Positions 1-64,000 of a stretch of DNA of 64,000 nt are shown one piece after another; positions within the stretch are counted from its first letter, which is position 1; each line of letters opens with the position of its first letter. A program made the translations under genes and the position numbers. The stretch is from Streptomyces sp. NBC_01591 (lineage in GTDB: Bacteria > Actinomycetota > Actinomycetes > Streptomycetales > Streptomycetaceae): assembly GCF_035918155.1 (NCBI RefSeq), contig NZ_CP109327.1, forward strand, positions 5,208,001-5,272,000, written 5' to 3'. The notes beneath the pieces are model-generated. The model was not told the origin of the DNA and made no database searches. It saw only the letters and a list, made by a program, of their open reading frames with translations.

Positions 1-1654
1 CGTCCTGGGTGGTCATCGCGGAGCGCATGCCCGCCAGCAGTCCCCGGCGGGTGAGTACCCGGGCGCCCGGCAGGGTGTCCAGGACGTCCGGGCGGTCACC
101 GAAGCCCGGGGGGAGCGGGGGCAGGGCCAGGGCCGCCAGGAGGTCCGACTGGTGGCGGGGTGGGTTGCCGGTGGAGCGGAGTATGTGCGTCAGCGGGCGG
201 GGGTCCGCGAGGGCGAAGGCACGGGCCAGGGCCTCGGCCGTGGCGGTGACCGCGGAGTGGTCGGGGGCCGGGGACGTGGCGTTCCACTCGTGGGCGGCCA
301 GGGGCCTGCCCTTGAGGAACAGCGTGAGTCCGCAGCGTTCGGGGGTGCGGCGCAGGACCAGCGTGGGCCACTTCTCGCCCGTGGTGAAGTTGTCGGCCGC
401 CGTGGTCAGCGGGTCCTCCGTGGACAGGACCGAGCGCTTGGCGGGGCGGGCCTCGGCGACGGCCTCGATATAGGTGTGCGTGTCGGTCGCGGGGGCGGTG
501 CGGAGCGAGACGCCGCACATCAGCGCCGCCTGCGCCACGTCCGCCGGGCGGGCCGCCGCTATCGCGACCGCGCAGGGGGCGCCGGGTGCACGGACGAGTG
601 CGGGGGCCGGTGCGGTGCGGGGCTGTGGGGGACGGCCGAAGAAGGGGGTCAGGGAGGCCAGTTGGATACGGGTGCCGGAACGGGTCTCGAGGAACTCCTG
701 GCGCGGGTCGTCGCCGAAGTACGCCCAGGGGAACCTGGTGGCATGGGTGCCGATGCCGCGGAAGGCGTCGAGCGCCTCCTCCCAGCGCTCCGCGCGCAGC
801 AGCATCAGGGCCAGGCAGTTGCGGAAGCCGGCCGCCTCCTGGCTGCCCGGTCCGTATGCCGCCGAGAGGTCCAGGGCGCGGGTGAGCGCGGCTGCGACGC
901 GGGACGTGTACGGGGCGTCGGGGCCGGGGGAGAGGACCACGTACTCCAGCGCCGCGAACAGGGGCAGCGCGTGCAGCTTCGAACCGGGCGGGGCCGTGTC
1001 GGCTGCCCGCTCGGCGAAGTCGAACATCTCCGCGTGCGAGCCGTGCCACTTCGCGCTGAGGTATTTGAGGGCGGCGGTGTGGCATCCGTAGTGGTGCGGG
1101 TCGCGGGCCAGGGCCTGCGACCAGTAGCCGTCGAAGACCTCGCGGGGCGCCTGGCTGCCCAGCGCGTGGGTCAGGGCGATGCGCCAGGGCACGGGGTCGG
1201 CGGGGTTGAGTCCGGCCGCCCTGCCGACCACCGGCACGGCGTCCTCCAGGAGCGCGAAGAAGGCCCGGAACCGGTCGGGCGGGACCTGCCCGGCGCCTTC
1301 CGCGGTGCGTAGCTCCCATGCCTGGTGGATACGGAGGTCCGCCCTGGTCAGGGCCGCGTCCGGATCCTCGGGGTGTTCGGCCTGCCAGGCGTCCAGCCAG
1401 CCGGGGTTGTGCAGGGCGGCCTCGGCGAGCCGTGACACGTAGCCGTCCCTCAGCTCCCACTGCGTGTGCTCGCGGGTCCCGGCGAGCAGTTCCCGGGCGG
1501 GGCCGTGGTCGCCGTCGGCGGCCGAGGCCAGGGCGGCCCGCAGCGCGGGGTCCGGCGCGTCGACGGACACGGCCTCGTCCGGCGGCAGGTCGGCGCCGAT
1601 GGCCGCGCTGTGGCGCAGCACGCGGGGAACGGTGAGCAGGAACGGCAGGCGCAC
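1..1654 (-). CDS. hypothetical protein, 3' end outside the window
   Basis: An open frame runs from a GTG at 1654 to the window edge without a stop, giving at least 551 residues; the C-terminus is missing. The first residues read MRLPFLLTVPRVLRHSAAIG. The middle is helical and repeat-like and contains DPHHYGCHTAALKYLSAKW near residue 180, a pattern reminiscent of the DUF4034/TPR-like proteins of actinomycetes. The rest is rich in Pro, Ala and Arg, with no signal peptide or membrane segment. It lies 16 bp downstream of the membrane protein at 1671-2522 on the same strand, so the two are probably co-transcribed. Function is unknown and the DUF4034 resemblance is only an impression. The start is a choice: it is the first candidate after the upstream stop and has a G-rich stretch (ACGGGG) just before it. 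Confidence 0.65.
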   Translation of the reverse strand, partial: MRLPFLLTVPRVLRHSAAIGADLPPDEAVSVDAPDPALRAALASAADGDHGPARELLAGTREHTQWELRDGYVSRLAEAALHNPGWLDAWQAEHPEDPDAALTRADLRIHQAWELRTAEGAGQVPPDRFRAFFALLEDAVPVVGRAAGLNPADPVPWRIALTHALGSQAPREVFDGYWSQALARDPHHYGCHTAALKYLSAKWHGSHAEMFDFAERAADTAPPGSKLHALPLFAALEYVVLSPGPDAPYTSRVAAALTRALDLSAAYGPGSQEAAGFRNCLALMLLRAERWEEALDAFRGIGTHATRFPWAYFGDDPRQEFLETRSGTRIQLASLTPFFGRPPQPRTAPAPALVRAPGAPCAVAIAAARPADVAQAALMCGVSLRTAPATDTHTYIEAVAEARPAKRSVLSTEDPLTTAADNFTTGEKWPTLVLRRTPERCGLTLFLKGRPLAAHEWNATSPAPDHSAVTATAEALARAFALADPRPLTHILRSTGNPPRHQSDLLAALALPPLPPGFGDRPDVLDTLPGARVLTRRGLLAGMRSAMTTQD

Positions 1655-1670
1655 GGGACCCCGTTGCCCG

Positions 1671-2522
1671 TCAGCCGGTCTGCGCGGTGGCCGCGGCCGA
1701 GGCCTGGAGCTCGCCGCGGTGGTGGATCTGACGGAACGTGAAGTTCGTCAGGTCGTCACCGGTGGCGTAGACGTTCTTGTGGGCCGTGGTGACGCTCTTG
1801 CCGTTGGTGAACCCGCTGATGGCGAAGTAGGCGTATCGGCCGTAGGAGTTGGCGGTACGGCGGCAGACCGATCCTGGTGTACAGAAGGCCGGTACACCGT
1901 TGCCGCTCAGCGTGGCGATGCTGCCGCTGGCCTGGCGGGCCGCCTTCTTGGCCTGTGCTTCCGTCCGGAAGACCGCGAGGCCGACGGTGACGGCGACGCC
2001 GTCCTTGCTGTACGTGGCCCGGACGACCTGGTCGCAGCCGTTGTTCACGAGGATCGAGCCGAGCGCGCCCTTCGTGGTCGCGGCGCAGTTCTTCGTCTGC
2101 TGCGTCGCGCCCTTGACGTAGACGCGGTCGCCCATCGTCAGCTTCTTGCCGGGGAAGAACGCGTCGACGGTGATCGGCGCCCGGTCCTTCTTCGCGTCGG
2201 AGATGTAGTCCTTCGGGTCCGGCGGGGGCGGCGGCGCCACCGAGGAGAAGGACGGCTCGGGCTCGGCGGTGTCGTTCGGCAGGTCGCTCGGCGCGGGCAG
2301 CTCGTTCGCGTTCTTGCCGGAGTTGCTGCCGTTGTTCTTGTTGGTCGAGATGACCGCCGTGGCCACGATCGCGCCGATCGCCGCGGTGGCGAGCACGCCG
2401 CCGCCGATCAGTAGCCACCTCTTGCGCCGGCTGCGCGCGACGGACTCGTCGGCCAGCGCTGCCCAGTCCGGAGTCTGTGTGCCCCCGGGCCCCCAGGAGG
2501 GCCCCCCTTGCCCAAAGCTCAT
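1671..2522 (-). CDS. membrane-anchored hypothetical protein
   Basis: A 283-residue protein starting at an ATG. The N-terminal 34 residues are a Gly/Pro-rich cytoplasmic segment ending in a basic SRRKR stretch. One membrane span follows (about 35-59), then an Asn/Ser-rich linker and a PPPPPDP run near residue 95. The remaining 180 residues would be extracellular and contain three Cys and several Gly-rich turns (for example VYVKGATQQT). This one-span, extracellular-domain layout is common among Streptomyces proteins of unknown function. No catalytic motif was recognised. It is transcribed away from the ABC-F gene across a 66 bp gap and probably heads a two-gene unit with the partial gene that follows. 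The role is unknown; surface sensing or envelope binding would be a guess. Confidence 0.8.
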   Translation of the reverse strand: MSFGQGGPSWGPGGTQTPDWAALADESVARSRRKRWLLIGGGVLATAAIGAIVATAVISTNKNNGSNSGKNANELPAPSDLPNDTAEPEPSFSSVAPPPPPDPKDYISDAKKDRAPITVDAFFPGKKLTMGDRVYVKGATQQTKNCAATTKGALGSILVNNGCDQVVRATYSKDGVAVTVGLAVFRTEAQAKKAARQASGSIATLSGNGVPAFCTPGSVCRRTANSYGRYAYFAISGFTNGKSVTTAHKNVYATGDDLTNFTFRQIHHRGELQASAAATAQTG

Positions 2523-2588
2523 GCCGCGATCCTAGAGGAGACGTAAACCGGTTGGGCCAGGGCTTCGCGGGCCGTGACAATGCTGTGC

Positions 2589-4208
2589 ATGGGACATCTT
2601 GAAGCAGGCCACCTGGAGTACTACCTACCGGACGGGCGGGTGCTGCTCGGCGATGCTTCGTTCCGGGTGGCGGACGGTGCCGTGGTCGCCCTCGTGGGGG
2701 CCAACGGGGCCGGCAAGACGACGCTGCTGAGGCTGCTCGCCGGCGATCTCCAGCCGCACGGCGGTTCCGTCTCGGTGAGCGGCGGGCTCGGGGTGATGCA
2801 GCAGTTCGTGGGCTCCGTGCGGGACGAACGCACGGTCCGGGACCTGCTGGTCTCCGTGTCCCAGCCGCGCATCCGGGAGGCGGCCCTGGCGGTCGACAGG
2901 GCCGAGGAGCTGATCCTCACCGTCGACGACGAGGCCGCGCAGATGAAGTACGCGCAGGCCCTGAGCGACTGGGCGGAGGCCCGTGGGTACGAGGCCGAGA
3001 CCGTCTGGGACATGTGCACCATGGCCGCGCTCGGCGTCCCGTACGAGAAGGCGCAGTGGCGCGAGGTGCGCACGCTCTCCGGCGGTGAGCAGAAGCGGCT
3101 GGTGCTGGAGGCGCTGCTGCGCGGCCCCGACGAGGTGCTGCTGCTCGACGAGCCGGACAACTATCTCGACGTGCCGGGCAAGCGCTGGCTGGAGGAGCGG
3201 CTCAAGGAGACCCGTAAGACGGTCCTCTTCGTCTCCCACGACCGCGAGCTGCTCTCACGGGCCGCCGAGAAGATCGTCAGCGTGGAGCCGAGCCCGGCGG
3301 GCAGCGATGTGTGGGTGCACGGCGCCGGCTTCGACACGTACCACCAGGCCCGCAAGGACCGGTTCGCCCGGTTCGAGGAGCTGCTGCGGCGCTGGGAGGA
3401 GGAGCACGCCCGGCTGAAGGCGCTGGTCCACCGGCTGCGGCAGCAGGCGGCGATCAGCCCGGACATGGCGTCCCGCTACCGGGCGATGCAGACCCGGTTC
3501 AAGAAGTTCGAGGACGCGGGCCCGCCGCCGGAGCCGCCGCGCGAGCAGGACATCAAGATGCGGCTGCGCGGCGGCCGGACCGGCGTACGTGCGGTGACCT
3601 GCAAGAACCTTGAGCTGACCGGGCTGATGAAGCCGTTCGACCTGGAGATCTTCTACGGGGAACGGGTCGCCGTCCTCGGCTCGAACGGATCGGGGAAGTC
3701 GCACTTCCTGCGGCTCCTCGCGGGCGAGCCGGTCGCGCACACCGGGGAGTGGAAGCTCGGGGCACGCGTCGTACCCGGGCACTTCGCGCAGACCCACGCC
3801 CACCCGGAGCTGCTGGGCAAGACGCTCGTCGAGATCCTGTGGACGGAGCACGCCAAGGACCGCGGCGGCGCCATGTCCGTACTGCGCCGCTACGAGCTGG
3901 AGCGCCAGGGCGACCAGCCCTTCGAGAAGCTGTCCGGCGGGCAGCAGGCGCGGTTCCAGATCCTGCTCCTGGAGCTGGCCGGAACGACCGCGCTGCTGCT
4001 GGACGAGCCGACGGACAACCTGGACCTGGAGTCGGCGGAAGCGCTGCAGGACGGCCTTGAGGCGTACGAGGGAACCGTGATGGCCGTCACGCACGACCGG
4101 TGGTTCGCGAAGTCCTTCGACCGCTATCTGGTGTTCGGCTCGGACGGCGTCGTACGCGAGACGACGGCGCCGGTGTGGGACGAGCGGAGGGTGGAACGGG
4201 CGCGGTAG
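2589..4208 (+). CDS. ABC-F family ATP-binding protein
   Basis: A 539-residue protein with two ABC ATPase domains and no membrane segment, the hallmark of ABC-F proteins. These act on the ribosome as translation factors or antibiotic-protection proteins. Domain 1 has Walker A GANGAGKTT (about residues 37-45), signature LSGGEQKR and Walker B VLLLDEPDNYLD. A charged helical linker follows (about 255-310). Domain 2 has Walker A GSNGSGKS, signature LSGGQQAR and Walker B ALLLDEPTDNLD. Second-domain H-switch histidines are present (VTHDRWF). I chose the ATG at 2589 (MGHLEAGHLEYYL) over the upstream GTG and ATG at 2574 and 2580 because homologues, as I remember them, begin there. A strong terminator follows at 4241. 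Whether it protects against an antibiotic or is a housekeeping EttA-like factor cannot be decided from the sequence. Confidence 0.9.
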   Translation: MGHLEAGHLEYYLPDGRVLLGDASFRVADGAVVALVGANGAGKTTLLRLLAGDLQPHGGSVSVSGGLGVMQQFVGSVRDERTVRDLLVSVSQPRIREAALAVDRAEELILTVDDEAAQMKYAQALSDWAEARGYEAETVWDMCTMAALGVPYEKAQWREVRTLSGGEQKRLVLEALLRGPDEVLLLDEPDNYLDVPGKRWLEERLKETRKTVLFVSHDRELLSRAAEKIVSVEPSPAGSDVWVHGAGFDTYHQARKDRFARFEELLRRWEEEHARLKALVHRLRQQAAISPDMASRYRAMQTRFKKFEDAGPPPEPPREQDIKMRLRGGRTGVRAVTCKNLELTGLMKPFDLEIFYGERVAVLGSNGSGKSHFLRLLAGEPVAHTGEWKLGARVVPGHFAQTHAHPELLGKTLVEILWTEHAKDRGGAMSVLRRYELERQGDQPFEKLSGGQQARFQILLLELAGTTALLLDEPTDNLDLESAEALQDGLEAYEGTVMAVTHDRWFAKSFDRYLVFGSDGVVRETTAPVWDERRVERAR

Positions 4209-4240
4209 CGCGCGGCGGCCGGAGCGGTGGTGACACGGCC

Positions 4241-4277
4241 CGGAACCCCGACAGGGCCGGGGTTCCGGGGCTGTTTT
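4241..4277 (+). terminator. intrinsic terminator after the ABC-F gene
   Basis: A perfect 10 bp stem (CGGAACCCCG, 4241-4250, with CGGGGTTCCG, 4258-4267) has a 7 nt loop and is followed by a TTTT run at 4274-4277. It separates the ABC-F gene from the rplM operon. The U-tract partly overlaps the -35 box of the next promoter. Confidence 0.85.
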
Positions 4278-4305
4278 GACCCGTGCGGGGGAGCGACGGT
4301 ATTCT
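4276..4305 (+). promoter_or_regulatory. rplM-rpsI promoter
   Basis: A good vegetative promoter: TTGACC (4276-4281), an 18 bp spacer, and TATTCT (4300-4305). Transcription would start near 4312, leaving a leader of about 170 nt before the rplM GTG. That leader is long enough for ribosomal-protein autoregulation, but I could not fit it to a known L13 leader structure. Confidence 0.7.
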
Positions 4306-4485
4306 TCTGGTTTGTTATGCGTATTGGCTTGGTCGTTCTCACGCGAGGGGCCCTTACGCCGGTCCACCGGGCCGATGACCAGCGGCAGGCACTCGGGTTG
4401 CGTCCCCGCAGCGCCGCCAAGGCTGGTGTGATCGTCCGGGTGGCCTTGTCAGGACTCACTCACTGAAGAAGCGAAGGCTACGACC

Positions 4486-4929
4486 GTGCGTACGTACAGC
4501 CCCAAGCCCGGCGATGTGACGCGCCAGTGGCACATCATTGACGCGCAGGACATCGTCCTGGGTCGTCTGGCCACCACGGCTGCGAACCTCCTCCGCGGCA
4601 AGCACAAGGCGATCTACGCCCCCCACATGGACATGGGCGACTTCGTCATCATCATCAACGCCGAGAAGGTTCACCTCTCCGGCAACAAGAAGACCCAGAA
4701 GATGGCGTACCGCCACTCCGGGTTCCCGGGTGGTCTCCGCTCCGTCCGTTACGACGAGCTGCTCGCCAAGAGCCCCGAGAAGGCCGTCGAGAAGGCCATC
4801 AAGGGCATGATCCCCAAGAACAGCCTGGGCCGTCAGATGCTCTCGAAGCTCAAGGTCTACGCGGGCGACCAGCACCCGCACGCTGCTCAGCAGCCGGTCC
4901 CGTTCGAGATCACCCAGGTCGCGCAGTAG
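4486..4929 (+). CDS. rplM: 50S ribosomal protein L13
   Basis: A 147-residue protein of normal L13 length, starting at a GTG ([20 protein letters not shown]). Family signatures are [20 protein letters not shown] near residue 25, the [10 protein letters not shown] segment, and the C-terminal [21 protein letters not shown]13 is an early-assembly protein of the large subunit. It is followed 44 bp later by rpsI, the usual bacterial L13-S9 operon. It sits under the promoter at 4276-4305 with a long leader. The many Lys AAG codons and strong codon bias fit a highly expressed gene. Confidence 0.98.
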
Positions 4930-4973
4930 TTCCGGCCTCCCCCTAAGACCAAAAGAAAGATCTGAGGAGAATC

Positions 4974-5501
4974 GTGGCCGAGACCACTGTTGAGAACCCC
5001 GTCGAGGGCACCGAGGGCGAAGAGGTCTTCGCCGAGGTGACCACCTTCGAGTCCGAGGTTCCCGTCGAGGGCGAGTACACCAGCGAGTCGCTGGCGTCCC
5101 GCTTCGGCGACCCGCAGCCCGCCGCCGGCCTTGGCCGTCGGAAGAACGCCATCGCCCGCGTCCGGATCGTTCCGGGCACCGGCAAGTGGAAGATCAACGG
5201 TCGCACCCTTGAGGACTACTTCCCCAACAAGGTGCACCAGCAGGAAGTCAACGAGCCCTTCAAGGTGCTCGAGCTCGACAACCGCTACGACGTCATCGCC
5301 CGCATCTCGGGTGGCGGCGTCTCGGGTCAGGCCGGCGCCCTGCGTCTCGGCGTGGCCCGTGCGCTGAACGAGGCGGACGTGGACAACAACCGCGCCCCGC
5401 TGAAGAAGGCCGGCTTCCTCTCCCGTGACGACCGTGCGGTCGAGCGCAAGAAGGCCGGTCTCAAGAAGGCCCGCAAGGCCCCGCAGTACAGCAAGCGCTA
5501 A
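4974..5501 (+). CDS. rpsI: 30S ribosomal protein S9
   Basis: A 175-residue protein starting at a GTG preceded by GAGGAGAA. Residues 1 to about 50 form an acidic extension (for example [13 protein letters not shown]) absent from E. coli S9 but usual in actinomycetes. The conserved S9 core follows from [19 protein letters not shown] through [21 protein letters not shown]. The C-terminus ends in the basic [12 protein letters not shown] tail that reaches the P-site tRNA in known structures. It is co-transcribed with rplM and closed by the terminator at 5530-5568. Confidence 0.98.
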
Positions 5502-5529
5502 TCCGCCTGCTCTTCTGCTTTATACGTTC

Positions 5530-5568
5530 GCCCCGGCGGCACACCTCGTGCTGCCGGGGCGTTCGTTT
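5530..5568 (+). terminator. intrinsic terminator after rpsI
   Basis: A 13 bp stem (5530-5542 with 5548-5560, one G-U pair) has a 5 nt loop and is followed by GTTCGTTT. It ends the rplM-rpsI operon 28 bp after the stop. Confidence 0.9.
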
Positions 5569-5671
5569 ATCGGCACCCTCGGGCGTATAACGGCATAAGG
5601 CGTTCATAGGCTTGTTGCGTTGCTTTGGTTGATTTGGTTTTGCGGTTTCGGAGCATCTTCGGAGGACACCA

Positions 5672-7030
5672 GTGGGACGACTCTTCGGCACGGACGGTGT
5701 GCGCGGTGTCGCCAATGCGGATCTGACGGCTGAGCTGGCGCTCGGTCTCTCGGTCGCTGCGGCGCATGTTCTCGCCGAGGGGAGCACCCTCGACGGGACC
5801 CGGCCGACAGCCGTGGTGGGCCGTGACCCACGCGCGTCCGGAGAGTTCCTGGAGGCCGCCGTCGTGGCCGGTCTCGCCAGCGCCGGCGTGGACGTCCTGC
5901 GCGTCGGTGTGCTGCCCACCCCGGCGGTGGCGTACCTCACCGGCGCGCTGGGGGCCGACCTCGGTGTGATGCTCTCCGCGAGCCACAACTCCATGCCGGA
6001 CAACGGTGTCAAGTTCATCGCCCGCGGCGGTCACAAGCTCTCCGACGAGCTGGAGGACCGGATCGAGTCGATCTACCAGCAGCACCGCACCGGTGAGCCG
6101 TGGGAGCGCCCGACCGGTGCCGGTGTGGGACGCGTCACCGAGTACGCGGAGGGCTTCGACCGTTACGTGGCCCACCTCGTCGCGGTCCTGCCGAACCGGC
6201 TCGACGGGCTGAAGGTCGTGCTCGACGAAGCCCACGGCGCGGCCGCCCGGGTCTCGCCCGAGGCCTTCGCGCGGGCCGGCGCCGAGGTGATCACGATCGG
6301 GGCCGACCCGAACGGCCTGAACATCAACGACGGCTGCGGCTCCACCCACCTGGAGCCGCTGAAGGCCGCCGTCGTCGAGCACGGCGCCGACTTCGGCATC
6401 GCGCACGACGGCGACGCCGACCGCTGCCTGGCCGTGGACGCCGCAGGCGAGGAGGTCGACGGCGACCAGATCCTGGCCGTCCTCGCCCTCGCCATGCGCG
6501 AGGCCGGACAGCTGCGCAAGGACACCGTGGTCGGCACCGTCATGTCCAACCTCGGCTTCAAGATCGCGATGGAGCGGGAGGGCATCCAGCTCGTCCAGAC
6601 CGCCGTCGGCGACCGCTACGTACTGGAGTCGATGAAGGCCGAGGGCTACGCGCTGGGCGGCGAGCAGTCCGGCCACGTCATCGTCCTGGACCACGCCACG
6701 ACCGGCGACGGCACGCTGACCGGCCTGCTGCTGGCGGCCCGGGTCGCCGCCACCGGCCGTACGCTCGCCGATCTGGCCGGGGTCATGCAGCGGCTGCCGC
6801 AGCTGCTGATCAACGTCCGTGACGTCGACAAGTCCCGGGTCGCGACCTCCGCCGAGGTCGCCGCGGCCGTGGCCGACGCCGAGCGCGAGCTGGGCTCCAC
6901 CGGACGCGTGCTGCTGCGCCAGTCGGGCACGGAGCCGCTGGTGCGGGTCATGGTCGAGGCGGCCGACATCGAGCAGGCCCGGGCGATCGCCGAGCGGCTG
7001 GCCGATGTGGTGAAGTCCGCGCTGGGATAG
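5672..7030 (+). CDS. glmM: phosphoglucosamine mutase
   Basis: A 452-residue enzyme that converts glucosamine-6-phosphate to glucosamine-1-phosphate for UDP-GlcNAc and peptidoglycan synthesis. Family features in order: the N-terminal GTDGVRG; the phosphoserine loop [11 protein letters not shown] with the catalytic Ser at about residue 104; the metal-binding DGDADR loop; the sugar-binding GGEQSGH; and the C-terminal phosphate-binding [12 protein letters not shown]. The GTG start has GGAGGA a few bases upstream. Its pathway partner glmS lies 9 kb downstream rather than adjacent. A terminator follows at 7039. Most GlmM proteins have TASHNP at the active-site loop; the SASHNS variant keeps the Ser that is phosphorylated. 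Confidence 0.97.
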
Positions 7031-7038
7031 GGAGTGCG

Positions 7039-7067
7039 CGCACCGCCGTCCGGTGGACGGCGGTGCG
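7039..7067. terminator. terminator between convergent glmM and MMPL genes
   Basis: A 13 bp perfect stem (7039-7051 with 7055-7067) has a 3 nt loop. No U-tract is present on either strand. It sits in the 51 bp gap between two converging genes and could serve both. Confidence 0.75.
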
Positions 7068-7081
7068 GGTGCGTGCCGCTG

Positions 7082-9292
7082 TCACCGGGCCAGGGCCTGG
7101 TCGGGTTCCGGGGCAGGTGCGGTGGCGCGGTCCTGCGGGTGGCCGCCCGCGGCGGGCCGCGGGCGGACCGGCCACCAGAGGCTCCGGCCGAGGAGTGCGG
7201 CAAGGGCGGGGACCAGCACCAGCGAGAGTACGAGCGCGGAGAGCATGATGCCGAGCGTCATCGCGAAGGCGATCTGTTCGTTTCCCGGGGTCGTGGCGAG
7301 CGTGGCGAAGGAGCCGGCCAGCACCAGCCCGGCCGTCGCGATGGCCGGTGTCGTGTGCCGTACCGCGCGGGCCACGGCGGCGCGGGCCGGGCCCGGTCGT
7401 TGCATCTCCTCCCGGATCCGGTCGGTGATCAGGATGTTGTAATCGGTGCCCAGTGCCACGACGAACAGGAACAGCACCAGTGGCAGGGTGAAGTCGACGC
7501 CCGGCTCGCCGAGGGTGTGCTGGAAGAGCAGCGTGGCGGCGCCGAGGGTGGCGGCGAAGCCGAGCCCGACGGAGAGCATCAGGACCACCGGTGCGAGCAG
7601 GCTGCGCAGGAGCAGCAGAAGGATCAGCGCGATCAGCGCGGCCGCGACCGGGAACACGATCCTCAGGTCGTGGTCGACGGCGGTCGCGACATCGGCGAAG
7701 ATCGCCGCCGTCCCGCCCACATATGCCGTCGTCCCGGCGGGTGTGTGCCGGCCGACCGTGGCCCGGATCGGTCCGGAGGCCAGGTCGCGGGCCTGTTGGC
7801 TCTGCGGGTCGGCGGTCGGGTAGAGGTCGATCCGGGCGGCACGGCGGTCCTTGTTCAGGACGGTCGGTGCGACCTTCCCCACACCGTCGACCCGGGTGAG
7901 CGCCCGGGAGAGGCCGGCCAGCCGGTCGGTGGTGAGGGTGCCGCCGTCCTCGGCGGTGACGAAGACGCTCGTCGGGTCCGACACTCCGGCCGGCAGTGTG
8001 CGGGAGATCTCGGCCGCGGTGACCGCGGCGGGGGTACGGTCGCCGGAGTCGCCCAGGCCGTAGTCCATGCGGATGCCGGTCAACCCGGCGGACAGCGCGG
8101 CAAGCAGGGCGACGGAGGCCGTCAACATCGTCAGCGGTCGCCGCGTGACCAGCGCGCCCAAGCGGGCGGCACGGCCTTCGCCCGGCTTCCGGCGAAGGGT
8201 TTTGGAGGGCCAGAACATCTTGCGCCCGGCGGCCGAGAGCAGCGCGGGCAGCAGGGTGAGGCTGCCGAGCAGCATCACCAGGACCGCGACGGCGATCGCG
8301 GGGCCCAGCGAGCGGAACTGCCCGAAGGTCGCCAGGCCCAGCGTGGCGAACGCGGCCACGATGGTCAGCGCCGCCGAGGTGATCGCGGCGCCCACCCGGC
8401 CGGAGACCTCCTCGGCCGCCTCGCGGGCGGGCTGCTCGGGCCGGTTGCGCAGTTGCTCGCGGAAGCGGAACAGCAGGAACAGCAGGTAGTCGATGCCGAT
8501 GCCGAGCAGGACCACGTTGATCAGCCCCGGGGTGCCCGCGTCGAGCTTGCGCCCGGTGAGCATCGCGGCACCCGCCACGGATCCCGCCGCCACGCCGCCG
8601 ATGACGGCGACCGCGAGCAGCGGCAACAGGGCCGCCAGCGCACTGCGGAACACCAGCACGTTGAGCAGGACGATGAGCCCCATGACGAGGGCGCTCCCGA
8701 CCGTCGCGGCGGTCTCGTGGGCATCGGTGGTGTCGACGGTGTCGGCGAGACTCCCGGTGAAACCGGTGCGCATCCCCGCCTCGGAGAACTGAGTCCGGGC
8801 CGCGTCCCGGAAGGTCCGGTAGACGCCCTGGACCCCCTTGTCCGTGGGATTCCCCATCAGCTGGACGGAGAGCAGTTCGAAGCTCCGGTCGGGCGCCGTC
8901 ATCGCCGGGGCGATCTCGGGCGTCTGGGAGCGGTCCGGGACCAGGAACCGCGGCATGTCGTCTTCCCTGGGCATGATCACCCGGCGCTGGGCCAGCTTCG
9001 CCGCCTCGGCCTCGACCCGCTTCCGGTCGGCGGCGTCGAGGGCCTTGCCGTCGGACCGGGCGACCAGCATCGTCACCGTGGTGGCGTCGGGGTTCACCCC
9101 GAACTGTTCCTGGGCGATCCGAAGCGCGGCGGCCGAGTCGTAGCTGCGCGGTAGGAAGTCCCCGGTCCGGTGCTGGGTGACGCGGCCGATCAGGGTCGGG
9201 GTCAGGGCGCTCAGCACGATACCCAGCACCGCCCAGAGGGCGATGACCTTCCACGGGTGTCTGGTGGAATATCCGGTCAGGGCGCGGATCAC
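7082..9292 (-). CDS. MMPL-family RND transporter
   Basis: A 736-residue integral membrane protein of the MMPL/RND superfamily. It starts MIRALTGYSTRHPWKVIALW with the first span at about residues 13-33. Two repeats are visible, each with a large extracellular loop followed by a cluster of spans. The first cluster begins at GSALVMGLIVLLNVLVF and includes GIGIDYLLFLLFRFRE; the second includes ALGTDYNILITDRIREE. The paired GxxxDY motifs are the proton-relay signature of the family. Members export lipids, siderophores or antibiotics using the proton gradient. It is divergent from a histidine kinase/response regulator pair, which suggests that pair controls it; two inverted repeats lie in the shared region. 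The cargo cannot be inferred. Confidence 0.92.
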   Translation of the reverse strand: MIRALTGYSTRHPWKVIALWAVLGIVLSALTPTLIGRVTQHRTGDFLPRSYDSAAALRIAQEQFGVNPDATTVTMLVARSDGKALDAADRKRVEAEAAKLAQRRVIMPREDDMPRFLVPDRSQTPEIAPAMTAPDRSFELLSVQLMGNPTDKGVQGVYRTFRDAARTQFSEAGMRTGFTGSLADTVDTTDAHETAATVGSALVMGLIVLLNVLVFRSALAALLPLLAVAVIGGVAAGSVAGAAMLTGRKLDAGTPGLINVVLLGIGIDYLLFLLFRFREQLRNRPEQPAREAAEEVSGRVGAAITSAALTIVAAFATLGLATFGQFRSLGPAIAVAVLVMLLGSLTLLPALLSAAGRKMFWPSKTLRRKPGEGRAARLGALVTRRPLTMLTASVALLAALSAGLTGIRMDYGLGDSGDRTPAAVTAAEISRTLPAGVSDPTSVFVTAEDGGTLTTDRLAGLSRALTRVDGVGKVAPTVLNKDRRAARIDLYPTADPQSQQARDLASGPIRATVGRHTPAGTTAYVGGTAAIFADVATAVDHDLRIVFPVAAALIALILLLLLRSLLAPVVLMLSVGLGFAATLGAATLLFQHTLGEPGVDFTLPLVLFLFVVALGTDYNILITDRIREEMQRPGPARAAVARAVRHTTPAIATAGLVLAGSFATLATTPGNEQIAFAMTLGIMLSALVLSLVLVPALAALLGRSLWWPVRPRPAAGGHPQDRATAPAPEPDQALAR

Positions 9293-9405
9293 GAGGTCCT
9301 CCGGCGGACGGACTTGAATGCGGACGTCTGCCGGGGGTTCCCGGCACCGGTCTCCAGACCATCAGCACGAGAAGCGGCGGGCGTCGTGGCAGCGGATGAT
9401 CCGGA

Positions 9406-9462
9406 CCGGGGACCTGGGTCCTTCCCCGGCCCGCGACCAGGACCCTGGTCCCCGTCCTGGTC
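9406..9462. promoter_or_regulatory. two inverted repeats in the MMPL/kinase divergent region
   Basis: Two perfect inverted repeats with identical 10 bp spacers lie close together: CCGGGGA-N10-TCCCCGG (9406-9429) and GACCAGGAC-N10-GTCCTGGTC (9435-9462). They sit between the divergent exporter and two-component genes and may be operators for the adjacent response regulator. The binding role is inferred. Confidence 0.5.
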
Positions 9463-9533
9463 AAGGGCCTGCGACTGCCGCGGGCGGTGCTGTGCAACCC
9501 TGTCCCCGGGGGCCGGACACAGGGGGAACAGAC

Positions 9534-10760
9534 ATGCGCAAAAGCCGGTACATCGGGCCCGACGGTGCCCGGGAGTCGCCGCACATCGACAGCGCCGAGC
9601 CGCCGTGGACCCGTAACGACGCACTCGTGACCGGCGGGGCCTGCGCGATGAACCTGCTCAGCTACGTGTTCTTCGACGACCCCGACGGCCGGCACGACGT
9701 GAGCGTGGCCGGGTTCCTCCTCCTCGCCCTGGCGGCCGTGCCGCTGCTCGCCCGGCGAAGCCACCCGGTGGCGGCGCTCGCCGCCGTACTGGCACTCGAC
9801 GCGACGGCCACCCTGACCGTCCCGCTGCCCAGCCACTTCGGTGCCGTCCTGGTGGTCGCCCTGTACACGGTCGCCAGGTCCTGCCCCGGTCGAGTCACGG
9901 CGGTCGCGACTGTCGCGACGATGTCGCTGACACTGCTGAGCCAGAGCAACGGCCGGATCCCGCCCTGGAAGGAGGCCATCACCCCGCCCCTCTCCACCTT
10001 GATCGTCGTCGGCACCGCCCTGGCGGTCAACCGCTGGCAGCGGGAGGTGGCGGCCAACCGCAGACTCCTTGCCGAACGTGCGGTGGCCGACGAACGCCGC
10101 CGCATCGCACGGGAGTTGCACGACATCGTGGCCCACCACATCACCACCATGCAGCTGATGGCCGGTGGAGCCCGGGCCAACCTCGCCCGACCGGAGGTGG
10201 TCCGGGACGCCCTGGTCACCCTGGAGTCCTCCGGGCGGCTCGCGCTGCGCGAGATGCGCCAGCTCCTCGACGTGCTGCGGGCCGGCGACGAACCGGAGTC
10301 CGCGCCGTCGCTGCCCCAGCCCGGCGTCGAAGACCTCGACCGGCTGGTGGCCGAGTCCCGCCTCGCCGGACTGCCGACCGAGTTCGCCGTCCACGGGCCG
10401 CGGCGTCCGCTGCCGCCGACCGTCGGCCTCACGGTGTTCCGGATCGCCCAGGAGGCCCTCACCAACACCCGCAAGTACGCGGGGGACGCCCGTGCGTCCG
10501 TACAACTGACGTACCACCAGGAGCGGATCACCGTCGAGGTGCGGGACGACGGCGGGGGCGCACCGCCGCGGGAGCGGGCGTCGGCGGTGGGCTCGGGCGG
10601 TTACGGTCTGATCGGCATGCGCGAGCGCGTCGCCCTGCACGGCGGCACCCTGACCGCCGGCCCGCAGGCCGGTGGGGGGTTCGCCGTGGTGGCCGAACTG
10701 CCGCTGAGCACGGACGAGGCGGTCGAGGCGGCCGTCCAGCACAAGGGGGCACACCGATGA
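9534..10760 (+). CDS. NarL/DesK-type sensor histidine kinase
   Basis: A 408-residue kinase. The ATG at 9534 is preceded by AGGGGGA at a good distance. Five or six membrane spans fill residues 32-166. The HisKA_3 dimerisation helix follows (ERRRIARELHDIVAHHI) with the phosphoacceptor His at about 196. The C-terminal HATPase domain has the N box QEALTNTRKYA, the G1 box DDGGG, and GLIGMRERV. The gene overlaps the response regulator by 4 bp (ATGA), so the two are translationally coupled. The divergent MMPL exporter is the likely target, as in many Streptomyces exporter loci. The signal is unknown; the short periplasmic loops suggest sensing within the membrane. Confidence 0.93.
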   Translation: MRKSRYIGPDGARESPHIDSAEPPWTRNDALVTGGACAMNLLSYVFFDDPDGRHDVSVAGFLLLALAAVPLLARRSHPVAALAAVLALDATATLTVPLPSHFGAVLVVALYTVARSCPGRVTAVATVATMSLTLLSQSNGRIPPWKEAITPPLSTLIVVGTALAVNRWQREVAANRRLLAERAVADERRRIARELHDIVAHHITTMQLMAGGARANLARPEVVRDALVTLESSGRLALREMRQLLDVLRAGDEPESAPSLPQPGVEDLDRLVAESRLAGLPTEFAVHGPRRPLPPTVGLTVFRIAQEALTNTRKYAGDARASVQLTYHQERITVEVRDDGGGAPPRERASAVGSGGYGLIGMRERVALHGGTLTAGPQAGGGFAVVAELPLSTDEAVEAAVQHKGAHR

Positions 10761-11455
10761 ACGGGACCGGACCGACGACGCCGCCGAGGATCAGGGTGCT
10801 GATCGTGGACGACCAGCCGCTGGTCCGGCGCGGTCTGTCGCTGATCCTCTCCCCCGACCCGTCCTTCGAGGTGGTGGGCGAGGCCGGGGACGGCGCGCAG
10901 GCCGTCACCCTCGCCCGCCGACTGTGCCCCGACGTCGTGGTGATGGACATCCGGATGCCCGTCCTCGACGGGGTCGGCGCGACCAGGGAGCTCGCCGTCA
11001 CCGTGCCCGGCTGCCGGGTCCTGGCCCTCAGCACCTTCGACCTCGACGAGTACGTCGTGGGCGCCCTGCGCGCCGGGGCCTACGGGTTCCTGCCCAAGGA
11101 CAGCTCCCCGGAGGATCTCGGCGCGGCGATCCGCACCGTCCACGCCGGAGAGGCCGTCGTCGCGCCGCGCCTGCTCACCCGGCTGATCTCCACCCACGTA
11201 CGGGCATCGCGCGATGCGCGGCCGGCCCCCACCGGCCCGACCGGCCCGGGTGAACTCACCCCCCGCGAGGTCGAGGTGTGGCGCCTGATGGCCACCGGCC
11301 TCGACAACACCGAGATCTCCCGCGCCCTGGACATCAGCCTCTCCACGGTCAAGAACTACATCACCAGCATCTTCGGCAAGCTCGCCGTCCGCGACCGCGC
11401 CCAGGCGGTCATCGCGGCCTACGAATCGGGCCTGGTCACCGCGCGCGCGGACTAG
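10757..11455 (+). CDS. NarL/FixJ-family response regulator
   Basis: A 232-residue regulator. Its receiver domain (about 12-130) has the acidic pair in LIVDDQP, the phosphoacceptor Asp at about 64 in VVVMDIRMP, the conserved Thr/Ser region LALSTFD, and the Lys in FLPKDSSP. A Pro/Gly-rich linker leads to a LuxR-type helix-turn-helix (about 165-215) with LTPREVEVWRLMATGLDN and STVKNYITSIFGKL. It is coupled to the upstream kinase and is the probable regulator of the divergent MMPL gene. Its stop codon lies inside the inverted repeat at 11454-11489. Confidence 0.95.
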   Translation: MNGTGPTTPPRIRVLIVDDQPLVRRGLSLILSPDPSFEVVGEAGDGAQAVTLARRLCPDVVVMDIRMPVLDGVGATRELAVTVPGCRVLALSTFDLDEYVVGALRAGAYGFLPKDSSPEDLGAAIRTVHAGEAVVAPRLLTRLISTHVRASRDARPAPTGPTGPGELTPREVEVWRLMATGLDNTEISRALDISLSTVKNYITSIFGKLAVRDRAQAVIAAYESGLVTARAD

Positions 11456-11489
11456 GGCCTGTCCGGCGGATCAGGGTCGGACAGACCCT
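11454..11489. terminator. inverted repeat supplying both stop codons between convergent genes
   Basis: AGGGCCTGTCCG (11454-11465) pairs with CGGACAGACCCT (11478-11489) with a single mismatch. The flanking TAG/CTA supply the stop codons of the response regulator (+) and the DUF389 gene (-). A bidirectional terminator is likely. A near-identical element lies at 23896-23920. Confidence 0.7.
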
Positions 11490-12444
11490 AATCGCGGGAC
11501 GGGTTCGCGACCAGGCCCGTCCGGCGGAGGTGCGCCGCCCACAGGGCCTTCTGGACCAGCAGGGTCAGCGTCCCCGCGACCACGATCCCGCCGAGGTTCG
11601 CCAGCAGCTGGGTCGTGGAGCCCGACATCTGGTGGTAGTCGCTGTAGCTGAACGCCACCGCGGCGTTGGCTGCGGCCGGCACGGTCGTCACCGAGATGGC
11701 GACCCCGATCAGCGCCCCGGACTTCGCCGAGGTGAGCGAGAGCGTTCCGGCGATCCCGGCCAGGAAGGCCACCACGAACGACATCGCGTCGGGCTTCCAG
11801 ATGAACGCCGTGTTGGGACGGTCGGCCTCGATCATCGAGCGGGTGAACAGGCCGAAGCCGTCCATCAGCCAGGCGAACCCGGCCGTCAGCACCATCGCGG
11901 CGGCGAAGCCGCCGAGCAGCGCGTAAAGCGACCGCAGCGCCAGTCGCGGAGCACGCTGCACCAGGGCCGTGGAGATCCCGGCCAGCGGCCCGAACTCCGG
12001 GCCGACCGCCATCGCGCCCACGATCAGGATCGCGTTGTCGAGCATCACACCGCAGGCGGCGAGCATCGTCGCGACGGTGAGGAACGCCACGTACGTGGCG
12101 CTGAACGTCGACTCCTCGTGGGTCGCCTCCGTCAGTTCCTCCCACAGCACCGCGTCCGCGCCCTCACCCGGCGCGTCCTTCTCGGCCTTGTCGGCGTGCG
12201 CGGAGAGCGTCAGGTCCATGTTCTCGACGGTGATCGAGCCGGACTTGTCGATGCCGAGGCGGCGCAGCGCGGAGATCAGTCCGTCACCCGCCTCACGGGC
12301 CACATCGCACAGCACCATGTCACCCGCCGGGTTGCGGGCGGCCCCGGCCAGCACGACGAGATGTGTCGTACCGAGGGTGCTCTCCATCAGGTGCACCACC
12401 TCGTCCGTACGGTCGGCGGGGACGATCAGGCGCAGATGCAGCAC
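11488..12444 (-). CDS. DUF389 family membrane protein
   Basis: A 318-residue protein. Residues 1 to about 95 form a soluble ferredoxin-like domain (MLHLRLIVPADRTDEV) and the rest holds about six membrane spans, for example VAFLTVATMLAACGVML. The motifs ATMLAACGVMLDNAILIVGAMAVGPEFGPLAGI are characteristic of DUF389 (TIGR00341-type) proteins, whose biochemical role is unknown. The DN...GAMAVGPEFGP loops contain conserved acidic and Gly residues that could line a transport path. It starts at a GTG 27 bp after coaA on the same strand, so it is probably co-transcribed with coaA. Its stop is embedded in the inverted repeat at 11454-11489. Confidence 0.85.
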   Translation of the reverse strand: MLHLRLIVPADRTDEVVHLMESTLGTTHLVVLAGAARNPAGDMVLCDVAREAGDGLISALRRLGIDKSGSITVENMDLTLSAHADKAEKDAPGEGADAVLWEELTEATHEESTFSATYVAFLTVATMLAACGVMLDNAILIVGAMAVGPEFGPLAGISTALVQRAPRLALRSLYALLGGFAAAMVLTAGFAWLMDGFGLFTRSMIEADRPNTAFIWKPDAMSFVVAFLAGIAGTLSLTSAKSGALIGVAISVTTVPAAANAAVAFSYSDYHQMSGSTTQLLANLGGIVVAGTLTLLVQKALWAAHLRRTGLVANPSRD

Positions 12445-12471
12445 GTGGCCACTCCCAGGAGGCTCGGGGGT

Positions 12472-13467
12472 TCAGAGTTTGCGCAGGGACAGCCGCTGGA
12501 CCTTGTGGTCCGGGCCCTTGCGCAGCACCAGGGTGGCACGGCCCCGGGTGGGCGCGACGTTCTCCACCAGATTGGGCTTGTTGATGGTCCGCCACATCGT
12601 CGCCGCGTACTCCATGGCCTCCTCCTCGGAGACCTGGGTGTACTTGCGGAAGTACGAGAACGGGTTCTGGAACGCCGTCGCGCGCAGCTTCCGGAACCGG
12701 TCGAGATACCAGCTCTCGATGTCCTCGGTGCGCGCGTCCACGTACACGCTGAAGTCGAAGTAGTCGGCCAGACCGACCCTGGTCCGGCCGTCCTTGCCGG
12801 GCATCGCGGGCTGCAGCACGTTCAGCCCCTCGACGATCAGGATGTCGGGGCGGCGTACGGTGAGCCGCTGGTCCGGCACGATGTCGTAGATCAGGTGCGA
12901 GTAGACGGGCGCCGTCACCTCGTCCTTGCCGGCCTTGATGTCGGCGACGAAACGGGTCAGGGCGCGCCGGTCGTACGACTCGGGGAACCCCTTGCGCGAC
13001 ATCAGCCCGCGGGTCCGGAGCTCCTTCATCGGCAGCAGGAACCCGTCCGTGGTCACCAGCTCGACGCGCGGATGCTCGGGCCAGCGGGCCAGCAGCGCCT
13101 GGAGGATGCGCGCGGTGGTGGACTTGCCGACCGCGACACTGCCCGCGACGCCTATGACGAACGGGGTGCCGCGCTGCTCGCCGTGGCCGTTGCCCGCGTC
13201 CCCGAGGAAGGTGTTCAGGGCGCCGCGCAGGCCCGAGGTGGCCTGGACGTAGAGGTTGAGGAGCCGGGAGAGCGGCAGGTAGACGTCCCGCACCTCGTCG
13301 AGGTCGATGACGTCCCCGAGCCCGCGCAGCCGCTCCACCTCGTCGGCGGTCAGCGGCAGCGGCGTCTTGTCGCGCAGGGCGCTCCACTCGGCGCGGGACA
13401 GATCGACGTACGGCGTCGCCGCGTGCTCGGCGCGTCGGTGGGTGCTCCGTGGCGGCGAAGTGATCAC
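12472..13467 (-). CDS. coaA: type I pantothenate kinase
   Basis: A 331-residue kinase that phosphorylates pantothenate in the first committed step of CoA synthesis. The P-loop [12 protein letters not shown] lies at about 106-117. Downstream family motifs are [13 protein letters not shown], the GFPESYD segment, YDIVPD, and [12 protein letters not shown]. The length is normal for type I CoaA. The GTG start is close to an AT-richer stretch (ACAATG) that could be a -10 box, so the transcript may be nearly leaderless. The DUF389 gene follows 27 bp later. It gives CoA for carrier-protein loading by the nearby acpS product. Confidence 0.97.
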
Positions 13468-13549
13468 GGGTTCATTGTTGCGGGAGTTTTGACGGAGTGG
13501 AGGGTGGGCTCGGTCACGTAGGGGAGGGCGATAGGGGTACCGCCGCCGT

Positions 13550-14158
13550 TCACGGCTGTGTGCCCACCTTCGTGCCCACCTTCTTCAGCACACAGAGCTT
13601 TCCGCTGTCGGGGTCGCCGATGAACGTCCACAGGACGGCGGAATCGGTCTTCCCCCTGGCCACGAGGCTGCCGCTGACATTGCCGGGGGCGAATTCCGTG
13701 GACAGCTCCGTCGCGCCGTCCAGGGTCGCGTACTCGGCGGACTCCCAGGTGCCGGTCCCGGTCATGGTGGAGGGGAAGCCGAAACCGGAGCTGTCGCCGG
13801 TGCGGGAGTCCGTGTAGTCGCCGCAGATGTTCGTGGCACTGAAGGTGCCGTCCTCGGCGAGGACGAGCCGGCCGCCGTGTTCGTCCTGCCAGGTGCCCCG
13901 CAGCTGGCTCCGCGTCAGCACGAGCGGCGGGCCGTCCGGCTCCGGGGGGACGCTCACGACGCGCAGGAGGAGCAGCAGGACGAACAGCCCCACGGGGACG
14001 AGCACCACGAGGACCGCCCCGATGCACAGCCCCACCACGACGGCGGTCCTGCTCGACATCCCGCGCTCGGGCGGAGGGGGGCCGGGGAACGGCTGGGAGG
14101 GCCGGAGACCCCATGGCAGACGTTGCGACGACGTGACTGGTCCTTCGGCGCGGGACAT
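13550..14158 (-). CDS. membrane-anchored hypothetical protein
   Basis: A 202-residue protein with a Pro-rich cytoplasmic N-terminus ([11 protein letters not shown]), one long span at about 39-66 ([18 protein letters not shown]), and an extracellular domain of about 130 residues. The domain contains [30 protein letters not shown] and three Cys, resembling a small lipocalin-like or beta-sandwich fold in which GTW..EDG repeats are common. The ATG at 14158 follows GTGAGGGCGC. No family was recognised. It lies between coaA and an ECF sigma locus on the same strand and has a perfect 26 bp palindrome 15 bp upstream. Confidence 0.75.
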
Positions 14159-14173
14159 GCGCCCTCACCCCCA

Positions 14174-14199
14174 GATTCTCGGCCGGCCGGCCGAGAATC
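14174..14199. promoter_or_regulatory. perfect 26 bp palindrome
   Basis: GATTCTCGGCCGG (14174-14186) is followed directly by its reverse complement (14187-14199), with no spacer. It lies 15 bp upstream of the 14158 start and 115 bp after the CU044_5270-type gene. It could be an operator or a cruciform-forming site; no U-tract supports a terminator. Confidence 0.55.
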
Positions 14200-14255
14200 G
14201 GTGCCGGTCGGCGGCGACGCCATGATGCACCCGGCGTCACCTGCCGCTGTCGGCG

Positions 14256-14294
14256 GGGGCCGGTGTCCACACCCCTGTGGCGGACACCGGCCCC
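14256..14294 (-). terminator. terminator after the CU044_5270-type gene
   Basis: A 13 bp perfect stem (GGGGCCGGTGTCC, 14256-14268, with 14282-14294) with a 13 nt loop lies 19 bp beyond the stop at 14314. It has no U-run, as is usual for Streptomyces hairpin terminators. Confidence 0.7.
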
Positions 14295-14313
14295 GGTTCA
14301 CGACCCCGAGTGG

Positions 14314-15300
14314 TCAGGGCTTTTCGCCCTTGGCGTCGACGACGGCGGCCTTGATCCGCGCCTCGCTCGTGAGGATCTGTCCCGCCTTGAAGTGGAAGGT
14401 CTGGCGCTCCACCTTGCCGTCGGAGAGCGTGTACGCGTAGTCCTCGGCGACCACGAAACGCAGACCTGCGTAGCTGAAGTCGTGCGGGTCGAGCAGGATC
14501 TCCCGCTGCTCATGGCTGCCGTCCTCCTTCCGGGTGATGGCGATGGCCTCGCGCCCGGCCGCGTCCTTCACCAGGTGGTCGGTGACGTGCACGCCGGGGA
14601 TGGTGGCCATGGCCCGGTAGATCCGGGCGAGGGCGTCCGGTGCGACCGGGTACGCCTCGGCCATCAGCCCGATCGCGCGGAAGCTGTGCTGGGCCTCGGC
14701 CTCGGGCGGGCTCTCGGCCGTGATGCCGGTCGGGTAGAACGAGCGGACCTTCGCCAGCAGCCGCGCCGGGTCGTCGGGCAGCTTGTCGGCGGCCCGGTAG
14801 ACCTGGCGGGCCGTGCGGTAGTCGGAGTCCTTGCCGTTCTTGGCCGCGGCGGAGTTGTCGTACGGAACCCAGCTGTCGGGGTCGTGCGTGGCGGGCCCGA
14901 CGGCCGCGCCGTTCTGGTTGCCCTGCGAGGCCACCTGCGCCGTCCTGGTGTAGATCCACTGGTCGTCGCGCGGCTCCGGCCCGGCCGGCTGCTTCTCCAG
15001 CGCGTCGGCGGCCCGGTTCAGCACCTCGGCCGGGTTGTCCAGCCGCAGGGTGCCGGAGGTGGACGCGGGTCCGGAGCGGGAGGGCGCGGCGGCGTCCCCG
15101 AGCTGGGTACCGAGCACGGCCGCCACGGTGATCGCCGCTGCCGCACCGGCCGCGGCGAACCGCCAGTCGGCCCGCAGCCGGCGGACGCGACGCCCCGAGG
15201 CCGCGGCCTCGGCGAGCCGCTGCCGGCCCGGGGCGAGCCTTCCACGGTCGGGAACGGGCACGTCCGCGCGGAGTTCGCGCAGCTGGGTCATTTCGTCCAT
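14314..15300 (-). CDS. CU044_5270-type membrane protein, putative sigma-factor partner
   Basis: A 328-residue protein. The first 50 residues are cytoplasmic and begin MDEMTQLRELRADVPVPD. One span (about 53-68, AAAGAAAAITVAAVLG) follows, then a 250-residue extracellular domain with WIYTRTAQVA and a lipoprotein-carrier-like region. This matches what NCBI calls the CU044_5270 family, found beside ECF sigma genes. The start overlaps the sigma gene by 13 bp, showing tight coupling. An anti-sigma or surface-sensor role is inferred from position: no zinc-binding HxxxCxxC anti-sigma motif is present in the cytoplasmic part. Confidence 0.8.
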   Translation of the reverse strand: MDEMTQLRELRADVPVPDRGRLAPGRQRLAEAAASGRRVRRLRADWRFAAAGAAAAITVAAVLGTQLGDAAAPSRSGPASTSGTLRLDNPAEVLNRAADALEKQPAGPEPRDDQWIYTRTAQVASQGNQNGAAVGPATHDPDSWVPYDNSAAAKNGKDSDYRTARQVYRAADKLPDDPARLLAKVRSFYPTGITAESPPEAEAQHSFRAIGLMAEAYPVAPDALARIYRAMATIPGVHVTDHLVKDAAGREAIAITRKEDGSHEQREILLDPHDFSYAGLRFVVAEDYAYTLSDGKVERQTFHFKAGQILTSEARIKAAVVDAKGEKP

Positions 15301-15887
15301 GACGGGGTCAGCTCCATGGCGTCGGGCGTGAACGAGGGGTCCATGCGGAGGGCCTCGCGGACCTTGCGGCGGGCGCGGTTGAGCCGCGAACGTACGGTGC
15401 CGAGCGGGATGCCCAGCGCCTCGGCGACCTCCTGGTACCCGAGGTCGGCCCAGGCGACGAGCAGCAGCACATGGCGGTCGCCGGGCGAGAGTGCGGCGAG
15501 CGCCGTCGCCAGCGGTGCCTGGGTGGCGATCCGGTCGTCGGAACGGTCGCTCCAGGACGCGGCCACCGGGTCCTGACCGGTACGGGCCAGGGCCCGCAGC
15601 CCCCGCTCCTCGCTGCGCCGGTGCTTGCCGATGAGGTTCGCCGCGATGCCGTACAGCCAGGGACGGGCGCTGCGCCGGGAGCTGTCGTAGCGGCGCCGGG
15701 AGCGGAAGGCGACGAGGAAGGTCTCCGCCGTGATGTCGTCCGCCGCGCCCTCCCCGAGGCGGCGGGCGGCATAGCGGTGGATGTCCGGTGCGTGACGGTC
15801 GTAGAGCCCGGCGAAGATCTCGGGTTCCTCCAACGACTGCGCGATGACCTCGGCATCGTCGTCGGGGCTGGCCGGCGGTCCGGTCAC
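15288..15887 (-). CDS. ECF RNA polymerase sigma factor
   Basis: A 199-residue ECF sigma factor starting at a GTG. Region 2 (about 22-90) contains FAGLYDRHAPDIHRYAARRL, DDITAETFLVAF and RPWLYGIAANLIGKHRR. Region 4 (about 125-180) has LSPGDRHVLLLVAWADLGYQEVAEAL and GTVRSRLNRARRKV, the helix-turn-helix that reads the -35 box. The gene overlaps its membrane partner downstream, so the pair forms one operon. No promoter resembling an autoregulated ECF site was identified upstream, where a transposase remnant lies. Confidence 0.93.
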   Translation of the reverse strand: MTGPPASPDDDAEVIAQSLEEPEIFAGLYDRHAPDIHRYAARRLGEGAADDITAETFLVAFRSRRRYDSSRRSARPWLYGIAANLIGKHRRSEERGLRALARTGQDPVAASWSDRSDDRIATQAPLATALAALSPGDRHVLLLVAWADLGYQEVAEALGIPLGTVRSRLNRARRKVREALRMDPSFTPDAMELTPSWTK

Positions 15888-15949
15888 ATCGGCTCCTGGG
15901 GCTCGTCGGGTGGGCGTGTCACCCCTTGTTCCCCGCAGGGGCCGGAAAG

Positions 15950-16290
15950 GTTCACAGGGTATGCGGGGCGCTCACCGTTCCTGGCCGGTGTGCGTGAGTG
16001 GGTCCTGGACCCGCTGATGTGTGCTGGGCACATCCCGAACGGTGTCGGATGCACTGGGTCCCCGCTTTCGCGTCCCGTTCGGCGGCACGCCTCTTGGGGT
16101 GTGGTCCGTTGCGGGTGGGCGGTTTCCGTCGCGTCCTCGGGTGTCTGGTGGGGCCCGGGCGGTCCGAAGTGCTGGGCACCCCACACAGAGGTGTAGGCGG
16201 GGTCGACCGCGACAATGGCAAGGCCCTGCTCGGCGGCCATGGAGACCACGTCCTCCCTGCCGCCCCATTCACCTTCTGCGACGATGCGAA
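15950..16290 (-). pseudogene. TnpB/OrfB-like transposase C-terminal remnant
   Basis: On the minus strand an open stretch reads REDVVSMAAEQGLAIVAVDP followed by AYTSVWGAQHF. The VDPAYTS-WGAQH block is characteristic of the C-terminal part of IS200/IS605-type TnpB (OrfB) proteins of Streptomyces, just before the zinc-finger and last RuvC segment. The sequence then becomes low-complexity and lacks the expected Ala/Ile-rich RuvC-III region, and no start or upstream two-thirds of a transposase is present. It is therefore a decayed fragment, not a gene. It occupies most of the 435 bp between the ECF sigma gene and glmS. No terminal repeats were seen. Confidence 0.65.
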
Positions 16291-16322
16291 GAAGAGGGGT
16301 GAGTGACCACGAAAGGAACGGT

Positions 16323-18170
16323 ATGTGCGGAATCGTTGGTTACGTCGGTGGGCAGTCGGCGCAGGACGTCGTCGTCGCGGGTCTCAAGCGCCTTGAGTAC
16401 CGGGGCTACGACTCGGCGGGCATCGCCGTGCTCGCGGACGGCGGTCTGGCCGCCGCCAAGAAGGCCGGAAAGCTCGTCAATCTGGAGAAGGCACTGGTCG
16501 AGGCGCCGCTCCCGGCCGGGACCACCGGGATCGGGCACACCCGCTGGGCCACCCACGGCGCCCCCACCGACACCAACGCCCACCCGCACCTCGACAACGC
16601 GGGCCGCGTCGCCGTCGTGCACAACGGGATCATCGAGAACTTCGCCGCCCTGCGCGCCGAACTCGCCGAGCGCGGCCACGATCTGTCCTCCGAGACCGAC
16701 ACCGAGGTCGTCGCCCATCTGCTCGCCGAGGCGTTCTCCTCCTGCGCCGACCCGGCGGAGGCGATGCGGCAGGTCTGCCGTCGGCTGGAGGGCGCCTTCA
16801 CCCTCGTCGCCGTGCACGCCGACGCGCCCGGCACGGTGGTCGGGGCCCGGCGCAACTCGCCGCTCGTGGTGGGGGTGGGGGAGGGCGAGTCGTTCCTGGC
16901 CTCCGACGTCGCCGCGTTCATCGCGCACACCCGCTCCGCGATCGAGCTGGGGCAGGACCAGGTGGTCGAGCTGCGCCGGGAGGGCGTCACCGTCACCGAC
17001 TTCGACGGGCGGCCCGCCGAAGTCCGCAAGTACCACGTGGACTGGGACGTCTCCGCCGCCGAGAAGGGCGGCCACGACTACTTCATGCTCAAGGAGATCG
17101 CCGAACAGCCGAAGGCCGTCGCCGACACCCTCCTCGGCCGGATCGACGGCGCGGGCTCGCTCCACCTCGACGAGGTACGCATCCCGCCGCACGAGCTGCG
17201 CGAGGTCGACAAGGTCGTCATCGTGGCCTGCGGCACCGCGTTCCACTCCGGGATGATCGCCAAGTACGCCATCGAGCACTGGACCCGCATCCCCTGCGAG
17301 ACCGAGCTGGCCAGCGAGTTCCGCTACCGCGACCCGATCCTCGACCACCGCACCCTCGTCGTCGCGATCTCGCAGTCCGGCGAGACGATGGACACCCTGA
17401 TGGCCCTGCGGCACGCCCGTGAGCAGGGCGCGAAGGTCCTCGCCATCTGCAACACGAACGGCTCCACCATCCCCCGCGAGTCCGACGCCGTGCTCTACAC
17501 GCACGCCGGGCCCGAGGTCGCCGTCGCCTCCACCAAGGCCTTCCTCACCCAGCTGGTCGCCTGCTACCTCGTCGCCCTGTACCTCGGACAGATCCGGGGC
17601 ACGAAGTGGGGCGACGAGATCCGCACCGTCATCCGCCAGCTCTCCGAGATCTCCGGCGCGGTCGAACAGGTCCTGGAGACCATGGAGCCGGTACGCGAAC
17701 TCGCCCGCTCCCTCGCCGGTCACGACACCGTGCTCTTCCTGGGCCGCCATGTCGGCTACCCCGTGGCCCTGGAAGGCGCGTTGAAGCTCAAGGAGCTCGC
17801 GTACATGCACGCCGAGGGCTTTGCCGCCGGTGAGCTCAAGCACGGCCCGATCGCGCTCATCGAGGACGGCCTCCCGGTCGTCGTGGTGGTCCCGTCACCG
17901 CGCGGCCGGTCGTTGCTGCACGACAAGGTCGTGTCGAACATCCAGGAGATCAGGGCCCGCGGTGCCCGCACCATCGTCATCGCCGAGGAGGGCGACGAGG
18001 CGGTCGTCCCGTACGCCGACCACCTGATCCGGATTCCCATTACGCCTACGCTGCTTCAGCCGCTGGTGTCGACCGTGCCGCTGCAGGTCTTCGCCTGCGA
18101 ACTGGCCACGGCCCGCGGCAACGACGTGGACCAGCCGCGCAATCTGGCGAAGTCCGTGACCGTGGAGTAG
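16323..18170 (+). CDS. glmS: glutamine-fructose-6-phosphate aminotransferase (isomerizing)
   Basis: A 615-residue enzyme making glucosamine-6-phosphate from fructose-6-phosphate and glutamine. The ATG at 16323 gives [10 protein letters not shown], placing the catalytic Cys at position 2 as required for glutaminase activity; a longer upstream extension is open but cannot be right for that reason. The GATase-2 domain has [16 protein letters not shown] and HNGIIEN. Two SIS domains follow with [19 protein letters not shown] and [20 protein letters not shown]. The C-terminus ends [17 protein letters not shown] site precedes the start. No glmS ribozyme-like structure was noticed. acpS follows 20 bp later. 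Confidence 0.97.
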
Positions 18171-18190
18171 CGAGGGATGAGGGAATACGC

Positions 18191-18559
18191 GTGATCATCG
18201 GGGTCGGGATCGACGTGGCCGAGATCGAACGGTTCGACGCGGCGCTGGAACGCACGCCGCAGATGGCCGAACGGCTCTTCGTGGAACGGGAGTTGCTGCT
18301 GCCCAGCGGCGATCGGCGCGGTATCGCCTCGCTCGCCGCCAGGTTCGCCGCGAAGGAGGCCCTCGCGAAGGCGCTCGGCGCGCCCGCCGGACTGCTCTGG
18401 ACGGACGCCGAGGTGTGGGTCGAGGACAGCGGGCAGCCCCGGCTGCGGGTCCGCGGCACCGTCGCCGCCCGCGCCGCCGAGCTGGGCGTACGGCACTGGC
18501 ACGTATCGCTCAGCCATGACGCGGGAGTGGCGTCGGCCGTGGTGATCGCGGAGGGTTGA
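18191..18559 (+). CDS. acpS: holo-[acyl-carrier-protein] synthase
   Basis: A 122-residue enzyme that transfers phosphopantetheine from CoA to acyl carrier proteins. It starts at a GTG, with the metal-binding [12 protein letters not shown] at the N-terminus and the second motif [14 protein letters not shown] near residue 60. The C-terminus has the [20 protein letters not shown] strand. Length and motifs are typical of trimeric AcpS. It lies 20 bp after glmS and 4 bp before the NAD(P)HX repair gene, so glmS-acpS-repair gene probably form an operon. Confidence 0.96.
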
Positions 18560-18563
18560 GCAC

Positions 18564-20015
18564 ATGCGTACCGCCTACAGCGTTCAGACCGTACGGGCCG
18601 CCGAACAGGCCCTGATGGCCCGGCTGCCCGAGGGGGCGCTGATGCAGCGCGCCGCCGCGGGACTCGCGGCGGCCTGCGCCGATGTGCTGCGGCGGCGCGG
18701 CCGGGTGTACGGGTCCCGGGTCGTCCTCCTCGTCGGCAGCGGCGACAACGGGGGCGACGCGCTGTACGCGGGCGCCCGGCTCGCCCGTCGCGGCGCCGGC
18801 GTGCGCGCCGTGCTGACCTCGCCGGACCGCGCTCACGAGGGCGGCCTCGCGGCCCTGCTCGCGGCCGGCGGGCGGGTCGCGGAAGGCGCGGACGCCTGGG
18901 GCGGCCACATCGACCTCGTCGTGGACGGGATCACCGGCATCGGCGGCCGCGGCGGGCTCCGCCCGGGCGCCGCCGAACTGGTGCGGGCCTTCGCGGCGAC
19001 CGGCGCGCCCCTCGTCGCCGTCGACCTGCCCAGCGGGGTCGAGGCCGACACCGGCGAGGTGCTCGGCGACGCGGTGCGCGCCGACGCGACGGTCACCTTC
19101 GGCACGTACAAGCCGGGCCTGCTCATCGACCCGGCCGCCGAACGGGCGGGCGCGCTGCGCCTCGTCGACATCGGGCTCGGGCCCGAACTGCCCGGCGTAC
19201 CCGACCTGGAGGTGCTCCAGTACGCGGACGTCGCCGCGCTGCTGCCCGTTCCCGGTGCCGAGAGCGACAAGTACCGGCGCGGTGTCGTCGGCATCGTCGC
19301 CGGTTCCGCGCGGTACCCGGGGGCGGCGGTGCTGGCCGTCTCCGGGGCGCTGCGGGGCGGCGCGGGGGCCGTGCGGTACGTCGGTCCGGGCGCGGACGCG
19401 GTGATCGCCCGTCATCCGGAGACGCTGGTCCACGCGGGACCGCCGTCGAAGGCGGGACGGGTGCAGGCGTGGGTCGTCGGGCCCGGACTCGGTGACGGGA
19501 CGGAGGCCGCCGAGGCGGTCCGGGACGTGCTGGCGGCGGATGTCGCGGTGCTCGTGGACGCGGACGGGCTACGGCTGCTGGACACCGATGCAGTACGGGC
19601 GCGCACCGCGCCGACCGTCCTCACCCCGCACGCCGGTGAGGCCGCCGCGCTGCTCGGCGCCCCGCGCGAGGAGGTCGAGGCGGGGCGGCTCGCCGCCGTA
19701 CGGGAGCTGGCCGCCCGCTACCGCGCCACGGTCCTGCTCAAGGGGTCGACGACCCTGGTCGCCACCGACGACCCGGACACTCCCGTACGGGTCAATCCGA
19801 CCGGCACCTCCTGGCTGGCCACGGCCGGCAGCGGCGACGTCCTCTCCGGACTCACCGGCTCCCTGCTGGCCGCGGGCCTCGCCCCGCGCGACGCCGCATC
19901 GGCCGGCGCCCATCTGCACGGACTCGCCGCCCGCCACGCCTCCGACGGTTCGCCCGTCGTCGCGCAGGACGTCGCGGAGGCGATCCCGGCGGCGTGGCGG
20001 GACGTACGGGCCTGA
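18564..20015 (+). CDS. bifunctional NAD(P)H-hydrate epimerase / ADP-dependent dehydratase
   Basis: A 483-residue fusion that repairs hydrated NADH and NADPH. The N-terminal YjeF_N/NnrE epimerase half (about 1-205) contains LVGSGDNGGDALYAGARLA and VAVDLPSGVEADTG. The C-terminal NnrD dehydratase half (about 225-480) contains YRRGVVGIVAGSARYPGAA, VLTPHAGEAAALLGAP and the catalytic TAGSGDVLSGLTGSLLAAG. The fused form is common in bacteria. It is 4 bp downstream of acpS, a pairing conserved across actinomycetes. It starts at an ATG with GGAGG-like bases (GGAGGGTTG) upstream. Confidence 0.95.
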   Translation: MRTAYSVQTVRAAEQALMARLPEGALMQRAAAGLAAACADVLRRRGRVYGSRVVLLVGSGDNGGDALYAGARLARRGAGVRAVLTSPDRAHEGGLAALLAAGGRVAEGADAWGGHIDLVVDGITGIGGRGGLRPGAAELVRAFAATGAPLVAVDLPSGVEADTGEVLGDAVRADATVTFGTYKPGLLIDPAAERAGALRLVDIGLGPELPGVPDLEVLQYADVAALLPVPGAESDKYRRGVVGIVAGSARYPGAAVLAVSGALRGGAGAVRYVGPGADAVIARHPETLVHAGPPSKAGRVQAWVVGPGLGDGTEAAEAVRDVLAADVAVLVDADGLRLLDTDAVRARTAPTVLTPHAGEAAALLGAPREEVEAGRLAAVRELAARYRATVLLKGSTTLVATDDPDTPVRVNPTGTSWLATAGSGDVLSGLTGSLLAAGLAPRDAASAGAHLHGLAARHASDGSPVVAQDVAEAIPAAWRDVRA

Positions 20016-20065
20016 GTGATCCTGGGCGCAGCGGGGACCGACCGCAGCCGACAGGAGGGCCGACC

Positions 20066-20452
20066 GTGGGCAGCAGCAGCGAGGTACGCGTACGCCGGGT
20101 GTACGAGCCGAAGGAGGACGGCGACGGCACCCGCGTCCTCGTCGACCGGCTCTGGCCGCGCGGCGAGTCCAAGGAGAGGGCCGCGATCGACAAGTGGCTC
20201 AAGGACATCACCCCGTCGAACGAGCTCCGCGACTGGTACCACGAGGACCGCACCGCCACCCGCTACGACGAGTTCGTCGACCGCTACCGCGCCGAACTGG
20301 CCGACCCCGTCCACACGGTGGCTGTCCGGGAACTGGTCGAACTCGTCCGGGCGGGCGGCCCGGTGACACTGATCACGGCGGTCAAGGACGTACCCCACAG
20401 CCATGTCCCGGTCATCGTCGACCAGCTGGAACACGAGCTGCGCCATCACTGA
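20066..20452 (+). CDS. DUF488 family protein
   Basis: A 128-residue protein. The GTG at 20066 has a perfect AGGAGG at 20052-20057, so I chose it over an earlier open start at 19994 that would overlap the preceding gene. The core reads VRRVYEPKEDGDGTRVLVDR then LWPRGESKE, then LRDWYHEDRTATRYDEFVDRY and VTLITAVKDVPHSHVPVIVD; these are the standard DUF488 signatures. The family is widespread, small, cytoplasmic and biochemically unassigned. Its Arg-rich LWPRG motif suggests nucleotide or phosphate binding, which is only inference. A GC-rich terminator follows at 20485. Confidence 0.9.
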   Translation: MGSSSEVRVRRVYEPKEDGDGTRVLVDRLWPRGESKERAAIDKWLKDITPSNELRDWYHEDRTATRYDEFVDRYRAELADPVHTVAVRELVELVRAGGPVTLITAVKDVPHSHVPVIVDQLEHELRHH

Positions 20453-20484
20453 GGTGCACGCCCGTCACAGGGCGGACGCCTTCT

Positions 20485-20510
20485 GCGGCGGGCCCCTTCC
20501 GGCCCGCCGC
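20485..20510 (+). terminator. terminator after the DUF488 gene
   Basis: A perfect 10 bp stem (GCGGCGGGCC, 20485-20494, with GGCCCGCCGC, 20501-20510) with a 6 nt loop lies 32 bp after the stop. No U-tract follows. Confidence 0.7.
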
Positions 20511-20549
20511 CCGAAGGCCCTGTCGTGCGCCTCTGAGAGACTGGGCGCG

Positions 20550-21704
20550 ATGAACGAGACAGCGTCCTTGAGAGCCCGTGCCGAGATCGACCTCGCCGCA
20601 TTGCGCGCCAACGTGCGTGTGCTGCGCGCGCGGGCGGCGGGCGCGCAACTCATGGCCGTCGTCAAATCCGATGCGTACGGGCACGGGGCGGTGCCCTGCG
20701 CCCGCGCCGCGCTGGAGGCCGGGGCGACCTGGCTGGGCACCGCGACGCCGCAGGAGGCGCTCGCCCTGCGGGCCGCCGGGCTCGGCGGCCGGGTGATGTG
20801 CTGGCTGTGGACCCCGGGCGGTCCCTGGCGCGAGGCGATCGAGGCCGACATCGATGTGTCGGTGAGCGGGATGTGGGCCCTGCGCGAGGTCGTCGCCGCG
20901 GCCACCGAGGCTGGCGTCCCGGCCCGGATCCAGCTCAAGGCCGACACCGGCCTCGGGCGCAACGGCTGCCAGCCCGCCGACTGGCCGGAGCTGGTCGCCG
21001 CCGCCCGTGCCGCCGAGAAGGCGGGCACCGTCCGGATCACCGGCCTGTGGTCCCACTTCGCCTGCGCCGACGAGCCCGGCCACCCCTCCATCGCCGCCCA
21101 GCTGGCCCTGTTCCGGGACATGGTGGCGCACGCGGAGAAGGAGGGCGTCGAACCCGAGGTGCGCCACATGGCCAACTCCCCGGCGACGCTGACGATCCCC
21201 GAGGCGCACTTCGACCTGGTCCGGACCGGGGTCGCGATGTACGGCATCTCGCCCAGCCCCGAGCTGGGCACCCCGGCCGACTTCGGGCTGCGTCCCGTCA
21301 TGACGCTCATCGCGTCGGTCGCCCTGGTCAAGCAGGTGCCGCCCGGCCACGGGATCAGCTACGGCCACCACTACACGACCTCCGCCGAGACCACCCTGGG
21401 CCTGGTGCCGGTCGGCTACGCGGACGGCATCCCGCGCCACGCCTCCGGCCGGGCACCCGTCCTGGTCGGCGGCGTCACCCGGCGGATCGCCGGCCGGGTG
21501 GCCATGGACCAGTTCGTCGTCGACCTCGACGGGGACGAGATCGAGGTGGGCAGCGAGGCGGTGCTCTTCGGCCCGGGGGACCGGGGCGAGCCGAGCGCCG
21601 AGGACTGGGCGCAGGCCGCCGACACGATCGCGTACGAGATCGTCACCCGGATCGGCAGCCGCGTACCACGCGTGCATCTGCACGCGACCCCGGCCGAGTC
21701 CTGA
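20550..21704 (+). CDS. alr: alanine racemase
   Basis: A 384-residue PLP enzyme making D-alanine for peptidoglycan. The PLP lysine is about residue 39 in AVVKSDAYGHG, and the catalytic Tyr is about 271 in GHGISYGHHYTT. Other family motifs are GLGRNGCQP, HFACADEPGH and MANSPATL. The ATG at 20550 lies 7 bp after GAGACT, which could be a -10 box, so the message may be leaderless; no purine-rich site is visible. It is followed by a hydrolase and tsaE, an arrangement I remember from other Streptomyces. The inverted repeat GATCGTGC-N12-GCACGATC (21707-21734) just after the stop may be a weak terminator. Confidence 0.96.
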   Translation: MNETASLRARAEIDLAALRANVRVLRARAAGAQLMAVVKSDAYGHGAVPCARAALEAGATWLGTATPQEALALRAAGLGGRVMCWLWTPGGPWREAIEADIDVSVSGMWALREVVAAATEAGVPARIQLKADTGLGRNGCQPADWPELVAAARAAEKAGTVRITGLWSHFACADEPGHPSIAAQLALFRDMVAHAEKEGVEPEVRHMANSPATLTIPEAHFDLVRTGVAMYGISPSPELGTPADFGLRPVMTLIASVALVKQVPPGHGISYGHHYTTSAETTLGLVPVGYADGIPRHASGRAPVLVGGVTRRIAGRVAMDQFVVDLDGDEIEVGSEAVLFGPGDRGEPSAEDWAQAADTIAYEIVTRIGSRVPRVHLHATPAES

Positions 21705-21797
21705 CCGATCGTGCACCGCTGACCAGGCACGATCTGATCACGACCGGAACAGACCAGCCCTGACCTGACGGATACGACCGATGAGGAGCGCGGCACG

Positions 21798-23054
21798 GTG
21801 AGCGAGATCGGTGCGGGGGACGCGGTGACGACGGCTGCTACGGCGGTCGGCTGGCGCCGGGCGGGTATCGCCGGAGCTGCCATAGGCGTGATCGCGGCGG
21901 GCGCGGCCGCCGGTGTCGCGGTCGAGCGGCTCACCGTCGGCCGGGGCATGCGCAGAAGGGCCAGGCTGGCGCTGGACGCCACCGGGCCGTACGGCTCGCT
22001 GCGCGGACTGCCGGGCCGGGCCGCCGCCGACGACGGCACCGAGCTGTACTACGAGGTCGACGAGGTCGAACCGGGCGGCGGCACGGGGTCCGCCGAGGGC
22101 GGCGGGGGCGACGCAGCCGGCCCCGGCACGCGCCGCCGCAGGCTCTTCGGCCGCAAGGCCCCCGCGCCCGTCACCGTGGTCTTCAGCCACGGCTACTGCC
22201 TCAGCCAGGACTCCTGGCACTTCCAGCGGGCGGCGCTGCGCGGTCTGGTCCGCACCGTCCACTGGGACCAGCGCAGCCACGGCCGCTCCGAGCGGGGCCG
22301 GGCCCAGGCGGAGGGCGTGACGGTCGGCATCGACCAGCTCGGCCGCGACCTGAAGGCGGTGATCGACGCGGCGGCCCCCGAGGGCAGGCTGGTGCTCGTC
22401 GGGCACTCGATGGGCGGCATGACGATGATGGCGCTCGCCGACCAGTACCCCCGGCTGATCCGGGACCGGGTCGCCGCCGTCGCCTTCGTCGGCACATCGA
22501 GCGGGAAGCTCGGCGAGGTCAATTTCGGGCTGCCGGTCGCGGGCGTGAACGCGGTGCGGCGGGTGCTGCCCGGGGTGCTCAAGGCGCTCGGCTCCCAGGC
22601 CGAGCTGGTGGAACGGGGCCGTCGGGCGACCGCCGACCTCTTCGCCGGGCTGATCAAGCGGTACTCGTTCGGTTCGCGGGACGTGGACCCGGCGGTCGAG
22701 CGGTTCGCCGAGCGGCTCATCGAGTCCACCCCGATCGATGTGGTCGCCGAGTTCTATCCGGCCTTCACCGAACACGACAAGAGCGGCGCGCTGCCCGCCT
22801 TCCGCGATGTCCCGGTGCTGATCCTGGCGGGCGACAAGGACCTGGTGACGCCCAGCTCGCACAGCGAGACCATCGCGGACCAGCTCCCGGACGCGGAGCT
22901 GGTCATCGTCCCGGACGCCGGCCATCTGGTGATGCTGGAGCACCCCGAGACGGTCACGGACCGGCTGGCGGACCTGCTGGTACGCGTCGGAGCGGTGCCG
23001 GCAACGGCTAACGTTGGCGGACATGGAAGCACCGCACAACAGCCTGGCGGCTGA
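21798..23054 (+). CDS. alpha/beta hydrolase with N-terminal membrane segment
   Basis: A 418-residue protein. A hydrophobic segment (about 24-45, AGIAGAAIGVIAAGAAAGV) suggests membrane anchoring. A linker follows with a Gly-rich low-complexity stretch (about 94-112). The alpha/beta hydrolase fold has the oxyanion strand VVFSHGYCLSQDSW, the nucleophile Ser at about 204 in VGHSMGGMTMM, an Asp in LAGDKDLVTP and the His in DAGHLVMLEHPE, so the triad is complete. The GTG start has GAGGAG upstream. Its 3' end overlaps tsaE. The substrate is unknown; a lipid ester or thioesterase-like activity is possible. Confidence 0.9.
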   Translation: MSEIGAGDAVTTAATAVGWRRAGIAGAAIGVIAAGAAAGVAVERLTVGRGMRRRARLALDATGPYGSLRGLPGRAAADDGTELYYEVDEVEPGGGTGSAEGGGGDAAGPGTRRRRLFGRKAPAPVTVVFSHGYCLSQDSWHFQRAALRGLVRTVHWDQRSHGRSERGRAQAEGVTVGIDQLGRDLKAVIDAAAPEGRLVLVGHSMGGMTMMALADQYPRLIRDRVAAVAFVGTSSGKLGEVNFGLPVAGVNAVRRVLPGVLKALGSQAELVERGRRATADLFAGLIKRYSFGSRDVDPAVERFAERLIESTPIDVVAEFYPAFTEHDKSGALPAFRDVPVLILAGDKDLVTPSSHSETIADQLPDAELVIVPDAGHLVMLEHPETVTDRLADLLVRVGAVPATANVGGHGSTAQQPGG

Positions 23055-23553
23055 GGTCGCCGAGGGCGCCGCGCCGGGCGCCGTCACCGTGAGCCTGGCC
23101 GTCGAGTCCCCCGAACAGATGCAGGCACTCGGCCGCCGGATCGCCGGGATCCTGCGGCCCGGCGACCTCGTGATGCTCACCGGCGAGCTCGGCGCCGGGA
23201 AGACGACGCTGACCCGGGGCCTCGGTGAGGGCCTCGGAGTGCGCGGCGCGGTCACGTCCCCCACCTTCGTGATCGCCCGCGTCCACCCGTCGCTGACCGG
23301 TGGCCCGGCGCTGGTCCACGTCGACGCGTACCGCCTGGGCGGCGGGCTCGACGAGATGGAGGACCTGGACCTCGATGTGTCGCTGCCGGAGTCGGTGGTG
23401 GTCGTGGAGTGGGGCGACGGCAAGGTCGAGGAGCTGTCCGACGACCGGCTGCAGGTGGTGATCGACCGCGCGGTCGGCGACACGGACGACGAACGGCGCG
23501 AGGTGACGCTGGTGGGGATCGGCGCGCGCTGGGCGGGACTGCGCGAGGTCTGA
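23023..23553 (+). CDS. tsaE: tRNA t6A biosynthesis ATPase TsaE
   Basis: A 176-residue ATPase needed for threonylcarbamoyl-adenosine formation at position 37 of ANN-decoding tRNAs, together with TsaB and TsaD. It has Walker A TGELGAGKTTLTRGLG, the SPTFVIAR switch region, HVDAYRL and VVVEWGDG, all standard for TsaE. The ATG at 23023 lies inside the end of the hydrolase gene (32 bp overlap); a TTG nine bases earlier is an alternative. The N-terminal 25 residues before the fold are variable. The partners tsaB and tsaD lie 1-3 kb downstream, separated by a small gene and one gene on the opposite strand. Confidence 0.95.
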   Translation: MEAPHNSLAAEVAEGAAPGAVTVSLAVESPEQMQALGRRIAGILRPGDLVMLTGELGAGKTTLTRGLGEGLGVRGAVTSPTFVIARVHPSLTGGPALVHVDAYRLGGGLDEMEDLDLDVSLPESVVVVEWGDGKVEELSDDRLQVVIDRAVGDTDDERREVTLVGIGARWAGLREV

Positions 23554-23634
23554 GCGCGGGGCCGGATTCCGACAGGCTGTCGGCAAATTGTTGCGCCGGG
23601 CGGTGCGGGCGTGGTCACATGGATGACGAGAGCG

Positions 23635-23652
23635 GGTTAGGTCTGCCTAACC
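23635..23652. promoter_or_regulatory. iron-box-like palindrome
   Basis: GGTTAGG-TCTG-CCTAACC is a perfect 7-4-7 inverted repeat lying 32 bp upstream of the small gene at 23684. The stretch TTAGGTCTGCCTAACC matches the DmdR/IdeR iron-box core TTAGGTTAGGCTAACC at 13 of 16 positions by eye. Iron-dependent repression of the downstream gene is an inference. Confidence 0.5.
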
Positions 23653-23683
23653 ACGCCTTCCATCGGAGCCTCGGGAGGCATCC

Positions 23684-23869
23684 ATGACGACGTCCGCCGA
23701 ACGTGAAGTGCCGCCGCCGCCATCGATGAAGGACCTGCTGGCGGCCTGTGCCGCGGCCACGGCGGTCTCCACACCGCCACCGCCTGCGGACGAGGCCGAG
23801 GACGACGAAGCCCCGGCCACCGCCCCCGCGCCCCGTTCTGGATCAGACCTCGAACGACGGGCGGGGTGA
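23684..23869 (+). CDS. small hypothetical protein (61 aa)
   Basis: A 61-residue protein (MTTSAEREVPPPPSMKDLLA start) with a strong GGGAGG site 8 bp before its ATG. The first half has a short amphipathic stretch, MKDLLAACAAATAV. The rest is Pro/Ala/Glu-rich and probably disordered. It lies 130 bp downstream of tsaE with its own iron-box-like palindrome, and is followed at 23896 by an inverted repeat. The strong ribosome site and third-position GC support a real gene, but no family was recognised. A role in iron response would follow only if the palindrome binds a DtxR-type repressor. Confidence 0.55.
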   Translation: MTTSAEREVPPPPSMKDLLAACAAATAVSTPPPPADEAEDDEAPATAPAPRSGSDLERRAG

Positions 23870-23895
23870 GACAACGGGCGGCCGGGGGCGTCCCG

Positions 23896-23920
23896 AGGGC
23901 CTGTCCGCCGGACAGGCCCT
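23896..23920. terminator. perfect inverted repeat between convergent genes
   Basis: AGGGCCTGTCCG (23896-23907) and its exact complement (23909-23920) are separated by one base. The distal CTA is the stop codon of the minus-strand gene at 23919. It is the same element as at 11454-11489 and is likely a bidirectional terminator. Confidence 0.75.
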
Positions 23921-24482
23921 AGCGGACGACGACCACCTTCATGCTGACCATCGCGAAGTCCCACATCGCGTCCCCGTCGGCCCGGGACATTCGCACGCCA
24001 CCGGTCTTCAGCGTCGGGTCCGGGCTCTCCATCGAGCCGTCCACCGCTGCGCTGAACCCGACGACCGCGTCGTCCACCGTCGCGAACCGCACCACGTGCT
24101 CGATCATCACGCCGTCCGAGCCCTTGGTCGGGGCGCCCGAGCGCGTCTCCACCTTGTAGGTCCCGGGCAGCGGGTTCAGCGCGCTCGGCATGACCTCGAA
24201 CGTCCGGGTCACCTCCCCGTCCGCGTCGACCAGCCACACCCGGCGGTCGGCCAGGGCGTACACGACCCGCGTCCCGGTTCCTGAGCCCGCGGGGAGCGCG
24301 GCCGGGCGCGACTTCTCCTTGGGCTTCGCGTGCTCGGTGGCGGAGGCGCTGTGGGACGCCTTCGGCCTGGGGGCCGCGACGCTGTCGGGGGCGTTCGCCG
24401 ATGCCTGATAGGCCAGGACACCGACCGCGACGAGCGCCGCCGCAGTGAGCCCGGCCACGATTCCCGAGCTGCCCCTAGACAC
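23919..24482 (-). CDS. degenerate L,D-transpeptidase-like secreted protein
   Basis: A 187-residue protein with an uncleaved or cleaved N-terminal hydrophobic segment (about 8-25) and a Lys/Pro/Ala-rich linker. From about residue 70 it follows the YkuD (L,D-transpeptidase) pattern: RVVYALADRRVWLVDADG, then PLPGTYKVETRSG, then IEHVVRF, ending in MKVVVV. In active enzymes the last motif is SHGC(V/I)R; here it reads KTGGVRM at about 159-165, so both the catalytic His and Cys are absent. It may bind peptidoglycan without catalysis. The family assignment is by motif pattern only. It is divergent from tsaB and convergent with the small gene. The start ATG lies well after the AT-rich region near 24520. 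Confidence 0.7.
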   Translation of the reverse strand: MSRGSSGIVAGLTAAALVAVGVLAYQASANAPDSVAAPRPKASHSASATEHAKPKEKSRPAALPAGSGTGTRVVYALADRRVWLVDADGEVTRTFEVMPSALNPLPGTYKVETRSGAPTKGSDGVMIEHVVRFATVDDAVVGFSAAVDGSMESPDPTLKTGGVRMSRADGDAMWDFAMVSMKVVVVR

Positions 24483-24635
24483 CGTGCGCGCCCCTTTCGC
24501 TTCCGTATGTCGTACAAGCGTTTAGCGTTTACGTCGTACCCGCGTGTTCACGGTGACGGTAGCAGCCGGGTCCGGTGGTACCGGGACGCCGTACGGGGCG
24601 CCGTACCCCCGTCGGCGGAGCCGTAGGCTGTTTGC

Positions 24636-25298
24636 GTGCTCTTGCTCGCCGTGGATACCGCAACCCCCGCCGTCACCGTCGCCCTGCACGACGGGACCTC
24701 CGTCGTCGCCGAGTCCGGTCAGGTCGACGCCCGAAGGCACGGGGAGCTGCTGCTGCCCGCCGTCGACCGGGTCCTCGCCGAGGCCGGTGTGAAACTCGAC
24801 GCCGTGACGGACGTGGTCGTCGGCGTCGGCCCCGGACCGTACACCGGGCTCCGGGTCGGCCTGGTCACCGCCGCGACCTTCGGCTCCGTTCTCTCCGTAC
24901 CCGTGCACGGGCTGTGCACCCTGGACGGTCTCGCGTACGCCGCGGGCCTGGCCGGGTTGTCGGGGCCGTTCGCCGTCGCGACGGACGCCCGCCGCAAGGA
25001 GGTCTACTGGGCGAGATACGACGACGCGCGCACCCGGGTCACCGAGCCCGCCGTCGACCGGCCCGCCGACATCGCCGAACAGCTCGCCGGACTGCCCGTC
25101 GTCGGCGCGGGCGCGGCGCTCTACCCCGAGGCGTTCCCGGACGCCCGGGAGCCCGAGCACGTCAGTGCCGGAGCGCTGGCCGCCCTCGCCGCCGAGCGGC
25201 TCGCCGCGGGCGCGGAGCTGCTGCCGCCGCAGCCGCTCTACCTCCGCAGGCCCGACGCCCAGGTGCCGAAGAACTACAAGGTGGTCACCCCGAAGTGA
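24636..25298 (+). CDS. tsaB: tRNA t6A biosynthesis protein TsaB
   Basis: A 220-residue ASKHA-fold protein, the partner that holds TsaD active in the t6A complex. It starts MLLLAVDTATPAVTVALHDG and has the conserved GVGPGPYTGLRVGLVTAATF segment. The GTG start lies 7 bp after TAGGCT (24623-24628), so the mRNA is predicted to be leaderless. The stop overlaps the rimI start (GTGA). The tsaB-rimI-tsaD order is the classic actinomycete and enterobacterial arrangement. Confidence 0.95.
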   Translation: MLLLAVDTATPAVTVALHDGTSVVAESGQVDARRHGELLLPAVDRVLAEAGVKLDAVTDVVVGVGPGPYTGLRVGLVTAATFGSVLSVPVHGLCTLDGLAYAAGLAGLSGPFAVATDARRKEVYWARYDDARTRVTEPAVDRPADIAEQLAGLPVVGAGAALYPEAFPDAREPEHVSAGALAALAAERLAAGAELLPPQPLYLRRPDAQVPKNYKVVTPK

Positions 25299-25810
25299 CG
25301 ACCACGACTGCCGTTCTGCGCGAGATGCGCTGGTGGGACATCGATCCGGTGCTGGAGCTCGAACACGAGCTGTTCCCGGAAGACGCCTGGTCGGCCGGCA
25401 TGTTCTGGTCCGAGCTGGCGCACTCCCGCGGCCCGCGGGCCACCCGCCGCTATGTCGTCGCCGAGGACCTGGCCACCGGCCGGATCGTCGGCTACGCGGG
25501 GCTCGCCGCGGCCGGCGACCTCGGCGACGTCCAGACGATCGGGGTCACCCGCGACCACTGGGGCGGCGGCCTCGGCTCCGTACTCCTTACCGACCTGCTG
25601 AAGCACGCCACGGCCTTCGAGTGCGCCGAGGTGCTCCTCGAGGTCCGCGTCGACAACACCCGGGCCCAGAAGCTGTACGAACGCTTCGGCTTCGAACCGA
25701 TCGGCTTCCGCCGCGGCTACTACCAGCCGGGCAACATCGACGCACTCGTCATGCGCCTCCACGCACAAGAGCACGCACAAGAGCACGTACAGGAAACAGA
25801 GACTGACTGA
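25295..25810 (+). CDS. rimI: ribosomal-protein-S18-alanine N-acetyltransferase
   Basis: A 171-residue GNAT acetyltransferase. It begins at the GTG overlapping the tsaB stop by 4 bp. The start reads [20 protein letters not shown], and [17 protein letters not shown] is the RimI signature. The acetyl-CoA loop [18 protein letters not shown] is slightly unusual: the typical Q/RxxGxG/A is RDHWGGGLG here. It ends in [24 protein letters not shown] short repeated tail ([13 protein letters not shown]) ends the protein. Position between tsaB and tsaD supports RimI over other GNATs. Confidence 0.92.
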
Positions 25811-26910
25811 TGGCTGACGAACCGCTCGTACTCGGCATCGAGACCTCCTGCGACGAGACCGGCGTCGGCATCGTCCGGGGTACGACACTGCTCGCCGACG
25901 CCGTCGCGTCCAGCGTCGACACGCACGCCCGCTTCGGCGGCGTCGTCCCGGAGATCGCCTCCCGCGCGCATCTGGAGGCGATGGTCCCCACCATCGAGCG
26001 CGCCCTGAAGGACGCCGGGATCAGCGCCCGCGACCTCGACGGCATCTCCGTCACCGCGGGCCCCGGGCTCGCGGGGGCGCTGCTGGTCGGCGTATCGGCG
26101 GCGAAGGCGTACGCGTACGCGCTGAACAAGCCGCTCTACGGGGTGAACCACCTCGCCTCGCACATCTGCGTGGACCAGCTGGAGCACGGCCCGCTGCCCG
26201 AGCCGACGATGGCGCTGCTGGTCAGCGGCGGCCACTCCTCGCTGCTGCTCGCGCCGGACATCACCAATGACGTACGGCCGCTCGGCGCGACCATCGACGA
26301 TGCGGCGGGCGAGGCCTTCGACAAGATCGCCCGGGTGCTGAACCTCGGTTTCCCCGGCGGCCCGGTCATCGACCGGCTGGCGAAGGAGGGCGACCCGAAG
26401 GCGATCGCGTTCCCGCGCGGTCTGACCGGCTCGCGCGATCCCGCCTACGACTTCTCCTTCTCCGGCCTGAAGACCTCGGTGGCCCGCTGGATCGAGGCCA
26501 GGCGCGCGGCGGGCGAGGAGGTGCCGCTACGGGATGTGGCGGCGTCCTTCCAGGAGGCAGTGGTGGACGTGCTCACCCGCAAGGCCGTCCGGGCCTGCAA
26601 GGACGAGGGCGTCGACCACCTGATGATCGGCGGCGGTGTCGCGGCCAACTCGCGGCTGCGGGCGCTGGCCGAGGAGCGGTGCGAGCGGGCCGGCATCCGG
26701 CTGCGGGTGCCGCGCCCCGGGCTGTGCACGGACAACGGCGCGATGGTCGCGGCGCTGGGCGCGGAGATGGTCGCCCGGAACAGGCCGGCCTCGGACCTGG
26801 AGCTGTCCGCGGACTCGTCGCTGCCGGTGACCGACACCCACGTACCGGGCGCTCATGCGCACGATCACGACCACGTCCACGAGATCAGCAAGGACAACCT
26901 CTACTCATGA
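25810..26910 (+). CDS. tsaD: tRNA N6-adenosine threonylcarbamoyltransferase
   Basis: A 366-residue enzyme that transfers threonylcarbamoyl to A37 of tRNA. It has the N-terminal [15 protein letters not shown], the metal-binding histidines at about 114 and 118 in [12 protein letters not shown], the nucleotide loop [11 protein letters not shown], and [16 protein letters not shown]. Its start overlaps the rimI stop by one base. The last 25 residues carry a His/Asp-rich tail ([10 protein letters not shown]), possibly metal-binding, that is not part of the usual fold. The next gene overlaps by 4 bp. Confidence 0.97.
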
Positions 26911-27185
26911 CCGTCGCCCTCATGTGGGAGGCCCGCGCCACCGGCGGCCGGGGCGCCGAGCTCCTGGAGTGGGCGCGGGCCCGTTCGGCCGAGCTGGCCC
27001 GTGAGCCGCTGCGCCGCGAGCTGCTGCGCGCCCCGCAGGACCGGGTCCTGGTCATCACCTGGTGGGAGGGCGCGTACGGCGACGAGCTGCCCGAACTCCC
27101 CGAACCGGACGCCGAGTTGATCACCCGCCCGGTGCACCGCTGGCGCTTCGAGTCCCTGGGGGCCACCGGGTCCGCCGCCGGCTGA
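26907..27185 (+). CDS. small conserved-looking hypothetical protein (92 aa)
   Basis: A 92-residue protein overlapping the tsaD stop by ATGA, so it is translationally coupled to tsaD. It reads [20 protein letters not shown] and later [14 protein letters not shown], with an alternating hydrophobic pattern like a small dimeric alpha/beta-barrel (ABM-like) protein. The His-containing HRWRFESLG is near the C-terminus. No family was recognised with certainty. Its coupling suggests a role with, or simple co-expression with, the t6A genes. Confidence 0.75.
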
Positions 27186-27193
27186 CCGGCCCC

Positions 27194-27943
27194 TCAGCCG
27201 GAGGTGGGCGCGGTACCCCGGCCGAGCAGCCCCCGGATGATCGCGTCGAGTTCGTCCGCCACCTCGTAGTCGGCGGCGTACGCGCGCCACTCGTCCTTGA
27301 TCGCGACGAGCCGGGGCAGCGTCGCCGCGTCCTCCTCGGTCACCATCTCGGGGAAGTAGCGCCTGTTCGGCGGGTTCTGCGTGCGGCGCTCGGCGGCCCG
27401 GCGGAAGATCAGGTCGCCGTAGACGTAGCTCCAGATCGTCCGGTACGCGCGTACCGCCTGGGCCGGGGAGAGGCCGCAGGCGAGCGCCGAGTCGATGATC
27501 TCCTCGACCATCCACAGCGCGTTCCGGTCGGTCAGCTCGCCCAGCGCCAGGATGTCCAGCACCCACGGGAGCCGGCCCAGGATGTCGTGCATGTGCACGG
27601 CCACGGCGAGCAGCCGCTCGCGCGGGTCCTCGGGCAGCTCGGGGCGGGGGAAGGCGGCCGCGGTGCCCGACAGGGTGAGCATCAGCAGCTCGTCCTTGTC
27701 CTGCACGTAGTGGTAGAGCGCCATCGGCGTGGAGCCGAGCTCCTTCGCCACCCGCCGCATGCTCAGGGCGTCCACGCCCTCTTCCTCGATGATGCGGCGC
27801 GCGATGGCGACCATCGCGTCCGGGTCGAGCCTGCGCGGCCGCCCCACGGATCGTTTCGCCGGTGCCTGCTTTTCTGCGGGTGCCTGCTTCTTCGCCGGTG
27901 CCTGCTTCGTTGCGGGTGCCTGCTTCTTCTCTGTCCCTGACAC
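27194..27943 (-). CDS. TetR-family transcriptional regulator
   Basis: A 249-residue repressor. Residues 1-31 form an unusual tail of repeated KQAPA units (TKQAPAKKQAPAEKQAPAKR), lysine-rich and probably unstructured. The TetR helix-turn-helix follows, with ALSMRRVAKELGSTPMALYH and YVQDKDELL. The C-terminal half resembles TetR_C ligand-binding domains. It is divergent from an MFS exporter and a perfect palindrome covers the promoters between them, so it very likely represses both itself and the exporter and is released by an exported drug. The start is the ATG at 27943; a start after the repeats is not available. Confidence 0.92.
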   Translation of the reverse strand: MSGTEKKQAPATKQAPAKKQAPAEKQAPAKRSVGRPRRLDPDAMVAIARRIIEEEGVDALSMRRVAKELGSTPMALYHYVQDKDELLMLTLSGTAAAFPRPELPEDPRERLLAVAVHMHDILGRLPWVLDILALGELTDRNALWMVEEIIDSALACGLSPAQAVRAYRTIWSYVYGDLIFRRAAERRTQNPPNRRYFPEMVTEEDAATLPRLVAIKDEWRAYAADYEVADELDAIIRGLLGRGTAPTSG

Positions 27944-28004
27944 CTGGGCATTGTCTCCCGTTCCACTGCTCCCGTTGCTTCCCGGGTCCCTCCGCGGCTA
28001 ATTT

Positions 28005-28018
28005 CTATACGCGTATAG
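28005..28018. promoter_or_regulatory. TetR operator overlapping both -10 boxes
   Basis: CTATACGCGTATAG is a perfect 14 bp palindrome between the divergent TetR and MFS genes. TATAGT (28014-28019) serves as the -10 box for the exporter, and the mirror sequence serves the regulator. Repression by occlusion is inferred. Confidence 0.8.
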
Positions 28019-28057
28019 TAATGATTCGACCGGATGACCGCGAAGGAAGGGAAAGTC

Positions 28058-29590
28058 GTGAACGATCAGTCACGGCACACGCGTTGGCTGCTGTTGGTGG
28101 CCCTCATCGTGCAGTTCATGGTGGCGTTGGACATGTCCGTGGTGAACGTCGCGCTGCCGGACATGCGCAGCGATCTCGGCTTCACGCCGCAGGGGCTGCT
28201 GTGGGTGGTGAACGCCTATGCGCTGGCCTTCGGCGGGCTGCTGATGCTCGGCGGGCGGCTCGCCGATCTGCTCGGCAGCCGCCTGGTCCTGACGGCGGGC
28301 CTGGCGCTGTTCGGCGCGGCGAGCCTGGTCGGCGGGCTCGCCTGGTCGCCCGGCGCGCTGATCGCCGCGCGGGCGGTGCAGGGGGTCGGCGCCGCCGCGC
28401 TCGCCCCGGTCGCCTTCGCCCTGATCGCCCTGGCCTTCCCGGCCGGGCCCGCCCGCTCCCGCGCCCTGGGGCTGTGGGGCATGGCGGGCGCGGCGGGCGG
28501 TGCGGTCGGCGTGCTCGCGGGCGGGGTGCTCACCGATGCGGCGGGCTGGCGCGCGGTGATGCTGGTGAACGTGCCGATCGTGGCGTTCGCGCTGGTGGGG
28601 GGTATGCGCAGCGGACTGCGGGGCGGTCCGGCCCGGACCGGCGCCCGGCTCGATGTGGCGGGAGCGCTGCTGGCCACCGCGGGTACGACGCTGCTGGTCC
28701 TCGGACTCGTACGCACCTCGACCGACGCGTGGGGGTCGCCCCGGACGCTGGGCACGCTCGGCGCCGCCGTGCTGCTGCTGATCGCCTTCGTCGCCGTCGA
28801 ACTGCGGACCCGCACTCCGCTGTTCCGCCCCGGCCTGCTGAAGGGGCGGCCGGTCCTGACCGCGAATCTCTTCTGCCTGCTGCTGAGCTCCGGGCAGTTC
28901 GCCGCGTTCTACTTCGTCTCGCTCTACATGCAGCAGGTGCTCGACTTCGGGCCGACCGCCGCCGGTATCGCCTTCCTGCCGTTCTCGGCGGGCGTCATCG
29001 CCGGCTCGCTCGTCGCCACCCGTACGGTCGCGGCGCTCGGCACCGGACGGCTGCTGGCGCTCGGTGGCTCCCTGGCCGCGCTCGGCCTCGCCGGATTCGC
29101 GGCGACCGCGCAGGCGGACGGCAGTTTCCTGTACTCGATCCTCGGCCCGTCCCTGGTCTGCAGCGTCGGCATCGGGATGTGCTTCGTACCGCTCGGCACG
29201 GCGGCCACGACCGATGTGGCGCCCGACGAGACGGGCATGGCCTCCGGGCTGCTGAACAGCGCCCGCCAGGTGGGCGGCTCGCTGGGGCTCGCGGTGCTGG
29301 TCACCGTCGCCGCCCGGGTCACCGGCGACGGAAGTCGTCCGGCCGACCTGGCGGCCGGGTACTCGGCGGCGTTCTGGGTATGCGCCGGGCTGCTCGCGGT
29401 CGCGGCACTGGCGGCCCTGGTGCTGCTCCCGGGGCGCGGGCGGACCGGCCCGGAGACTGCCTCGGCGGCCACCCCGGAGACCGCTCCGGAGACCGGGTCC
29501 GAGACCGCTCCGGTGGCCGGGCCGGAAAATTCTCAGAAGAACTTCCCGGGAGCTGTCGATCCGGCCGGGTCCCGCTCGACGCAAGGGTGA
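28058..29590 (+). CDS. MFS drug exporter, DHA2 (EmrB/QacA) family
   Basis: A roughly 510-residue, 14-span transporter. Motifs are D1 ALDMSVVNVALPDM, GLLMLGGRLADLLGSR (motif A), and the motif C-like AGAAGGAVGVLAGG. The extended C-terminus after the last span is Ala/Glu/Pro-rich with repeated AxPET units (ASAATPETAPETGSETAPV). I prefer the GTG at 28058, with AAGGAAGG 6 bp upstream, over the ATG at 28034. It expels hydrophobic compounds using the proton gradient and is controlled by the divergent TetR gene. The sequence does not show the substrate. Confidence 0.9.
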   Translation: MNDQSRHTRWLLLVALIVQFMVALDMSVVNVALPDMRSDLGFTPQGLLWVVNAYALAFGGLLMLGGRLADLLGSRLVLTAGLALFGAASLVGGLAWSPGALIAARAVQGVGAAALAPVAFALIALAFPAGPARSRALGLWGMAGAAGGAVGVLAGGVLTDAAGWRAVMLVNVPIVAFALVGGMRSGLRGGPARTGARLDVAGALLATAGTTLLVLGLVRTSTDAWGSPRTLGTLGAAVLLLIAFVAVELRTRTPLFRPGLLKGRPVLTANLFCLLLSSGQFAAFYFVSLYMQQVLDFGPTAAGIAFLPFSAGVIAGSLVATRTVAALGTGRLLALGGSLAALGLAGFAATAQADGSFLYSILGPSLVCSVGIGMCFVPLGTAATTDVAPDETGMASGLLNSARQVGGSLGLAVLVTVAARVTGDGSRPADLAAGYSAAFWVCAGLLAVAALAALVLLPGRGRTGPETASAATPETAPETGSETAPVAGPENSQKNFPGAVDPAGSRSTQG

Positions 29591-29631
29591 GAGGCGGGGA
29601 AAGCCCCCGGCCTGCCGACCTAGGAGTCACC

Positions 29632-29921
29632 ATGCCGCGCTTCATGTCGCTGATCCGCATCGATGAGCAGACGAGGCGATCTCGCTCTCCGTGGACTGCG
29701 CCTCGCAGGAAGAGGTGGACACCCTGTGGGCCGAGTTCACCAAGGACGGCGAGGAGGGGCAGTGCGGCTGGCTCAAGGGCAAGTACGGCCTGTCCTGGCA
29801 GCTGGTGCCCCACGGGTTCGACGAGGCGTTCTCCGACCCGGACCCGGGCAGGGCGGAGCGGGCCATGAAGGCGATGATGGGCATGCGGAAGCTGGACCTG
29901 GAGGCGCTGCGCAACGCCTGA
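29632..29921 (+). pseudogene. scar joining a YCII-domain gene start to a VOC/PhnB-like 3' end
   Basis: An ATG at 29632 opens MPRFMSLIRIDEQT, the typical N-terminus of YCII/DGPF-domain proteins, then the frame turns to Arg-rich nonsense. From about 29680 a different frame carries ISLSVDCASQEEVDTLWAEF and later EEGQCGWLKGKYGLSWQLVP and MKAMMGMRKLDLEAL, the C-terminal half of a VOC/PhnB-like protein, ending at 29921. The junction lies near 29675. Neither protein is complete, so a deletion has fused two neighbouring genes out of frame. A GTG at 29691 could start a 76-residue remnant, but it lacks a ribosome site. Confidence 0.75.
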
Positions 29922-29956
29922 ACAGGCCCGCGCGCGCGGTCGGTAGGGTCTGCCCC

Positions 29957-30622
29957 ATGTCTCGCCGCGCACAACTGCCCCCACCGCCACCGCCCGTGGA
30001 AATACGTTCCTGGCCCGACCGGGAGGCCCTGCTCGCCGACCGGGCCGCGGTGCTCGGGGAGTTGGTGAAGGCACATGTCTCACCGGGCCGGCTGGCGATG
30101 CTGTGGCTGTGGGGAGCGCTCTGCGCGTTCGGCTGGCTGCTGGTGGGCTCGGCGCTGATCACCTTCGAGGAGTCGTACGACGTCATCAGCGCCGGGATCG
30201 GTGTGATCCTCGCCGCCGTGGGTGCAGGCTGCGTGGTGCCCGCGGTCATCCTCGTCGTCATCGGACTGCGCCGCGACCGCAGGATCCGCCGACTGCTCGA
30301 CGCCTGGGGCGGGCTGGAACGCGATCCGGCGCGCGACGCGGTACTGCGGATGCCGGGCGCCTCCCTCGCCTGGCTGCTGATGTCCTTCGCGCTCTGCGCG
30401 GTCGGGCTGTACACCTGCATCGCCGTCCCGGCCGGCGGCGTGCTGGACGGCAGCGCGTACGGCCTGGCCGCCCTGGTCATGGGGCTCGGACTGATCTGCT
30501 GGATCATCGGACTGATCGGCGTCGTCAAGGCGTTCGCCCACCGGCGCTGGGTGCTGCGGGTACTGGTCGGGGCACCCGTTCCGGAGCCGCTGATCTCCGT
30601 CGGGGGCGGTGCCCACCGCTGA
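29957..30622 (+). CDS. hypothetical membrane protein
   Basis: A 221-residue protein with four predicted spans (about 48-68, 75-100, 137-155 and 165-190). The N-terminal segment has PPPPPPVEIRSWPDREALLA, a Pro-rich region followed by a helix. The ATG at 29957 lies 7 bp after TAGGGT (29944-29949), predicting a leaderless mRNA. Basic loops (RRDRRIRRLL) place the termini in the cytoplasm. No family is recognised. It is convergent with the methyltransferase gene; the gap between holds an imperfect GGCCGCCC triplet repeat around 30728-30752. Confidence 0.75.
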   Translation: MSRRAQLPPPPPPVEIRSWPDREALLADRAAVLGELVKAHVSPGRLAMLWLWGALCAFGWLLVGSALITFEESYDVISAGIGVILAAVGAGCVVPAVILVVIGLRRDRRIRRLLDAWGGLERDPARDAVLRMPGASLAWLLMSFALCAVGLYTCIAVPAGGVLDGSAYGLAALVMGLGLICWIIGLIGVVKAFAHRRWVLRVLVGAPVPEPLISVGGGAHR

Positions 30623-30758
30623 CCGCGGACCTGTCCTGACGGGACACGGACGGGCTACATGGGTCACGCAGGGGGCCCTCAGCCGCTGTCGCAGGTGTAC
30701 GCGGAGGACCTGACCGACCTCGCCTGACGGCCGCCCGGCCGCCCGGCCGCCCGGCAGG

Positions 30759-32051
30759 TCAGGCCGGGCCGGTCAGCGGGTGGCCGATCAGCATCGTCGG
30801 CGCTCCGGCCACCCGGGTCAGGAAGACCGTCGCGGAGTTCGGCCCCTGGAGCTTCATCCGGCGGCGCAGTTCCTCCGGTTCGACCGCCGAGCCGCGCTTC
30901 TTGACGGTCAGGACGCCCACCTTCCGCTCCCGCAGCAGCGCCTTCAACTTCTTCATGTTGAAGGGCAGGTGGTCGGTGATCTCGTACCCGGAGGTGTACG
31001 GGGACTCGTACGGCCGGTCGCTCGTGATGTACGCGATGGTCTCGTCGACCAGTCGGCCGTCGCACCGCGCGACGATGTCGGCGACCAGATGGGCGCGGAT
31101 GACGGCGCCGTCGGGCTCGTACAGATAGCGGCCGACCGGGCCGACGGGCGGGGCGGGCAGCGGGGCCCCGGACCACAGGGTGGCCCCGGCCGGGAGCACG
31201 GTGGCGCGGTACGAACCGGCCGCGAAGCCCTCGCCGAACCAGAGCACCGCCTCCTTCACGTCGCCGCCGTCCGAGATCCACTCGGCCTCCGCCTGCGCCG
31301 GGATCGCCTCGTGCGGGATGCCCGGGGCGATCTTCAGTGCGGCGCGCGGGGCCGCGAGCGCGGCGCCGGTCGCCCAGGAGAGCGGCGGGGAGTACGCCTC
31401 GGGGTCGAAGATCCGGCCCCTTCCGCCGCGCCGGGCCGGGTCGACGAAGACCGCGTCGTAGGGCGAGGTGTCGATGTCGGCGACATCGGCGCACCGCACC
31501 TCGATCAGGCCGTCCAGGCCCAGCGCGGCGGCGTTGGCGCGGGCCACCTCGGCGGTCAGCGGGTCGCGGTCCACGGCGAGCACGGAGATGCCCGCCCGTG
31601 CGAGCGCGATCGCGTCGCCGCCGATCCCGCAGCAGAGGTCGGCGACAGCGCGCACCCCGCCCGCCTCCGCGAACCGCCGCGCGCGATGGGTGGCCACCGA
31701 CGTACGGGTCGCCTGCTCGACGCCGTTCGGCGTGAAGAACATCCGGTACGCGTCCTCGGCGCCGAACTTCGCCACCGCCCGCTGCCGGAGCCGCGCCTGT
31801 CCCAGAGCCGCCGAGACCAGGGCGGCCGGGTGGGTGCGGCGCAGCCGGGTGGCGGTGGCGAGTTCCTGGGCGGGGTCGTACGACCGCAGCTCGTCCAGCA
31901 GCGCGGCGCCCTCGGGGGTGCGCAGGGCCATGAAGGCGGCGATGGCGTCTCCCCCGCTCGAGCGAAGCCGAGAGCTTGGGGAAGGGTCGTGGGCGTCGGA
32001 CCGGTCGTCGGCGGACGGGTCGTTCGGGGCGAAAGCGTTCACCCGCCCCAT
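30759..32051 (-). CDS. class I SAM-dependent methyltransferase with THUMP-like C-terminus
   Basis: A 430-residue protein. The SAM-binding core has ADLCCGIGGDAIALARAG (motif I), VLAVDRDPLTAEVARANAAA, and YDAVFVDPARRGGRGR, in which DPARR is the catalytic-type motif of nucleic acid methyltransferases. The C-terminal third has YITSDRPYESPYTSGYEI, then LPFNMKKLKALL and VGVLTVKKRGSAVEPEELRR, the THUMP_like (PF18096) signature. It probably modifies RNA, but the substrate is unknown. Its N-terminal region carries an inserted repeat (31949-31984) encoding SPSSRLRSSGG. It is divergent from the deacetylase gene. Confidence 0.9.
   Translation of the reverse strand: MGRVNAFAPNDPSADDRSDAHDPSPSSRLRSSGGDAIAAFMALRTPEGAALLDELRSYDPAQELATATRLRRTHPAALVSAALGQARLRQRAVAKFGAEDAYRMFFTPNGVEQATRTSVATHRARRFAEAGGVRAVADLCCGIGGDAIALARAGISVLAVDRDPLTAEVARANAAALGLDGLIEVRCADVADIDTSPYDAVFVDPARRGGRGRIFDPEAYSPPLSWATGAALAAPRAALKIAPGIPHEAIPAQAEAEWISDGGDVKEAVLWFGEGFAAGSYRATVLPAGATLWSGAPLPAPPVGPVGRYLYEPDGAVIRAHLVADIVARCDGRLVDETIAYITSDRPYESPYTSGYEITDHLPFNMKKLKALLRERKVGVLTVKKRGSAVEPEELRRRMKLQGPNSATVFLTRVAGAPTMLIGHPLTGPA
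31949..31984. repeat. hairpin-forming Streptomyces repeat inserted in a coding sequence
   Basis: The segment from CTCCCCCGCTCGAGCGAAG through GCTTGGGGAAG contains a hairpin (CTCG-AGC-GAA-GC-CGAG) bounded by C and G runs. From memory this unit recurs between genes across Streptomyces genomes. Here it lies in frame within the methyltransferase N-terminus. No other copy was seen in this window. Confidence 0.55.
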
Positions 32052-32133
32052 TGTGAGCCAGCCGGGTAGACCGGCGGGCCCGGCGGCGGTGTCGGGCCGG
32101 GAGGCCGATCACGTGCTGGCAGTATGCGGCGCC

Positions 32134-33165
32134 ATGCAGCTTGTACGACAAAAGGAAAAAAACACCACGAAGTGGCGCGGATCGGTCGCGCCCGATTCCG
32201 GACGGGGAGGGGGCTCCGGCGGGCACCGGCCCGCCTGCGCCGTCCTGGCCGCACTCCTGGTCGCCGCGGTCGGCTCCGGCTGCGCCTCCGGGGCCGGCGG
32301 GCAGGCGGGCGACACCGGGCACCGGGACCGGCCCCTTGCCGGGAACCCGGGCCAAGAACCCGCCGCCGGACACCCGGGCGGCCCCGGGCAACGTGCCGGT
32401 CAGGGCCGCGTACCCGGCGGAGCCCATGAGAACGCGCAGTTCAGCCCGGCCGTGCGGGCGGCGCTCGCCAAGAAGTGGGGGCTGGAGAAGCCGCCGCTGA
32501 TCGCACCGCAACCGCCCGCCGTGAAACCGCGCATCACCACCCGCGAGGGCTTCGAGGTGGAGGGCGGCGACGACTCGCTGCCGCCGGTCTTCACCACCGT
32601 CCCGACCAAGGACCGCGTCGTCTTCCTGACGATGGACGACGGTTCCGAGAAGGACCCCGAGCTGTTGCAGATGATGGACGAGCTGGACATCCCGTACAGC
32701 GCGTTCCTCAGCGACTACGAGGTGAGCGACAACTACGGGTACTTCGGCGAGGCGCAGCGGCTGGGCGTCACCCTCAACAACCACACGCTCAACCACCCCT
32801 ATCTGCCCGGACTCTCGTACGCCGAGCAGGAACGCGAGATCTGCGACCAGCAGGACATCATCGAGAAGCAGTTCGGGAAGCGCCCCATCCTCTTCCGCCC
32901 GCCGTACGGCAACTACAACGGGGACACGCTCCGCATCGCGAAGTCCTGCGGGATCAAGGCCGTGCCCCTCTGGAACGCCGAGGCGTTCCCGGACCGCATG
33001 GAGTGGCGCGAGGAGGACGAGGACCTGCACCCGGGCGACATCATCCTCACGCACTTCCGGGGCCGCGGTGAATGGGACGGCAGCATGGCCGACCTGGTCC
33101 GGGCGGTCATGAAGACCGTCACGGACCGGGGTTACGCGGTGGCCCGGCTGGAGGACTACGTATGA
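32134..33165 (+). CDS. polysaccharide deacetylase, probable lipoprotein
   Basis: A 343-residue NodB-type deacetylase. After a basic start, residues 35-50 form a hydrophobic segment ending in GSGC, with the Cys at 50 a possible lipidation site; the lipobox is weak. The catalytic domain has motif 1 TMDDG (normally TFDDG) near 166, motif 2 HTLNH near 217-221 for metal binding, motif 3 RPPYGNYNG, and late motifs LWNAEAF and ILTHFRG. It probably removes acetyl groups from cell-wall or extracellular polysaccharide. It overlaps the next, truncated gene by 4 bp (ATGA). The start is the only in-frame ATG before the signal and lacks a clear ribosome site. Confidence 0.85.
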   Translation: MQLVRQKEKNTTKWRGSVAPDSGRGGGSGGHRPACAVLAALLVAAVGSGCASGAGGQAGDTGHRDRPLAGNPGQEPAAGHPGGPGQRAGQGRVPGGAHENAQFSPAVRAALAKKWGLEKPPLIAPQPPAVKPRITTREGFEVEGGDDSLPPVFTTVPTKDRVVFLTMDDGSEKDPELLQMMDELDIPYSAFLSDYEVSDNYGYFGEAQRLGVTLNNHTLNHPYLPGLSYAEQEREICDQQDIIEKQFGKRPILFRPPYGNYNGDTLRIAKSCGIKAVPLWNAEAFPDRMEWREEDEDLHPGDIILTHFRGRGEWDGSMADLVRAVMKTVTDRGYAVARLEDYV

Positions 33166-33470
33166 GAAACACGCACCGGCTGCTCGCCGGACTGCTGGTG
33201 GCCGGTGCGCTCCTCGCCACCACCGGCTGCGCCCAGTCGGTGGACCCGATCGAACGGCTGGGCCGCAAGGCCGCCCAGAAGGTGAACCACCCGCCGCGGA
33301 CGCCCGCGCACGGCGATCACGGCGAGCCGGGCTCGATGGTCGTGATCTCCTGCCGTCAGCTGCCGGAGTCCCGGCACTCGCGGCTGTCGCCGCCGCTGAG
33401 GCACTGGTGGCCGGTCCGGCCGGGATCGTACGAGGGAGCGGGCGTGGGCGCCGGGTGCGAGCGGCGGTAG
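33162..33470 (+). pseudogene. truncated lipoprotein gene, probable deacetylase paralogue
   Basis: A 102-codon frame coupled to the deacetylase gene by ATGA. It begins MRNTHRLLAGLLVAGALLAT then TGCAQSVDPIERLGRKAAQK, a lipoprotein signal and mature start that I remember as the N-terminus of the second, tandem polysaccharide deacetylase in related streptomycetes. After about residue 50 the sequence no longer resembles that family, and its last 115 bp lie antisense to the gene at 33356-33832. I interpret it as the 5' stub left by a deletion; a genuine short lipoprotein is the alternative. No NodB motif is present. Confidence 0.6.
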
Positions 33471-33832
33471 TCCTCGTGGCCGACCTGCACCGTCACCACG
33501 CACAGCGCCAGCGCCGCCAGTAGTTGGATCGCGCCGGCCCAGGGCCGGTTGCCGCGGATCAGCACGACGGCGAACAGGCAGATCACCGCGGCGATCCCGC
33601 CGAAGGTGAGGACGGGAGTCCAGTCCATCGGCGGCGGGCCCGTCGATTCCGGGCCGCCGAGGTCCGCTCGCGAAAAGGCCATCCGGAAGGCGGCGACCGC
33701 GCAGATCAGCCCCTCCAGGAGAACCAGCAGCAGCCCGAGCACCACATCGAGGCAGCCGTTCACGGCACGCGATTCGTACGGCCGCCGCCCGGAGCTCGGG
33801 CCCGGCTGAGGGTACGGAGAAGGGCGGGTCAT
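33356..33832 (-). CDS. hypothetical membrane protein
   Basis: A 158-residue protein with three predicted spans (about 28-50, 72-93, 100-118). It starts MTRPSPYPQPGPSSGRRPYE, a Pro-rich cytoplasmic tail, and ends in a Pro/Ser/Gly-rich tail with two Cys (HQCLSGGDSREC). The ATG at 33832 is three codons inside a longer option starting at 33838. It faces the truncated lipoprotein and overlaps it. No family is recognised. The hydrophobic pattern and codon use support this frame over the opposite strand. Confidence 0.65.
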   Translation of the reverse strand: MTRPSPYPQPGPSSGRRPYESRAVNGCLDVVLGLLLVLLEGLICAVAAFRMAFSRADLGGPESTGPPPMDWTPVLTFGGIAAVICLFAVVLIRGNRPWAGAIQLLAALALCVVTVQVGHEDYRRSHPAPTPAPSYDPGRTGHQCLSGGDSRECRDSGS

Positions 33833-33970
33833 GCCCACACGGTCGTACGGAACGGTCCGGTCCGTCCGTACGTTGTTCCCATGTTGTCCGGACTGTTGTC
33901 CGGACCGTGCCCCGATCGTCGGGTTTCGCGCCGCGGGAGCGGTGCGGCGGCGACGCCACGATTGCTTGAA

Positions 33971-33997
33971 TTGGCACTCCGCTTGACCGAGTGCTAA
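33971..33997. promoter_or_regulatory. CIRCE element 1 (HrcA operator)
   Basis: TTGGCACTC-N9-GAGTGCTAA matches the CIRCE consensus (TTAGCACTC-N9-GAGTGCTAA) at 17 of 18 arm positions. It covers the -35 box TTGACC (33983-33988) of the groES promoter. Confidence 0.95.
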
Positions 33998-34012
33998 TCG
34001 CGGTCATAGTCT
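33983..34012 (+). promoter_or_regulatory. groES-groEL1 promoter
   Basis: TTGACC (33983-33988), an 18 bp spacer and TAGTCT (34007-34012) lie between and within the two CIRCE elements. HrcA bound at either would block it, and heat shock would release it. Confidence 0.75.
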
Positions 34013-34017
34013 CGGTG

Positions 34018-34044
34018 CTGGCACTCACCACTGGAGAGTGCCAG
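34018..34044. promoter_or_regulatory. CIRCE element 2 (HrcA operator)
   Basis: CTGGCACTC-N9-GAGTGCCAG, extendable to GCTGGCACTC and its complement, is a perfect palindrome downstream of the -10 box. The TTA/TAA ends are replaced by CTG/CAG. Confidence 0.9.
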
Positions 34045-34147
34045 CAGTACTGCGCGACTGGCAGGTCCGGCACCCGCGACGACGGATCGACCTGGTCGCC
34101 ACCCAAGACTGTTACCCCGTGAGATCTCCGAAGGGGGAGACCGGATC

Positions 34148-34456
34148 GTGTCGACCGCCAGCACCAAGGTTGCGATCAAGCCGCTCGAGGACCGCATTGT
34201 GGTCCAGCCGCTCGACGCCGAGCAGACCACGGCCTCCGGCCTGGTCATTCCGGACACCGCCAAGGAGAAGCCCCAGGAGGGCGTCGTCCTGGCCGTGGGC
34301 CCGGGCCGCTTCGAGAACGGCGAGCGCCTTCCGCTCGACGTCAAGACCGGCGACGTCGTGCTGTACAGCAAGTACGGCGGCACCGAGGTGAAGTACAACG
34401 GCGAGGAGTACCTCGTCCTCTCGGCTCGCGACGTGCTCGCGATCGTCGAGAAGTAA
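34148..34456 (+). CDS. groES: co-chaperonin GroES
   Basis: A 102-residue co-chaperonin that caps GroEL. It starts at a GTG and reads [20 protein letters not shown]. The mobile loop follows ([20 protein letters not shown]), then the core [14 protein letters not shown] and [20 protein letters not shown]. Length and motifs are standard. It is first in the HrcA-controlled operon and is followed 98 bp later by groEL1. Confidence 0.98.
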
Positions 34457-34503
34457 TTCACCCACGTTTGCTTCTGTTCTGCGCCCCTGGCCCCCGCGAA
34501 TAA

Positions 34504-36180
<1,677 letters not shown>

Positions 36181-36210
36181 CGCGTAGCCGCTCAGGGCTG
36201 ACAGCCGAAG

Positions 36211-36253
36211 AAGGCCCCCTGTCCCACCGCTCGGCGGTGGGACAGGGGGCCTT
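36211..36253. terminator. strong bidirectional terminator
   Basis: A perfect 20 bp stem (36211-36230 with 36234-36253) with a 3 nt TCG loop is bounded by AAGG and CCTT. It serves groEL1 (+) and the converging ester-cyclase-like gene (-). Confidence 0.95.
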
Positions 36254-36280
36254 CAGCTGTTCAGGCGGAACGTGCGCTGT

Positions 36281-36994
36281 TCAGGCGGGAGCCGTTCCCT
36301 GGTCGAGGGCACCGAGCCCACGCATCAGGCCCATGAGGTCCTCGTGCCACCAGCCTTCCTGGATCTTTCCGTTCTTGAACCGGAAGATCGTGGTGCCGGA
36401 CATGACGCATTGCCTGCCCGTGGGAGCGATGCCCATGAATTCGCCCTTGTGGGTACCGGTCCAGGTCCACAGCGTCACGACGTCGTCGCCCTCGCAGATC
36501 TGCCGGTCCAGGTCGAAGGAGAAGTCGAAGGCGGCGCGCCATCCGGCGACATCGTTCCGCAGCCTGTCGGAGCCGACCACGGTTCTTTCCGTCTTCGCGA
36601 TGTCGTGGTCGATGTAGTCGGGCGCGAACACCTCGTCGATGGCGTCGAGATTGCCTCCGACGGCGATCTCGTGGAAGAAGCGGCGTGACTGCGCCTGGTT
36701 CAGCTGCTCGTCGCGGACCACGTCGAGGTCGGTGAAGGTGGGCATCCCGTCGCAGAGCGCCACCATCTCCTGGAAGATCCGCTCGGTCTCGGGCAGCCCG
36801 GAATTCGCCATCGCGTCCTCGTACGACGGGAATTCGACGATCTCGACATAGTGGGACCCGTCGGAGCGGTCCTTGCCGATGAGGCTGTGAGTGGCGGTCC
36901 GGGTGCCCTTGGTCTGCTCGACCCACTGGTCCATGAGACGGTCCATGTCCTCGAACCGCTCCGTCTTGCAGTCGATAACTTGTACGAATCTCAT
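36281..36994 (-). CDS. SnoaL-like (ester cyclase) protein with ABM-like N-terminus
   Basis: A 237-residue two-domain protein. I chose the ATG at 36994 (MRFVQVIDCKTERFEDMDRL) because GGGAGG lies just upstream; an earlier start at 37012 is open. Residues 1-95 look like a dimeric alpha/beta-barrel (ABM-like) domain with HYVEIVEFPSYEDAMANSGL. Residues 105-235 are SnoaL-like: RRFFHEIAVGGNLDAIDEVF, YIDHDIAKTERTV, GDDVVTLWTWTGTHKGEFMG, and IFRFKNGKIQEGWW. The pattern is that of ester-cyclase/SnoaL proteins, often of no known substrate. It sits alone, convergent with groEL1. Confidence 0.85.
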   Translation of the reverse strand: MRFVQVIDCKTERFEDMDRLMDQWVEQTKGTRTATHSLIGKDRSDGSHYVEIVEFPSYEDAMANSGLPETERIFQEMVALCDGMPTFTDLDVVRDEQLNQAQSRRFFHEIAVGGNLDAIDEVFAPDYIDHDIAKTERTVVGSDRLRNDVAGWRAAFDFSFDLDRQICEGDDVVTLWTWTGTHKGEFMGIAPTGRQCVMSGTTIFRFKNGKIQEGWWHEDLMGLMRGLGALDQGTAPA

Positions 36995-37062
36995 GATGCC
37001 TCCCGGTCTCACGTTCCGGATGGGATGCTTCCAGTTTAGTGAGGAGCGGGCTTTTCGACGGT

Positions 37063-38091
37063 TCAGGCCGAGTGGCTCAGACTTCCGGAATGCACGGGGT
37101 CCGCGAAGGGCAGGCCGGCCGCGAACCGCTCCATCTCGTCCAGCGCCTGGTCGGCCATCCGGTGCAGCTCATCGCCCAGCGAACCCGCGACATGCGGGGT
37201 GAGCAGCACATTGGGCAGGGTGTACAACGGCGAGTGCTCGGGCGGGAGTTCGGGTTCCGTCACATCCAGCACCGCTTGCAGCCGTCCGGCCGTCAGCTCG
37301 GGCAGCAGCGCGTCCTCGTCGATCAGCGAACCCCGCGCCGTGTTGATCAGCGTCGTCCCGGTGGCCATGGCGGACAGCTGCGCCGCACCGATCAGATGGT
37401 GCGTCTCCGGGAGCTGGGGCGCGTGCACCGAGACCACGGAGCTGCTCGCGCACAGCTCGTCGAGCGAGGTGAGCCGTACACCGAGCCGCGCCGCCTCCGG
37501 ACCGTCCACGTACGGGTCGTACAGCAGCACGTCCAGGTCGAAGGGGCGCAGCAGCTCGATCACGCGCCGGCCGATGCGGGAGGCGCCGACGATGCCGACC
37601 GTACGGCGGTAGTTGCCGGCTCCGTCGAGCTCCGCGAGCCAGTCGTGGCCGGCGCGCAGACCGCGGTAGCGGTGCGCGGTGTGCAGGACCCGCTTGCCGG
37701 CGAACAGGATGGCGGCGAGGGTGAATTCGGCGACCGGCAGGGCGTTGGCCCCGGCCGCGGATGTGACGGTGATGCCGCGTTCCCAGCAGGCGTCGGTGAT
37801 GTGGTGCTTCACGGAGCCCGCGGCGTGCACGACGGCCCGCAGCCGGGGCGCGGCCGCCAGTACCCCGGCGGTGAGCGGCGTCGCACCCCAGCAGGTGAAC
37901 AGCACCTCGGCCTCGGCGAGCGCGGCGGCCACCTCGGGCGTCGGGTCGGCCAGGTCGTGGGCGACGAAGTTCGGGTCGGTGCGGGTGAGGGCGGCCAGCC
38001 GGGTGCGGTGGCGGTCGGCGAGGAGGCGGTCGGCGATGCCGGGCCCCATGGCGAGCAGGGCCGTCGGCCGGTTGTCAGTGGCGTGGGGCAT
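37063..38091 (-). CDS. D-isomer-specific 2-hydroxyacid dehydrogenase
   Basis: A 342-residue NAD(P)-dependent dehydrogenase interconverting 2-oxo and 2-hydroxy acids. It has the dinucleotide loop VGIVGASRIGRRV (GASRIG), the catalytic Arg in LINTARGSLIDEDAL, the catalytic Glu in DVTEPELPPEHSPLY and the catalytic His in LTPHVAGS. It is the last gene of the ABC import operon, 36 bp after the MalG-type permease, so its substrate is probably the imported sugar-derived acid. A sugar-acid (uronate- or glyoxylate-type) substrate is inference from context. Confidence 0.92.
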   Translation of the reverse strand: MPHATDNRPTALLAMGPGIADRLLADRHRTRLAALTRTDPNFVAHDLADPTPEVAAALAEAEVLFTCWGATPLTAGVLAAAPRLRAVVHAAGSVKHHITDACWERGITVTSAAGANALPVAEFTLAAILFAGKRVLHTAHRYRGLRAGHDWLAELDGAGNYRRTVGIVGASRIGRRVIELLRPFDLDVLLYDPYVDGPEAARLGVRLTSLDELCASSSVVSVHAPQLPETHHLIGAAQLSAMATGTTLINTARGSLIDEDALLPELTAGRLQAVLDVTEPELPPEHSPLYTLPNVLLTPHVAGSLGDELHRMADQALDEMERFAAGLPFADPVHSGSLSHSA

Positions 38092-38127
38092 GGTGGAACT
38101 CGTACTCCTCAGGGCTCGCGGTGAGAG

Positions 38128-38982
38128 TCACTTGACGCTGCCGGCGGTCAGTCCGGCCTTCCAGTGCCGCTGCAGCGAGACGAAGGCGACGATCAGGGGG
38201 ATGACGGCGAGGAGGGAGCCGGTGACGACGAGCGGGTAGAAGCTCGGCTCGCCGTGGGTGTTGGTGTTCCAGGAGTACAGACCGAGGCTCAGCGGGAAGA
38301 GCTTGCGGTCCGAGAGCATCACGAGGGGGAGGAAGAAGTTGTTCCAGATCGCGGTGAACTGGAAGAGGAAGACCGTCACGAAGCCCGGCATGACCATGCG
38401 CAGTCCGATGGACCAGAAGACGCGCAGCTCGCCGGCCCCGTCGATACGGGCGGCCTCCAGGGCCTCGTTCGGTATGTAGCCGGTGCTGAACACCCGGGCG
38501 AGATACACGCCGAACGGGTTGACCAGCACCGGGATCAGCACGGACCAGTAGGTGTTGACCAGGCCGGTTTTGGAGGCCAGGAGATACATCGGCAGGGCGA
38601 GCGCCGTGGTGGGCACGAGCACGCCCATCAGCACGAGGGCGAACAGCTTCTCCTTGCCCCGGAATTCGTACTTGTCGAAGGCGTATCCCGCGGCGACGCA
38701 GATCAGCGAGCAGACGATCGCCCCACCGCCCGCGTACATGAGGCTGTTGAGGTACCAGCGGAAGTAGATGCCGTCGCCGTAGGAGGCCAGGTTCGACAGG
38801 TTCTCGCCGAGGTTGAAGCCCTCGAAGGAGAACGCGTTGCCCGCGAGCAGACCGCCGGTGTCCTTCGTGGCGGCGGTGACCAGCCAGACGAGGGGGAAGA
38901 GCATGTAGACGACGGCGAGCAGGAGGAAGCCGTTGACGGCGGTCTTCGACATCCAGCGGCCGCGGGAGGCGGGGGAGTTCAT
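38128..38982 (-). CDS. carbohydrate ABC transporter permease (MalG-type)
   Basis: A 284-residue, six-span permease. It starts MNSPASRGRWMSKTAVNGFL and has the EAA loop EALEAARIDGAGELRVFWSI, which contacts the ATPase. It overlaps the preceding permease by 4 bp (ATGA). The operon lacks an ATP-binding subunit, as usual for Streptomyces sugar importers served by the shared MsiK ATPase. It works with the next permease and the binding protein at 39872. Confidence 0.95.
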   Translation of the reverse strand: MNSPASRGRWMSKTAVNGFLLLAVVYMLFPLVWLVTAATKDTGGLLAGNAFSFEGFNLGENLSNLASYGDGIYFRWYLNSLMYAGGGAIVCSLICVAAGYAFDKYEFRGKEKLFALVLMGVLVPTTALALPMYLLASKTGLVNTYWSVLIPVLVNPFGVYLARVFSTGYIPNEALEAARIDGAGELRVFWSIGLRMVMPGFVTVFLFQFTAIWNNFFLPLVMLSDRKLFPLSLGLYSWNTNTHGEPSFYPLVVTGSLLAVIPLIVAFVSLQRHWKAGLTAGSVK

Positions 38983-39872
38983 GCTTTCTTGCCCTTCCGG
39001 CCGGTGAAGCGGGTGACGACGAAGGACAGCAGCGCGGCCGTGAGCGCCAGCAGGATGGAGGCGGCCGCGGCGAGACCGTAGTCGTTGCGCTCGAAGGCCG
39101 CGGTGTACGCGTACATGTTCGGCGTCCAGGTGGAGGAGACGGCGGAGCCGGTCCCCTTGTTGAGGATCAGCGGCTCGGTGAACAGCTGGAGCGAGCCGAT
39201 GACCGTGAACAGCGCGACCATCACGAGGGAGGAGCGGATCAGCGGAACCTTGATGCTGAGCGCGGTGCGCCAGGCACCGGCCCCGTCGACCGTGGCCGCT
39301 TCGAGTACGGAGCGGTCGATGGCCTGCAACGCGGCATAGAAGATCACCATGTTGTAGCCGAGCCATTCCCACAGGGCGATGTTGACGATGGAGGGAAGGG
39401 CACCTTCGGGGGAGAAGAAGTCGAAGCCGATTCCGCCGGATTCCATGGCGCTGACCACCGGGCTGAGCTGCGGGGTGTAGAGGTACACCCAGATCAGCGC
39501 GGCGATGATGCCGGGCACGGCGTGCGGCAGGAAGAGTGCGAGCTGGAAGAACCGGCGGGCGCGGGCCAGCGTGGAGTCCAGCAGCAGGGCGAGGGCGAGG
39601 GCCCCGATGAGCAGCAGCGGAATGTAGAACAGGCAGTATCCGAGGAGTACGCCGAAGCCCTCGCGGAACGCCCGGTCGCCCAGGGCCGCCGTGTAGTTGT
39701 CGAGTCCGCTGAAGACGGTCTCGGTGCCGCCGAAGCCCAGGCCGGACTGCTTCTCGGTGAACAGGCTGAGCCAGACCGCGTAACCGATCGGCAGCACCAT
39801 GGCCACGGTGAACAGTACGAAGAAGGGCCCCAGCAGGATGGCGGCGGCTCTGGTCGTCCGGGCGCGCTTCAT
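38979..39872 (-). CDS. carbohydrate ABC transporter permease (MalF-type)
   Basis: A 297-residue, six-span permease. It starts MKRARTTRAAAILLGPFFVL and has the EAA loop LEAATVDGAGAWRTALSIKV. The large periplasmic region after the first span is typical of MalF-like CUT1 permeases. Its ATG overlaps the stop of the binding-protein gene. With the MalG-type gene it forms the channel for the imported sugar. Confidence 0.95.
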   Translation of the reverse strand: MKRARTTRAAAILLGPFFVLFTVAMVLPIGYAVWLSLFTEKQSGLGFGGTETVFSGLDNYTAALGDRAFREGFGVLLGYCLFYIPLLLIGALALALLLDSTLARARRFFQLALFLPHAVPGIIAALIWVYLYTPQLSPVVSAMESGGIGFDFFSPEGALPSIVNIALWEWLGYNMVIFYAALQAIDRSVLEAATVDGAGAWRTALSIKVPLIRSSLVMVALFTVIGSLQLFTEPLILNKGTGSAVSSTWTPNMYAYTAAFERNDYGLAAAASILLALTAALLSFVVTRFTGRKGKKA

Positions 39873-41200
39873 CAGCCTGCGTCCTCGACCTTCAGACCGC
39901 GCTTCTTCAGCTCGGCGACCGTGGCGTCGTGCCCGGCCTTCACGGCGTCCTTGATGGTGGTGCCGCCGCTCGCGACCTTGCCGAACTGGTCCTTCATGGT
40001 GGTGTTCGTGGTGCCGGTCGTCGGGCCCCAGTTCCAGTTCGGGCCGATCGACGTCGCGGCACCCTCGAACACCTGGTAGATGTCCTCGCCGCCGTAGAAG
40101 CCGGCGTCGAAGGACTTCTTGGCCACCGGGCGCAGTGCCGTCGCGGCCGGGAAGGCGCTCGAAGTTCCGGACTCGATGCGGGCCTTGATGCCTTCCTCGG
40201 TGGTCGACATCCAGGTGGCGAACTCGACCGCGGCCTCGGCCTTCTTGCTGGTCTTCGTCACCGCGAAGGTGGAGCCGCCGAGCATGCCGCTGGCCGGCTT
40301 GCCGTCCCAGCTGGGCATCGGGGCGACGGCCCACTTGCCGCTCTGCTCGGGCAGCGTGCCCTTGAGGACACCCGCGCCCCAGGCGGCGCCGAGGTAGCCG
40401 ACGGTGCCACCGTTCTTGAGGGAGTTGGTCCACTCGGGGCTGAACGAGGCGTTGGAGCGGATCAGGTCGTCGTCGAGCAGACCCTGCCAGTAGTCGGCGA
40501 CCTTGTTGGTTGCCGCGTCGGCGGTGCTGACCTTCCAGGTGTCGCCCTCGGGCTTGTACCACTGGGCGCCGGCCTGCCAGGCCATCGCCTGGAACGTGGT
40601 CGGGTCATCGGGGAAGAAGGTGCCGATCCGGGCCTTCTTGTCGGCCTTCTTGACCTTCTCGGCGGCCTTGCGGAACTCGTCCCAGGTCTTGGGGACCTCG
40701 ACGCCGTACTTCTCGAACAGGTCCTTGCGGTAGTAGAAGGACTGCGGCGAGGCGTCGAACGGGACGGCCCAGCTCTTGCCGCCGAGCGTCGTCAGCTCGA
40801 CCGCCTGCGGCAGCAGCTTCTTCTTGATGTCGTCGGTGAAGTACTGGCCTATGTCCTGGAGCGCGCCCTGACTGACGTACTCCGGAAGCTGTGGGTACTC
40901 GATGGAGACCAGGTCGGGGGCGTTGCCCGCCTTCACCGCGTTGGAGATCTTGGCGTAACCGCCCGCGTTGCCGGACGGGATCTCCTCGTACACCACCTTG
41001 ATGTCCTTGTGCGAGGCGTTGAACGCGTCAACGACCTCCTTGGACCCCTTGGCCCAGCCCCAGAAGGTGATGCTGACGGGCTTGCCGTCGCTTCCGGCGG
41101 CGGAGTCGTCGTCACCGCTGCCGCCACAGGCCGTGAGGAGGGCGAGGGCGGTGGCGGTGCCGACTACGGCGAGGGACGTTCTGCTCGGACTGCGGCTCAC
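39872..41200 (-). CDS. extracellular sugar-binding lipoprotein (CUT1)
   Basis: A 442-residue solute-binding protein. The signal ends in LLTAC with the lipidated Cys at about 25. The mature fold is family 1 SBP: ITFWGWAKGSKEVVDAF, VVYEEIPSGNAGGYAKI, WAVPFDASPQSFYYRKDLF, and GGSTFAVTKTSKKAEAAVEF. It heads a four-gene minus-strand operon. A promoter (41243-41271) and an upstream octamer (41287-41294) shared with the regulated beta-helix gene are present. The ligand is unknown; many aromatic residues (WNWGP, WYKPEGDTW) suggest an oligosaccharide. Confidence 0.95.
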   Translation of the reverse strand: MSRSPSRTSLAVVGTATALALLTACGGSGDDDSAAGSDGKPVSITFWGWAKGSKEVVDAFNASHKDIKVVYEEIPSGNAGGYAKISNAVKAGNAPDLVSIEYPQLPEYVSQGALQDIGQYFTDDIKKKLLPQAVELTTLGGKSWAVPFDASPQSFYYRKDLFEKYGVEVPKTWDEFRKAAEKVKKADKKARIGTFFPDDPTTFQAMAWQAGAQWYKPEGDTWKVSTADAATNKVADYWQGLLDDDLIRSNASFSPEWTNSLKNGGTVGYLGAAWGAGVLKGTLPEQSGKWAVAPMPSWDGKPASGMLGGSTFAVTKTSKKAEAAVEFATWMSTTEEGIKARIESGTSSAFPAATALRPVAKKSFDAGFYGGEDIYQVFEGAATSIGPNWNWGPTTGTTNTTMKDQFGKVASGGTTIKDAVKAGHDATVAELKKRGLKVEDAG

Positions 41201-41242
41201 AGCGAGGCTCCTGAACTGGCGGCGACATTGGCGTTGGCCGTG

Positions 41243-41271
41243 ATCCTTGGACCAGTCGTGACCGAAGTCAA
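41243..41271 (-). promoter_or_regulatory. promoter of the sugar importer operon
   Basis: On the minus strand, TTGACT (41271-41266), a 17 bp spacer and AAGGAT (41248-41243) form a good promoter 43 bp upstream of the binding-protein start. Confidence 0.65.
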
Positions 41272-41286
41272 GAGCGAAAGATCGAT

Positions 41287-41294
41287 TGATCGAA
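41287..41294. promoter_or_regulatory. regulator half-site TGATCGAA upstream of the importer
   Basis: The octamer TGATCGAA lies 15 bp upstream of the -35 box, within the richer sequence GATCGATTGATCGAA. The same octamer forms the inverted repeat at 42564-42589 and recurs at 42611. It lies outside the promoter, so activation or looping is possible here. Confidence 0.6.
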
Positions 41295-41393
41295 AAAAGA
41301 TCAGATAAGTTGCGTACGGAAGGGCGTGAGATATCCTGCGAAATCGGGTGCGAGGGCCGCGGGAACGCCCGCCCCGAGGTCTGCCCCCGGCGC

Positions 41394-42485
41394 CTACGGG
41401 AGGCGCGCCCCGCACGAGTCCCTGACCCTCAGCTGCGGCAGCAGCGTCAGATGCCGCCGGGGTGCGCCCGCGCTCTGGCCCAGCCGCTCCACCAGCAGTT
41501 CCGTCGCGTGACGGCCCACCTCGCGCTTGGGCGGCGCGACCGCCGTGAGCGGTGTGTCCGCGAGGGCCGCCACCTCGTCGTCGTAGGCGATCAGGGCCAG
41601 GTTCTCCGGAACCCGCACGCCCAGTTCGGCCAGGCGCTGCACCACCTGGATCGCGTCCACGTCGTTGTGGATCAGCGCCGCCGTCGCCACCCCCGAGAGG
41701 ACCGCCTCGCGCAGCGCCTGCACGGCCTGCTCGAAGGCGTCCGGGGCGAGTTCGGACGGTACGGAATCGATCACGTCCTGCGGCGCGCGCAGCCCGAGCA
41801 CACCCAGCGCCTCCGCGTACCCGGACCGCACCGCGACGGCGGTCGGTGAGTCGGCACGGGCCATCAGCAGCGGCGCCCCGTGTCCGAGATCCACCAGGTG
41901 GCGCACCGCCAGCAGCACGCCGTGCGCATGGTCCGAGCAGACCCGGTCCAGGCCGTCCAGCGGGGAGCCCGCGGTGGGCCTGCGCTCCAGCAGGACGGTC
42001 GGCACGGGCAGCGAGGCGATCCAGTCGCCGAACGCGGCGGGGTCGCCCGGGTCCTGCCAGCCGGGCGCGACCAGCAGCCCTTCGGCGCCCGCGGAGAGCA
42101 GCCCCTCGGTGCGGGCGTGGTCCTCCTGCGGCCGGTAGTCGGAGATGCGCAGGATGAGCCTGGCCCCGGCCCTGGCGGCGGCCTCGTGGGCGCCGCGGAT
42201 GACCTCGGCGAAGTAGTAGGTCGACGAGGGCGCGAGCATGCCGAGGACCAGGCCGCTGCCCGTGGAGCCGGGTCCGGCGGCGGAGCCCGGGGCGCCCTCC
42301 TGCGGCCAGGACACCGATCCGTGGACCCGGTCGAGCAGGCCGCGGCCGGCCAGTTCCTCCACGTCCCGGCGCGCCGTGACGGGCGAGACCCCCAGCAGCG
42401 AGGCCAGGTCCGAGACCCGGGCCGAACCCCGTTCCCGTACCAGTCCGAGCAGGCGGTCATGACGTTCAGCAGCACTTTCGCGCAC
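41394..42485 (-). CDS. DeoR-HTH / LacI-like sugar-binding transcriptional regulator
   Basis: A 363-residue regulator from the GTG at 42485, just after GAGGGGAC. An N-terminal DeoR-type winged helix (about 5-60: AERHDRLLGLVRERGSARVS and VSPVTARRDVEELAGRGLLD) is joined to a LacI-type periplasmic-binding domain (about 85-350: VLGMLAPSSTYYFAEVIRGA, GHGAPLLMARADSPTAVAVR, IAYDDEVAAL). This hybrid is common for Streptomyces sugar operon regulators. It lies between the ABC operon and the divergent beta-helix gene and is the obvious candidate to bind the TGATCGAA sites. The ligand is unknown. Confidence 0.92.
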   Translation of the reverse strand: MRESAAERHDRLLGLVRERGSARVSDLASLLGVSPVTARRDVEELAGRGLLDRVHGSVSWPQEGAPGSAAGPGSTGSGLVLGMLAPSSTYYFAEVIRGAHEAAARAGARLILRISDYRPQEDHARTEGLLSAGAEGLLVAPGWQDPGDPAAFGDWIASLPVPTVLLERRPTAGSPLDGLDRVCSDHAHGVLLAVRHLVDLGHGAPLLMARADSPTAVAVRSGYAEALGVLGLRAPQDVIDSVPSELAPDAFEQAVQALREAVLSGVATAALIHNDVDAIQVVQRLAELGVRVPENLALIAYDDEVAALADTPLTAVAPPKREVGRHATELLVERLGQSAGAPRRHLTLLPQLRVRDSCGARLP

Positions 42486-42563
42486 GGCAGCAGTCCCCTC
42501 GCAGTGTGTGGCCCGGCCCCGGTCCGGCCGATGCCGGGGCCGTTGTCCGACCCTAGAGCAACG

Positions 42564-42618
42564 TGATCGAACGATGGGAGTTTCGATCATTCAAACCCAA
42601 TCCATTGACGTTCGATCA
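42564..42618. promoter_or_regulatory. operator cluster in the regulator / beta-helix divergent region
   Basis: TGATCGAA (42564-42571) and its complement TTCGATCA (42582-42589) form an 8-10-8 inverted repeat. A further TTCGATCA (42611-42618) lies directly after TTGACG (42605-42610), inside the spacer of the beta-helix promoter, whose -10 box is CAGGAT (42628-42633). Repression of that promoter is inferred. Confidence 0.7.
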
Positions 42619-42663
42619 ATCCGAGTCCAGGATTCCGGCGGTGCGGACTCGTCCCGCCCCCAC

Positions 42664-42732
42664 CCCTGACCGTCCGCCCCACCCCCGACCGTCCGCCCCG
42701 CCCTGACTGTTCGTTCCGACCCTGACTGTTCG
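42664..42732 (+). repeat. four tandem 13-mers in the beta-helix leader
   Basis: CCCTGACCGTCCG (42664), CCCCGACCGTCCG (42683), CCCTGACTGTTCG (42701) and CCCTGACTGTTCG (42720) recur every 18-19 bp in the leader, ending 13 bp before the start codon. No known element was recognised. They may be binding sites or slippage products. Confidence 0.6.
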
Positions 42733-42744
42733 TACGGAGGAATT

Positions 42745-44274
42745 GTGAGACATCGCGTCACTGCTGCGGCGCTCGTGGCCCTGACGGCCGCCGGCGGCCT
42801 GACCGCCGTGGGCCAGACCGCCGCACAGGCCGCGCCCGCCGGCCGTACCTTCCACGTCGACTGCGCCGCGGACCCGGCCGGCGCCACCGGCAGCGAGCAG
42901 CACCCCTGGACCTCGCTCGCCGAGGCCAACGCGCACACCTACGGCCCCGGTGACCGGCTCCTCTTCAAGCGCGGTGCCACCTGCACCGGCACCCTCGCCC
43001 CCACCGGCACCGGCTCCGCCCGCGCCCCGTTCACCATTGCCGATTACGGCAGCGGCCCGGCCCGCGCCAGGCTCGACGGCGCGGGTGCCCACGATGTCGT
43101 CCTGCTCTCCAACACGCAGTACGTGCACCTCAAGGCGCTGGAGATCACCAACGCCGACAACCCCGGCAGCGAGCGCAACGGCGTCCGCCTCCGCCTCACC
43201 GACTACGGCGTCGCCCGCGGCTTCGACATCTCCGGCCTCTACATCCACGATGTGCGCGGCGGCGACTACAAGACGGTCTCCGGCTCCAGCGCGATCCACA
43301 TCGCCGTCGAGGGCAAGGCGAAGGCCAGCTGGTACGACGGCCTGGACATCGGGCACAACCGCATCGAGGACGTCGACCGCGAGGGCATCTACTTCAAGTC
43401 GACCTTCTCCAAGCGCGACCTGGTCGGCCAGCAGCAGGACCCGAACGTGTACCCGGGGGAGTGGACACCCAGCACCGGCGTCCGCATCCACCACAACACG
43501 CTGAAGTCCCTGGCCGGCGACGGCATGAAGCTCGACACCACCAGCGGCGCCCGCGTCGACCACAACCGGGTCGACGGCTTCCAGCTCCGTTCGCCCTCCG
43601 CCAACGCAGGCATCTGGACCTTCAACACCGACGACACGACCGTCGAGTACAACGAGGTCTCGGGCGGCGGCAACACCCACGACGGGATGTCCTTCGACGC
43701 CGACGGCGCCTCCCAGAACACCGTCTTCCAGTACAACTACAGCCACGACAACAAGGGCGGCTTCCTGCTGATCTGCCCGTACAGCGGCGCCAAGACCATC
43801 GGCACGGTCGCCCGCTACAACGTCAGCCGCAACGACGGCGCCCGCCTCATCCAGAACTGCTGGGGCCCGATCCTCGGCACCGAGATCTACAACAACACCT
43901 TCCACAACAAGGAGCAGATCCCCGGCTACCTCGTCCAGGACGACGCCGGCGGCCCCGCCACCACCCAGCACGAACTGTCCATCCGCAACAACATCTTCGT
44001 GAGCGAGGGCACCGGCGGCTACGCCTTCAAGAACCCGACCCCCGGGCTCTCCTTCGACCACAACGCCTTCTACGGCATCGACATGACCCGACCCGACCCC
44101 GGCGGCATCACGGCCGACCCGAAGCTCCGGGCCGACTTCCGGCTCGGTGCGGGCTCGCCCGCCCTCGCCGCCGGAGCCGTCATCGAGAACAACGGCGGCA
44201 AGGACTACTTCGGCAACGAACTGAAGCCCGGCGCCCCCAACATCGGCGCCTACGCGGGCCGTGGGGTGCGGTAA
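42745..44274 (+). CDS. secreted right-handed beta-helix protein
   Basis: A 509-residue protein with a classic signal peptide (MRHRVTAAALVALTAAGGLT) predicted to be cleaved near AQA-AP at about 30. The mature part has the parallel beta-helix repeat pattern of pectate-lyase/alginate-lyase-like enzymes: VHLKALEITNADNPGSERNG, LDIGHNRIEDVDREGIYFKS, RIHHNTLKSLAGDGMKLDTT, VEYNEVSGGGNTHDGMSFDA and FLLICPYSG. A polysaccharide lyase or glycoside hydrolase activity is likely, but catalytic residues cannot be assigned. It shares the TGATCGAA operator with the importer and regulator genes, suggesting it degrades a polymer whose products are imported. GGAGG precedes the GTG start. Confidence 0.9.
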   Translation: MRHRVTAAALVALTAAGGLTAVGQTAAQAAPAGRTFHVDCAADPAGATGSEQHPWTSLAEANAHTYGPGDRLLFKRGATCTGTLAPTGTGSARAPFTIADYGSGPARARLDGAGAHDVVLLSNTQYVHLKALEITNADNPGSERNGVRLRLTDYGVARGFDISGLYIHDVRGGDYKTVSGSSAIHIAVEGKAKASWYDGLDIGHNRIEDVDREGIYFKSTFSKRDLVGQQQDPNVYPGEWTPSTGVRIHHNTLKSLAGDGMKLDTTSGARVDHNRVDGFQLRSPSANAGIWTFNTDDTTVEYNEVSGGGNTHDGMSFDADGASQNTVFQYNYSHDNKGGFLLICPYSGAKTIGTVARYNVSRNDGARLIQNCWGPILGTEIYNNTFHNKEQIPGYLVQDDAGGPATTQHELSIRNNIFVSEGTGGYAFKNPTPGLSFDHNAFYGIDMTRPDPGGITADPKLRADFRLGAGSPALAAGAVIENNGGKDYFGNELKPGAPNIGAYAGRGVR

Positions 44275-44282
44275 CCGACCGC

Positions 44283-45056
44283 TCACTGGGGACCGTACTT
44301 GCGGCCTGTCTTGGAGGTGACCCCTCCGAGCAGGCCGCGCGGCGTCACCTTCACGATCCCCATCAACGCCTTGTACCGCGGATCCGGAACCGAGACCGAC
44401 TTACCGCGTGCCAGGTCGGCCAGGGCCGTCTCCACCAGCTTGTCCGCGTCGAGCCACATCCAGCCCGGAATGTTGCCGGTCCCCATCCCGGCCCGCTGGT
44501 GGAACTCCGTCCGTACGAACCCGGGGCACAGCGCCATCAGCCGCACCCCCGTACCGGCCATGTCCTTCGCCGCGCCCTGGGTGAACTGCACGACCCACGC
44601 CTTGGACGCGCCGTACGTGCCGCGCGGCACGAACGCGGCCACCGAGGCCACGTTGACCACCCCGCCCCGTCCGCGCTCCCGCATCCCGGCCGCGGCCGCC
44701 GAGGTCAGCCGCAGCACCGCCTCGCAGTGCAGCTTCAGCATCTTCAGCTCATCGGCCATGGGCACGTCCAGATAGTGGCCCTTGTTGCCGAACCCGGCGT
44801 TGTTGACCAGCAGATCGACCGGATGGCGACGGTCCGTCAACCGGTCCTCGACCGCGGCGATCCCCTCGTCCTCGGACAGATCGGCCCTCAGTACCTCGGC
44901 CTCGATGCCGTGCCGGTCGTGCAGCTCCGTCGCCTGCTCGCGCAGCCGCTCGGTGTCCCGCGCCACCAGCACCAGGTTGTGCCCGTCCGCCGCGAGCCGC
45001 CGCGCGAAGGCGGCGCCGATCCCCGCGGTCGCGCCCGTAATCAGTGCAGTCGTCAT
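44283..45056 (-). CDS. short-chain dehydrogenase/reductase
   Basis: A 257-residue classical SDR. The cofactor loop is ALITGATAGIGAAFARRLAA; the structural NNAG is in LVNNAGFGNKGHYLD. The catalytic Ser is in NVASVAAFVP and the catalytic Tyr/Lys are YGASKAW, so the triad is complete. The substrate is unknown. The C-terminal extension RGLLGGVTSKTGRKYGPQ is longer than the fold needs. It starts at the ATG at 45056 and ends 8 bp from the beta-helix stop. It lies 35 bp downstream of the MOSC gene on the same strand, so the two may be co-transcribed. Confidence 0.93.
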   Translation of the reverse strand: MTTALITGATAGIGAAFARRLAADGHNLVLVARDTERLREQATELHDRHGIEAEVLRADLSEDEGIAAVEDRLTDRRHPVDLLVNNAGFGNKGHYLDVPMADELKMLKLHCEAVLRLTSAAAAGMRERGRGGVVNVASVAAFVPRGTYGASKAWVVQFTQGAAKDMAGTGVRLMALCPGFVRTEFHQRAGMGTGNIPGWMWLDADKLVETALADLARGKSVSVPDPRYKALMGIVKVTPRGLLGGVTSKTGRKYGPQ

Positions 45057-45091
45057 ACGCGGCACGTTAGTGCCTGTCCGGCACGCGGTGA

Positions 45092-45793
45092 TCAGCCGTC
45101 CGCCGCCGACTTCTCGACGTACTTCAGAGCGGCACGCAACGCCTCGGGATGCAGCGCGTCCCGGGCCGCGAGCAGCCCCGGCAGCAGGTCCCGTCGCGTC
45201 GTCGAGGCCAGGAACTCCATCTCCACGGTGACGTCGTGTTCCGGGCGGTGCACGATCTCGACCGGGTCCCCGGCCCTGATGTCGCCCGGCTCGATCACCC
45301 GCAGATAGGCGCCCGGAGCCGCCGCCTGCGTGAACCGCTTGACCCAGCGCGCCTCGCCGAGATGACCGGCGAACGTACGGCACGGAATCCGGCCCGACGT
45401 CACCTCCAGCACCAGATCGGCGCCGATCCGCCAGCGCTCGCCGATCTTCGCACCGCTCACATCGACCCCGGCGGTCGTCAGGTTCTCGCCGAACGCGCCG
45501 TTGGCCAGCCGGTGGCCGAGCTCCCGCTCCCACCTGTCGAGATCCTTGCGGGCGAAGGCGTACACCGCCTGGTCGGAGCCGCCGTGATGGCGCAGATCGC
45601 ACACCGTGTCCCCGGCCAGACCACTGCCGCCGGTGCCCTTGGGCCCGGGGTCGGTGACGCGCACCGGCCCGTTCGCCGGCTGCTTGTCGATGCCGGTCAG
45701 GCCCGAGGGGGCGTCGGTGTGGTCGACGGCCTTCGGCCGTCCCACATTCACGGTCAGCAGCCGCATCGGCTCTGTCGGTTCCATGGACGTCAT
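45092..45793 (-). CDS. MOSC-domain protein (YiiM-like)
   Basis: A 233-residue protein with a MOSC domain: NVGRPKAVDHTDAPSGLTGI, GLAGDTVCDLRHHGGSDQAV, YAFARKDLDRWERELG, and FGENLTTAGVDVSGAKIGER, in which FGEN and the Cys in RIPCRTFAGH are diagnostic (YiiM/YuaD-like). MOSC proteins bind molybdopterin or reduce N-hydroxylated compounds. The C-terminal 60 residues are an added helical region. Several ATGs are possible (45793, 45784, 45766); the first is used. It is divergent from the LysR gene. Confidence 0.9.
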   Translation of the reverse strand: MTSMEPTEPMRLLTVNVGRPKAVDHTDAPSGLTGIDKQPANGPVRVTDPGPKGTGGSGLAGDTVCDLRHHGGSDQAVYAFARKDLDRWERELGHRLANGAFGENLTTAGVDVSGAKIGERWRIGADLVLEVTSGRIPCRTFAGHLGEARWVKRFTQAAAPGAYLRVIEPGDIRAGDPVEIVHRPEHDVTVEMEFLASTTRRDLLPGLLAARDALHPEALRAALKYVEKSAADG

Positions 45794-45874
45794 ACGGAGA
45801 ACGCTAACCATTCCACCCTCAAAGGTGCGCGACAATAATTCACACCCGACCCAAGATCCGCTTATGGTTGAGGG

Positions 45875-46765
45875 GTGATCGAAGCCCGTCATCTCCGTGT
45901 CCTGCGCGCCGTGGCCGCCGCCGGCTCGTTCTCCGCCGCCGCTCGCGAACTGGGCTGCACCCAGCCCGCGGTCAGCCAGCAGATGAAGGCCCTGGAGGCC
46001 TCCGCGGGCACCACGCTGCTGATCCGTACCGGCCGCGAGATGCGGCTCACCCAGGCGGGCGAGGCGCTCGTCCGGCACGCCTCCGGCATCCTCGCCGGTC
46101 TCACCGCCGCCGAGGAGGAGGTCGCCGCCATCGCCGGGCTGCGGGCCGGCCGGGTCCGGCTCGTCTCGTTCCCCAGCGGCAGCTCCACCCTGGTCCCCGG
46201 CGCCCTCGCCGCACTGCGCGAGGCCCACCCCGGCACCCGGGTCTCGCTGGTGGAGGCCGAGCCGCCGCGCTCGGTCGAGATGCTGCGCGAGGGCGACTGC
46301 GACATCGCGCTGGCGTTCCGTTACGGCGCCTCCGGCACCGAATGGGACGACCTGGTGGTACGCCCGCTGCTCACCGACCGGCTGATCGGCCTGGTCCCCG
46401 AGGGGCACCGGCTGTCGCGATCGGCCACGGTGGGCATCGCCGATCTGGCCGGGGATTCGTGGATCGCGGGCTGCCCGCGCTGCCGCCGCCAGCTGGTGGA
46501 GGTCTGCGAGGAGTCGGGCTTCACCCCCCGGATCGACTTCGCCACCGACGACTACCCGGCGGTGGTCGGTCTGGTCGGCGCCGGACTCGGGGTGGCCGTA
46601 CTGCCGGAGCTGGCGATCGAGTCGGTACGTCCCAAGGGGGCGTGCACCGTGACGGTGGAACCGGCCATCGAGCGCGAGATCGTCGCGCTGACCCTGCCCG
46701 ACCTGGCCCAGGTCCCGGCGGTGGCGGCCACCCTGGACCGGCTGTCCCTGGCGGCCGCCCGCTGA
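45875..46765 (+). CDS. LysR-family transcriptional regulator
   Basis: A 296-residue regulator starting at a GTG. The winged helix-turn-helix lies at about 1-60 (MIEARHLRVLRAVAAAGSFS, LGCTQPAVSQQMKALEASAG). The co-inducer domain has VRLVSFPSGSSTLVPGALAA and two periplasmic-binding-like halves, ending in LATLDRLSLAAAR-type sequence. It is divergent from the MOSC gene across an 81 bp AT-richer region (AATAATTC), so regulation of that gene is likely. A terminator follows. Confidence 0.93.
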   Translation: MIEARHLRVLRAVAAAGSFSAAARELGCTQPAVSQQMKALEASAGTTLLIRTGREMRLTQAGEALVRHASGILAGLTAAEEEVAAIAGLRAGRVRLVSFPSGSSTLVPGALAALREAHPGTRVSLVEAEPPRSVEMLREGDCDIALAFRYGASGTEWDDLVVRPLLTDRLIGLVPEGHRLSRSATVGIADLAGDSWIAGCPRCRRQLVEVCEESGFTPRIDFATDDYPAVVGLVGAGLGVAVLPELAIESVRPKGACTVTVEPAIEREIVALTLPDLAQVPAVAATLDRLSLAAAR

Positions 46766-46779
46766 AGGGCCTGCCTGAG

Positions 46780-46804
46780 ACCCGGCCCCTCGTTGCGGCC
46801 GGGT
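46780..46804 (+). terminator. terminator after the LysR gene
   Basis: ACCCGGCC (46780-46787) pairs with GGCCGGGT (46797-46804) with a 9 nt loop, 14 bp after the LysR stop. A T-rich stretch, GTTTTTCTTGTTGTTGTT, lies 11 bp further on. Confidence 0.65.
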
Positions 46805-46850
46805 GAAGTGCAGAGACGTTTTTCTTGTTGTTGTTACGAGGCGTGCTGGA

Positions 46851-47186
46851 TCAGCCGTGCCCCAGCGGGGACGGAACGCCCGACGGCGCCGCTGCCGCGA
46901 TCAGCCGGCTGCGGGCCCGTCCCATGAGCTCTTCGCGCTCGTCCTCGGTCAGTCCGCCCCACACTCCGTACGGCTCTCGCACCGCCAGGGCATGGGCTGC
47001 GCACTCGGCGCGTACCGGGCATCGCATGCAGACCTCTTTCGCCGAGTTCTCGCGGGCGCTCCGTGCCGCCCCGCGCTCACCCTCCGGGTGGAAGAACAGC
47101 GAGCTGTCGACCCCACGGCAGGCCGCCAGCAGCTGCCAGTCCCAGAGATCGGCGTTGGGTCCGGGAAGGCGGGAGAAATCTGCCAT
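46851..47186 (-). CDS. WhiB-like [4Fe-4S] transcriptional regulator
   Basis: A 111-residue Wbl protein. The four cluster-binding cysteines are at about 23, 53, 56 and 62 (AACRGVD, EVCMRCPVRAEC). The helix-turn GVWGGLTEDEREEL, which contacts the sigma factor and DNA, is at about 74-88. A basic C-terminal segment ends the protein. These are the standard WhiB features. It is divergent from bldM, the same neighbourhood as in S. coelicolor, where I recall a WhiB-type gene just upstream of bldM. Which Wbl paralogue it is cannot be told here. Confidence 0.95.
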   Translation of the reverse strand: MADFSRLPGPNADLWDWQLLAACRGVDSSLFFHPEGERGAARSARENSAKEVCMRCPVRAECAAHALAVREPYGVWGGLTEDEREELMGRARSRLIAAAAPSGVPSPLGHG

Positions 47187-47598
47187 TGCTTGTCCCCTCG
47201 AAACCTTGCTGAGTCGGAAACGTCGTTGTCGTCCGTCATCGACCGTGCCCACGACCGTACATCTACGGTGCAAGTAGATGTAAATATGACTGATTGCGAA
47301 TCTATCCACAGACACCAGTAAAAGGGAAGAAAATCCGCTAAATGGGGCATACCTTCATGTGAAGTTTCGGTTGAGGATTGGATGATCCGTGCCGTTCTCC
47401 TCCGTGTGCAGCCCCTCACGTAGAGTGCCGAACCCGGTTCCCCGACCCGTAACTCTTTCGAGTGACCATCGTTGAGAGGGCGGAGGCGGTTGACGAAAAA
47501 AGCGATCGGGCAGATGTCCGAGAGTGTCAACCGCACAGGTGACGACTTGTAACAGCCTGGAGGCTCAAGGTGACGCGCATCAGCTGCGGAGGACGGTC
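47187..47598. other. 412 bp bldM-whiB divergent intergenic region
   Basis: This gap is clearly lower in GC than its surroundings (for example GATGTAAATATGACTGATTG near 47278). Besides the bldM promoter below, it holds TTGACG (47488-47493) with only a weak -10 match (GATGTC) 17 bp later. No coding sequence or known RNA was found in it. The low GC suits a regulatory region with several promoters. Confidence 0.6.
47448..47475 (+). promoter_or_regulatory. sigma-BldN-type promoter of bldM
   Basis: CGTAAC (47448-47453), a 16 bp spacer and CGTTGA (47470-47475) match the BldN promoter consensus as I recall it (CGTAAC...CGTTGA). bldM p1 of S. coelicolor is known to need sigma-BldN. The site lies about 125 bp upstream of the bldM start. 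Confidence 0.8.
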
Positions 47599-48210
47599 AT
47601 GACATCCGTCCTCGTCTGCGACGACTCCCCGCTTGCCCGAGAAGCGCTCCGTCGCGCGGTCGCGACCGTGCCCGGCGTCGAGCGGGTGACGACGGCGGCC
47701 AACGGCGAGGAAGTCCTTCGCCGCTGGGGCGCCGACCGTTCGGATCTGATTCTGATGGACGTACGCATGCCCGGTCTCGGGGGTGTGGAGACGGTCCGGC
47801 GGCTGCTCTCCGCCGACCCCGGCGCCAGGATCATCATGCTGACCGTCGCCGAGGACCTGGACGGTGTCGCGCTCGCGGTCGCCGCCGGTGCCCGCGGCTA
47901 TCTGCACAAGGACGCCTCCCGCGCGGAGCTGCGCGCCACCGTCACCCAGGCGCTGGCCGATCCGACGTGGCGGCTCGCCCCGCGCCGGTTGCGGTCGGCC
48001 GAGATGGGTGCGGCGCCGACGCTCACCGCGCGTGAGATCCAGGTGCTCGAAGGGATGAGCCATGGCCGTTCGAACGCCGAGATCGGCCGTGAGCTGTTCC
48101 TCTCGGAGGACACGGTGAAGACGCACGCCAGGCGTCTGTTCAAGAAGCTAGGCGCCTCGGACCGGGCGCACGCCGTGGCGCTCGGCTTCCGCTGGGGCCT
48201 GGTCCGCTGA
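47599..48210 (+). CDS. bldM: developmental response regulator BldM
   Basis: A 203-residue atypical NarL-type regulator required for aerial hyphae. The ATG at 47599 gives MTSVLVCDDSPLAREALRRA, the length of known BldM. The receiver domain has the acidic pocket CDDSP and the nominal phosphoacceptor Asp at about 54 in ILMDVRMPG. The C-terminal LuxR helix-turn-helix has TAREIQVLEGMSHGRSNAEI and TVKTHARRLFKKLGASDRAH. In S. coelicolor, BldM works without clear phosphorylation and as a heterodimer with WhiI; this is known of the family, not seen here. Expression is from the BldN-type promoter upstream. Confidence 0.96.
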   Translation: MTSVLVCDDSPLAREALRRAVATVPGVERVTTAANGEEVLRRWGADRSDLILMDVRMPGLGGVETVRRLLSADPGARIIMLTVAEDLDGVALAVAAGARGYLHKDASRAELRATVTQALADPTWRLAPRRLRSAEMGAAPTLTAREIQVLEGMSHGRSNAEIGRELFLSEDTVKTHARRLFKKLGASDRAHAVALGFRWGLVR

Positions 48211-48417
48211 GGGCCGGCCATGGCCGGCAGTCGATCGATCCCCCGTCCGCGAAGCTGTGGACGGGGCGACGTGACCGACGTGCGCGGGACGGGTTCCGCT
48301 CCACCGGCGGAGCCCGTAGCGCCGACGGTATGTGACGCTTCCCGGCCGATGACGCATCCTTGAGAGGTGGAGTTCCTCGGGAACGATTCGGTCGAGCGGA
48401 AGGGGAGGGCGCAGGAC

Positions 48418-49083
48418 ATGACTTCCGGCGCACCCGCTCATAACGCTTCGGTGCACAACTACGGACGCGGCGGCACGGATGGCGCGGCTCCGAGGCACCA
48501 TGGTCCGATGCGCGACGACGAGACGACGGCGATCGGTGCCCTGGTGCACCGTGCCGTCGAGGGCGACGCGCAGGCCACCCATGATCTGCTGGCCCATGTC
48601 CACCCTCTCGCGCTGCGTTACTGCAGGTCGCGGCTGAGCCGGCTGCCCGGTGATGCCCGCCACTTCGTGGAGGACCTGGCGCAGGAGGTCTGTGTCGCGG
48701 TGCTGATGGCGCTGCCGCGCTACAAGGACACCGGCAGACCCTTCGAAGCCTTCGTGTTCGCCATCGCGGGCCACAAGGTCGCCGATCTCCAGCGGGCCGC
48801 CATGCGGCACCCGGGATCGACGGCCGTGCCGTCCGACGAGATGCCCGAGCGGCCGGACGATTCGCTCGGGCCCGAGGAGCGTGCCCTGCTCAGCAGCGAT
48901 GCCGCCTGGGCGAAGAAGCTCCTCGCCAACCTCCCGGAGAACCAGCGCGAGCTGCTCGTCCTGCGGGTCGCCGTCGGGCTGACCGCCGAGGAGACCGGAC
49001 AGATGCTGGGCATGTCGCCGGGCGCGGTCCGGGTCGCCCAGCACCGGGCGCTGAGCAGGCTGCGGGCGCTCGCGGAGCAGTGA
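48418..49083 (+). CDS. shbA: RNA polymerase sigma factor ShbA
   Basis: A 221-residue ECF-type sigma factor. I chose the ATG at 48418, with GGGGAGGG 8 bp before it; a GTG at 48367 and an ATG at 48508 are alternatives. After a disordered start, region 2 reads [20 protein letters not shown] and [19 protein letters not shown]. Region 4 reads [20 protein letters not shown], then [20 protein letters not shown]. The position between bldM and guaB is that of ShbA, which in Streptomyces drives the principal sigma gene hrdB. It is therefore a core regulator rather than a stress sigma. Confidence 0.9.
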
Positions 49084-49180
49084 TCGGGCCCGGTCGGGTC
49101 CGTACGGAGGCTTCCGTATGAAGCTACAGAACCTCTAGGTGATCTTGCTCGTGGAATGAGACACCCCCGGAGGCCGTTAG

Positions 49181-50728
<1,548 letters not shown>

Positions 50729-50737
50729 CCGCCGACA

Positions 50738-50780
50738 GTGCCAGGGGCGGCCCCGGGACTCCCGGGGCCGCCCCTGGCAC
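50738..50780 (+). terminator. strong terminator after guaB
   Basis: A perfect 20 bp stem (50738-50757 with 50761-50780) with a 3 nt loop lies 9 bp after the guaB stop. It means guaB3 probably has its own promoter. Confidence 0.9.
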
Positions 50781-50832
50781 GTATGTCGGGGATACTGGAA
50801 GGCGCTGAAACGCAGAGGGAAAGGCCACACAC

Positions 50833-51957
50833 GTGACTGAGATCGAGATCGGGCGCGGCAAGCGCGGCCGCCGGGCGTACGCATTCGACGACATCGCCGT
50901 CGTTCCGAGCCGCCGTACCCGTGACCCGAAGGAGGTCTCGATCGCCTGGCAGATCGACGCCTACCGTTTCGAGCTGCCGTTCCTGGCCGCTCCCATGGAC
51001 TCCGTGGTCTCCCCGCAGACCGCGATCCACATCGGTGAGCTGGGCGGCCTAGGCGTCCTCAACCTCGAGGGCCTGTGGACCCGGCACGCCGACCCGCAGC
51101 CGCTGCTCGACGAGATCGCCGAGATGCCCGTGGAGTCGGCGACCCGCCGCCTCCAGGAGATCTACTCCGCCCCGATCCAGGAGGAGCTGATCGGGCAGCG
51201 CATCAAGGAGGTGCGCGACTCCGGTGTCGTCACCGCCGCCGCGCTCTCCCCGCAGCGCACCGCGCAGTTCTCCAAGGCCGTCGTCGACGCGGGCGTGGAC
51301 ATCTTCGTCATCCGCGGTACGACGGTCTCCGCCGAGCACGTCTCGGGTGCTGCCGAGCCGCTCAACCTCAAGCAGTTCATCTACGAGCTGGACGTCCCGG
51401 TGATCGTCGGCGGCTGCGCCACGTACACCGCCGCCCTGCACCTGATGCGTACCGGTGCGGCCGGTGTCCTCGTCGGCTTCGGCGGCGGCGCCGCGCACAC
51501 CACGCGCAACGTCTTCGGCATCCAGGTCCCGATGGCGACCGCGGTCGCCGATGTGGCCGGCGCCCGCCGCGACTACATGGACGAGTCCGGCGGCCGGTAC
51601 GTGCACGTGATCGCGGACGGCGGCGTCGGCTGGTCCGGCGACCTGCCCAAGGCCATCGCCTGTGGTGCGGACGCCGTGATGATGGGCTCCCCGCTGGCCC
51701 GTGCGACGGACGCGCCGGGCCGCGGCCGGCACTGGGGCATGGAGGCCGTCCACGAGGACGTGCCGCGCGGCAAGCTGGTGGACCTGGGCTCGGTCGGCAC
51801 CACCGAGGAGGTCCTGACCGGTCCTTCGCACACCCCCGACGGCTCGATGAACATCTTCGGCGCGCTGCGCCGGGCGATGGCGACGACGGGGTACAGCGAC
51901 CTCAAGGAGTTCCAGCGCGTCGAGGTCACGGTGGCGGACTCGCAGCACCGTCGCTGA
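50833..51957 (+). CDS. GuaB3-family IMPDH-related protein
   Basis: A 374-residue TIM-barrel homologue of IMP dehydrogenase. It begins TEIEIGRGKRGRRAYAFDDI and has FLAAPMDSVVSPQTAIHIGE and VHVIADGGVGWSGDLPKAIA. It lacks the CBS domains of GuaB. At the loop where GuaB has GPGSICTTR, it reads GFGGGAAHTTRNV, with no catalytic Cys. This is typical of the actinobacterial GuaB3 group, whose function I understand is unknown. The C-terminus has SMNIFGALRRAMATTGYSDL. A terminator at 51975 closes it. Confidence 0.95.
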   Translation: MTEIEIGRGKRGRRAYAFDDIAVVPSRRTRDPKEVSIAWQIDAYRFELPFLAAPMDSVVSPQTAIHIGELGGLGVLNLEGLWTRHADPQPLLDEIAEMPVESATRRLQEIYSAPIQEELIGQRIKEVRDSGVVTAAALSPQRTAQFSKAVVDAGVDIFVIRGTTVSAEHVSGAAEPLNLKQFIYELDVPVIVGGCATYTAALHLMRTGAAGVLVGFGGGAAHTTRNVFGIQVPMATAVADVAGARRDYMDESGGRYVHVIADGGVGWSGDLPKAIACGADAVMMGSPLARATDAPGRGRHWGMEAVHEDVPRGKLVDLGSVGTTEEVLTGPSHTPDGSMNIFGALRRAMATTGYSDLKEFQRVEVTVADSQHRR

Positions 51958-51974
51958 GTGTTCCGAGCATGACA

Positions 51975-52012
51975 GGAGGGCCCGGTGACCGCAGTGGCGG
52001 TCCGGGCCCTCC
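51975..52012. terminator. terminator after guaB3
   Basis: An 11 bp stem (GGAGGGCCCGG, 51975-51985, with 52002-52012) encloses an inner GACCGC/GCGGT pairing. It lies 17 bp after guaB3 and 26 bp before the converging gene end. Confidence 0.85.
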
Positions 52013-52037
52013 CGTATGTGCGGGGTGCGGTCCGCGA

Positions 52038-52604
52038 CTAGTCGGCGGCCTTCTTGGCGCCGGAGAACGCGGCGATCGCCGCGATGGCGAAGAAGAGGTA
52101 CGAGATGAAGTCCGAGTCGGCCTTCCATGCCTCGTTCAGCAGGCTGAAGTGCTCGAAGAAGAGCTCGGAGACGGTGACCGGGAGCTCCTTGGCCGCGATC
52201 ATCGCCTCACCGAGCAGCTGGCCGAAGTAGACGGCGACCAGCGAGAGCACGGCGCTGACGACCGGCAGCACGGGGTTGCGGCCGCCGACCTTGCCCGCCA
52301 CGAAGCCGACGATGAAGCCGACACCCACGGCCGCGTAGCCGATCTCGTGCTTGGTGGCGCCGATGATGGCCCCGTAGATACCTGCGGCGACGACGGCCGC
52401 GACGACGGCGGCGACCAGGCCGAGGCCGATGTTGTTGCGTGCGGGCGCCGGCGGGGCGAACGGCGCGCCGGGCTGCTGGCCCCCGAACGGGTTGCCGTTC
52501 GGGTCACCGGGCTGCTGGTTCGCGAACGGGTTGCCGCCGGGCTGGGCGTTGTACGGCTGCTGCGGCTGCTGCGGCTGGTTCGGCGGCGGCACGGGCTGAC
52601 TCAT
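52038..52604 (-). CDS. Pro/Gln-rich hypothetical membrane protein
   Basis: A 188-residue protein. The N-terminal 55 residues are Pro/Gln/Asn/Gly-rich (QPVPPPNQPQQPQQPYNAQP), a disordered cytoplasmic tail. Four predicted spans follow (about 58-80, 85-107, 111-133 and 164-184), including VAAVVAAVVAAGIYGAIIGA and ALGAKKAAD-like ends. The start is the ATG at 52604; a further 28 upstream codons are open but include no good ribosome site. Function unknown. Proteins with this tail-plus-spans layout are common and unassigned in Streptomyces. Confidence 0.85.
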   Translation of the reverse strand: MSQPVPPPNQPQQPQQPYNAQPGGNPFANQQPGDPNGNPFGGQQPGAPFAPPAPARNNIGLGLVAAVVAAVVAAGIYGAIIGATKHEIGYAAVGVGFIVGFVAGKVGGRNPVLPVVSAVLSLVAVYFGQLLGEAMIAAKELPVTVSELFFEHFSLLNEAWKADSDFISYLFFAIAAIAAFSGAKKAAD

Positions 52605-52709
52605 GGTGTGGGATCCCCCTGGGACGGAAGCGCACGACTGTGCGAGAAGTGAGCCGCAGGCTAGCAGCAGCCTGTGACATTTCCCCACCCAAATCCCGGG
52701 AAAAGGCTC

Positions 52710-53972
52710 TCACAGCCGGTGTGCGGCCCCCGCCGGGGTCGCGCCACGGGTGTCCAGGAGTAGCTGGGCCTTCACCGCGAGGCCCTGGAGGTCGTACGTC
52801 CGGTGGTGCTGGAGCAGCACCGTGAGGTCGGCGCTCGACGCCGCCTCGTACAGCGAGTCGGCGCGCGGGACCGGGAGCTCGCGCACCCGCCAGTCCAGGA
52901 CGTGGGGGTCGTGGTAGCCGATCTGGGCACCCATGTCCATCAGCCGGCTCGCGATCTCCCGGGCGGGGGACGCCTCCTGGTCGGCGAGGTCGGGCTTGTA
53001 CGTGACCCCGAGCAGCAGCACCCGGGCGCCGCGGACGGACTTGCCGTGTTCGTTCAGCAGGGTGGCACAGCGCTGGATCACGTACTGCGGCATCCGGTCG
53101 TTGATCTCCTGGGCGAGCGAGACCATCCGCAGGGGGTGGCCGGGGGTGCGGCTGTTGTACGGGAGGTAGCCCGGGTCGACGGGTGCGCCGTGGCCGCCGA
53201 CGCCGGGGCCCGGGCGGAACGGCTGGAAGCCGAAGGGCTTGGTCTCGGCGCACCGGATGACGTCCCACAGGTCGACGCCGAGGTCGTGGCAGAGCACCGC
53301 CATCTCGTTGACCAGGGCGATGTTGACGTGCCGGAAGTTGGTCTCCAGGACCTTCGTCATCTCGGCCTCGCGCGGCCCGCGGGCCCGGACGACCTTGTCG
53401 GTGAGCCGGCCGTAGAAGGCGGCGGCCGATTCGGTGCAGGCGGGGGTGAGGCCGCCGATGACCTTGGGGGTGTTGGCGTAGACGTGGGTCCTGTTGCCGG
53501 GGTCGAGGCGGCTGGGGGAGCAGGCCAGGTGGAAGTCGCGGCCGGCGCGCAGGCCCGAGCCCTCTTCGAGCAGCGGCAGCAGGTAGTTCTCGGTGGTGCC
53601 GGGCGGCACGGCCGATTCCAGCAGGACGGTGGTGTGCGGGCGCAGCCGGGCGGCGAGCGCGCGGGCCGCGTCGCCGACGGCGGTGAGGTCGAGGGTGCGG
53701 TCGGCGCCGAGCGGGGTGGGCGCGCAGATCACCGCGGTACGGACCCGGCCCAGTTCGGCCGGGTTGGTGGTGGGCCGGAAGCCTCCCGAGAGCATCCGGC
53801 GGATGTCCGAGGCGGTGAGCGACCCCTCGACGGGGGTGCGGCCCGCGGAGAGTTCCGTGTAGGCGCGTGGGTCGGTGTCGTAGCCGACGGTCTGCACGCC
53901 TGCGGCCACGGCGGCCTGGGCGAGGGGCAGGCCGAGGTGGCCGAGTCCGATGACTGCGAGGTCTGCGGGCAT
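52710..53972 (-). CDS. UDP-glucose/GDP-mannose dehydrogenase-like protein lacking the catalytic Cys
   Basis: A 420-residue protein of the nucleotide-sugar dehydrogenase family, which oxidises UDP-sugars to uronates. The N-terminal NAD domain has AVIGLGHLGLPLAQAAVAAG and ESAVPPGTTE; the middle domain has SPSRLDPGNR and the Lys/Asn pair in MTKVLETNFRHVNIALVNE. The catalytic loop reads PGPGVGGHGAPVDPGYLPY; normal enzymes have GGHC(I/L)PVDP. The Cys at position 262 is Gly (codon GGC). The UDP-binding C-terminal domain is present (LLGVTYKPDLADQEASPARE). Without Cys the second oxidation should fail, so it may be a reductase or non-catalytic. Confidence 0.9.
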   Translation of the reverse strand: MPADLAVIGLGHLGLPLAQAAVAAGVQTVGYDTDPRAYTELSAGRTPVEGSLTASDIRRMLSGGFRPTTNPAELGRVRTAVICAPTPLGADRTLDLTAVGDAARALAARLRPHTTVLLESAVPPGTTENYLLPLLEEGSGLRAGRDFHLACSPSRLDPGNRTHVYANTPKVIGGLTPACTESAAAFYGRLTDKVVRARGPREAEMTKVLETNFRHVNIALVNEMAVLCHDLGVDLWDVIRCAETKPFGFQPFRPGPGVGGHGAPVDPGYLPYNSRTPGHPLRMVSLAQEINDRMPQYVIQRCATLLNEHGKSVRGARVLLLGVTYKPDLADQEASPAREIASRLMDMGAQIGYHDPHVLDWRVRELPVPRADSLYEAASSADLTVLLQHHRTYDLQGLAVKAQLLLDTRGATPAGAAHRL

Positions 53973-54231
53973 GTGGATGGGCCGTCCTTCCCGGTCGGTC
54001 TATGACCATGAGGGCAGAAAGCGCAACCGCTGTGGACAGCGCAATGTCACACTAGGCTTAAATATGACCTATATGTCGCATTACGGGCCTCCTGTCGTCC
54101 TGGTGTTGTCCACAGGCGGTGGCCGAAGTGGTGGACGGCGGACAGAATCGAGAGGTGGGCACGGACCGCCCCGGCCGCCGGGCCGGGTCGCTTCCCGTGC
54201 CGGACCACCCCGATCTACCCGGGAGGCAGCA

Positions 54232-55938
54232 GTGAGGACAGCGACACTGGGACCTGCGGAGCGCGCCGAGGCGCTGGCCGCGATGGCCGAGCGCGAACTG
54301 GACGTGCTGGTCGTGGGAGCGGGCGTGGTCGGCGCCGGTACGGCGCTGGACGCGGCGACGAGAGGACTCTCGACCGGACTGGTCGAGGCCCGCGACTGGG
54401 CGTCGGGCACATCGAGCAGGTCGAGCAAGCTGATCCACGGCGGGCTGCGGTATCTGGAGATGCTCGACTTCGCGCTCGTCCGGGAGGCGCTGAAGGAGCG
54501 CGGGCTGCTCCTGGAGCGGCTGGCCCCGCATCTGGTGAAGCCGGTGCCGTTCCTCTATCCGTTGCAGCACAAGGGCTGGGAGCGGCTCTACGCCGGATCC
54601 GGCGTGGCGCTTTACGACGCCATGTCGGTGTCGTCGGGACACGGCCGCGGCCTGCCCGTGCACCGCCATCTCTCCCGCCGCCATGCCCTGCGCGTCGCCC
54701 CGGCACTGAAGAAGGACGCCCTGGTCGGGGCGTTGCAGTACTACGACGCGCAGATGGACGACGCCCGCTACGTGGCGACCCTGGTGCGCACCGCCGCCGG
54801 ATACGGCGCGCACGTGGCCAACCGTGCGCGGGTGATCGGCTTCCTCCGGGAGGGCGAGCGGGTCGTCGGCGCCCGGGTGGAGGACGTCGAGGCGGGCGGG
54901 GAGTACGAGGTCAGGGCCAAGCAGGTGGTCAACGCGACCGGGGTCTGGACGGACGACACCCAGGCGCTGATCGGGGAGCGCGGACAGTTCCACGTCCGGG
55001 CGTCCAAGGGCATTCACCTGGTCGTTCCCAAGGACCGCATCCACTCATCGACGGGACTGATCCTACGGACGGAGAAGTCCGTCCTCTTCGTCATCCCGTG
55101 GGGACGGCACTGGATCATCGGTACGACGGACACCGACTGGGACCTGGACAAGGCACACCCCGCGGCCTCCAGCGCCGACATCGACTACCTGCTCGAACAC
55201 GTCAACTCGGTCCTGGCCACGCCCCTGAGCCGGGACGACGTCCAGGGCGTCTACGCCGGGCTGCGGCCGCTGCTGGCCGGCGAGTCCGACGCGACCAGCA
55301 AGCTCTCGCGCGAGCACACAGTGGCGCATCCGCTGCCGGGCCTCGTGGTCGTGGCGGGCGGCAAGTACACGACGTACCGGGTGATGGCCAAGGACGCCGT
55401 GGACGAAGCGGTGCACGGCCTCGACCAGCGGGTGGCGGCCTGCGTCACCGAGGAGATCCCGCTGCTGGGCGCGGAGGGATACCCGGCGATGTGGAACGCC
55501 AGGGCGAGGATCGCGGCCAGGTCCGGGCTGCATGTCGCCCGGGTGGAGCACCTGCTCAACCGGTACGGCTCGACGACCGAGCAGATCCTTGAGCTGATCC
55601 TCGGCGATCCGGTGCTGGGGGAGCCGCTGCCCTCGGCGGACGACTACCTGAAGGCCGAGATCGTCTACGCCGCCTCGCACGAGGGGGCCCGCCATCTCGA
55701 CGACGTACTGACCCGCCGGACCCGGATCTCCATCGAGACCTTCGACCGGGGCACGCGCAGTGCCCGGCTCTGCGCGGAACTCATGGCGCCGGTGCTGGGC
55801 TGGGACGAGGGGCAGATCGACCGGGAGGTCGAGCACTACGAGAAGCGGGTGCAGGCGGAGCGGGAGTCGCAGCGGCAGCCGGACGACCTCACGGCGGACG
55901 CGGCGCGGCTCGGGGCTCCGGACATCGTGCCGATCTAG
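54232..55938 (+). CDS. glpD: FAD-dependent glycerol-3-phosphate dehydrogenase
   Basis: A 568-residue enzyme oxidising glycerol-3-phosphate to dihydroxyacetone phosphate and feeding electrons to menaquinone at the membrane. The GTG start has GGGAGG at 54221-54226. It has the FAD motif VLVVGAGVVGAGTALDAATR, the substrate loop SSRSSKLIHGGLRYLEMLDF, then GRHWIIGTTDTDWDLDKAHP and GLRPLLAGESDATSKLSREH. The C-terminal DAO_C domain includes ARLCAELMAPVLGW. It is not adjacent to glpK or glpF. It converges on the serine hydrolase with a 4 bp overlap of the two ends. Confidence 0.96.
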   Translation: MRTATLGPAERAEALAAMAERELDVLVVGAGVVGAGTALDAATRGLSTGLVEARDWASGTSSRSSKLIHGGLRYLEMLDFALVREALKERGLLLERLAPHLVKPVPFLYPLQHKGWERLYAGSGVALYDAMSVSSGHGRGLPVHRHLSRRHALRVAPALKKDALVGALQYYDAQMDDARYVATLVRTAAGYGAHVANRARVIGFLREGERVVGARVEDVEAGGEYEVRAKQVVNATGVWTDDTQALIGERGQFHVRASKGIHLVVPKDRIHSSTGLILRTEKSVLFVIPWGRHWIIGTTDTDWDLDKAHPAASSADIDYLLEHVNSVLATPLSRDDVQGVYAGLRPLLAGESDATSKLSREHTVAHPLPGLVVVAGGKYTTYRVMAKDAVDEAVHGLDQRVAACVTEEIPLLGAEGYPAMWNARARIAARSGLHVARVEHLLNRYGSTTEQILELILGDPVLGEPLPSADDYLKAEIVYAASHEGARHLDDVLTRRTRISIETFDRGTRSARLCAELMAPVLGWDEGQIDREVEHYEKRVQAERESQRQPDDLTADAARLGAPDIVPI

Positions 55939-57023
55939 GAGCTCCGGGACTTCGGCGCCCCGGGGCAGAACTCCGCGTCGAGCAGTGCGGGTTCGAGGGT
56001 CGCCGAGTCGGCCAGGGTGTCCGTGTCGATGCGGTACGTCAGGGTATGCCGGCCGTCGCGCGTAGTGGCGGTACGGACGTAACTGCCCGCGATGTGGCCG
56101 TTGTGCCCCCAGACGGTGGTGCCGCAGGAGAGCTTCTGCGGATAGATGCCCAGGCCGTAGACGCCGTGCGTGGCCCGGGTGTTCAGCAGGATCGCCAGCT
56201 GGGCGGGCGCGAGGAGACGGCCGCCCAGCAGGGCCGCGTAGAAGCGGTTCAGATCGTCGAGCGTGGAGATCAGCTCGCCGGCCGCGCCCGCCGTGCGCGG
56301 GTCCAGCGCGGTGACATCGCGCAGGCTGCCGTCGGCCGGATCGCGGGTGTAGGCACGGCCGTGCGGGGAGGGCAGATCGGTACGGGCGCCAGGGAGGGAG
56401 GTGCCCGTGAGGCGGAGGGGGATGATGACGCGATTGCGGATCTCGGTGGCGTAGCCGTGTCCGGTGACCCGTTGAACGACGAGTCCGAGTACGGCGTAAT
56501 TGGTGTTGGAGTAGGCGTAGCGGCCGGGGGCGCCCGTCGGGCGGTGGGCCAGGGCGACACGGACCGCAGCGGTGGCGGAGAGGGGGTGGGCGGATGGATC
56601 GGCGGTGTAGTCGTAGAGGCCGCTGGTGTGGCTGAGCAGGGCGCGCAGGGTGATGCGGTGGCCGTCGTTGCCGTTGCCGCGCACCAGCCCCGGCAGCAGC
56701 CGCTCGACCGGGTCCGACAGGTGCAGCCTCCGTTCCCGGGCGAGTTGGAGCACGACCGTGGCGACGAAGGTCTTGGTGACGCTGCCCGCCCGGAACCGGT
56801 CCGCCCGTCGGATACCGGGACCTGTCGAGCGGTAGGTGTCGTACGGTGCGGACGAGGCACGACGGGCCAGCAGCGCCGCCGTTGGAGCACCGCCCTCGGC
56901 GACGAGCCGGGGAAGGTAGGTGGCTGCGGGGGTGAGGTGTGGTTCGCTGGGCAGGGTTGCTGTTCCCAGGCCGAACAGCGCCAGCACCAACAGGGCGACG
57001 AGCATTGCCCTGAGTATCGGCAT
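55935..57023 (-). CDS. secreted beta-lactamase-fold serine hydrolase
   Basis: A 362-residue protein. An N-terminal hydrophobic segment (about 5-24) with MPILRAMLVALLVLALFGLG is a signal or anchor. The active-site SxxK is SVTKTF near residue 80; the second motif is YSNTNY and the third HNG in WGHNGHIAGSY. This is a D-alanyl-D-alanine carboxypeptidase/esterase (class C-like) set. It probably acts outside the cell on peptidoglycan or an ester. It is convergent with glpD and divergent from the first kinase gene, 120 bp away. Confidence 0.9.
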   Translation of the reverse strand: MPILRAMLVALLVLALFGLGTATLPSEPHLTPAATYLPRLVAEGGAPTAALLARRASSAPYDTYRSTGPGIRRADRFRAGSVTKTFVATVVLQLARERRLHLSDPVERLLPGLVRGNGNDGHRITLRALLSHTSGLYDYTADPSAHPLSATAAVRVALAHRPTGAPGRYAYSNTNYAVLGLVVQRVTGHGYATEIRNRVIIPLRLTGTSLPGARTDLPSPHGRAYTRDPADGSLRDVTALDPRTAGAAGELISTLDDLNRFYAALLGGRLLAPAQLAILLNTRATHGVYGLGIYPQKLSCGTTVWGHNGHIAGSYVRTATTRDGRHTLTYRIDTDTLADSATLEPALLDAEFCPGAPKSRSS

Positions 57024-57143
57024 GGCAGGGATTCCCTTCCTCCGGGCACATCATGACGGGCCTGTGGACCCGGCACCATGACCGGTGCCGGGGTGAGGGA
57101 CAATGAACGCTCTGCCAGGGTGGGTTGATCGCAGAGGGGACGC

Positions 57144-59144
57144 ATGTCGGAGGCGGAGCAGGCACGGGAGCCCCAACGGGACAAGGACGGACGTCTCCTT
57201 GCGGGGCGCTACCGGCTCGGGGAGGTGCTCGGCCGGGGCGGTATGGGCACGGTCTGGCGTGCCGTCGACGAGACGCTGGGCCGCACGGTCGCGGTCAAGG
57301 AACTGCGGTTCCCTTCGGCCATCGACGACGACGAGAAGCGCCGGCTCATCACGCGCACGCTGCGCGAGGCGAAGGCGATCGCCAGGATCCGCAACAACGG
57401 CGCGGTGACGGTCTACGACGTGGTCGACGAGGACGACCGGCCGTGGATCGTGATGGAGCTCATCGAGGGCAAGTCCCTCGCCGAAGCCGTGCGCGAGGAC
57501 GGCGTGCTGACGCCGAAGCGCGCCGCCGAAGTCGGCCTCGCCATCCTCGACGTGCTGCGCTCGGCGCACCGCGAGGGCATCCTGCACCGCGATGTGAAGC
57601 CGTCCAACGTGCTGATCGCCGAGGACGGCCGGGTCGTGCTGACCGACTTCGGCATCGCTCAGGTCGAGGGCGACCCGTCGGTCACCTCGACGGGCATGCT
57701 CGTCGGCGCCCCCTCGTACATCTCTCCCGAGCGTGCCCGCGGCCACAAGCCGGGGCCGCCTGCCGACCTCTGGTCGCTCGGCGGACTGCTGTACGCCAGC
57801 GTCGAGGGCTCCCCGCCGTACGACAAGGGGTCGGCCATCGCCACCCTGACCGCGGTGATGACCGAACCGCTCGGCCCGCCGAAGAACGCCGGTCCGCTGG
57901 AGGAGGTCATCTATGGCCTGCTCGCCAAGGACCCCGAGCAGCGGCTCGACGAAGCGGGTGCCCGCGCGCTGCTCAACGACGTGATCCACGCTCCCGAGAA
58001 GCCGGACCCGGTGGTGCCCCCGCCCGCCGACGCCACCCAGGTCATGGCGCTGCCCAAGGCTCCGGCCGAACCCCGTGCCAAAGCGACGCCGAAGCCCGCG
58101 GAACAGGGCGAGGGCACGCGCGACCGGCTGCGGGGCGCACTGCGCTCCGTACGGAACGCGAAGGCGGCACCGGCCGTCGGGGCGGGCGCCGCCGCGGCCT
58201 CGACCACAGCGCCGCCCCCGCCCTCGGCGCCCCCGTCGGGTTCCCCCTCGGCCGGTGACGCGGGCGCCAAGCCCGCCAAGCCCGCGACTGCTGCGGCCAC
58301 CGCGGCCGTACCGCCGCCCCGCCCGGCCACATCACCGACCGCCCCGCCCCGGGCATCCATCACGGACGTGGTGCCGCGCCGCACCCTGGCGATCATCGCG
58401 GCGGTGATCGTGCTCGCCGTGATCGGCACGGTCCTCGCGCTCACGGTCGGCGGCGGCGACAAGAACAACGCGGGCAACGAAGGCGGTAAGGGCGACAAGT
58501 CCACCTCCGCCGGGCCCTCGACGGCGACCGGCGGCTCCGCGGAGACCGACAGCGGCAGTAGCAGCGGCAAGGACCAGGGCAAGGACCAGGACCAGAACGG
58601 CAACCAGGGTCAGGGTCAGGACGAGGGCAAGGGCAAGACCGACAAGGAGTCGGGCGGCTCGAAGGGCGACAAGCCGGAGGACGCCCTGCCCGCCGGATTC
58701 AAGCTGGTCACGAACAAGCGATTCCACTTCTCGATGGCCATGCCCGAGAAGTTCCGCTTCGACCGGACGTCAGGCATCGACTCCGGCGCCATCTACAACG
58801 TCGACGGCGGCTTCCCCCGTATCCAGGTCGACTACACCGATTCGCCCGGTGGTGACGCCGCCGCGGCCTGGAACGCGGCGAAGGCCGCCGTCGCGGCCAG
58901 CAGCAACGGCTACCACCATCTCGGCATAAACAAGGTCCAGTACAACGGCTATCCGTCCGTCGCCGACTGGCAGTTCGAGCGCACCCAGCACGGCCAGCGG
59001 GTCCATGTACTCAACCGGGGCTTCAAGGTCGACGGCAAGCACGGCTACGCGATCATGATCAGCTGCAAGGCCGGTGAGTGGGACAGCAAGGAGTGCCGGA
59101 CGCTGCGCAAGACCGCGTTCGACACGTTCAAGCCCATCGACTGA
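57144..59144 (+). CDS. membrane Ser/Thr protein kinase with extracellular domain
   Basis: A 666-residue PknB-type kinase. The kinase domain (about 24-280) has the Gly loop LGRGGMGTVWRA, the ATP-binding Lys at about 52 in VAVKEL, the catalytic Asp at about 150 in HRDVKPSN, the DFG at 168-170, and YISPERARG. An Ala/Pro-rich linker leads to one span (about 413-435). Outside is a Ser/Lys/Gln-rich stalk (GKDQGKDQDQNGNQGQGQDE) and a C-terminal domain of about 150 residues with FHFSMAMPEKFRFDRTSG that resembles those of the next two genes. It appears to phosphorylate proteins on Ser/Thr in response to an extracellular cue. It lies at the start of a kinase cluster known in other Streptomyces. Confidence 0.95.
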   Translation: MSEAEQAREPQRDKDGRLLAGRYRLGEVLGRGGMGTVWRAVDETLGRTVAVKELRFPSAIDDDEKRRLITRTLREAKAIARIRNNGAVTVYDVVDEDDRPWIVMELIEGKSLAEAVREDGVLTPKRAAEVGLAILDVLRSAHREGILHRDVKPSNVLIAEDGRVVLTDFGIAQVEGDPSVTSTGMLVGAPSYISPERARGHKPGPPADLWSLGGLLYASVEGSPPYDKGSAIATLTAVMTEPLGPPKNAGPLEEVIYGLLAKDPEQRLDEAGARALLNDVIHAPEKPDPVVPPPADATQVMALPKAPAEPRAKATPKPAEQGEGTRDRLRGALRSVRNAKAAPAVGAGAAAASTTAPPPPSAPPSGSPSAGDAGAKPAKPATAAATAAVPPPRPATSPTAPPRASITDVVPRRTLAIIAAVIVLAVIGTVLALTVGGGDKNNAGNEGGKGDKSTSAGPSTATGGSAETDSGSSSGKDQGKDQDQNGNQGQGQDEGKGKTDKESGGSKGDKPEDALPAGFKLVTNKRFHFSMAMPEKFRFDRTSGIDSGAIYNVDGGFPRIQVDYTDSPGGDAAAAWNAAKAAVAASSNGYHHLGINKVQYNGYPSVADWQFERTQHGQRVHVLNRGFKVDGKHGYAIMISCKAGEWDSKECRTLRKTAFDTFKPID

Positions 59145-59265
59145 ACGTTCAGGCCCACCGGCTGATCCGTGGGCGTAAGGGGCCGGGATGCGACGACCCG
59201 GCCGCGTGGTCGGCGCTTGCCACGTATCGTGAGAGCCTGAAGACGTACGCAGCTGGAACGGTGGG

Positions 59266-59294
59266 TCAATTGCACGGTAAGTGACCGCAATTGA
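59266..59294. promoter_or_regulatory. inverted repeat upstream of the pseudokinase gene
   Basis: TCAATTGC (59266-59273) and its complement GCAATTGA (59287-59294) are separated by 13 bases containing a GGT/ACC pair. It is AT-richer than its surroundings and lies 53 bp before the start. It could be an operator or a hairpin. Confidence 0.5.
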
Positions 59295-59347
59295 TGGATT
59301 GATGCGGTCTTCGTGGCCGGGGGGACAGCGCGCTCTGGGGAGGCGTC

Positions 59348-62182
59348 GTGGACGACTACGCGGGTCGGGTGCTTGCCGACCGCTACCGCCTTCCGCTGTC
59401 TCCGACCGATGAGTATGAAGCGGTCGAAACCCGGGCGTTCGATACCTACAGCGGACAGGAAGTCCGGGTCCGGCAGGTGCCGTTGCCCGAGGTCGTGGAC
59501 GCCGAGGTGCTCTACGCCGACGATCCGGCCCCAATGGCCCGCCGGGACACCGGACGGGCCGTGCGCGCGCCCGCGGACCCGGCGGTCCGGCGCGCCGTGG
59601 AGGCGGCGCAGGCGGCGGCCCAGGTGCCCGACCACCCCAGGCTCGACCAGGTCTTCGACGTGTTCGCCGAGGCGGGATCGCTCTGGATCGTGAGCGAACT
59701 CGTCGCGGCCCGCCCGCTCGCCTCCCTGCTCGCGGAACGACCGCTCAGTCCCTTCCGGGCCGCCGAGATCGGCTCCGACGTGCTGACCGCGCTGCGGGTG
59801 CTGCACGCCCATGGCTGGACCCACCGGAACATCACCGTCCGCACGGTGCTGATCTGTGACGACGGCCGTGTCGTGCTGACCGGCCTGGCGGACGGGGCGG
59901 CGGAGGAGGCCCTCTGCGGGTATGTACCGACACCGCAGCTCGACGAGGACGAGGACGAGAACGAGGGCGGATACGGGTACGAGGGCGGTTACGGCGACGA
60001 GGGCGGCTTCGGTCGCCCGGCGGTCGGTTCGGGCCCTGCCGGGGCGTACGCGCCGCCTCCGCCCGCTATACCGCCCATGCCGTCCGTGCCCGCCCCTCCG
60101 GCCGAGGTACCGGCCTCACGCGGCCCGGCGGCGATAGAGGCGGGCCGGGCGACCAGCGACCCCCACCATGACGATCCGTACGACGACCCGCACGCCGACG
60201 ACCCGTACGACGACGATCCGTACGCCGACGACCCGCACGCCGACGACCCGTACGACGACGGCGATCACCCCGACGGCCCCCACGGCGGCACGGGAGATAC
60301 CGCGCAGCTGCGGGCCGAGCGCGCCGGAGCCATCGCCACACACCGCGCGGGCGCCCGCGCCGCACGCGTCAGCGAGGACCGGCGCCGCACCGGGGCGGGC
60401 GAGGGGGAGGGCACCGGCAGCCTGCCGGTCCAGCGTTCCGCACGGCCGGACGGCACGGACCCGTCCGACCCGGACCACAGCCACCCGCAGCAGGCCGCTC
60501 CCCGAGGCCACGCCACCGACGATCCGTACACCAAGGACCTGTACGCCCAAGACCCGTACGCCGAGGACCCGGACACCGCGGGCCCCGACGACGACGACGA
60601 GGACGGCCGGCCGCCCGCGCGGCGGCTGTATCTCACCGGCTCCTGGAGCGACGGCCCCGGATCCGGGCGCCCCGTCCCCGCCGGAGGTTCCGGCGAGGAG
60701 GCCCTGCGCGCCGACGCCCGGCGCCACGGCGACCTTCCGGCACTGCCCGCGCACCGGCCCGCCCGGCAGCAACAGCCGGGCGGCTGGGACGAGCCGGCCG
60801 CGAGCGACCGTACAGGCTCCGCCTACCACGGCCCCGCCACCCCGCTCGCCGCCGAGCGCGCCCGGCAGGCCCGGATCGCCGTGGTCGGCGCGGTCACCGA
60901 GCGCTGGGCGCCCGAGCAGGCCGGCCCCGTCCACGAGAACTGGCGGCTGGCACCGCCGATCGGACCCGCCACCGACCTCTGGGCACTGGGCGCGCTGCTC
61001 TACCGCGCCGTCCAGGGCCACGCCCCCTACCCCGAGGAGAACGCGGCCGAGCTCGTCCAGATGGTGTGCGGGGAGCCGCCCGCCTTCGCCGAGGAGTGCG
61101 GCCCGCTGCGCCCCGTCGTCGAGTCCCTGCTGCGCCAGGACCCCACCGAGCGGCCGGACTTCGAGGAGCTGAGCGGCTGGCTGCGCTCCCTGGTGCGGTC
61201 GGCGCCCGAGCCCGAGGCCGGCCTGGACGTCGTACCCCTGCCGTCCGCCGACAGCGCCCGGCTGCCCGTCGTACGCCGCAGGGGCGAGCTGGTCCGCAGA
61301 CGACGCGGCAGGAGCGCGGCCCACGGCCGTCACCGCCACACCAAGGACAAGCCCGACCGGCAGGACAGGCCCAGGGCGGAGAAGGCCCCCCGGCCCTCCC
61401 AGGCCCCCCGGCCGCCGCGTGAGCCCAAGGGTCCCAAGGCGTTGCGCACCCCGCCCCGCCCCCGGGACGGCGAGCGGCGGGCGCCGCGGCGGCTCGGGCG
61501 GCTGCTCCTGGTGCTGATCCTGCTGGCCCTCGTCGCGGCCATCGCGTACGCCGTGATGTTCATGCCCAAGGCGGACAGCGAATCGGGCACCCGCTCCACG
61601 GGCCCGGCGTCGTCGACGTCCGGTTCACCGGAGCCCGGCAGCGGCGAGTCCGATGGCGGCGACTCCGGCGACCCGACGCGGTCCCCCGGTGGGCAGCAGC
61701 CGCAGACCAGCCGCTCCGCCGTGGCGCTCGCCCCCGGCTACACCCTGCGCAAGGACCAGGAGGGCTTCGAGGTCGGTGTGCTCAAGGGCTGGCAGCGCAG
61801 CCCCGCCAACGCGGACCGTCAGATCCGCTACGGCAGCGACGGCTTCAGTCTGCTGATCGTCCCGGGCCGCGACACCGTCAAGGACAACGGCGACGACCCG
61901 CTGGTCTACCAGGCCGACAAGGAACTGGAGTTGCAGCCGTTCCGCGACTCCACCTGGTCGGGGTCGAGCGGGCTGCGCCGGATCGACGTCGGGCGACAGG
62001 CCATGGCGGAGGGCCAGTTCACCTGGCAGGACGCATCGGGGCGCGAGGTGTACGCCCGCAACCTCGTGATGGTCGTGGACGGCCGCTACCACGTCATCCA
62101 GGTCATCGGCCCGGAGAACCGGCGCGACAAGGTATCGGACATCTACGAACAAGCCATCGCCTCCTACCGGGTGACGTCCTGA
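59348..62182 (+). CDS. membrane pseudokinase with long acidic insert
   Basis: A 944-residue protein of the same architecture as its neighbours. The kinase fold begins at about 12 and is interrupted after about 190 by roughly 300 residues of low complexity: Glu/Asp/Gly-rich (DEDEDENEGGYGYEGGYGDE) and then DDPYD-type repeats (275-304). The C-lobe resumes near 505 (RWAPEQAGP, DLWALGALLYRAVQGHAPYP). The Gly loop is not recognisable, VAVK is VRVRQ (Lys to Arg, about 42), HRD is HRN (Asp to Asn, 161), and DFG reads GLA (179-181). Catalysis should be absent. One span (about 715-739) and an extracellular domain like the neighbours follow. Confidence 0.9.
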   Translation: MDDYAGRVLADRYRLPLSPTDEYEAVETRAFDTYSGQEVRVRQVPLPEVVDAEVLYADDPAPMARRDTGRAVRAPADPAVRRAVEAAQAAAQVPDHPRLDQVFDVFAEAGSLWIVSELVAARPLASLLAERPLSPFRAAEIGSDVLTALRVLHAHGWTHRNITVRTVLICDDGRVVLTGLADGAAEEALCGYVPTPQLDEDEDENEGGYGYEGGYGDEGGFGRPAVGSGPAGAYAPPPPAIPPMPSVPAPPAEVPASRGPAAIEAGRATSDPHHDDPYDDPHADDPYDDDPYADDPHADDPYDDGDHPDGPHGGTGDTAQLRAERAGAIATHRAGARAARVSEDRRRTGAGEGEGTGSLPVQRSARPDGTDPSDPDHSHPQQAAPRGHATDDPYTKDLYAQDPYAEDPDTAGPDDDDEDGRPPARRLYLTGSWSDGPGSGRPVPAGGSGEEALRADARRHGDLPALPAHRPARQQQPGGWDEPAASDRTGSAYHGPATPLAAERARQARIAVVGAVTERWAPEQAGPVHENWRLAPPIGPATDLWALGALLYRAVQGHAPYPEENAAELVQMVCGEPPAFAEECGPLRPVVESLLRQDPTERPDFEELSGWLRSLVRSAPEPEAGLDVVPLPSADSARLPVVRRRGELVRRRRGRSAAHGRHRHTKDKPDRQDRPRAEKAPRPSQAPRPPREPKGPKALRTPPRPRDGERRAPRRLGRLLLVLILLALVAAIAYAVMFMPKADSESGTRSTGPASSTSGSPEPGSGESDGGDSGDPTRSPGGQQPQTSRSAVALAPGYTLRKDQEGFEVGVLKGWQRSPANADRQIRYGSDGFSLLIVPGRDTVKDNGDDPLVYQADKELELQPFRDSTWSGSSGLRRIDVGRQAMAEGQFTWQDASGREVYARNLVMVVDGRYHVIQVIGPENRRDKVSDIYEQAIASYRVTS
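60170..60259 (+). repeat. six tandem 15 bp units coding for DDPYD-type repeats
   Basis: Ninety bases encode six five-residue units (DDPYD, DPHAD, DPYDD, DPYAD, DPHAD, DPYDD) in the pseudokinase insert. They are similar but not identical and make a negatively charged, Pro-kinked stretch. Confidence 0.9.
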
Positions 62183-62312
62183 ACTCTCTCCGTACAACAC
62201 CCGGCCGGTGACGGAGCGACAAGCATCACAGTGCGGTTTCGTGGGTGGTGCGAGGTTCCGTGGCCGTGCCTCCCCTCCGTAATCTGGCACCTGAGGAACG
62301 GGGCGGGGATAC

Positions 62313-63974
62313 GTGGATCGATCACAGGGAACGGACGCGGGACTGGTGCTGGCCGGCAGGTACCGGCTGGGTGAAGTCCTCGGGCGCGGCGGCATGGGCA
62401 AGGTCTGGCGCGCCCACGACGAGGTGCTGCACCGCACGGTCGCGGTCAAGGAGTTGACCGCAGGCCTGTACGTCGCCGAGGCCGACCGGATCGTGCTGCA
62501 CGCCCGCACGCAGAAGGAGGCCCGCGCGGCAGCCCGGATCACGCACCCGGGCGTCGTCACCGTGCACGACGTGATCGAGTACGACAACCGGCCCTGGATC
62601 GTCATGCAGTACGTCGACGGCCCGTCCCTCGCCGACGCGGCCAAGGAGTCCGGCGAGGTCGAGCCGCGCGAGGCCGCCAGGATCGGCCTCCATGTGCTGA
62701 GCGCCCTGCGTGCCGCGCACGGGGCGGGGGTCCTGCACCGCGACGTGAAGCCCGGCAACGTGCTCCTCGCCAAGGACGGCCAGGTGCTGCTCACCGACTT
62801 CGGGATCGCCGCCATCGAGGGCGACTCGACCATCACCAGGACCGGTGAACTGGTCGGTTCCATCGACTATCTGGCGCCCGAACGGGTACGTGGCGGCGAC
62901 CCGGGACCGGCCTCCGACCTGTGGTCGCTCGGCGCCACGCTCTACACCGCGGTCGAGGGACGCTCGCCGTTCCGCCGTACGTCCCCGATCTCCACCATGC
63001 AGGCCGTCGTCGCCGAGGAACCCCCGCCGCCCGGCCGGGCGGGCCCGCTGGCCCCCGTGATCACCGCGCTGCTCCGCAAGGAGCCGGACGAGCGTCCGTC
63101 GGCCGCGGAGACGGAACGGATGCTGCTGGACGCCATGGAGGGCCGCAAGCCCGTGGCCGCGCAGGCGTTCGTGCCGACGCAGAGCGTCCCCGACGAGGTC
63201 CTGCGCTCGCTGGGCCAGGACGGCCCGTCCGGGTCGTCCGGCCCCGGCACCACCCAACTGCCCTACCCGGCCACCGCCGCACCGGCCCCGACGACCCGGC
63301 GCAGCCGCGGCCGCTGGCGCACCGTGGTCCTGGTCATCGCGGCCGCGGCGCTGGTCGGCGGTGGCGCGGGAATCGCCGCGATGAAGTTCGGGGACCGGAC
63401 GCACGACACCACCGGGTCCGACAGAACGGGCGCGCACGCGCCCGCCGACCCCGGCAAGCCCGGCGCCAGGACCTCGCCGTCGGTGAAGCCCGACGCGACG
63501 GTGAAGGACGTGCCCCAGGGCTGGAAGCGGGTGGACGACCCCGAGGGCTTCAGCCTGACCGTGCCCGAGGGCTGGGAGCGCCGGGCGGACGGCAACCAGA
63601 TCGACTACACCCCGGACAACGGCGTGCACTACATCCGGATCAGCGTCGACCCGGCGCCCGACTTCGAGAACCCGTACATGCACATGGTGACAAGCCTGGA
63701 GCCCCAGCTTGCCAAACGGCTGCCCGGCTACGAGCGCAAGACCCTGCACTCAAACACGTACCGGGACCGGCCGGGCGCGCTCTGGGAGTTCACCTGGACC
63801 GAGACCAAGGACCATCCGGGCCCGCGCCACGCGATCGACCAGATGTACTTCGGCGAGGAGGGCGGTCCGGAGTACGCGCTGTACATGACGGGCCCCGCGG
63901 ACGACTGGGACACGACCCGGGCGCAGTTCGACACGATGCTGCGCGGATGGCGTGCACCGGACAGCTCCGGCTGA
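62313..63974 (+). CDS. membrane Ser/Thr protein kinase with extracellular domain
   Basis: A 553-residue PknB-type kinase starting at a GTG after GGGGCGGGGATAC. The Gly loop LGRGGMGKVWRA, the Lys at about 46 in VAVKEL, the catalytic Asp at about 144 in HRDVKPGN and DFG at 162-164 are all intact, so it should be active. After SIDYLAPERV and the C-lobe, an Ala/Pro-rich linker leads to one span (about 334-356). The C-terminal 170 residues outside the cell read FSLTVPEGWERRADGNQIDY and WEFTWTETKDHPG, resembling the ends of the two preceding proteins. The three probably derive from one ancestor by duplication. Confidence 0.95.
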   Translation: MDRSQGTDAGLVLAGRYRLGEVLGRGGMGKVWRAHDEVLHRTVAVKELTAGLYVAEADRIVLHARTQKEARAAARITHPGVVTVHDVIEYDNRPWIVMQYVDGPSLADAAKESGEVEPREAARIGLHVLSALRAAHGAGVLHRDVKPGNVLLAKDGQVLLTDFGIAAIEGDSTITRTGELVGSIDYLAPERVRGGDPGPASDLWSLGATLYTAVEGRSPFRRTSPISTMQAVVAEEPPPPGRAGPLAPVITALLRKEPDERPSAAETERMLLDAMEGRKPVAAQAFVPTQSVPDEVLRSLGQDGPSGSSGPGTTQLPYPATAAPAPTTRRSRGRWRTVVLVIAAAALVGGGAGIAAMKFGDRTHDTTGSDRTGAHAPADPGKPGARTSPSVKPDATVKDVPQGWKRVDDPEGFSLTVPEGWERRADGNQIDYTPDNGVHYIRISVDPAPDFENPYMHMVTSLEPQLAKRLPGYERKTLHSNTYRDRPGALWEFTWTETKDHPGPRHAIDQMYFGEEGGPEYALYMTGPADDWDTTRAQFDTMLRGWRAPDSSG

Positions 63975-64000
63975 GGCCCATCGGCCTCACCGGCCGCTGC

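Follow-up and report, generated by a model that had tools for sequence, protein, structure and literature searches.

A conserved predicted pseudokinase with ActPs2 features between two active kinases of a Streptomyces kinase cluster

Why would a Streptomyces kinase cluster retain, between two kinases with intact active sites, a third kinase-like gene whose catalytic residues are gone? The question is raised by a stretch of 64,000 nucleotides from Streptomyces sp. NBC_01591 (contig NZ_CP109327.1, positions 5,208,001 to 5,272,000), here called the window. A first-pass annotation had picked out this gene as a pseudokinase with a long acidic insert and an extracellular domain shared with its neighbours, and had suggested that it serves them as a scaffold or dominant partner. 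We name the kinase-like genes A, B and C in the order in which they stand at the locus (positions 1 to 3), B being the gene in question. The features discussed below, in window coordinates, are:

53950..55938, + strand: glpD-like ORF, a landmark of the locus; its true start is probably further in
57144..59144, + strand: active kinase A, in the position of PkaH/SCO4775
59348..62182, + strand: pseudokinase gene B, 944 aa, GTG start, fitting the ActPs2 type; positional orthologue of SCO4776
59348..59803, + strand: B, N-lobe to alpha-E (residues 1-152), without a glycine-rich loop; Arg42 (59471-59473) at the beta3 Lys, alpha-C Glu85 kept
59822..59830, + strand: B, HRN in place of HRD (residues 159-161), catalytic loop
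59882..59890, + strand: B, GLA in place of DFG (residues 179-181)
59924..60832, + strand: B, long disordered activation-loop insert (residues 193-495), a Streptomyces trait in the sample
60170..60260, + strand: B, DDPYx/DDPHx tandem units, 15-nt period, lineage-specific
60308..60370, + strand: B, Arg/Ala-rich island (residues 321-341), conserved inside the variable insert
60854..60919, + strand: B, restructured activation segment RxRxxR...G..TERWAPEQ (residues 503-524), conserved across the family
60878..61207, + strand: B, P+1 region and C-lobe (residues 511-620), used for the dN/dS comparison
61490..61558, + strand: B, single hydrophobic helix (residues 715-737), read as a transmembrane helix
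61736..62179, + strand: B, extracellular domain (residues 797-944), predicted PsbP/Mog1/LpqN fold
62313..63974, + strand: active kinase C, in the position of PkaD/SCO4777

The reading frame of B is intact and encodes a membrane protein of 944 residues, the transmembrane nature of helix 715-737 being read from its sequence. Pfam recognizes the kinase domain of B in two pieces separated by the long insert, at 48 bits compared with 152 bits for A and 157 bits for C. Alignment to A and C, which both carry VAVK, HRD and DFG as the annotation had stated, confirmed the three replacements in B as Arg42 for the beta3 Lys, Asn161 for the HRD Asp and Gly179 for the DFG Asp. These are the residues that define an active Hanks-type Ser/Thr kinase, and B has none of them. 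The same alignment places Thr163 and Thr166 at the catalytic-loop Lys and Asn and finds no Gly-rich loop; kept in B are the alpha-C Glu85, the APE Glu, the C-lobe DxW Asp and the late Arg602.

The losses are old. A contig scan supplied the best 80 of 318 confirmed loci, all Streptomyces; with the window, 69 proteins cover the catalytic loop, after 12 loci were dropped (11, including L086, with a contig end inside the gene, and L070, apparently frameshifted). In an orthologue alignment of the kind proposed as a check in the annotation, 68 of 68 other Streptomyces proteins among the matches listed and 28 of 28 loci from other genera are without the same catalytic residues. The HRD Asp is Asn in 69/69 Streptomyces proteins among the matches listed, window included, and in 27 of 28 other-genus loci (Ala in one), while the DFG Asp is Gly in 69/69 (among the matches listed) and 28/28, respectively. 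Among those same listed matches, the whole Gly-Leu-Ala triplet is present in all 69 Streptomyces proteins and Arg42 in 68, with Thr in one. In the 32 family loci outside the window, all three catalytic residues (the beta3 Lys and the Asp of HRD and of DFG) are absent. A recent lesion or an assembly error was rejected, given that every sampled orthologue has the losses, the matches contain no stops and the GTG start is conserved, at the aligned position in 68/68 complete Streptomyces orthologues among the matches listed. Judged from sequence, the status of B as a pseudokinase is firmly supported.

B is nearly universal in Streptomyces: 139 of 150 genomes in the Streptomyces sample have it, 138 of them with a single match, and no match contains a stop. 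The 11 genomes missing the gene are fragmented assemblies of 480 to 1770 contigs; some others that are no less fragmented do have it. Across the family, 33 of 41 genomes, belonging to 15 of 17 genera, have a match to B with E <= 1e-20. A class-wide search matched 13 of 118 genomes, eight of them Streptomyces and five others with best E values of 2.5e-22 to 4.9e-19; two of these five matches (L151 and L152) are ordinary kinases with HRD and DFG intact. One Streptomyces genome in this search (G033) has a second, weaker match to B. The eight family genomes without a match include six, from two genera, in which the kinase genes after glpD number four, each keeping HRD and DFG, with no pseudokinase among them; guaB is also at the locus in five of the six. 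A seventh genome without a match belongs to these two genera as well. In G022, an assembly of 410 contigs from another genus, glpD stands with an A-type kinase 81% identical to A, and the next 4.3 kb of the continuing contig hold no kinase-like match. This may be a loss, or it may be a misassembly, because another genome of the same genus has the B gene.

Loss of all three catalytic motifs, a dN/dS of about 0.71 in the insert (where the alignment is unsure) and the possible loss in G022 are what would be expected of a decaying duplicate, functionless and under relaxed selection. Against this stand the stop-free, single-copy matches, the near-universal presence in Streptomyces, and the substitution rates elsewhere in the protein. 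The B C-lobe has a dN/dS of 0.049, the lowest of the large regions compared in A, B and C, and purifying selection acts on it more strongly than on its counterparts in A and C; the catalytic-loop stretch is at 0.033. The C-lobe together with the activation segment is the most conserved part of B, whereas its N-lobe evolves faster than those of A and C (0.160 versus 0.082 and 0.068). A pseudogene under relaxed selection was rejected on these dN/dS values, and a functionless duplicate is extremely improbable.

By the described features of that family, B fits the ActPs2 pseudokinases of O'Boyle et al. 2025 (PMC12599244). In the available part of that paper, ActPs2 proteins carry Arg at the beta3 Lys position and HRN instead of HRD, have lost DFG, and are extended by 32 residues between beta3 and alphaC and, in about 90% of members, by 250 residues in the activation loop; a transmembrane helix follows the kinase domain on the C-terminal side. 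B shares the Arg at beta3, the HRN, the DFG loss, a longer beta3-alphaC distance, a loop extension of the stated size and the post-kinase helix. The distance from R42 to E85 is 43 residues in B, which exceeds the 22 of A and C by 21, fewer than the approximately 32 of ActPs2; across the 69 Streptomyces proteins among the matches listed, the median is 47 (range 39-78). The DFG change is described as a deletion in the motif in the same available part (PMC12599244); the GLA of B appears as a substitution in the alignment with A and C, which does not separate substitution from deletion. The B group differs from the published description in that the long extension is here a Streptomyces trait, the insert contains a conserved island, and a divergent lineage is without both the insert and the extracellular domain. 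In the portions of PMC12599244 at hand, the function of ActPs2 is stated as unknown and no genomic context is offered, and the word Streptomyces is absent from the main text.

The available text of PMC12599244 also presents an AlphaFold3 model of one ActPs2 protein with ATP and one Mg, in which R42 and R177 lie at the phosphate; Arg174 is the best match to R177 in the B sequence. Such a site could belong to an enzyme of altered chemistry, in which Arg42 and the second Arg hold ATP for another transferase activity, as in SelO or SidJ, and the H and N of HxN, which are almost invariant, would fit it. However, the two arginines suit Streptomyces and are not family features (Arg42 in 13/28 and Arg174 in 15/28 other-genus loci), and B is without the metal-binding Asp, the catalytic-loop Asn and the glycine loop, which makes this reading quite improbable. 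The full-length AlphaFold model of B is poor over the kinase domain. We therefore modelled the short-loop relative P0190 instead; for the active site we relied solely on sequence and secondary structure. The kinase domain of B is predicted to have a PknA/PknB-type fold with a remodelled activation segment.

What, then, would a dead kinase do at this place? By gene order, between the positions of PkaH and PkaD at a locus marked by glpD (which adjoins SCO4775), B corresponds to SCO4776 of the SCO4775-4779 cluster. In S. coelicolor this cluster comprises PkaH, SCO4776, PkaD, PkaI and PkaJ and has a spore-wall context, according to the available part of Ladwig et al. 2015 (PMC4416010). SCO4776, which like B is the second kinase-like gene of its cluster, is described there as transcribed throughout the life cycle; an extra copy gives aberrant, vancomycin-sensitive spores, as with the active kinases, and PkaI made two-hybrid contacts with itself, PkaA and PkaD. 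The part of PMC9739823 at hand lists SCO4776 among four cluster members detected by proteomics. In the accessible sections of PMC4416010, SCO4776 is counted as an eSTPK and its dosage effect is read as excess phosphorylation; the word pseudokinase is absent from that article. A link between ActPs2 and SCO4776 was not found among the titles listed in the literature searched, in which the results for SCO numbers and for ActPs2 had no overlap. Tying ActPs2, a family of unassigned function, to SCO4776 brings it to a cluster with published mutants and phenotypes, making its role testable in Streptomyces. It also means that the extra-copy effects of five 'kinases' were attributed to excess phosphorylation although one of them, to go by its sequence, very probably cannot phosphorylate.

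We assign a probability of about 0.5 to the reading that B is a retained, non-catalytic partner or platform for the kinases of the cluster. The scaffold or dominant partner proposed in the annotation is plausible because, as the available part of PMC4416010 describes it, a second SCO4776 copy disturbs sporulation as a second copy of the active kinases does, and binding is the easiest explanation for dosage sensitivity in a protein without catalytic residues. B would then be anchored in the membrane as a partner to PkaH, PkaD and other sporulation kinases nearby, with the C-lobe and restructured activation segment as its likely binding face. Its extracellular domain would sense envelope cues of the kind sensed by those of its active relatives, and in Streptomyces the long disordered loop might act as a flexible arm on which a conserved Arg/Ala-rich linear motif is displayed. 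The partner reading is weakened by the faster evolution of the N-lobe, by the six genomes that manage with four active kinases and no pseudokinase, by the possible pseudokinase loss in G022, by the Ser that B has at the PknB dimer anchor, and by the absence of the extracellular domain from 13 loci of a divergent lineage. No interaction of SCO4776 or B with any kinase is reported in the accessible parts of the literature examined.

A partner need not pair in the standard way. The usual anchor of the N-lobe back-to-back dimer is Leu33 of PknB. A and C keep all three PknB dimer-interface residues. In B the anchor Leu is Ser, and so the standard dimer may not form; 96 of 97 sequences have Ser or Thr at this position, all 97 retain the Arg10 equivalent, and the Asp76 equivalent is kept in 84/84 outside the divergent lineage and 2/13 within it (the Streptomyces part of each count being among the matches listed). 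From these residues, back-to-back pairing of B seems possible but weakened, with a different interface as likely.

The extracellular domain is modelled by AlphaFold with pLDDT mostly >90, and Foldseek matches it to CyanoP, PsbP, DcrB, LpqN and Apa (E 2.6e-8 to 1.3e-4; CyanoP 2.6e-8, LpqN 8.4e-5). The model thus predicts the Mog1/PsbP/LpqN fold, shared with LpqN, CyanoP, PsbP and DcrB at an identity of approximately 15%, from which no ligand is inferable. The claim that B shares this domain with both neighbours held for C (profile E 5.9e-7) and did not hold directly for the window's A (E 2.6). In other genera the domain of A does match C-type kinases (L112_C, at E 1.5e-8, is one), and hence for A the shared domain holds indirectly only.

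An extracellular domain of this fold, and the spore-wall context given in the accessible part of PMC4416010, would also suit an independent envelope sensor or a scaffold for cell-wall proteins (SSSC) that sits in the kinase cluster by chance and does not act via the kinases. The second, divergent lineage speaks against it: 13 of the 28 other-genus loci lack the extracellular domain, and the long insert is missing too, yet their pseudokinase still stands beside active kinases. In that lineage the domain is not essential to the role of the protein, and the independent sensor is improbable. A 14th other-genus locus (L107) without the domain is cut by its contig.

As to the insert, the annotated size and site stand, at about 300 residues in the activation loop, whereas strong acidity is not typical, as B ranks seventh of the 69 Streptomyces proteins among the matches listed in acid fraction. 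The stretch 181-506 of B has 326 residues compared with 15 in A and C, and 20% are Asp or Glu. Among the listed matches, the Streptomyces insert between residues 193 and 495 spans 126 to 469 residues (median 295), the shortest stretch aligned to 181-506 has 157, and the net charge of the insert is positive in 8/69, so acidity appears to be a tendency only. In other genera that stretch has 14 to 68 residues in 27 of 28 loci and 148 in L108. By this comparison the insert appears to be the youngest part of B, a lineage-specific addition mostly absent beyond Streptomyces. An acidic insert as the core of B function is unlikely and was disfavoured on its variable charge and its absence as a long insert from 27/28 other-genus loci. 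The five-residue tandem units are real: Tandem Repeats Finder (TRF) reports 5.3 copies of 15 nt at 60181-60260, and the insert has seven DDP[YH] words, a number reached by 0 of 5000 insert shuffles. They are lineage-specific, given that none of the 68 other orthologues among the matches listed has more than four.

The conserved part of the insert lies elsewhere, in the island at 321-341 with consensus RAARAGAIAAYRAGARAAARV. Arg322, Arg325, Ile329, Tyr332, Arg333, Arg337 and Arg340 each occur in 65 to 67 of 69 proteins, and a motif pattern picks up the island in 66/69 Streptomyces (both among the matches listed). The window protein has His at 332, where the consensus has Tyr. Among close relatives the island has a dN/dS of 0.165, and elsewhere in the window's own genome no match is better than E 2.4. 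Its helical moment of 0.44 is equalled by 13% of shuffles and gives no evidence of a helix. Trp433 and Trp480 of the insert are kept in 62/69 and 65/69 (among the matches listed), and AlphaFold places no order in the insert, the island and Trp positions included. A bolder form of the partner reading would have the output of the cluster set by an obligate dead kinase whose island motif either docks with the active sporulation kinases or imitates one of their substrates; this we consider unlikely. If true, ActPs2 proteins would have the task of keeping PkaH/PkaD-type kinases at the membrane and tuning them there, and the dosage phenotype published for SCO4776 would come from stoichiometry and not from catalysis.

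MviN is a MurJ-type multi-pass membrane protein. As the M. tuberculosis pseudokinase ActPs3, it resembles B in being actinobacterial, membrane-bound and tied to cell-wall synthesis and an active STPK; its tail is phosphorylated by PknB and then recruits FhaA, and its activation loop is shortened, whereas that of B is extended (available part of PMC12599244). By this precedent, neighbouring kinases might phosphorylate B, and a phosphorylated tail or loop might recruit a third protein, such as an FHA-domain or cell-wall protein, leaving the kinases unmodulated. B does have a long disordered loop and a basic juxtamembrane stretch, and Ser/Thr498 by the activation helix is kept in 67/69 Streptomyces proteins among the matches listed and in 13 of 17 ungapped other-genus loci. 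However, the accessible literature examined holds no phosphosite on SCO4776 or B, and the long loop is missing in 27/28 other-genus loci, which leaves a recruiter of this kind doubtful.

Whichever role B has, the six genomes with four active kinases and no pseudokinase imply an event within the family, either the loss of catalysis or the gain of the gene. B forms a single group in a tree of 74 kinase domains (SH-aLRT 100), and the tree picks no parent for it, whether A, C or a kinase from any of positions 1 to 4 in the all-active arrays. In a parent test on a tree omitting three long-branch rows (L121_B, L121_C and L115_B), B with K1 was already one side of a branch with support 74, and the other candidates had AU p values of 0.17 to 0.55. 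In a search with a profile built from nine B extracellular domains, the position-2 kinases of one all-active genus come first to third (E 6e-15, 7e-14 and 4e-11) and those of the other seventh to ninth (E 7e-8 to 2e-7); two position-1 kinases and one C-type kinase rank above the latter. Together with the matching position, these ranks hint that B may descend from an active second kinase. The locus preserves both states: two genera have the four active kinases, and in most of the other family genera sampled a dead kinase stands amid active ones.

An all-active comparison of use for the pseudokinase locus comes from six loci in family genomes of two genera (L140-L145), in which the glpD locus carries four kinases, all catalytically intact, and no pseudokinase; guaB is present too at 5/6 of these. 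One of them, L144, has two more intact kinases (13337-17577) on the opposite strand, on the other side of glpD.

In L146 (5898-12000), the glpD locus of G022, a family genome of another genus, glpD and an A-type kinase are retained, and neither the pseudokinase nor any other kinase lies within the 4.3 kb after the A-type kinase. The rest of the cluster may have been lost here, or the contig may be misassembled.

Among the best 80 of 318 confirmed loci (L009-L088, these 80 all Streptomyces), a contig end cuts the pseudokinase gene in 11 (L015, L020, L021, L029, L030, L038, L052, L057, L079, L085 and L086), and hence the repetitive, GC-rich insert of this gene seems to disrupt assemblies. Draft genomes are therefore unsafe for calling the gene absent. 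The pseudokinase gene of L070 (5908-9134) and the kinase A gene of L017 (2503-4625) each appear divided between frames, probably through sequencing errors.

Between glpD and kinase A the window holds a further gene:

55935-57023, minus strand, beta-lactamase/DD-peptidase-family gene

A relative of it occurs in 28 of the same best 80 of 318 loci, some of which end short of the gene. Downstream of the pseudokinase, no C-type kinase was seen in L041, L056 and L070, though the contig continues, and the count of additional kinases downstream of kinase C differs among species across L009-L088.
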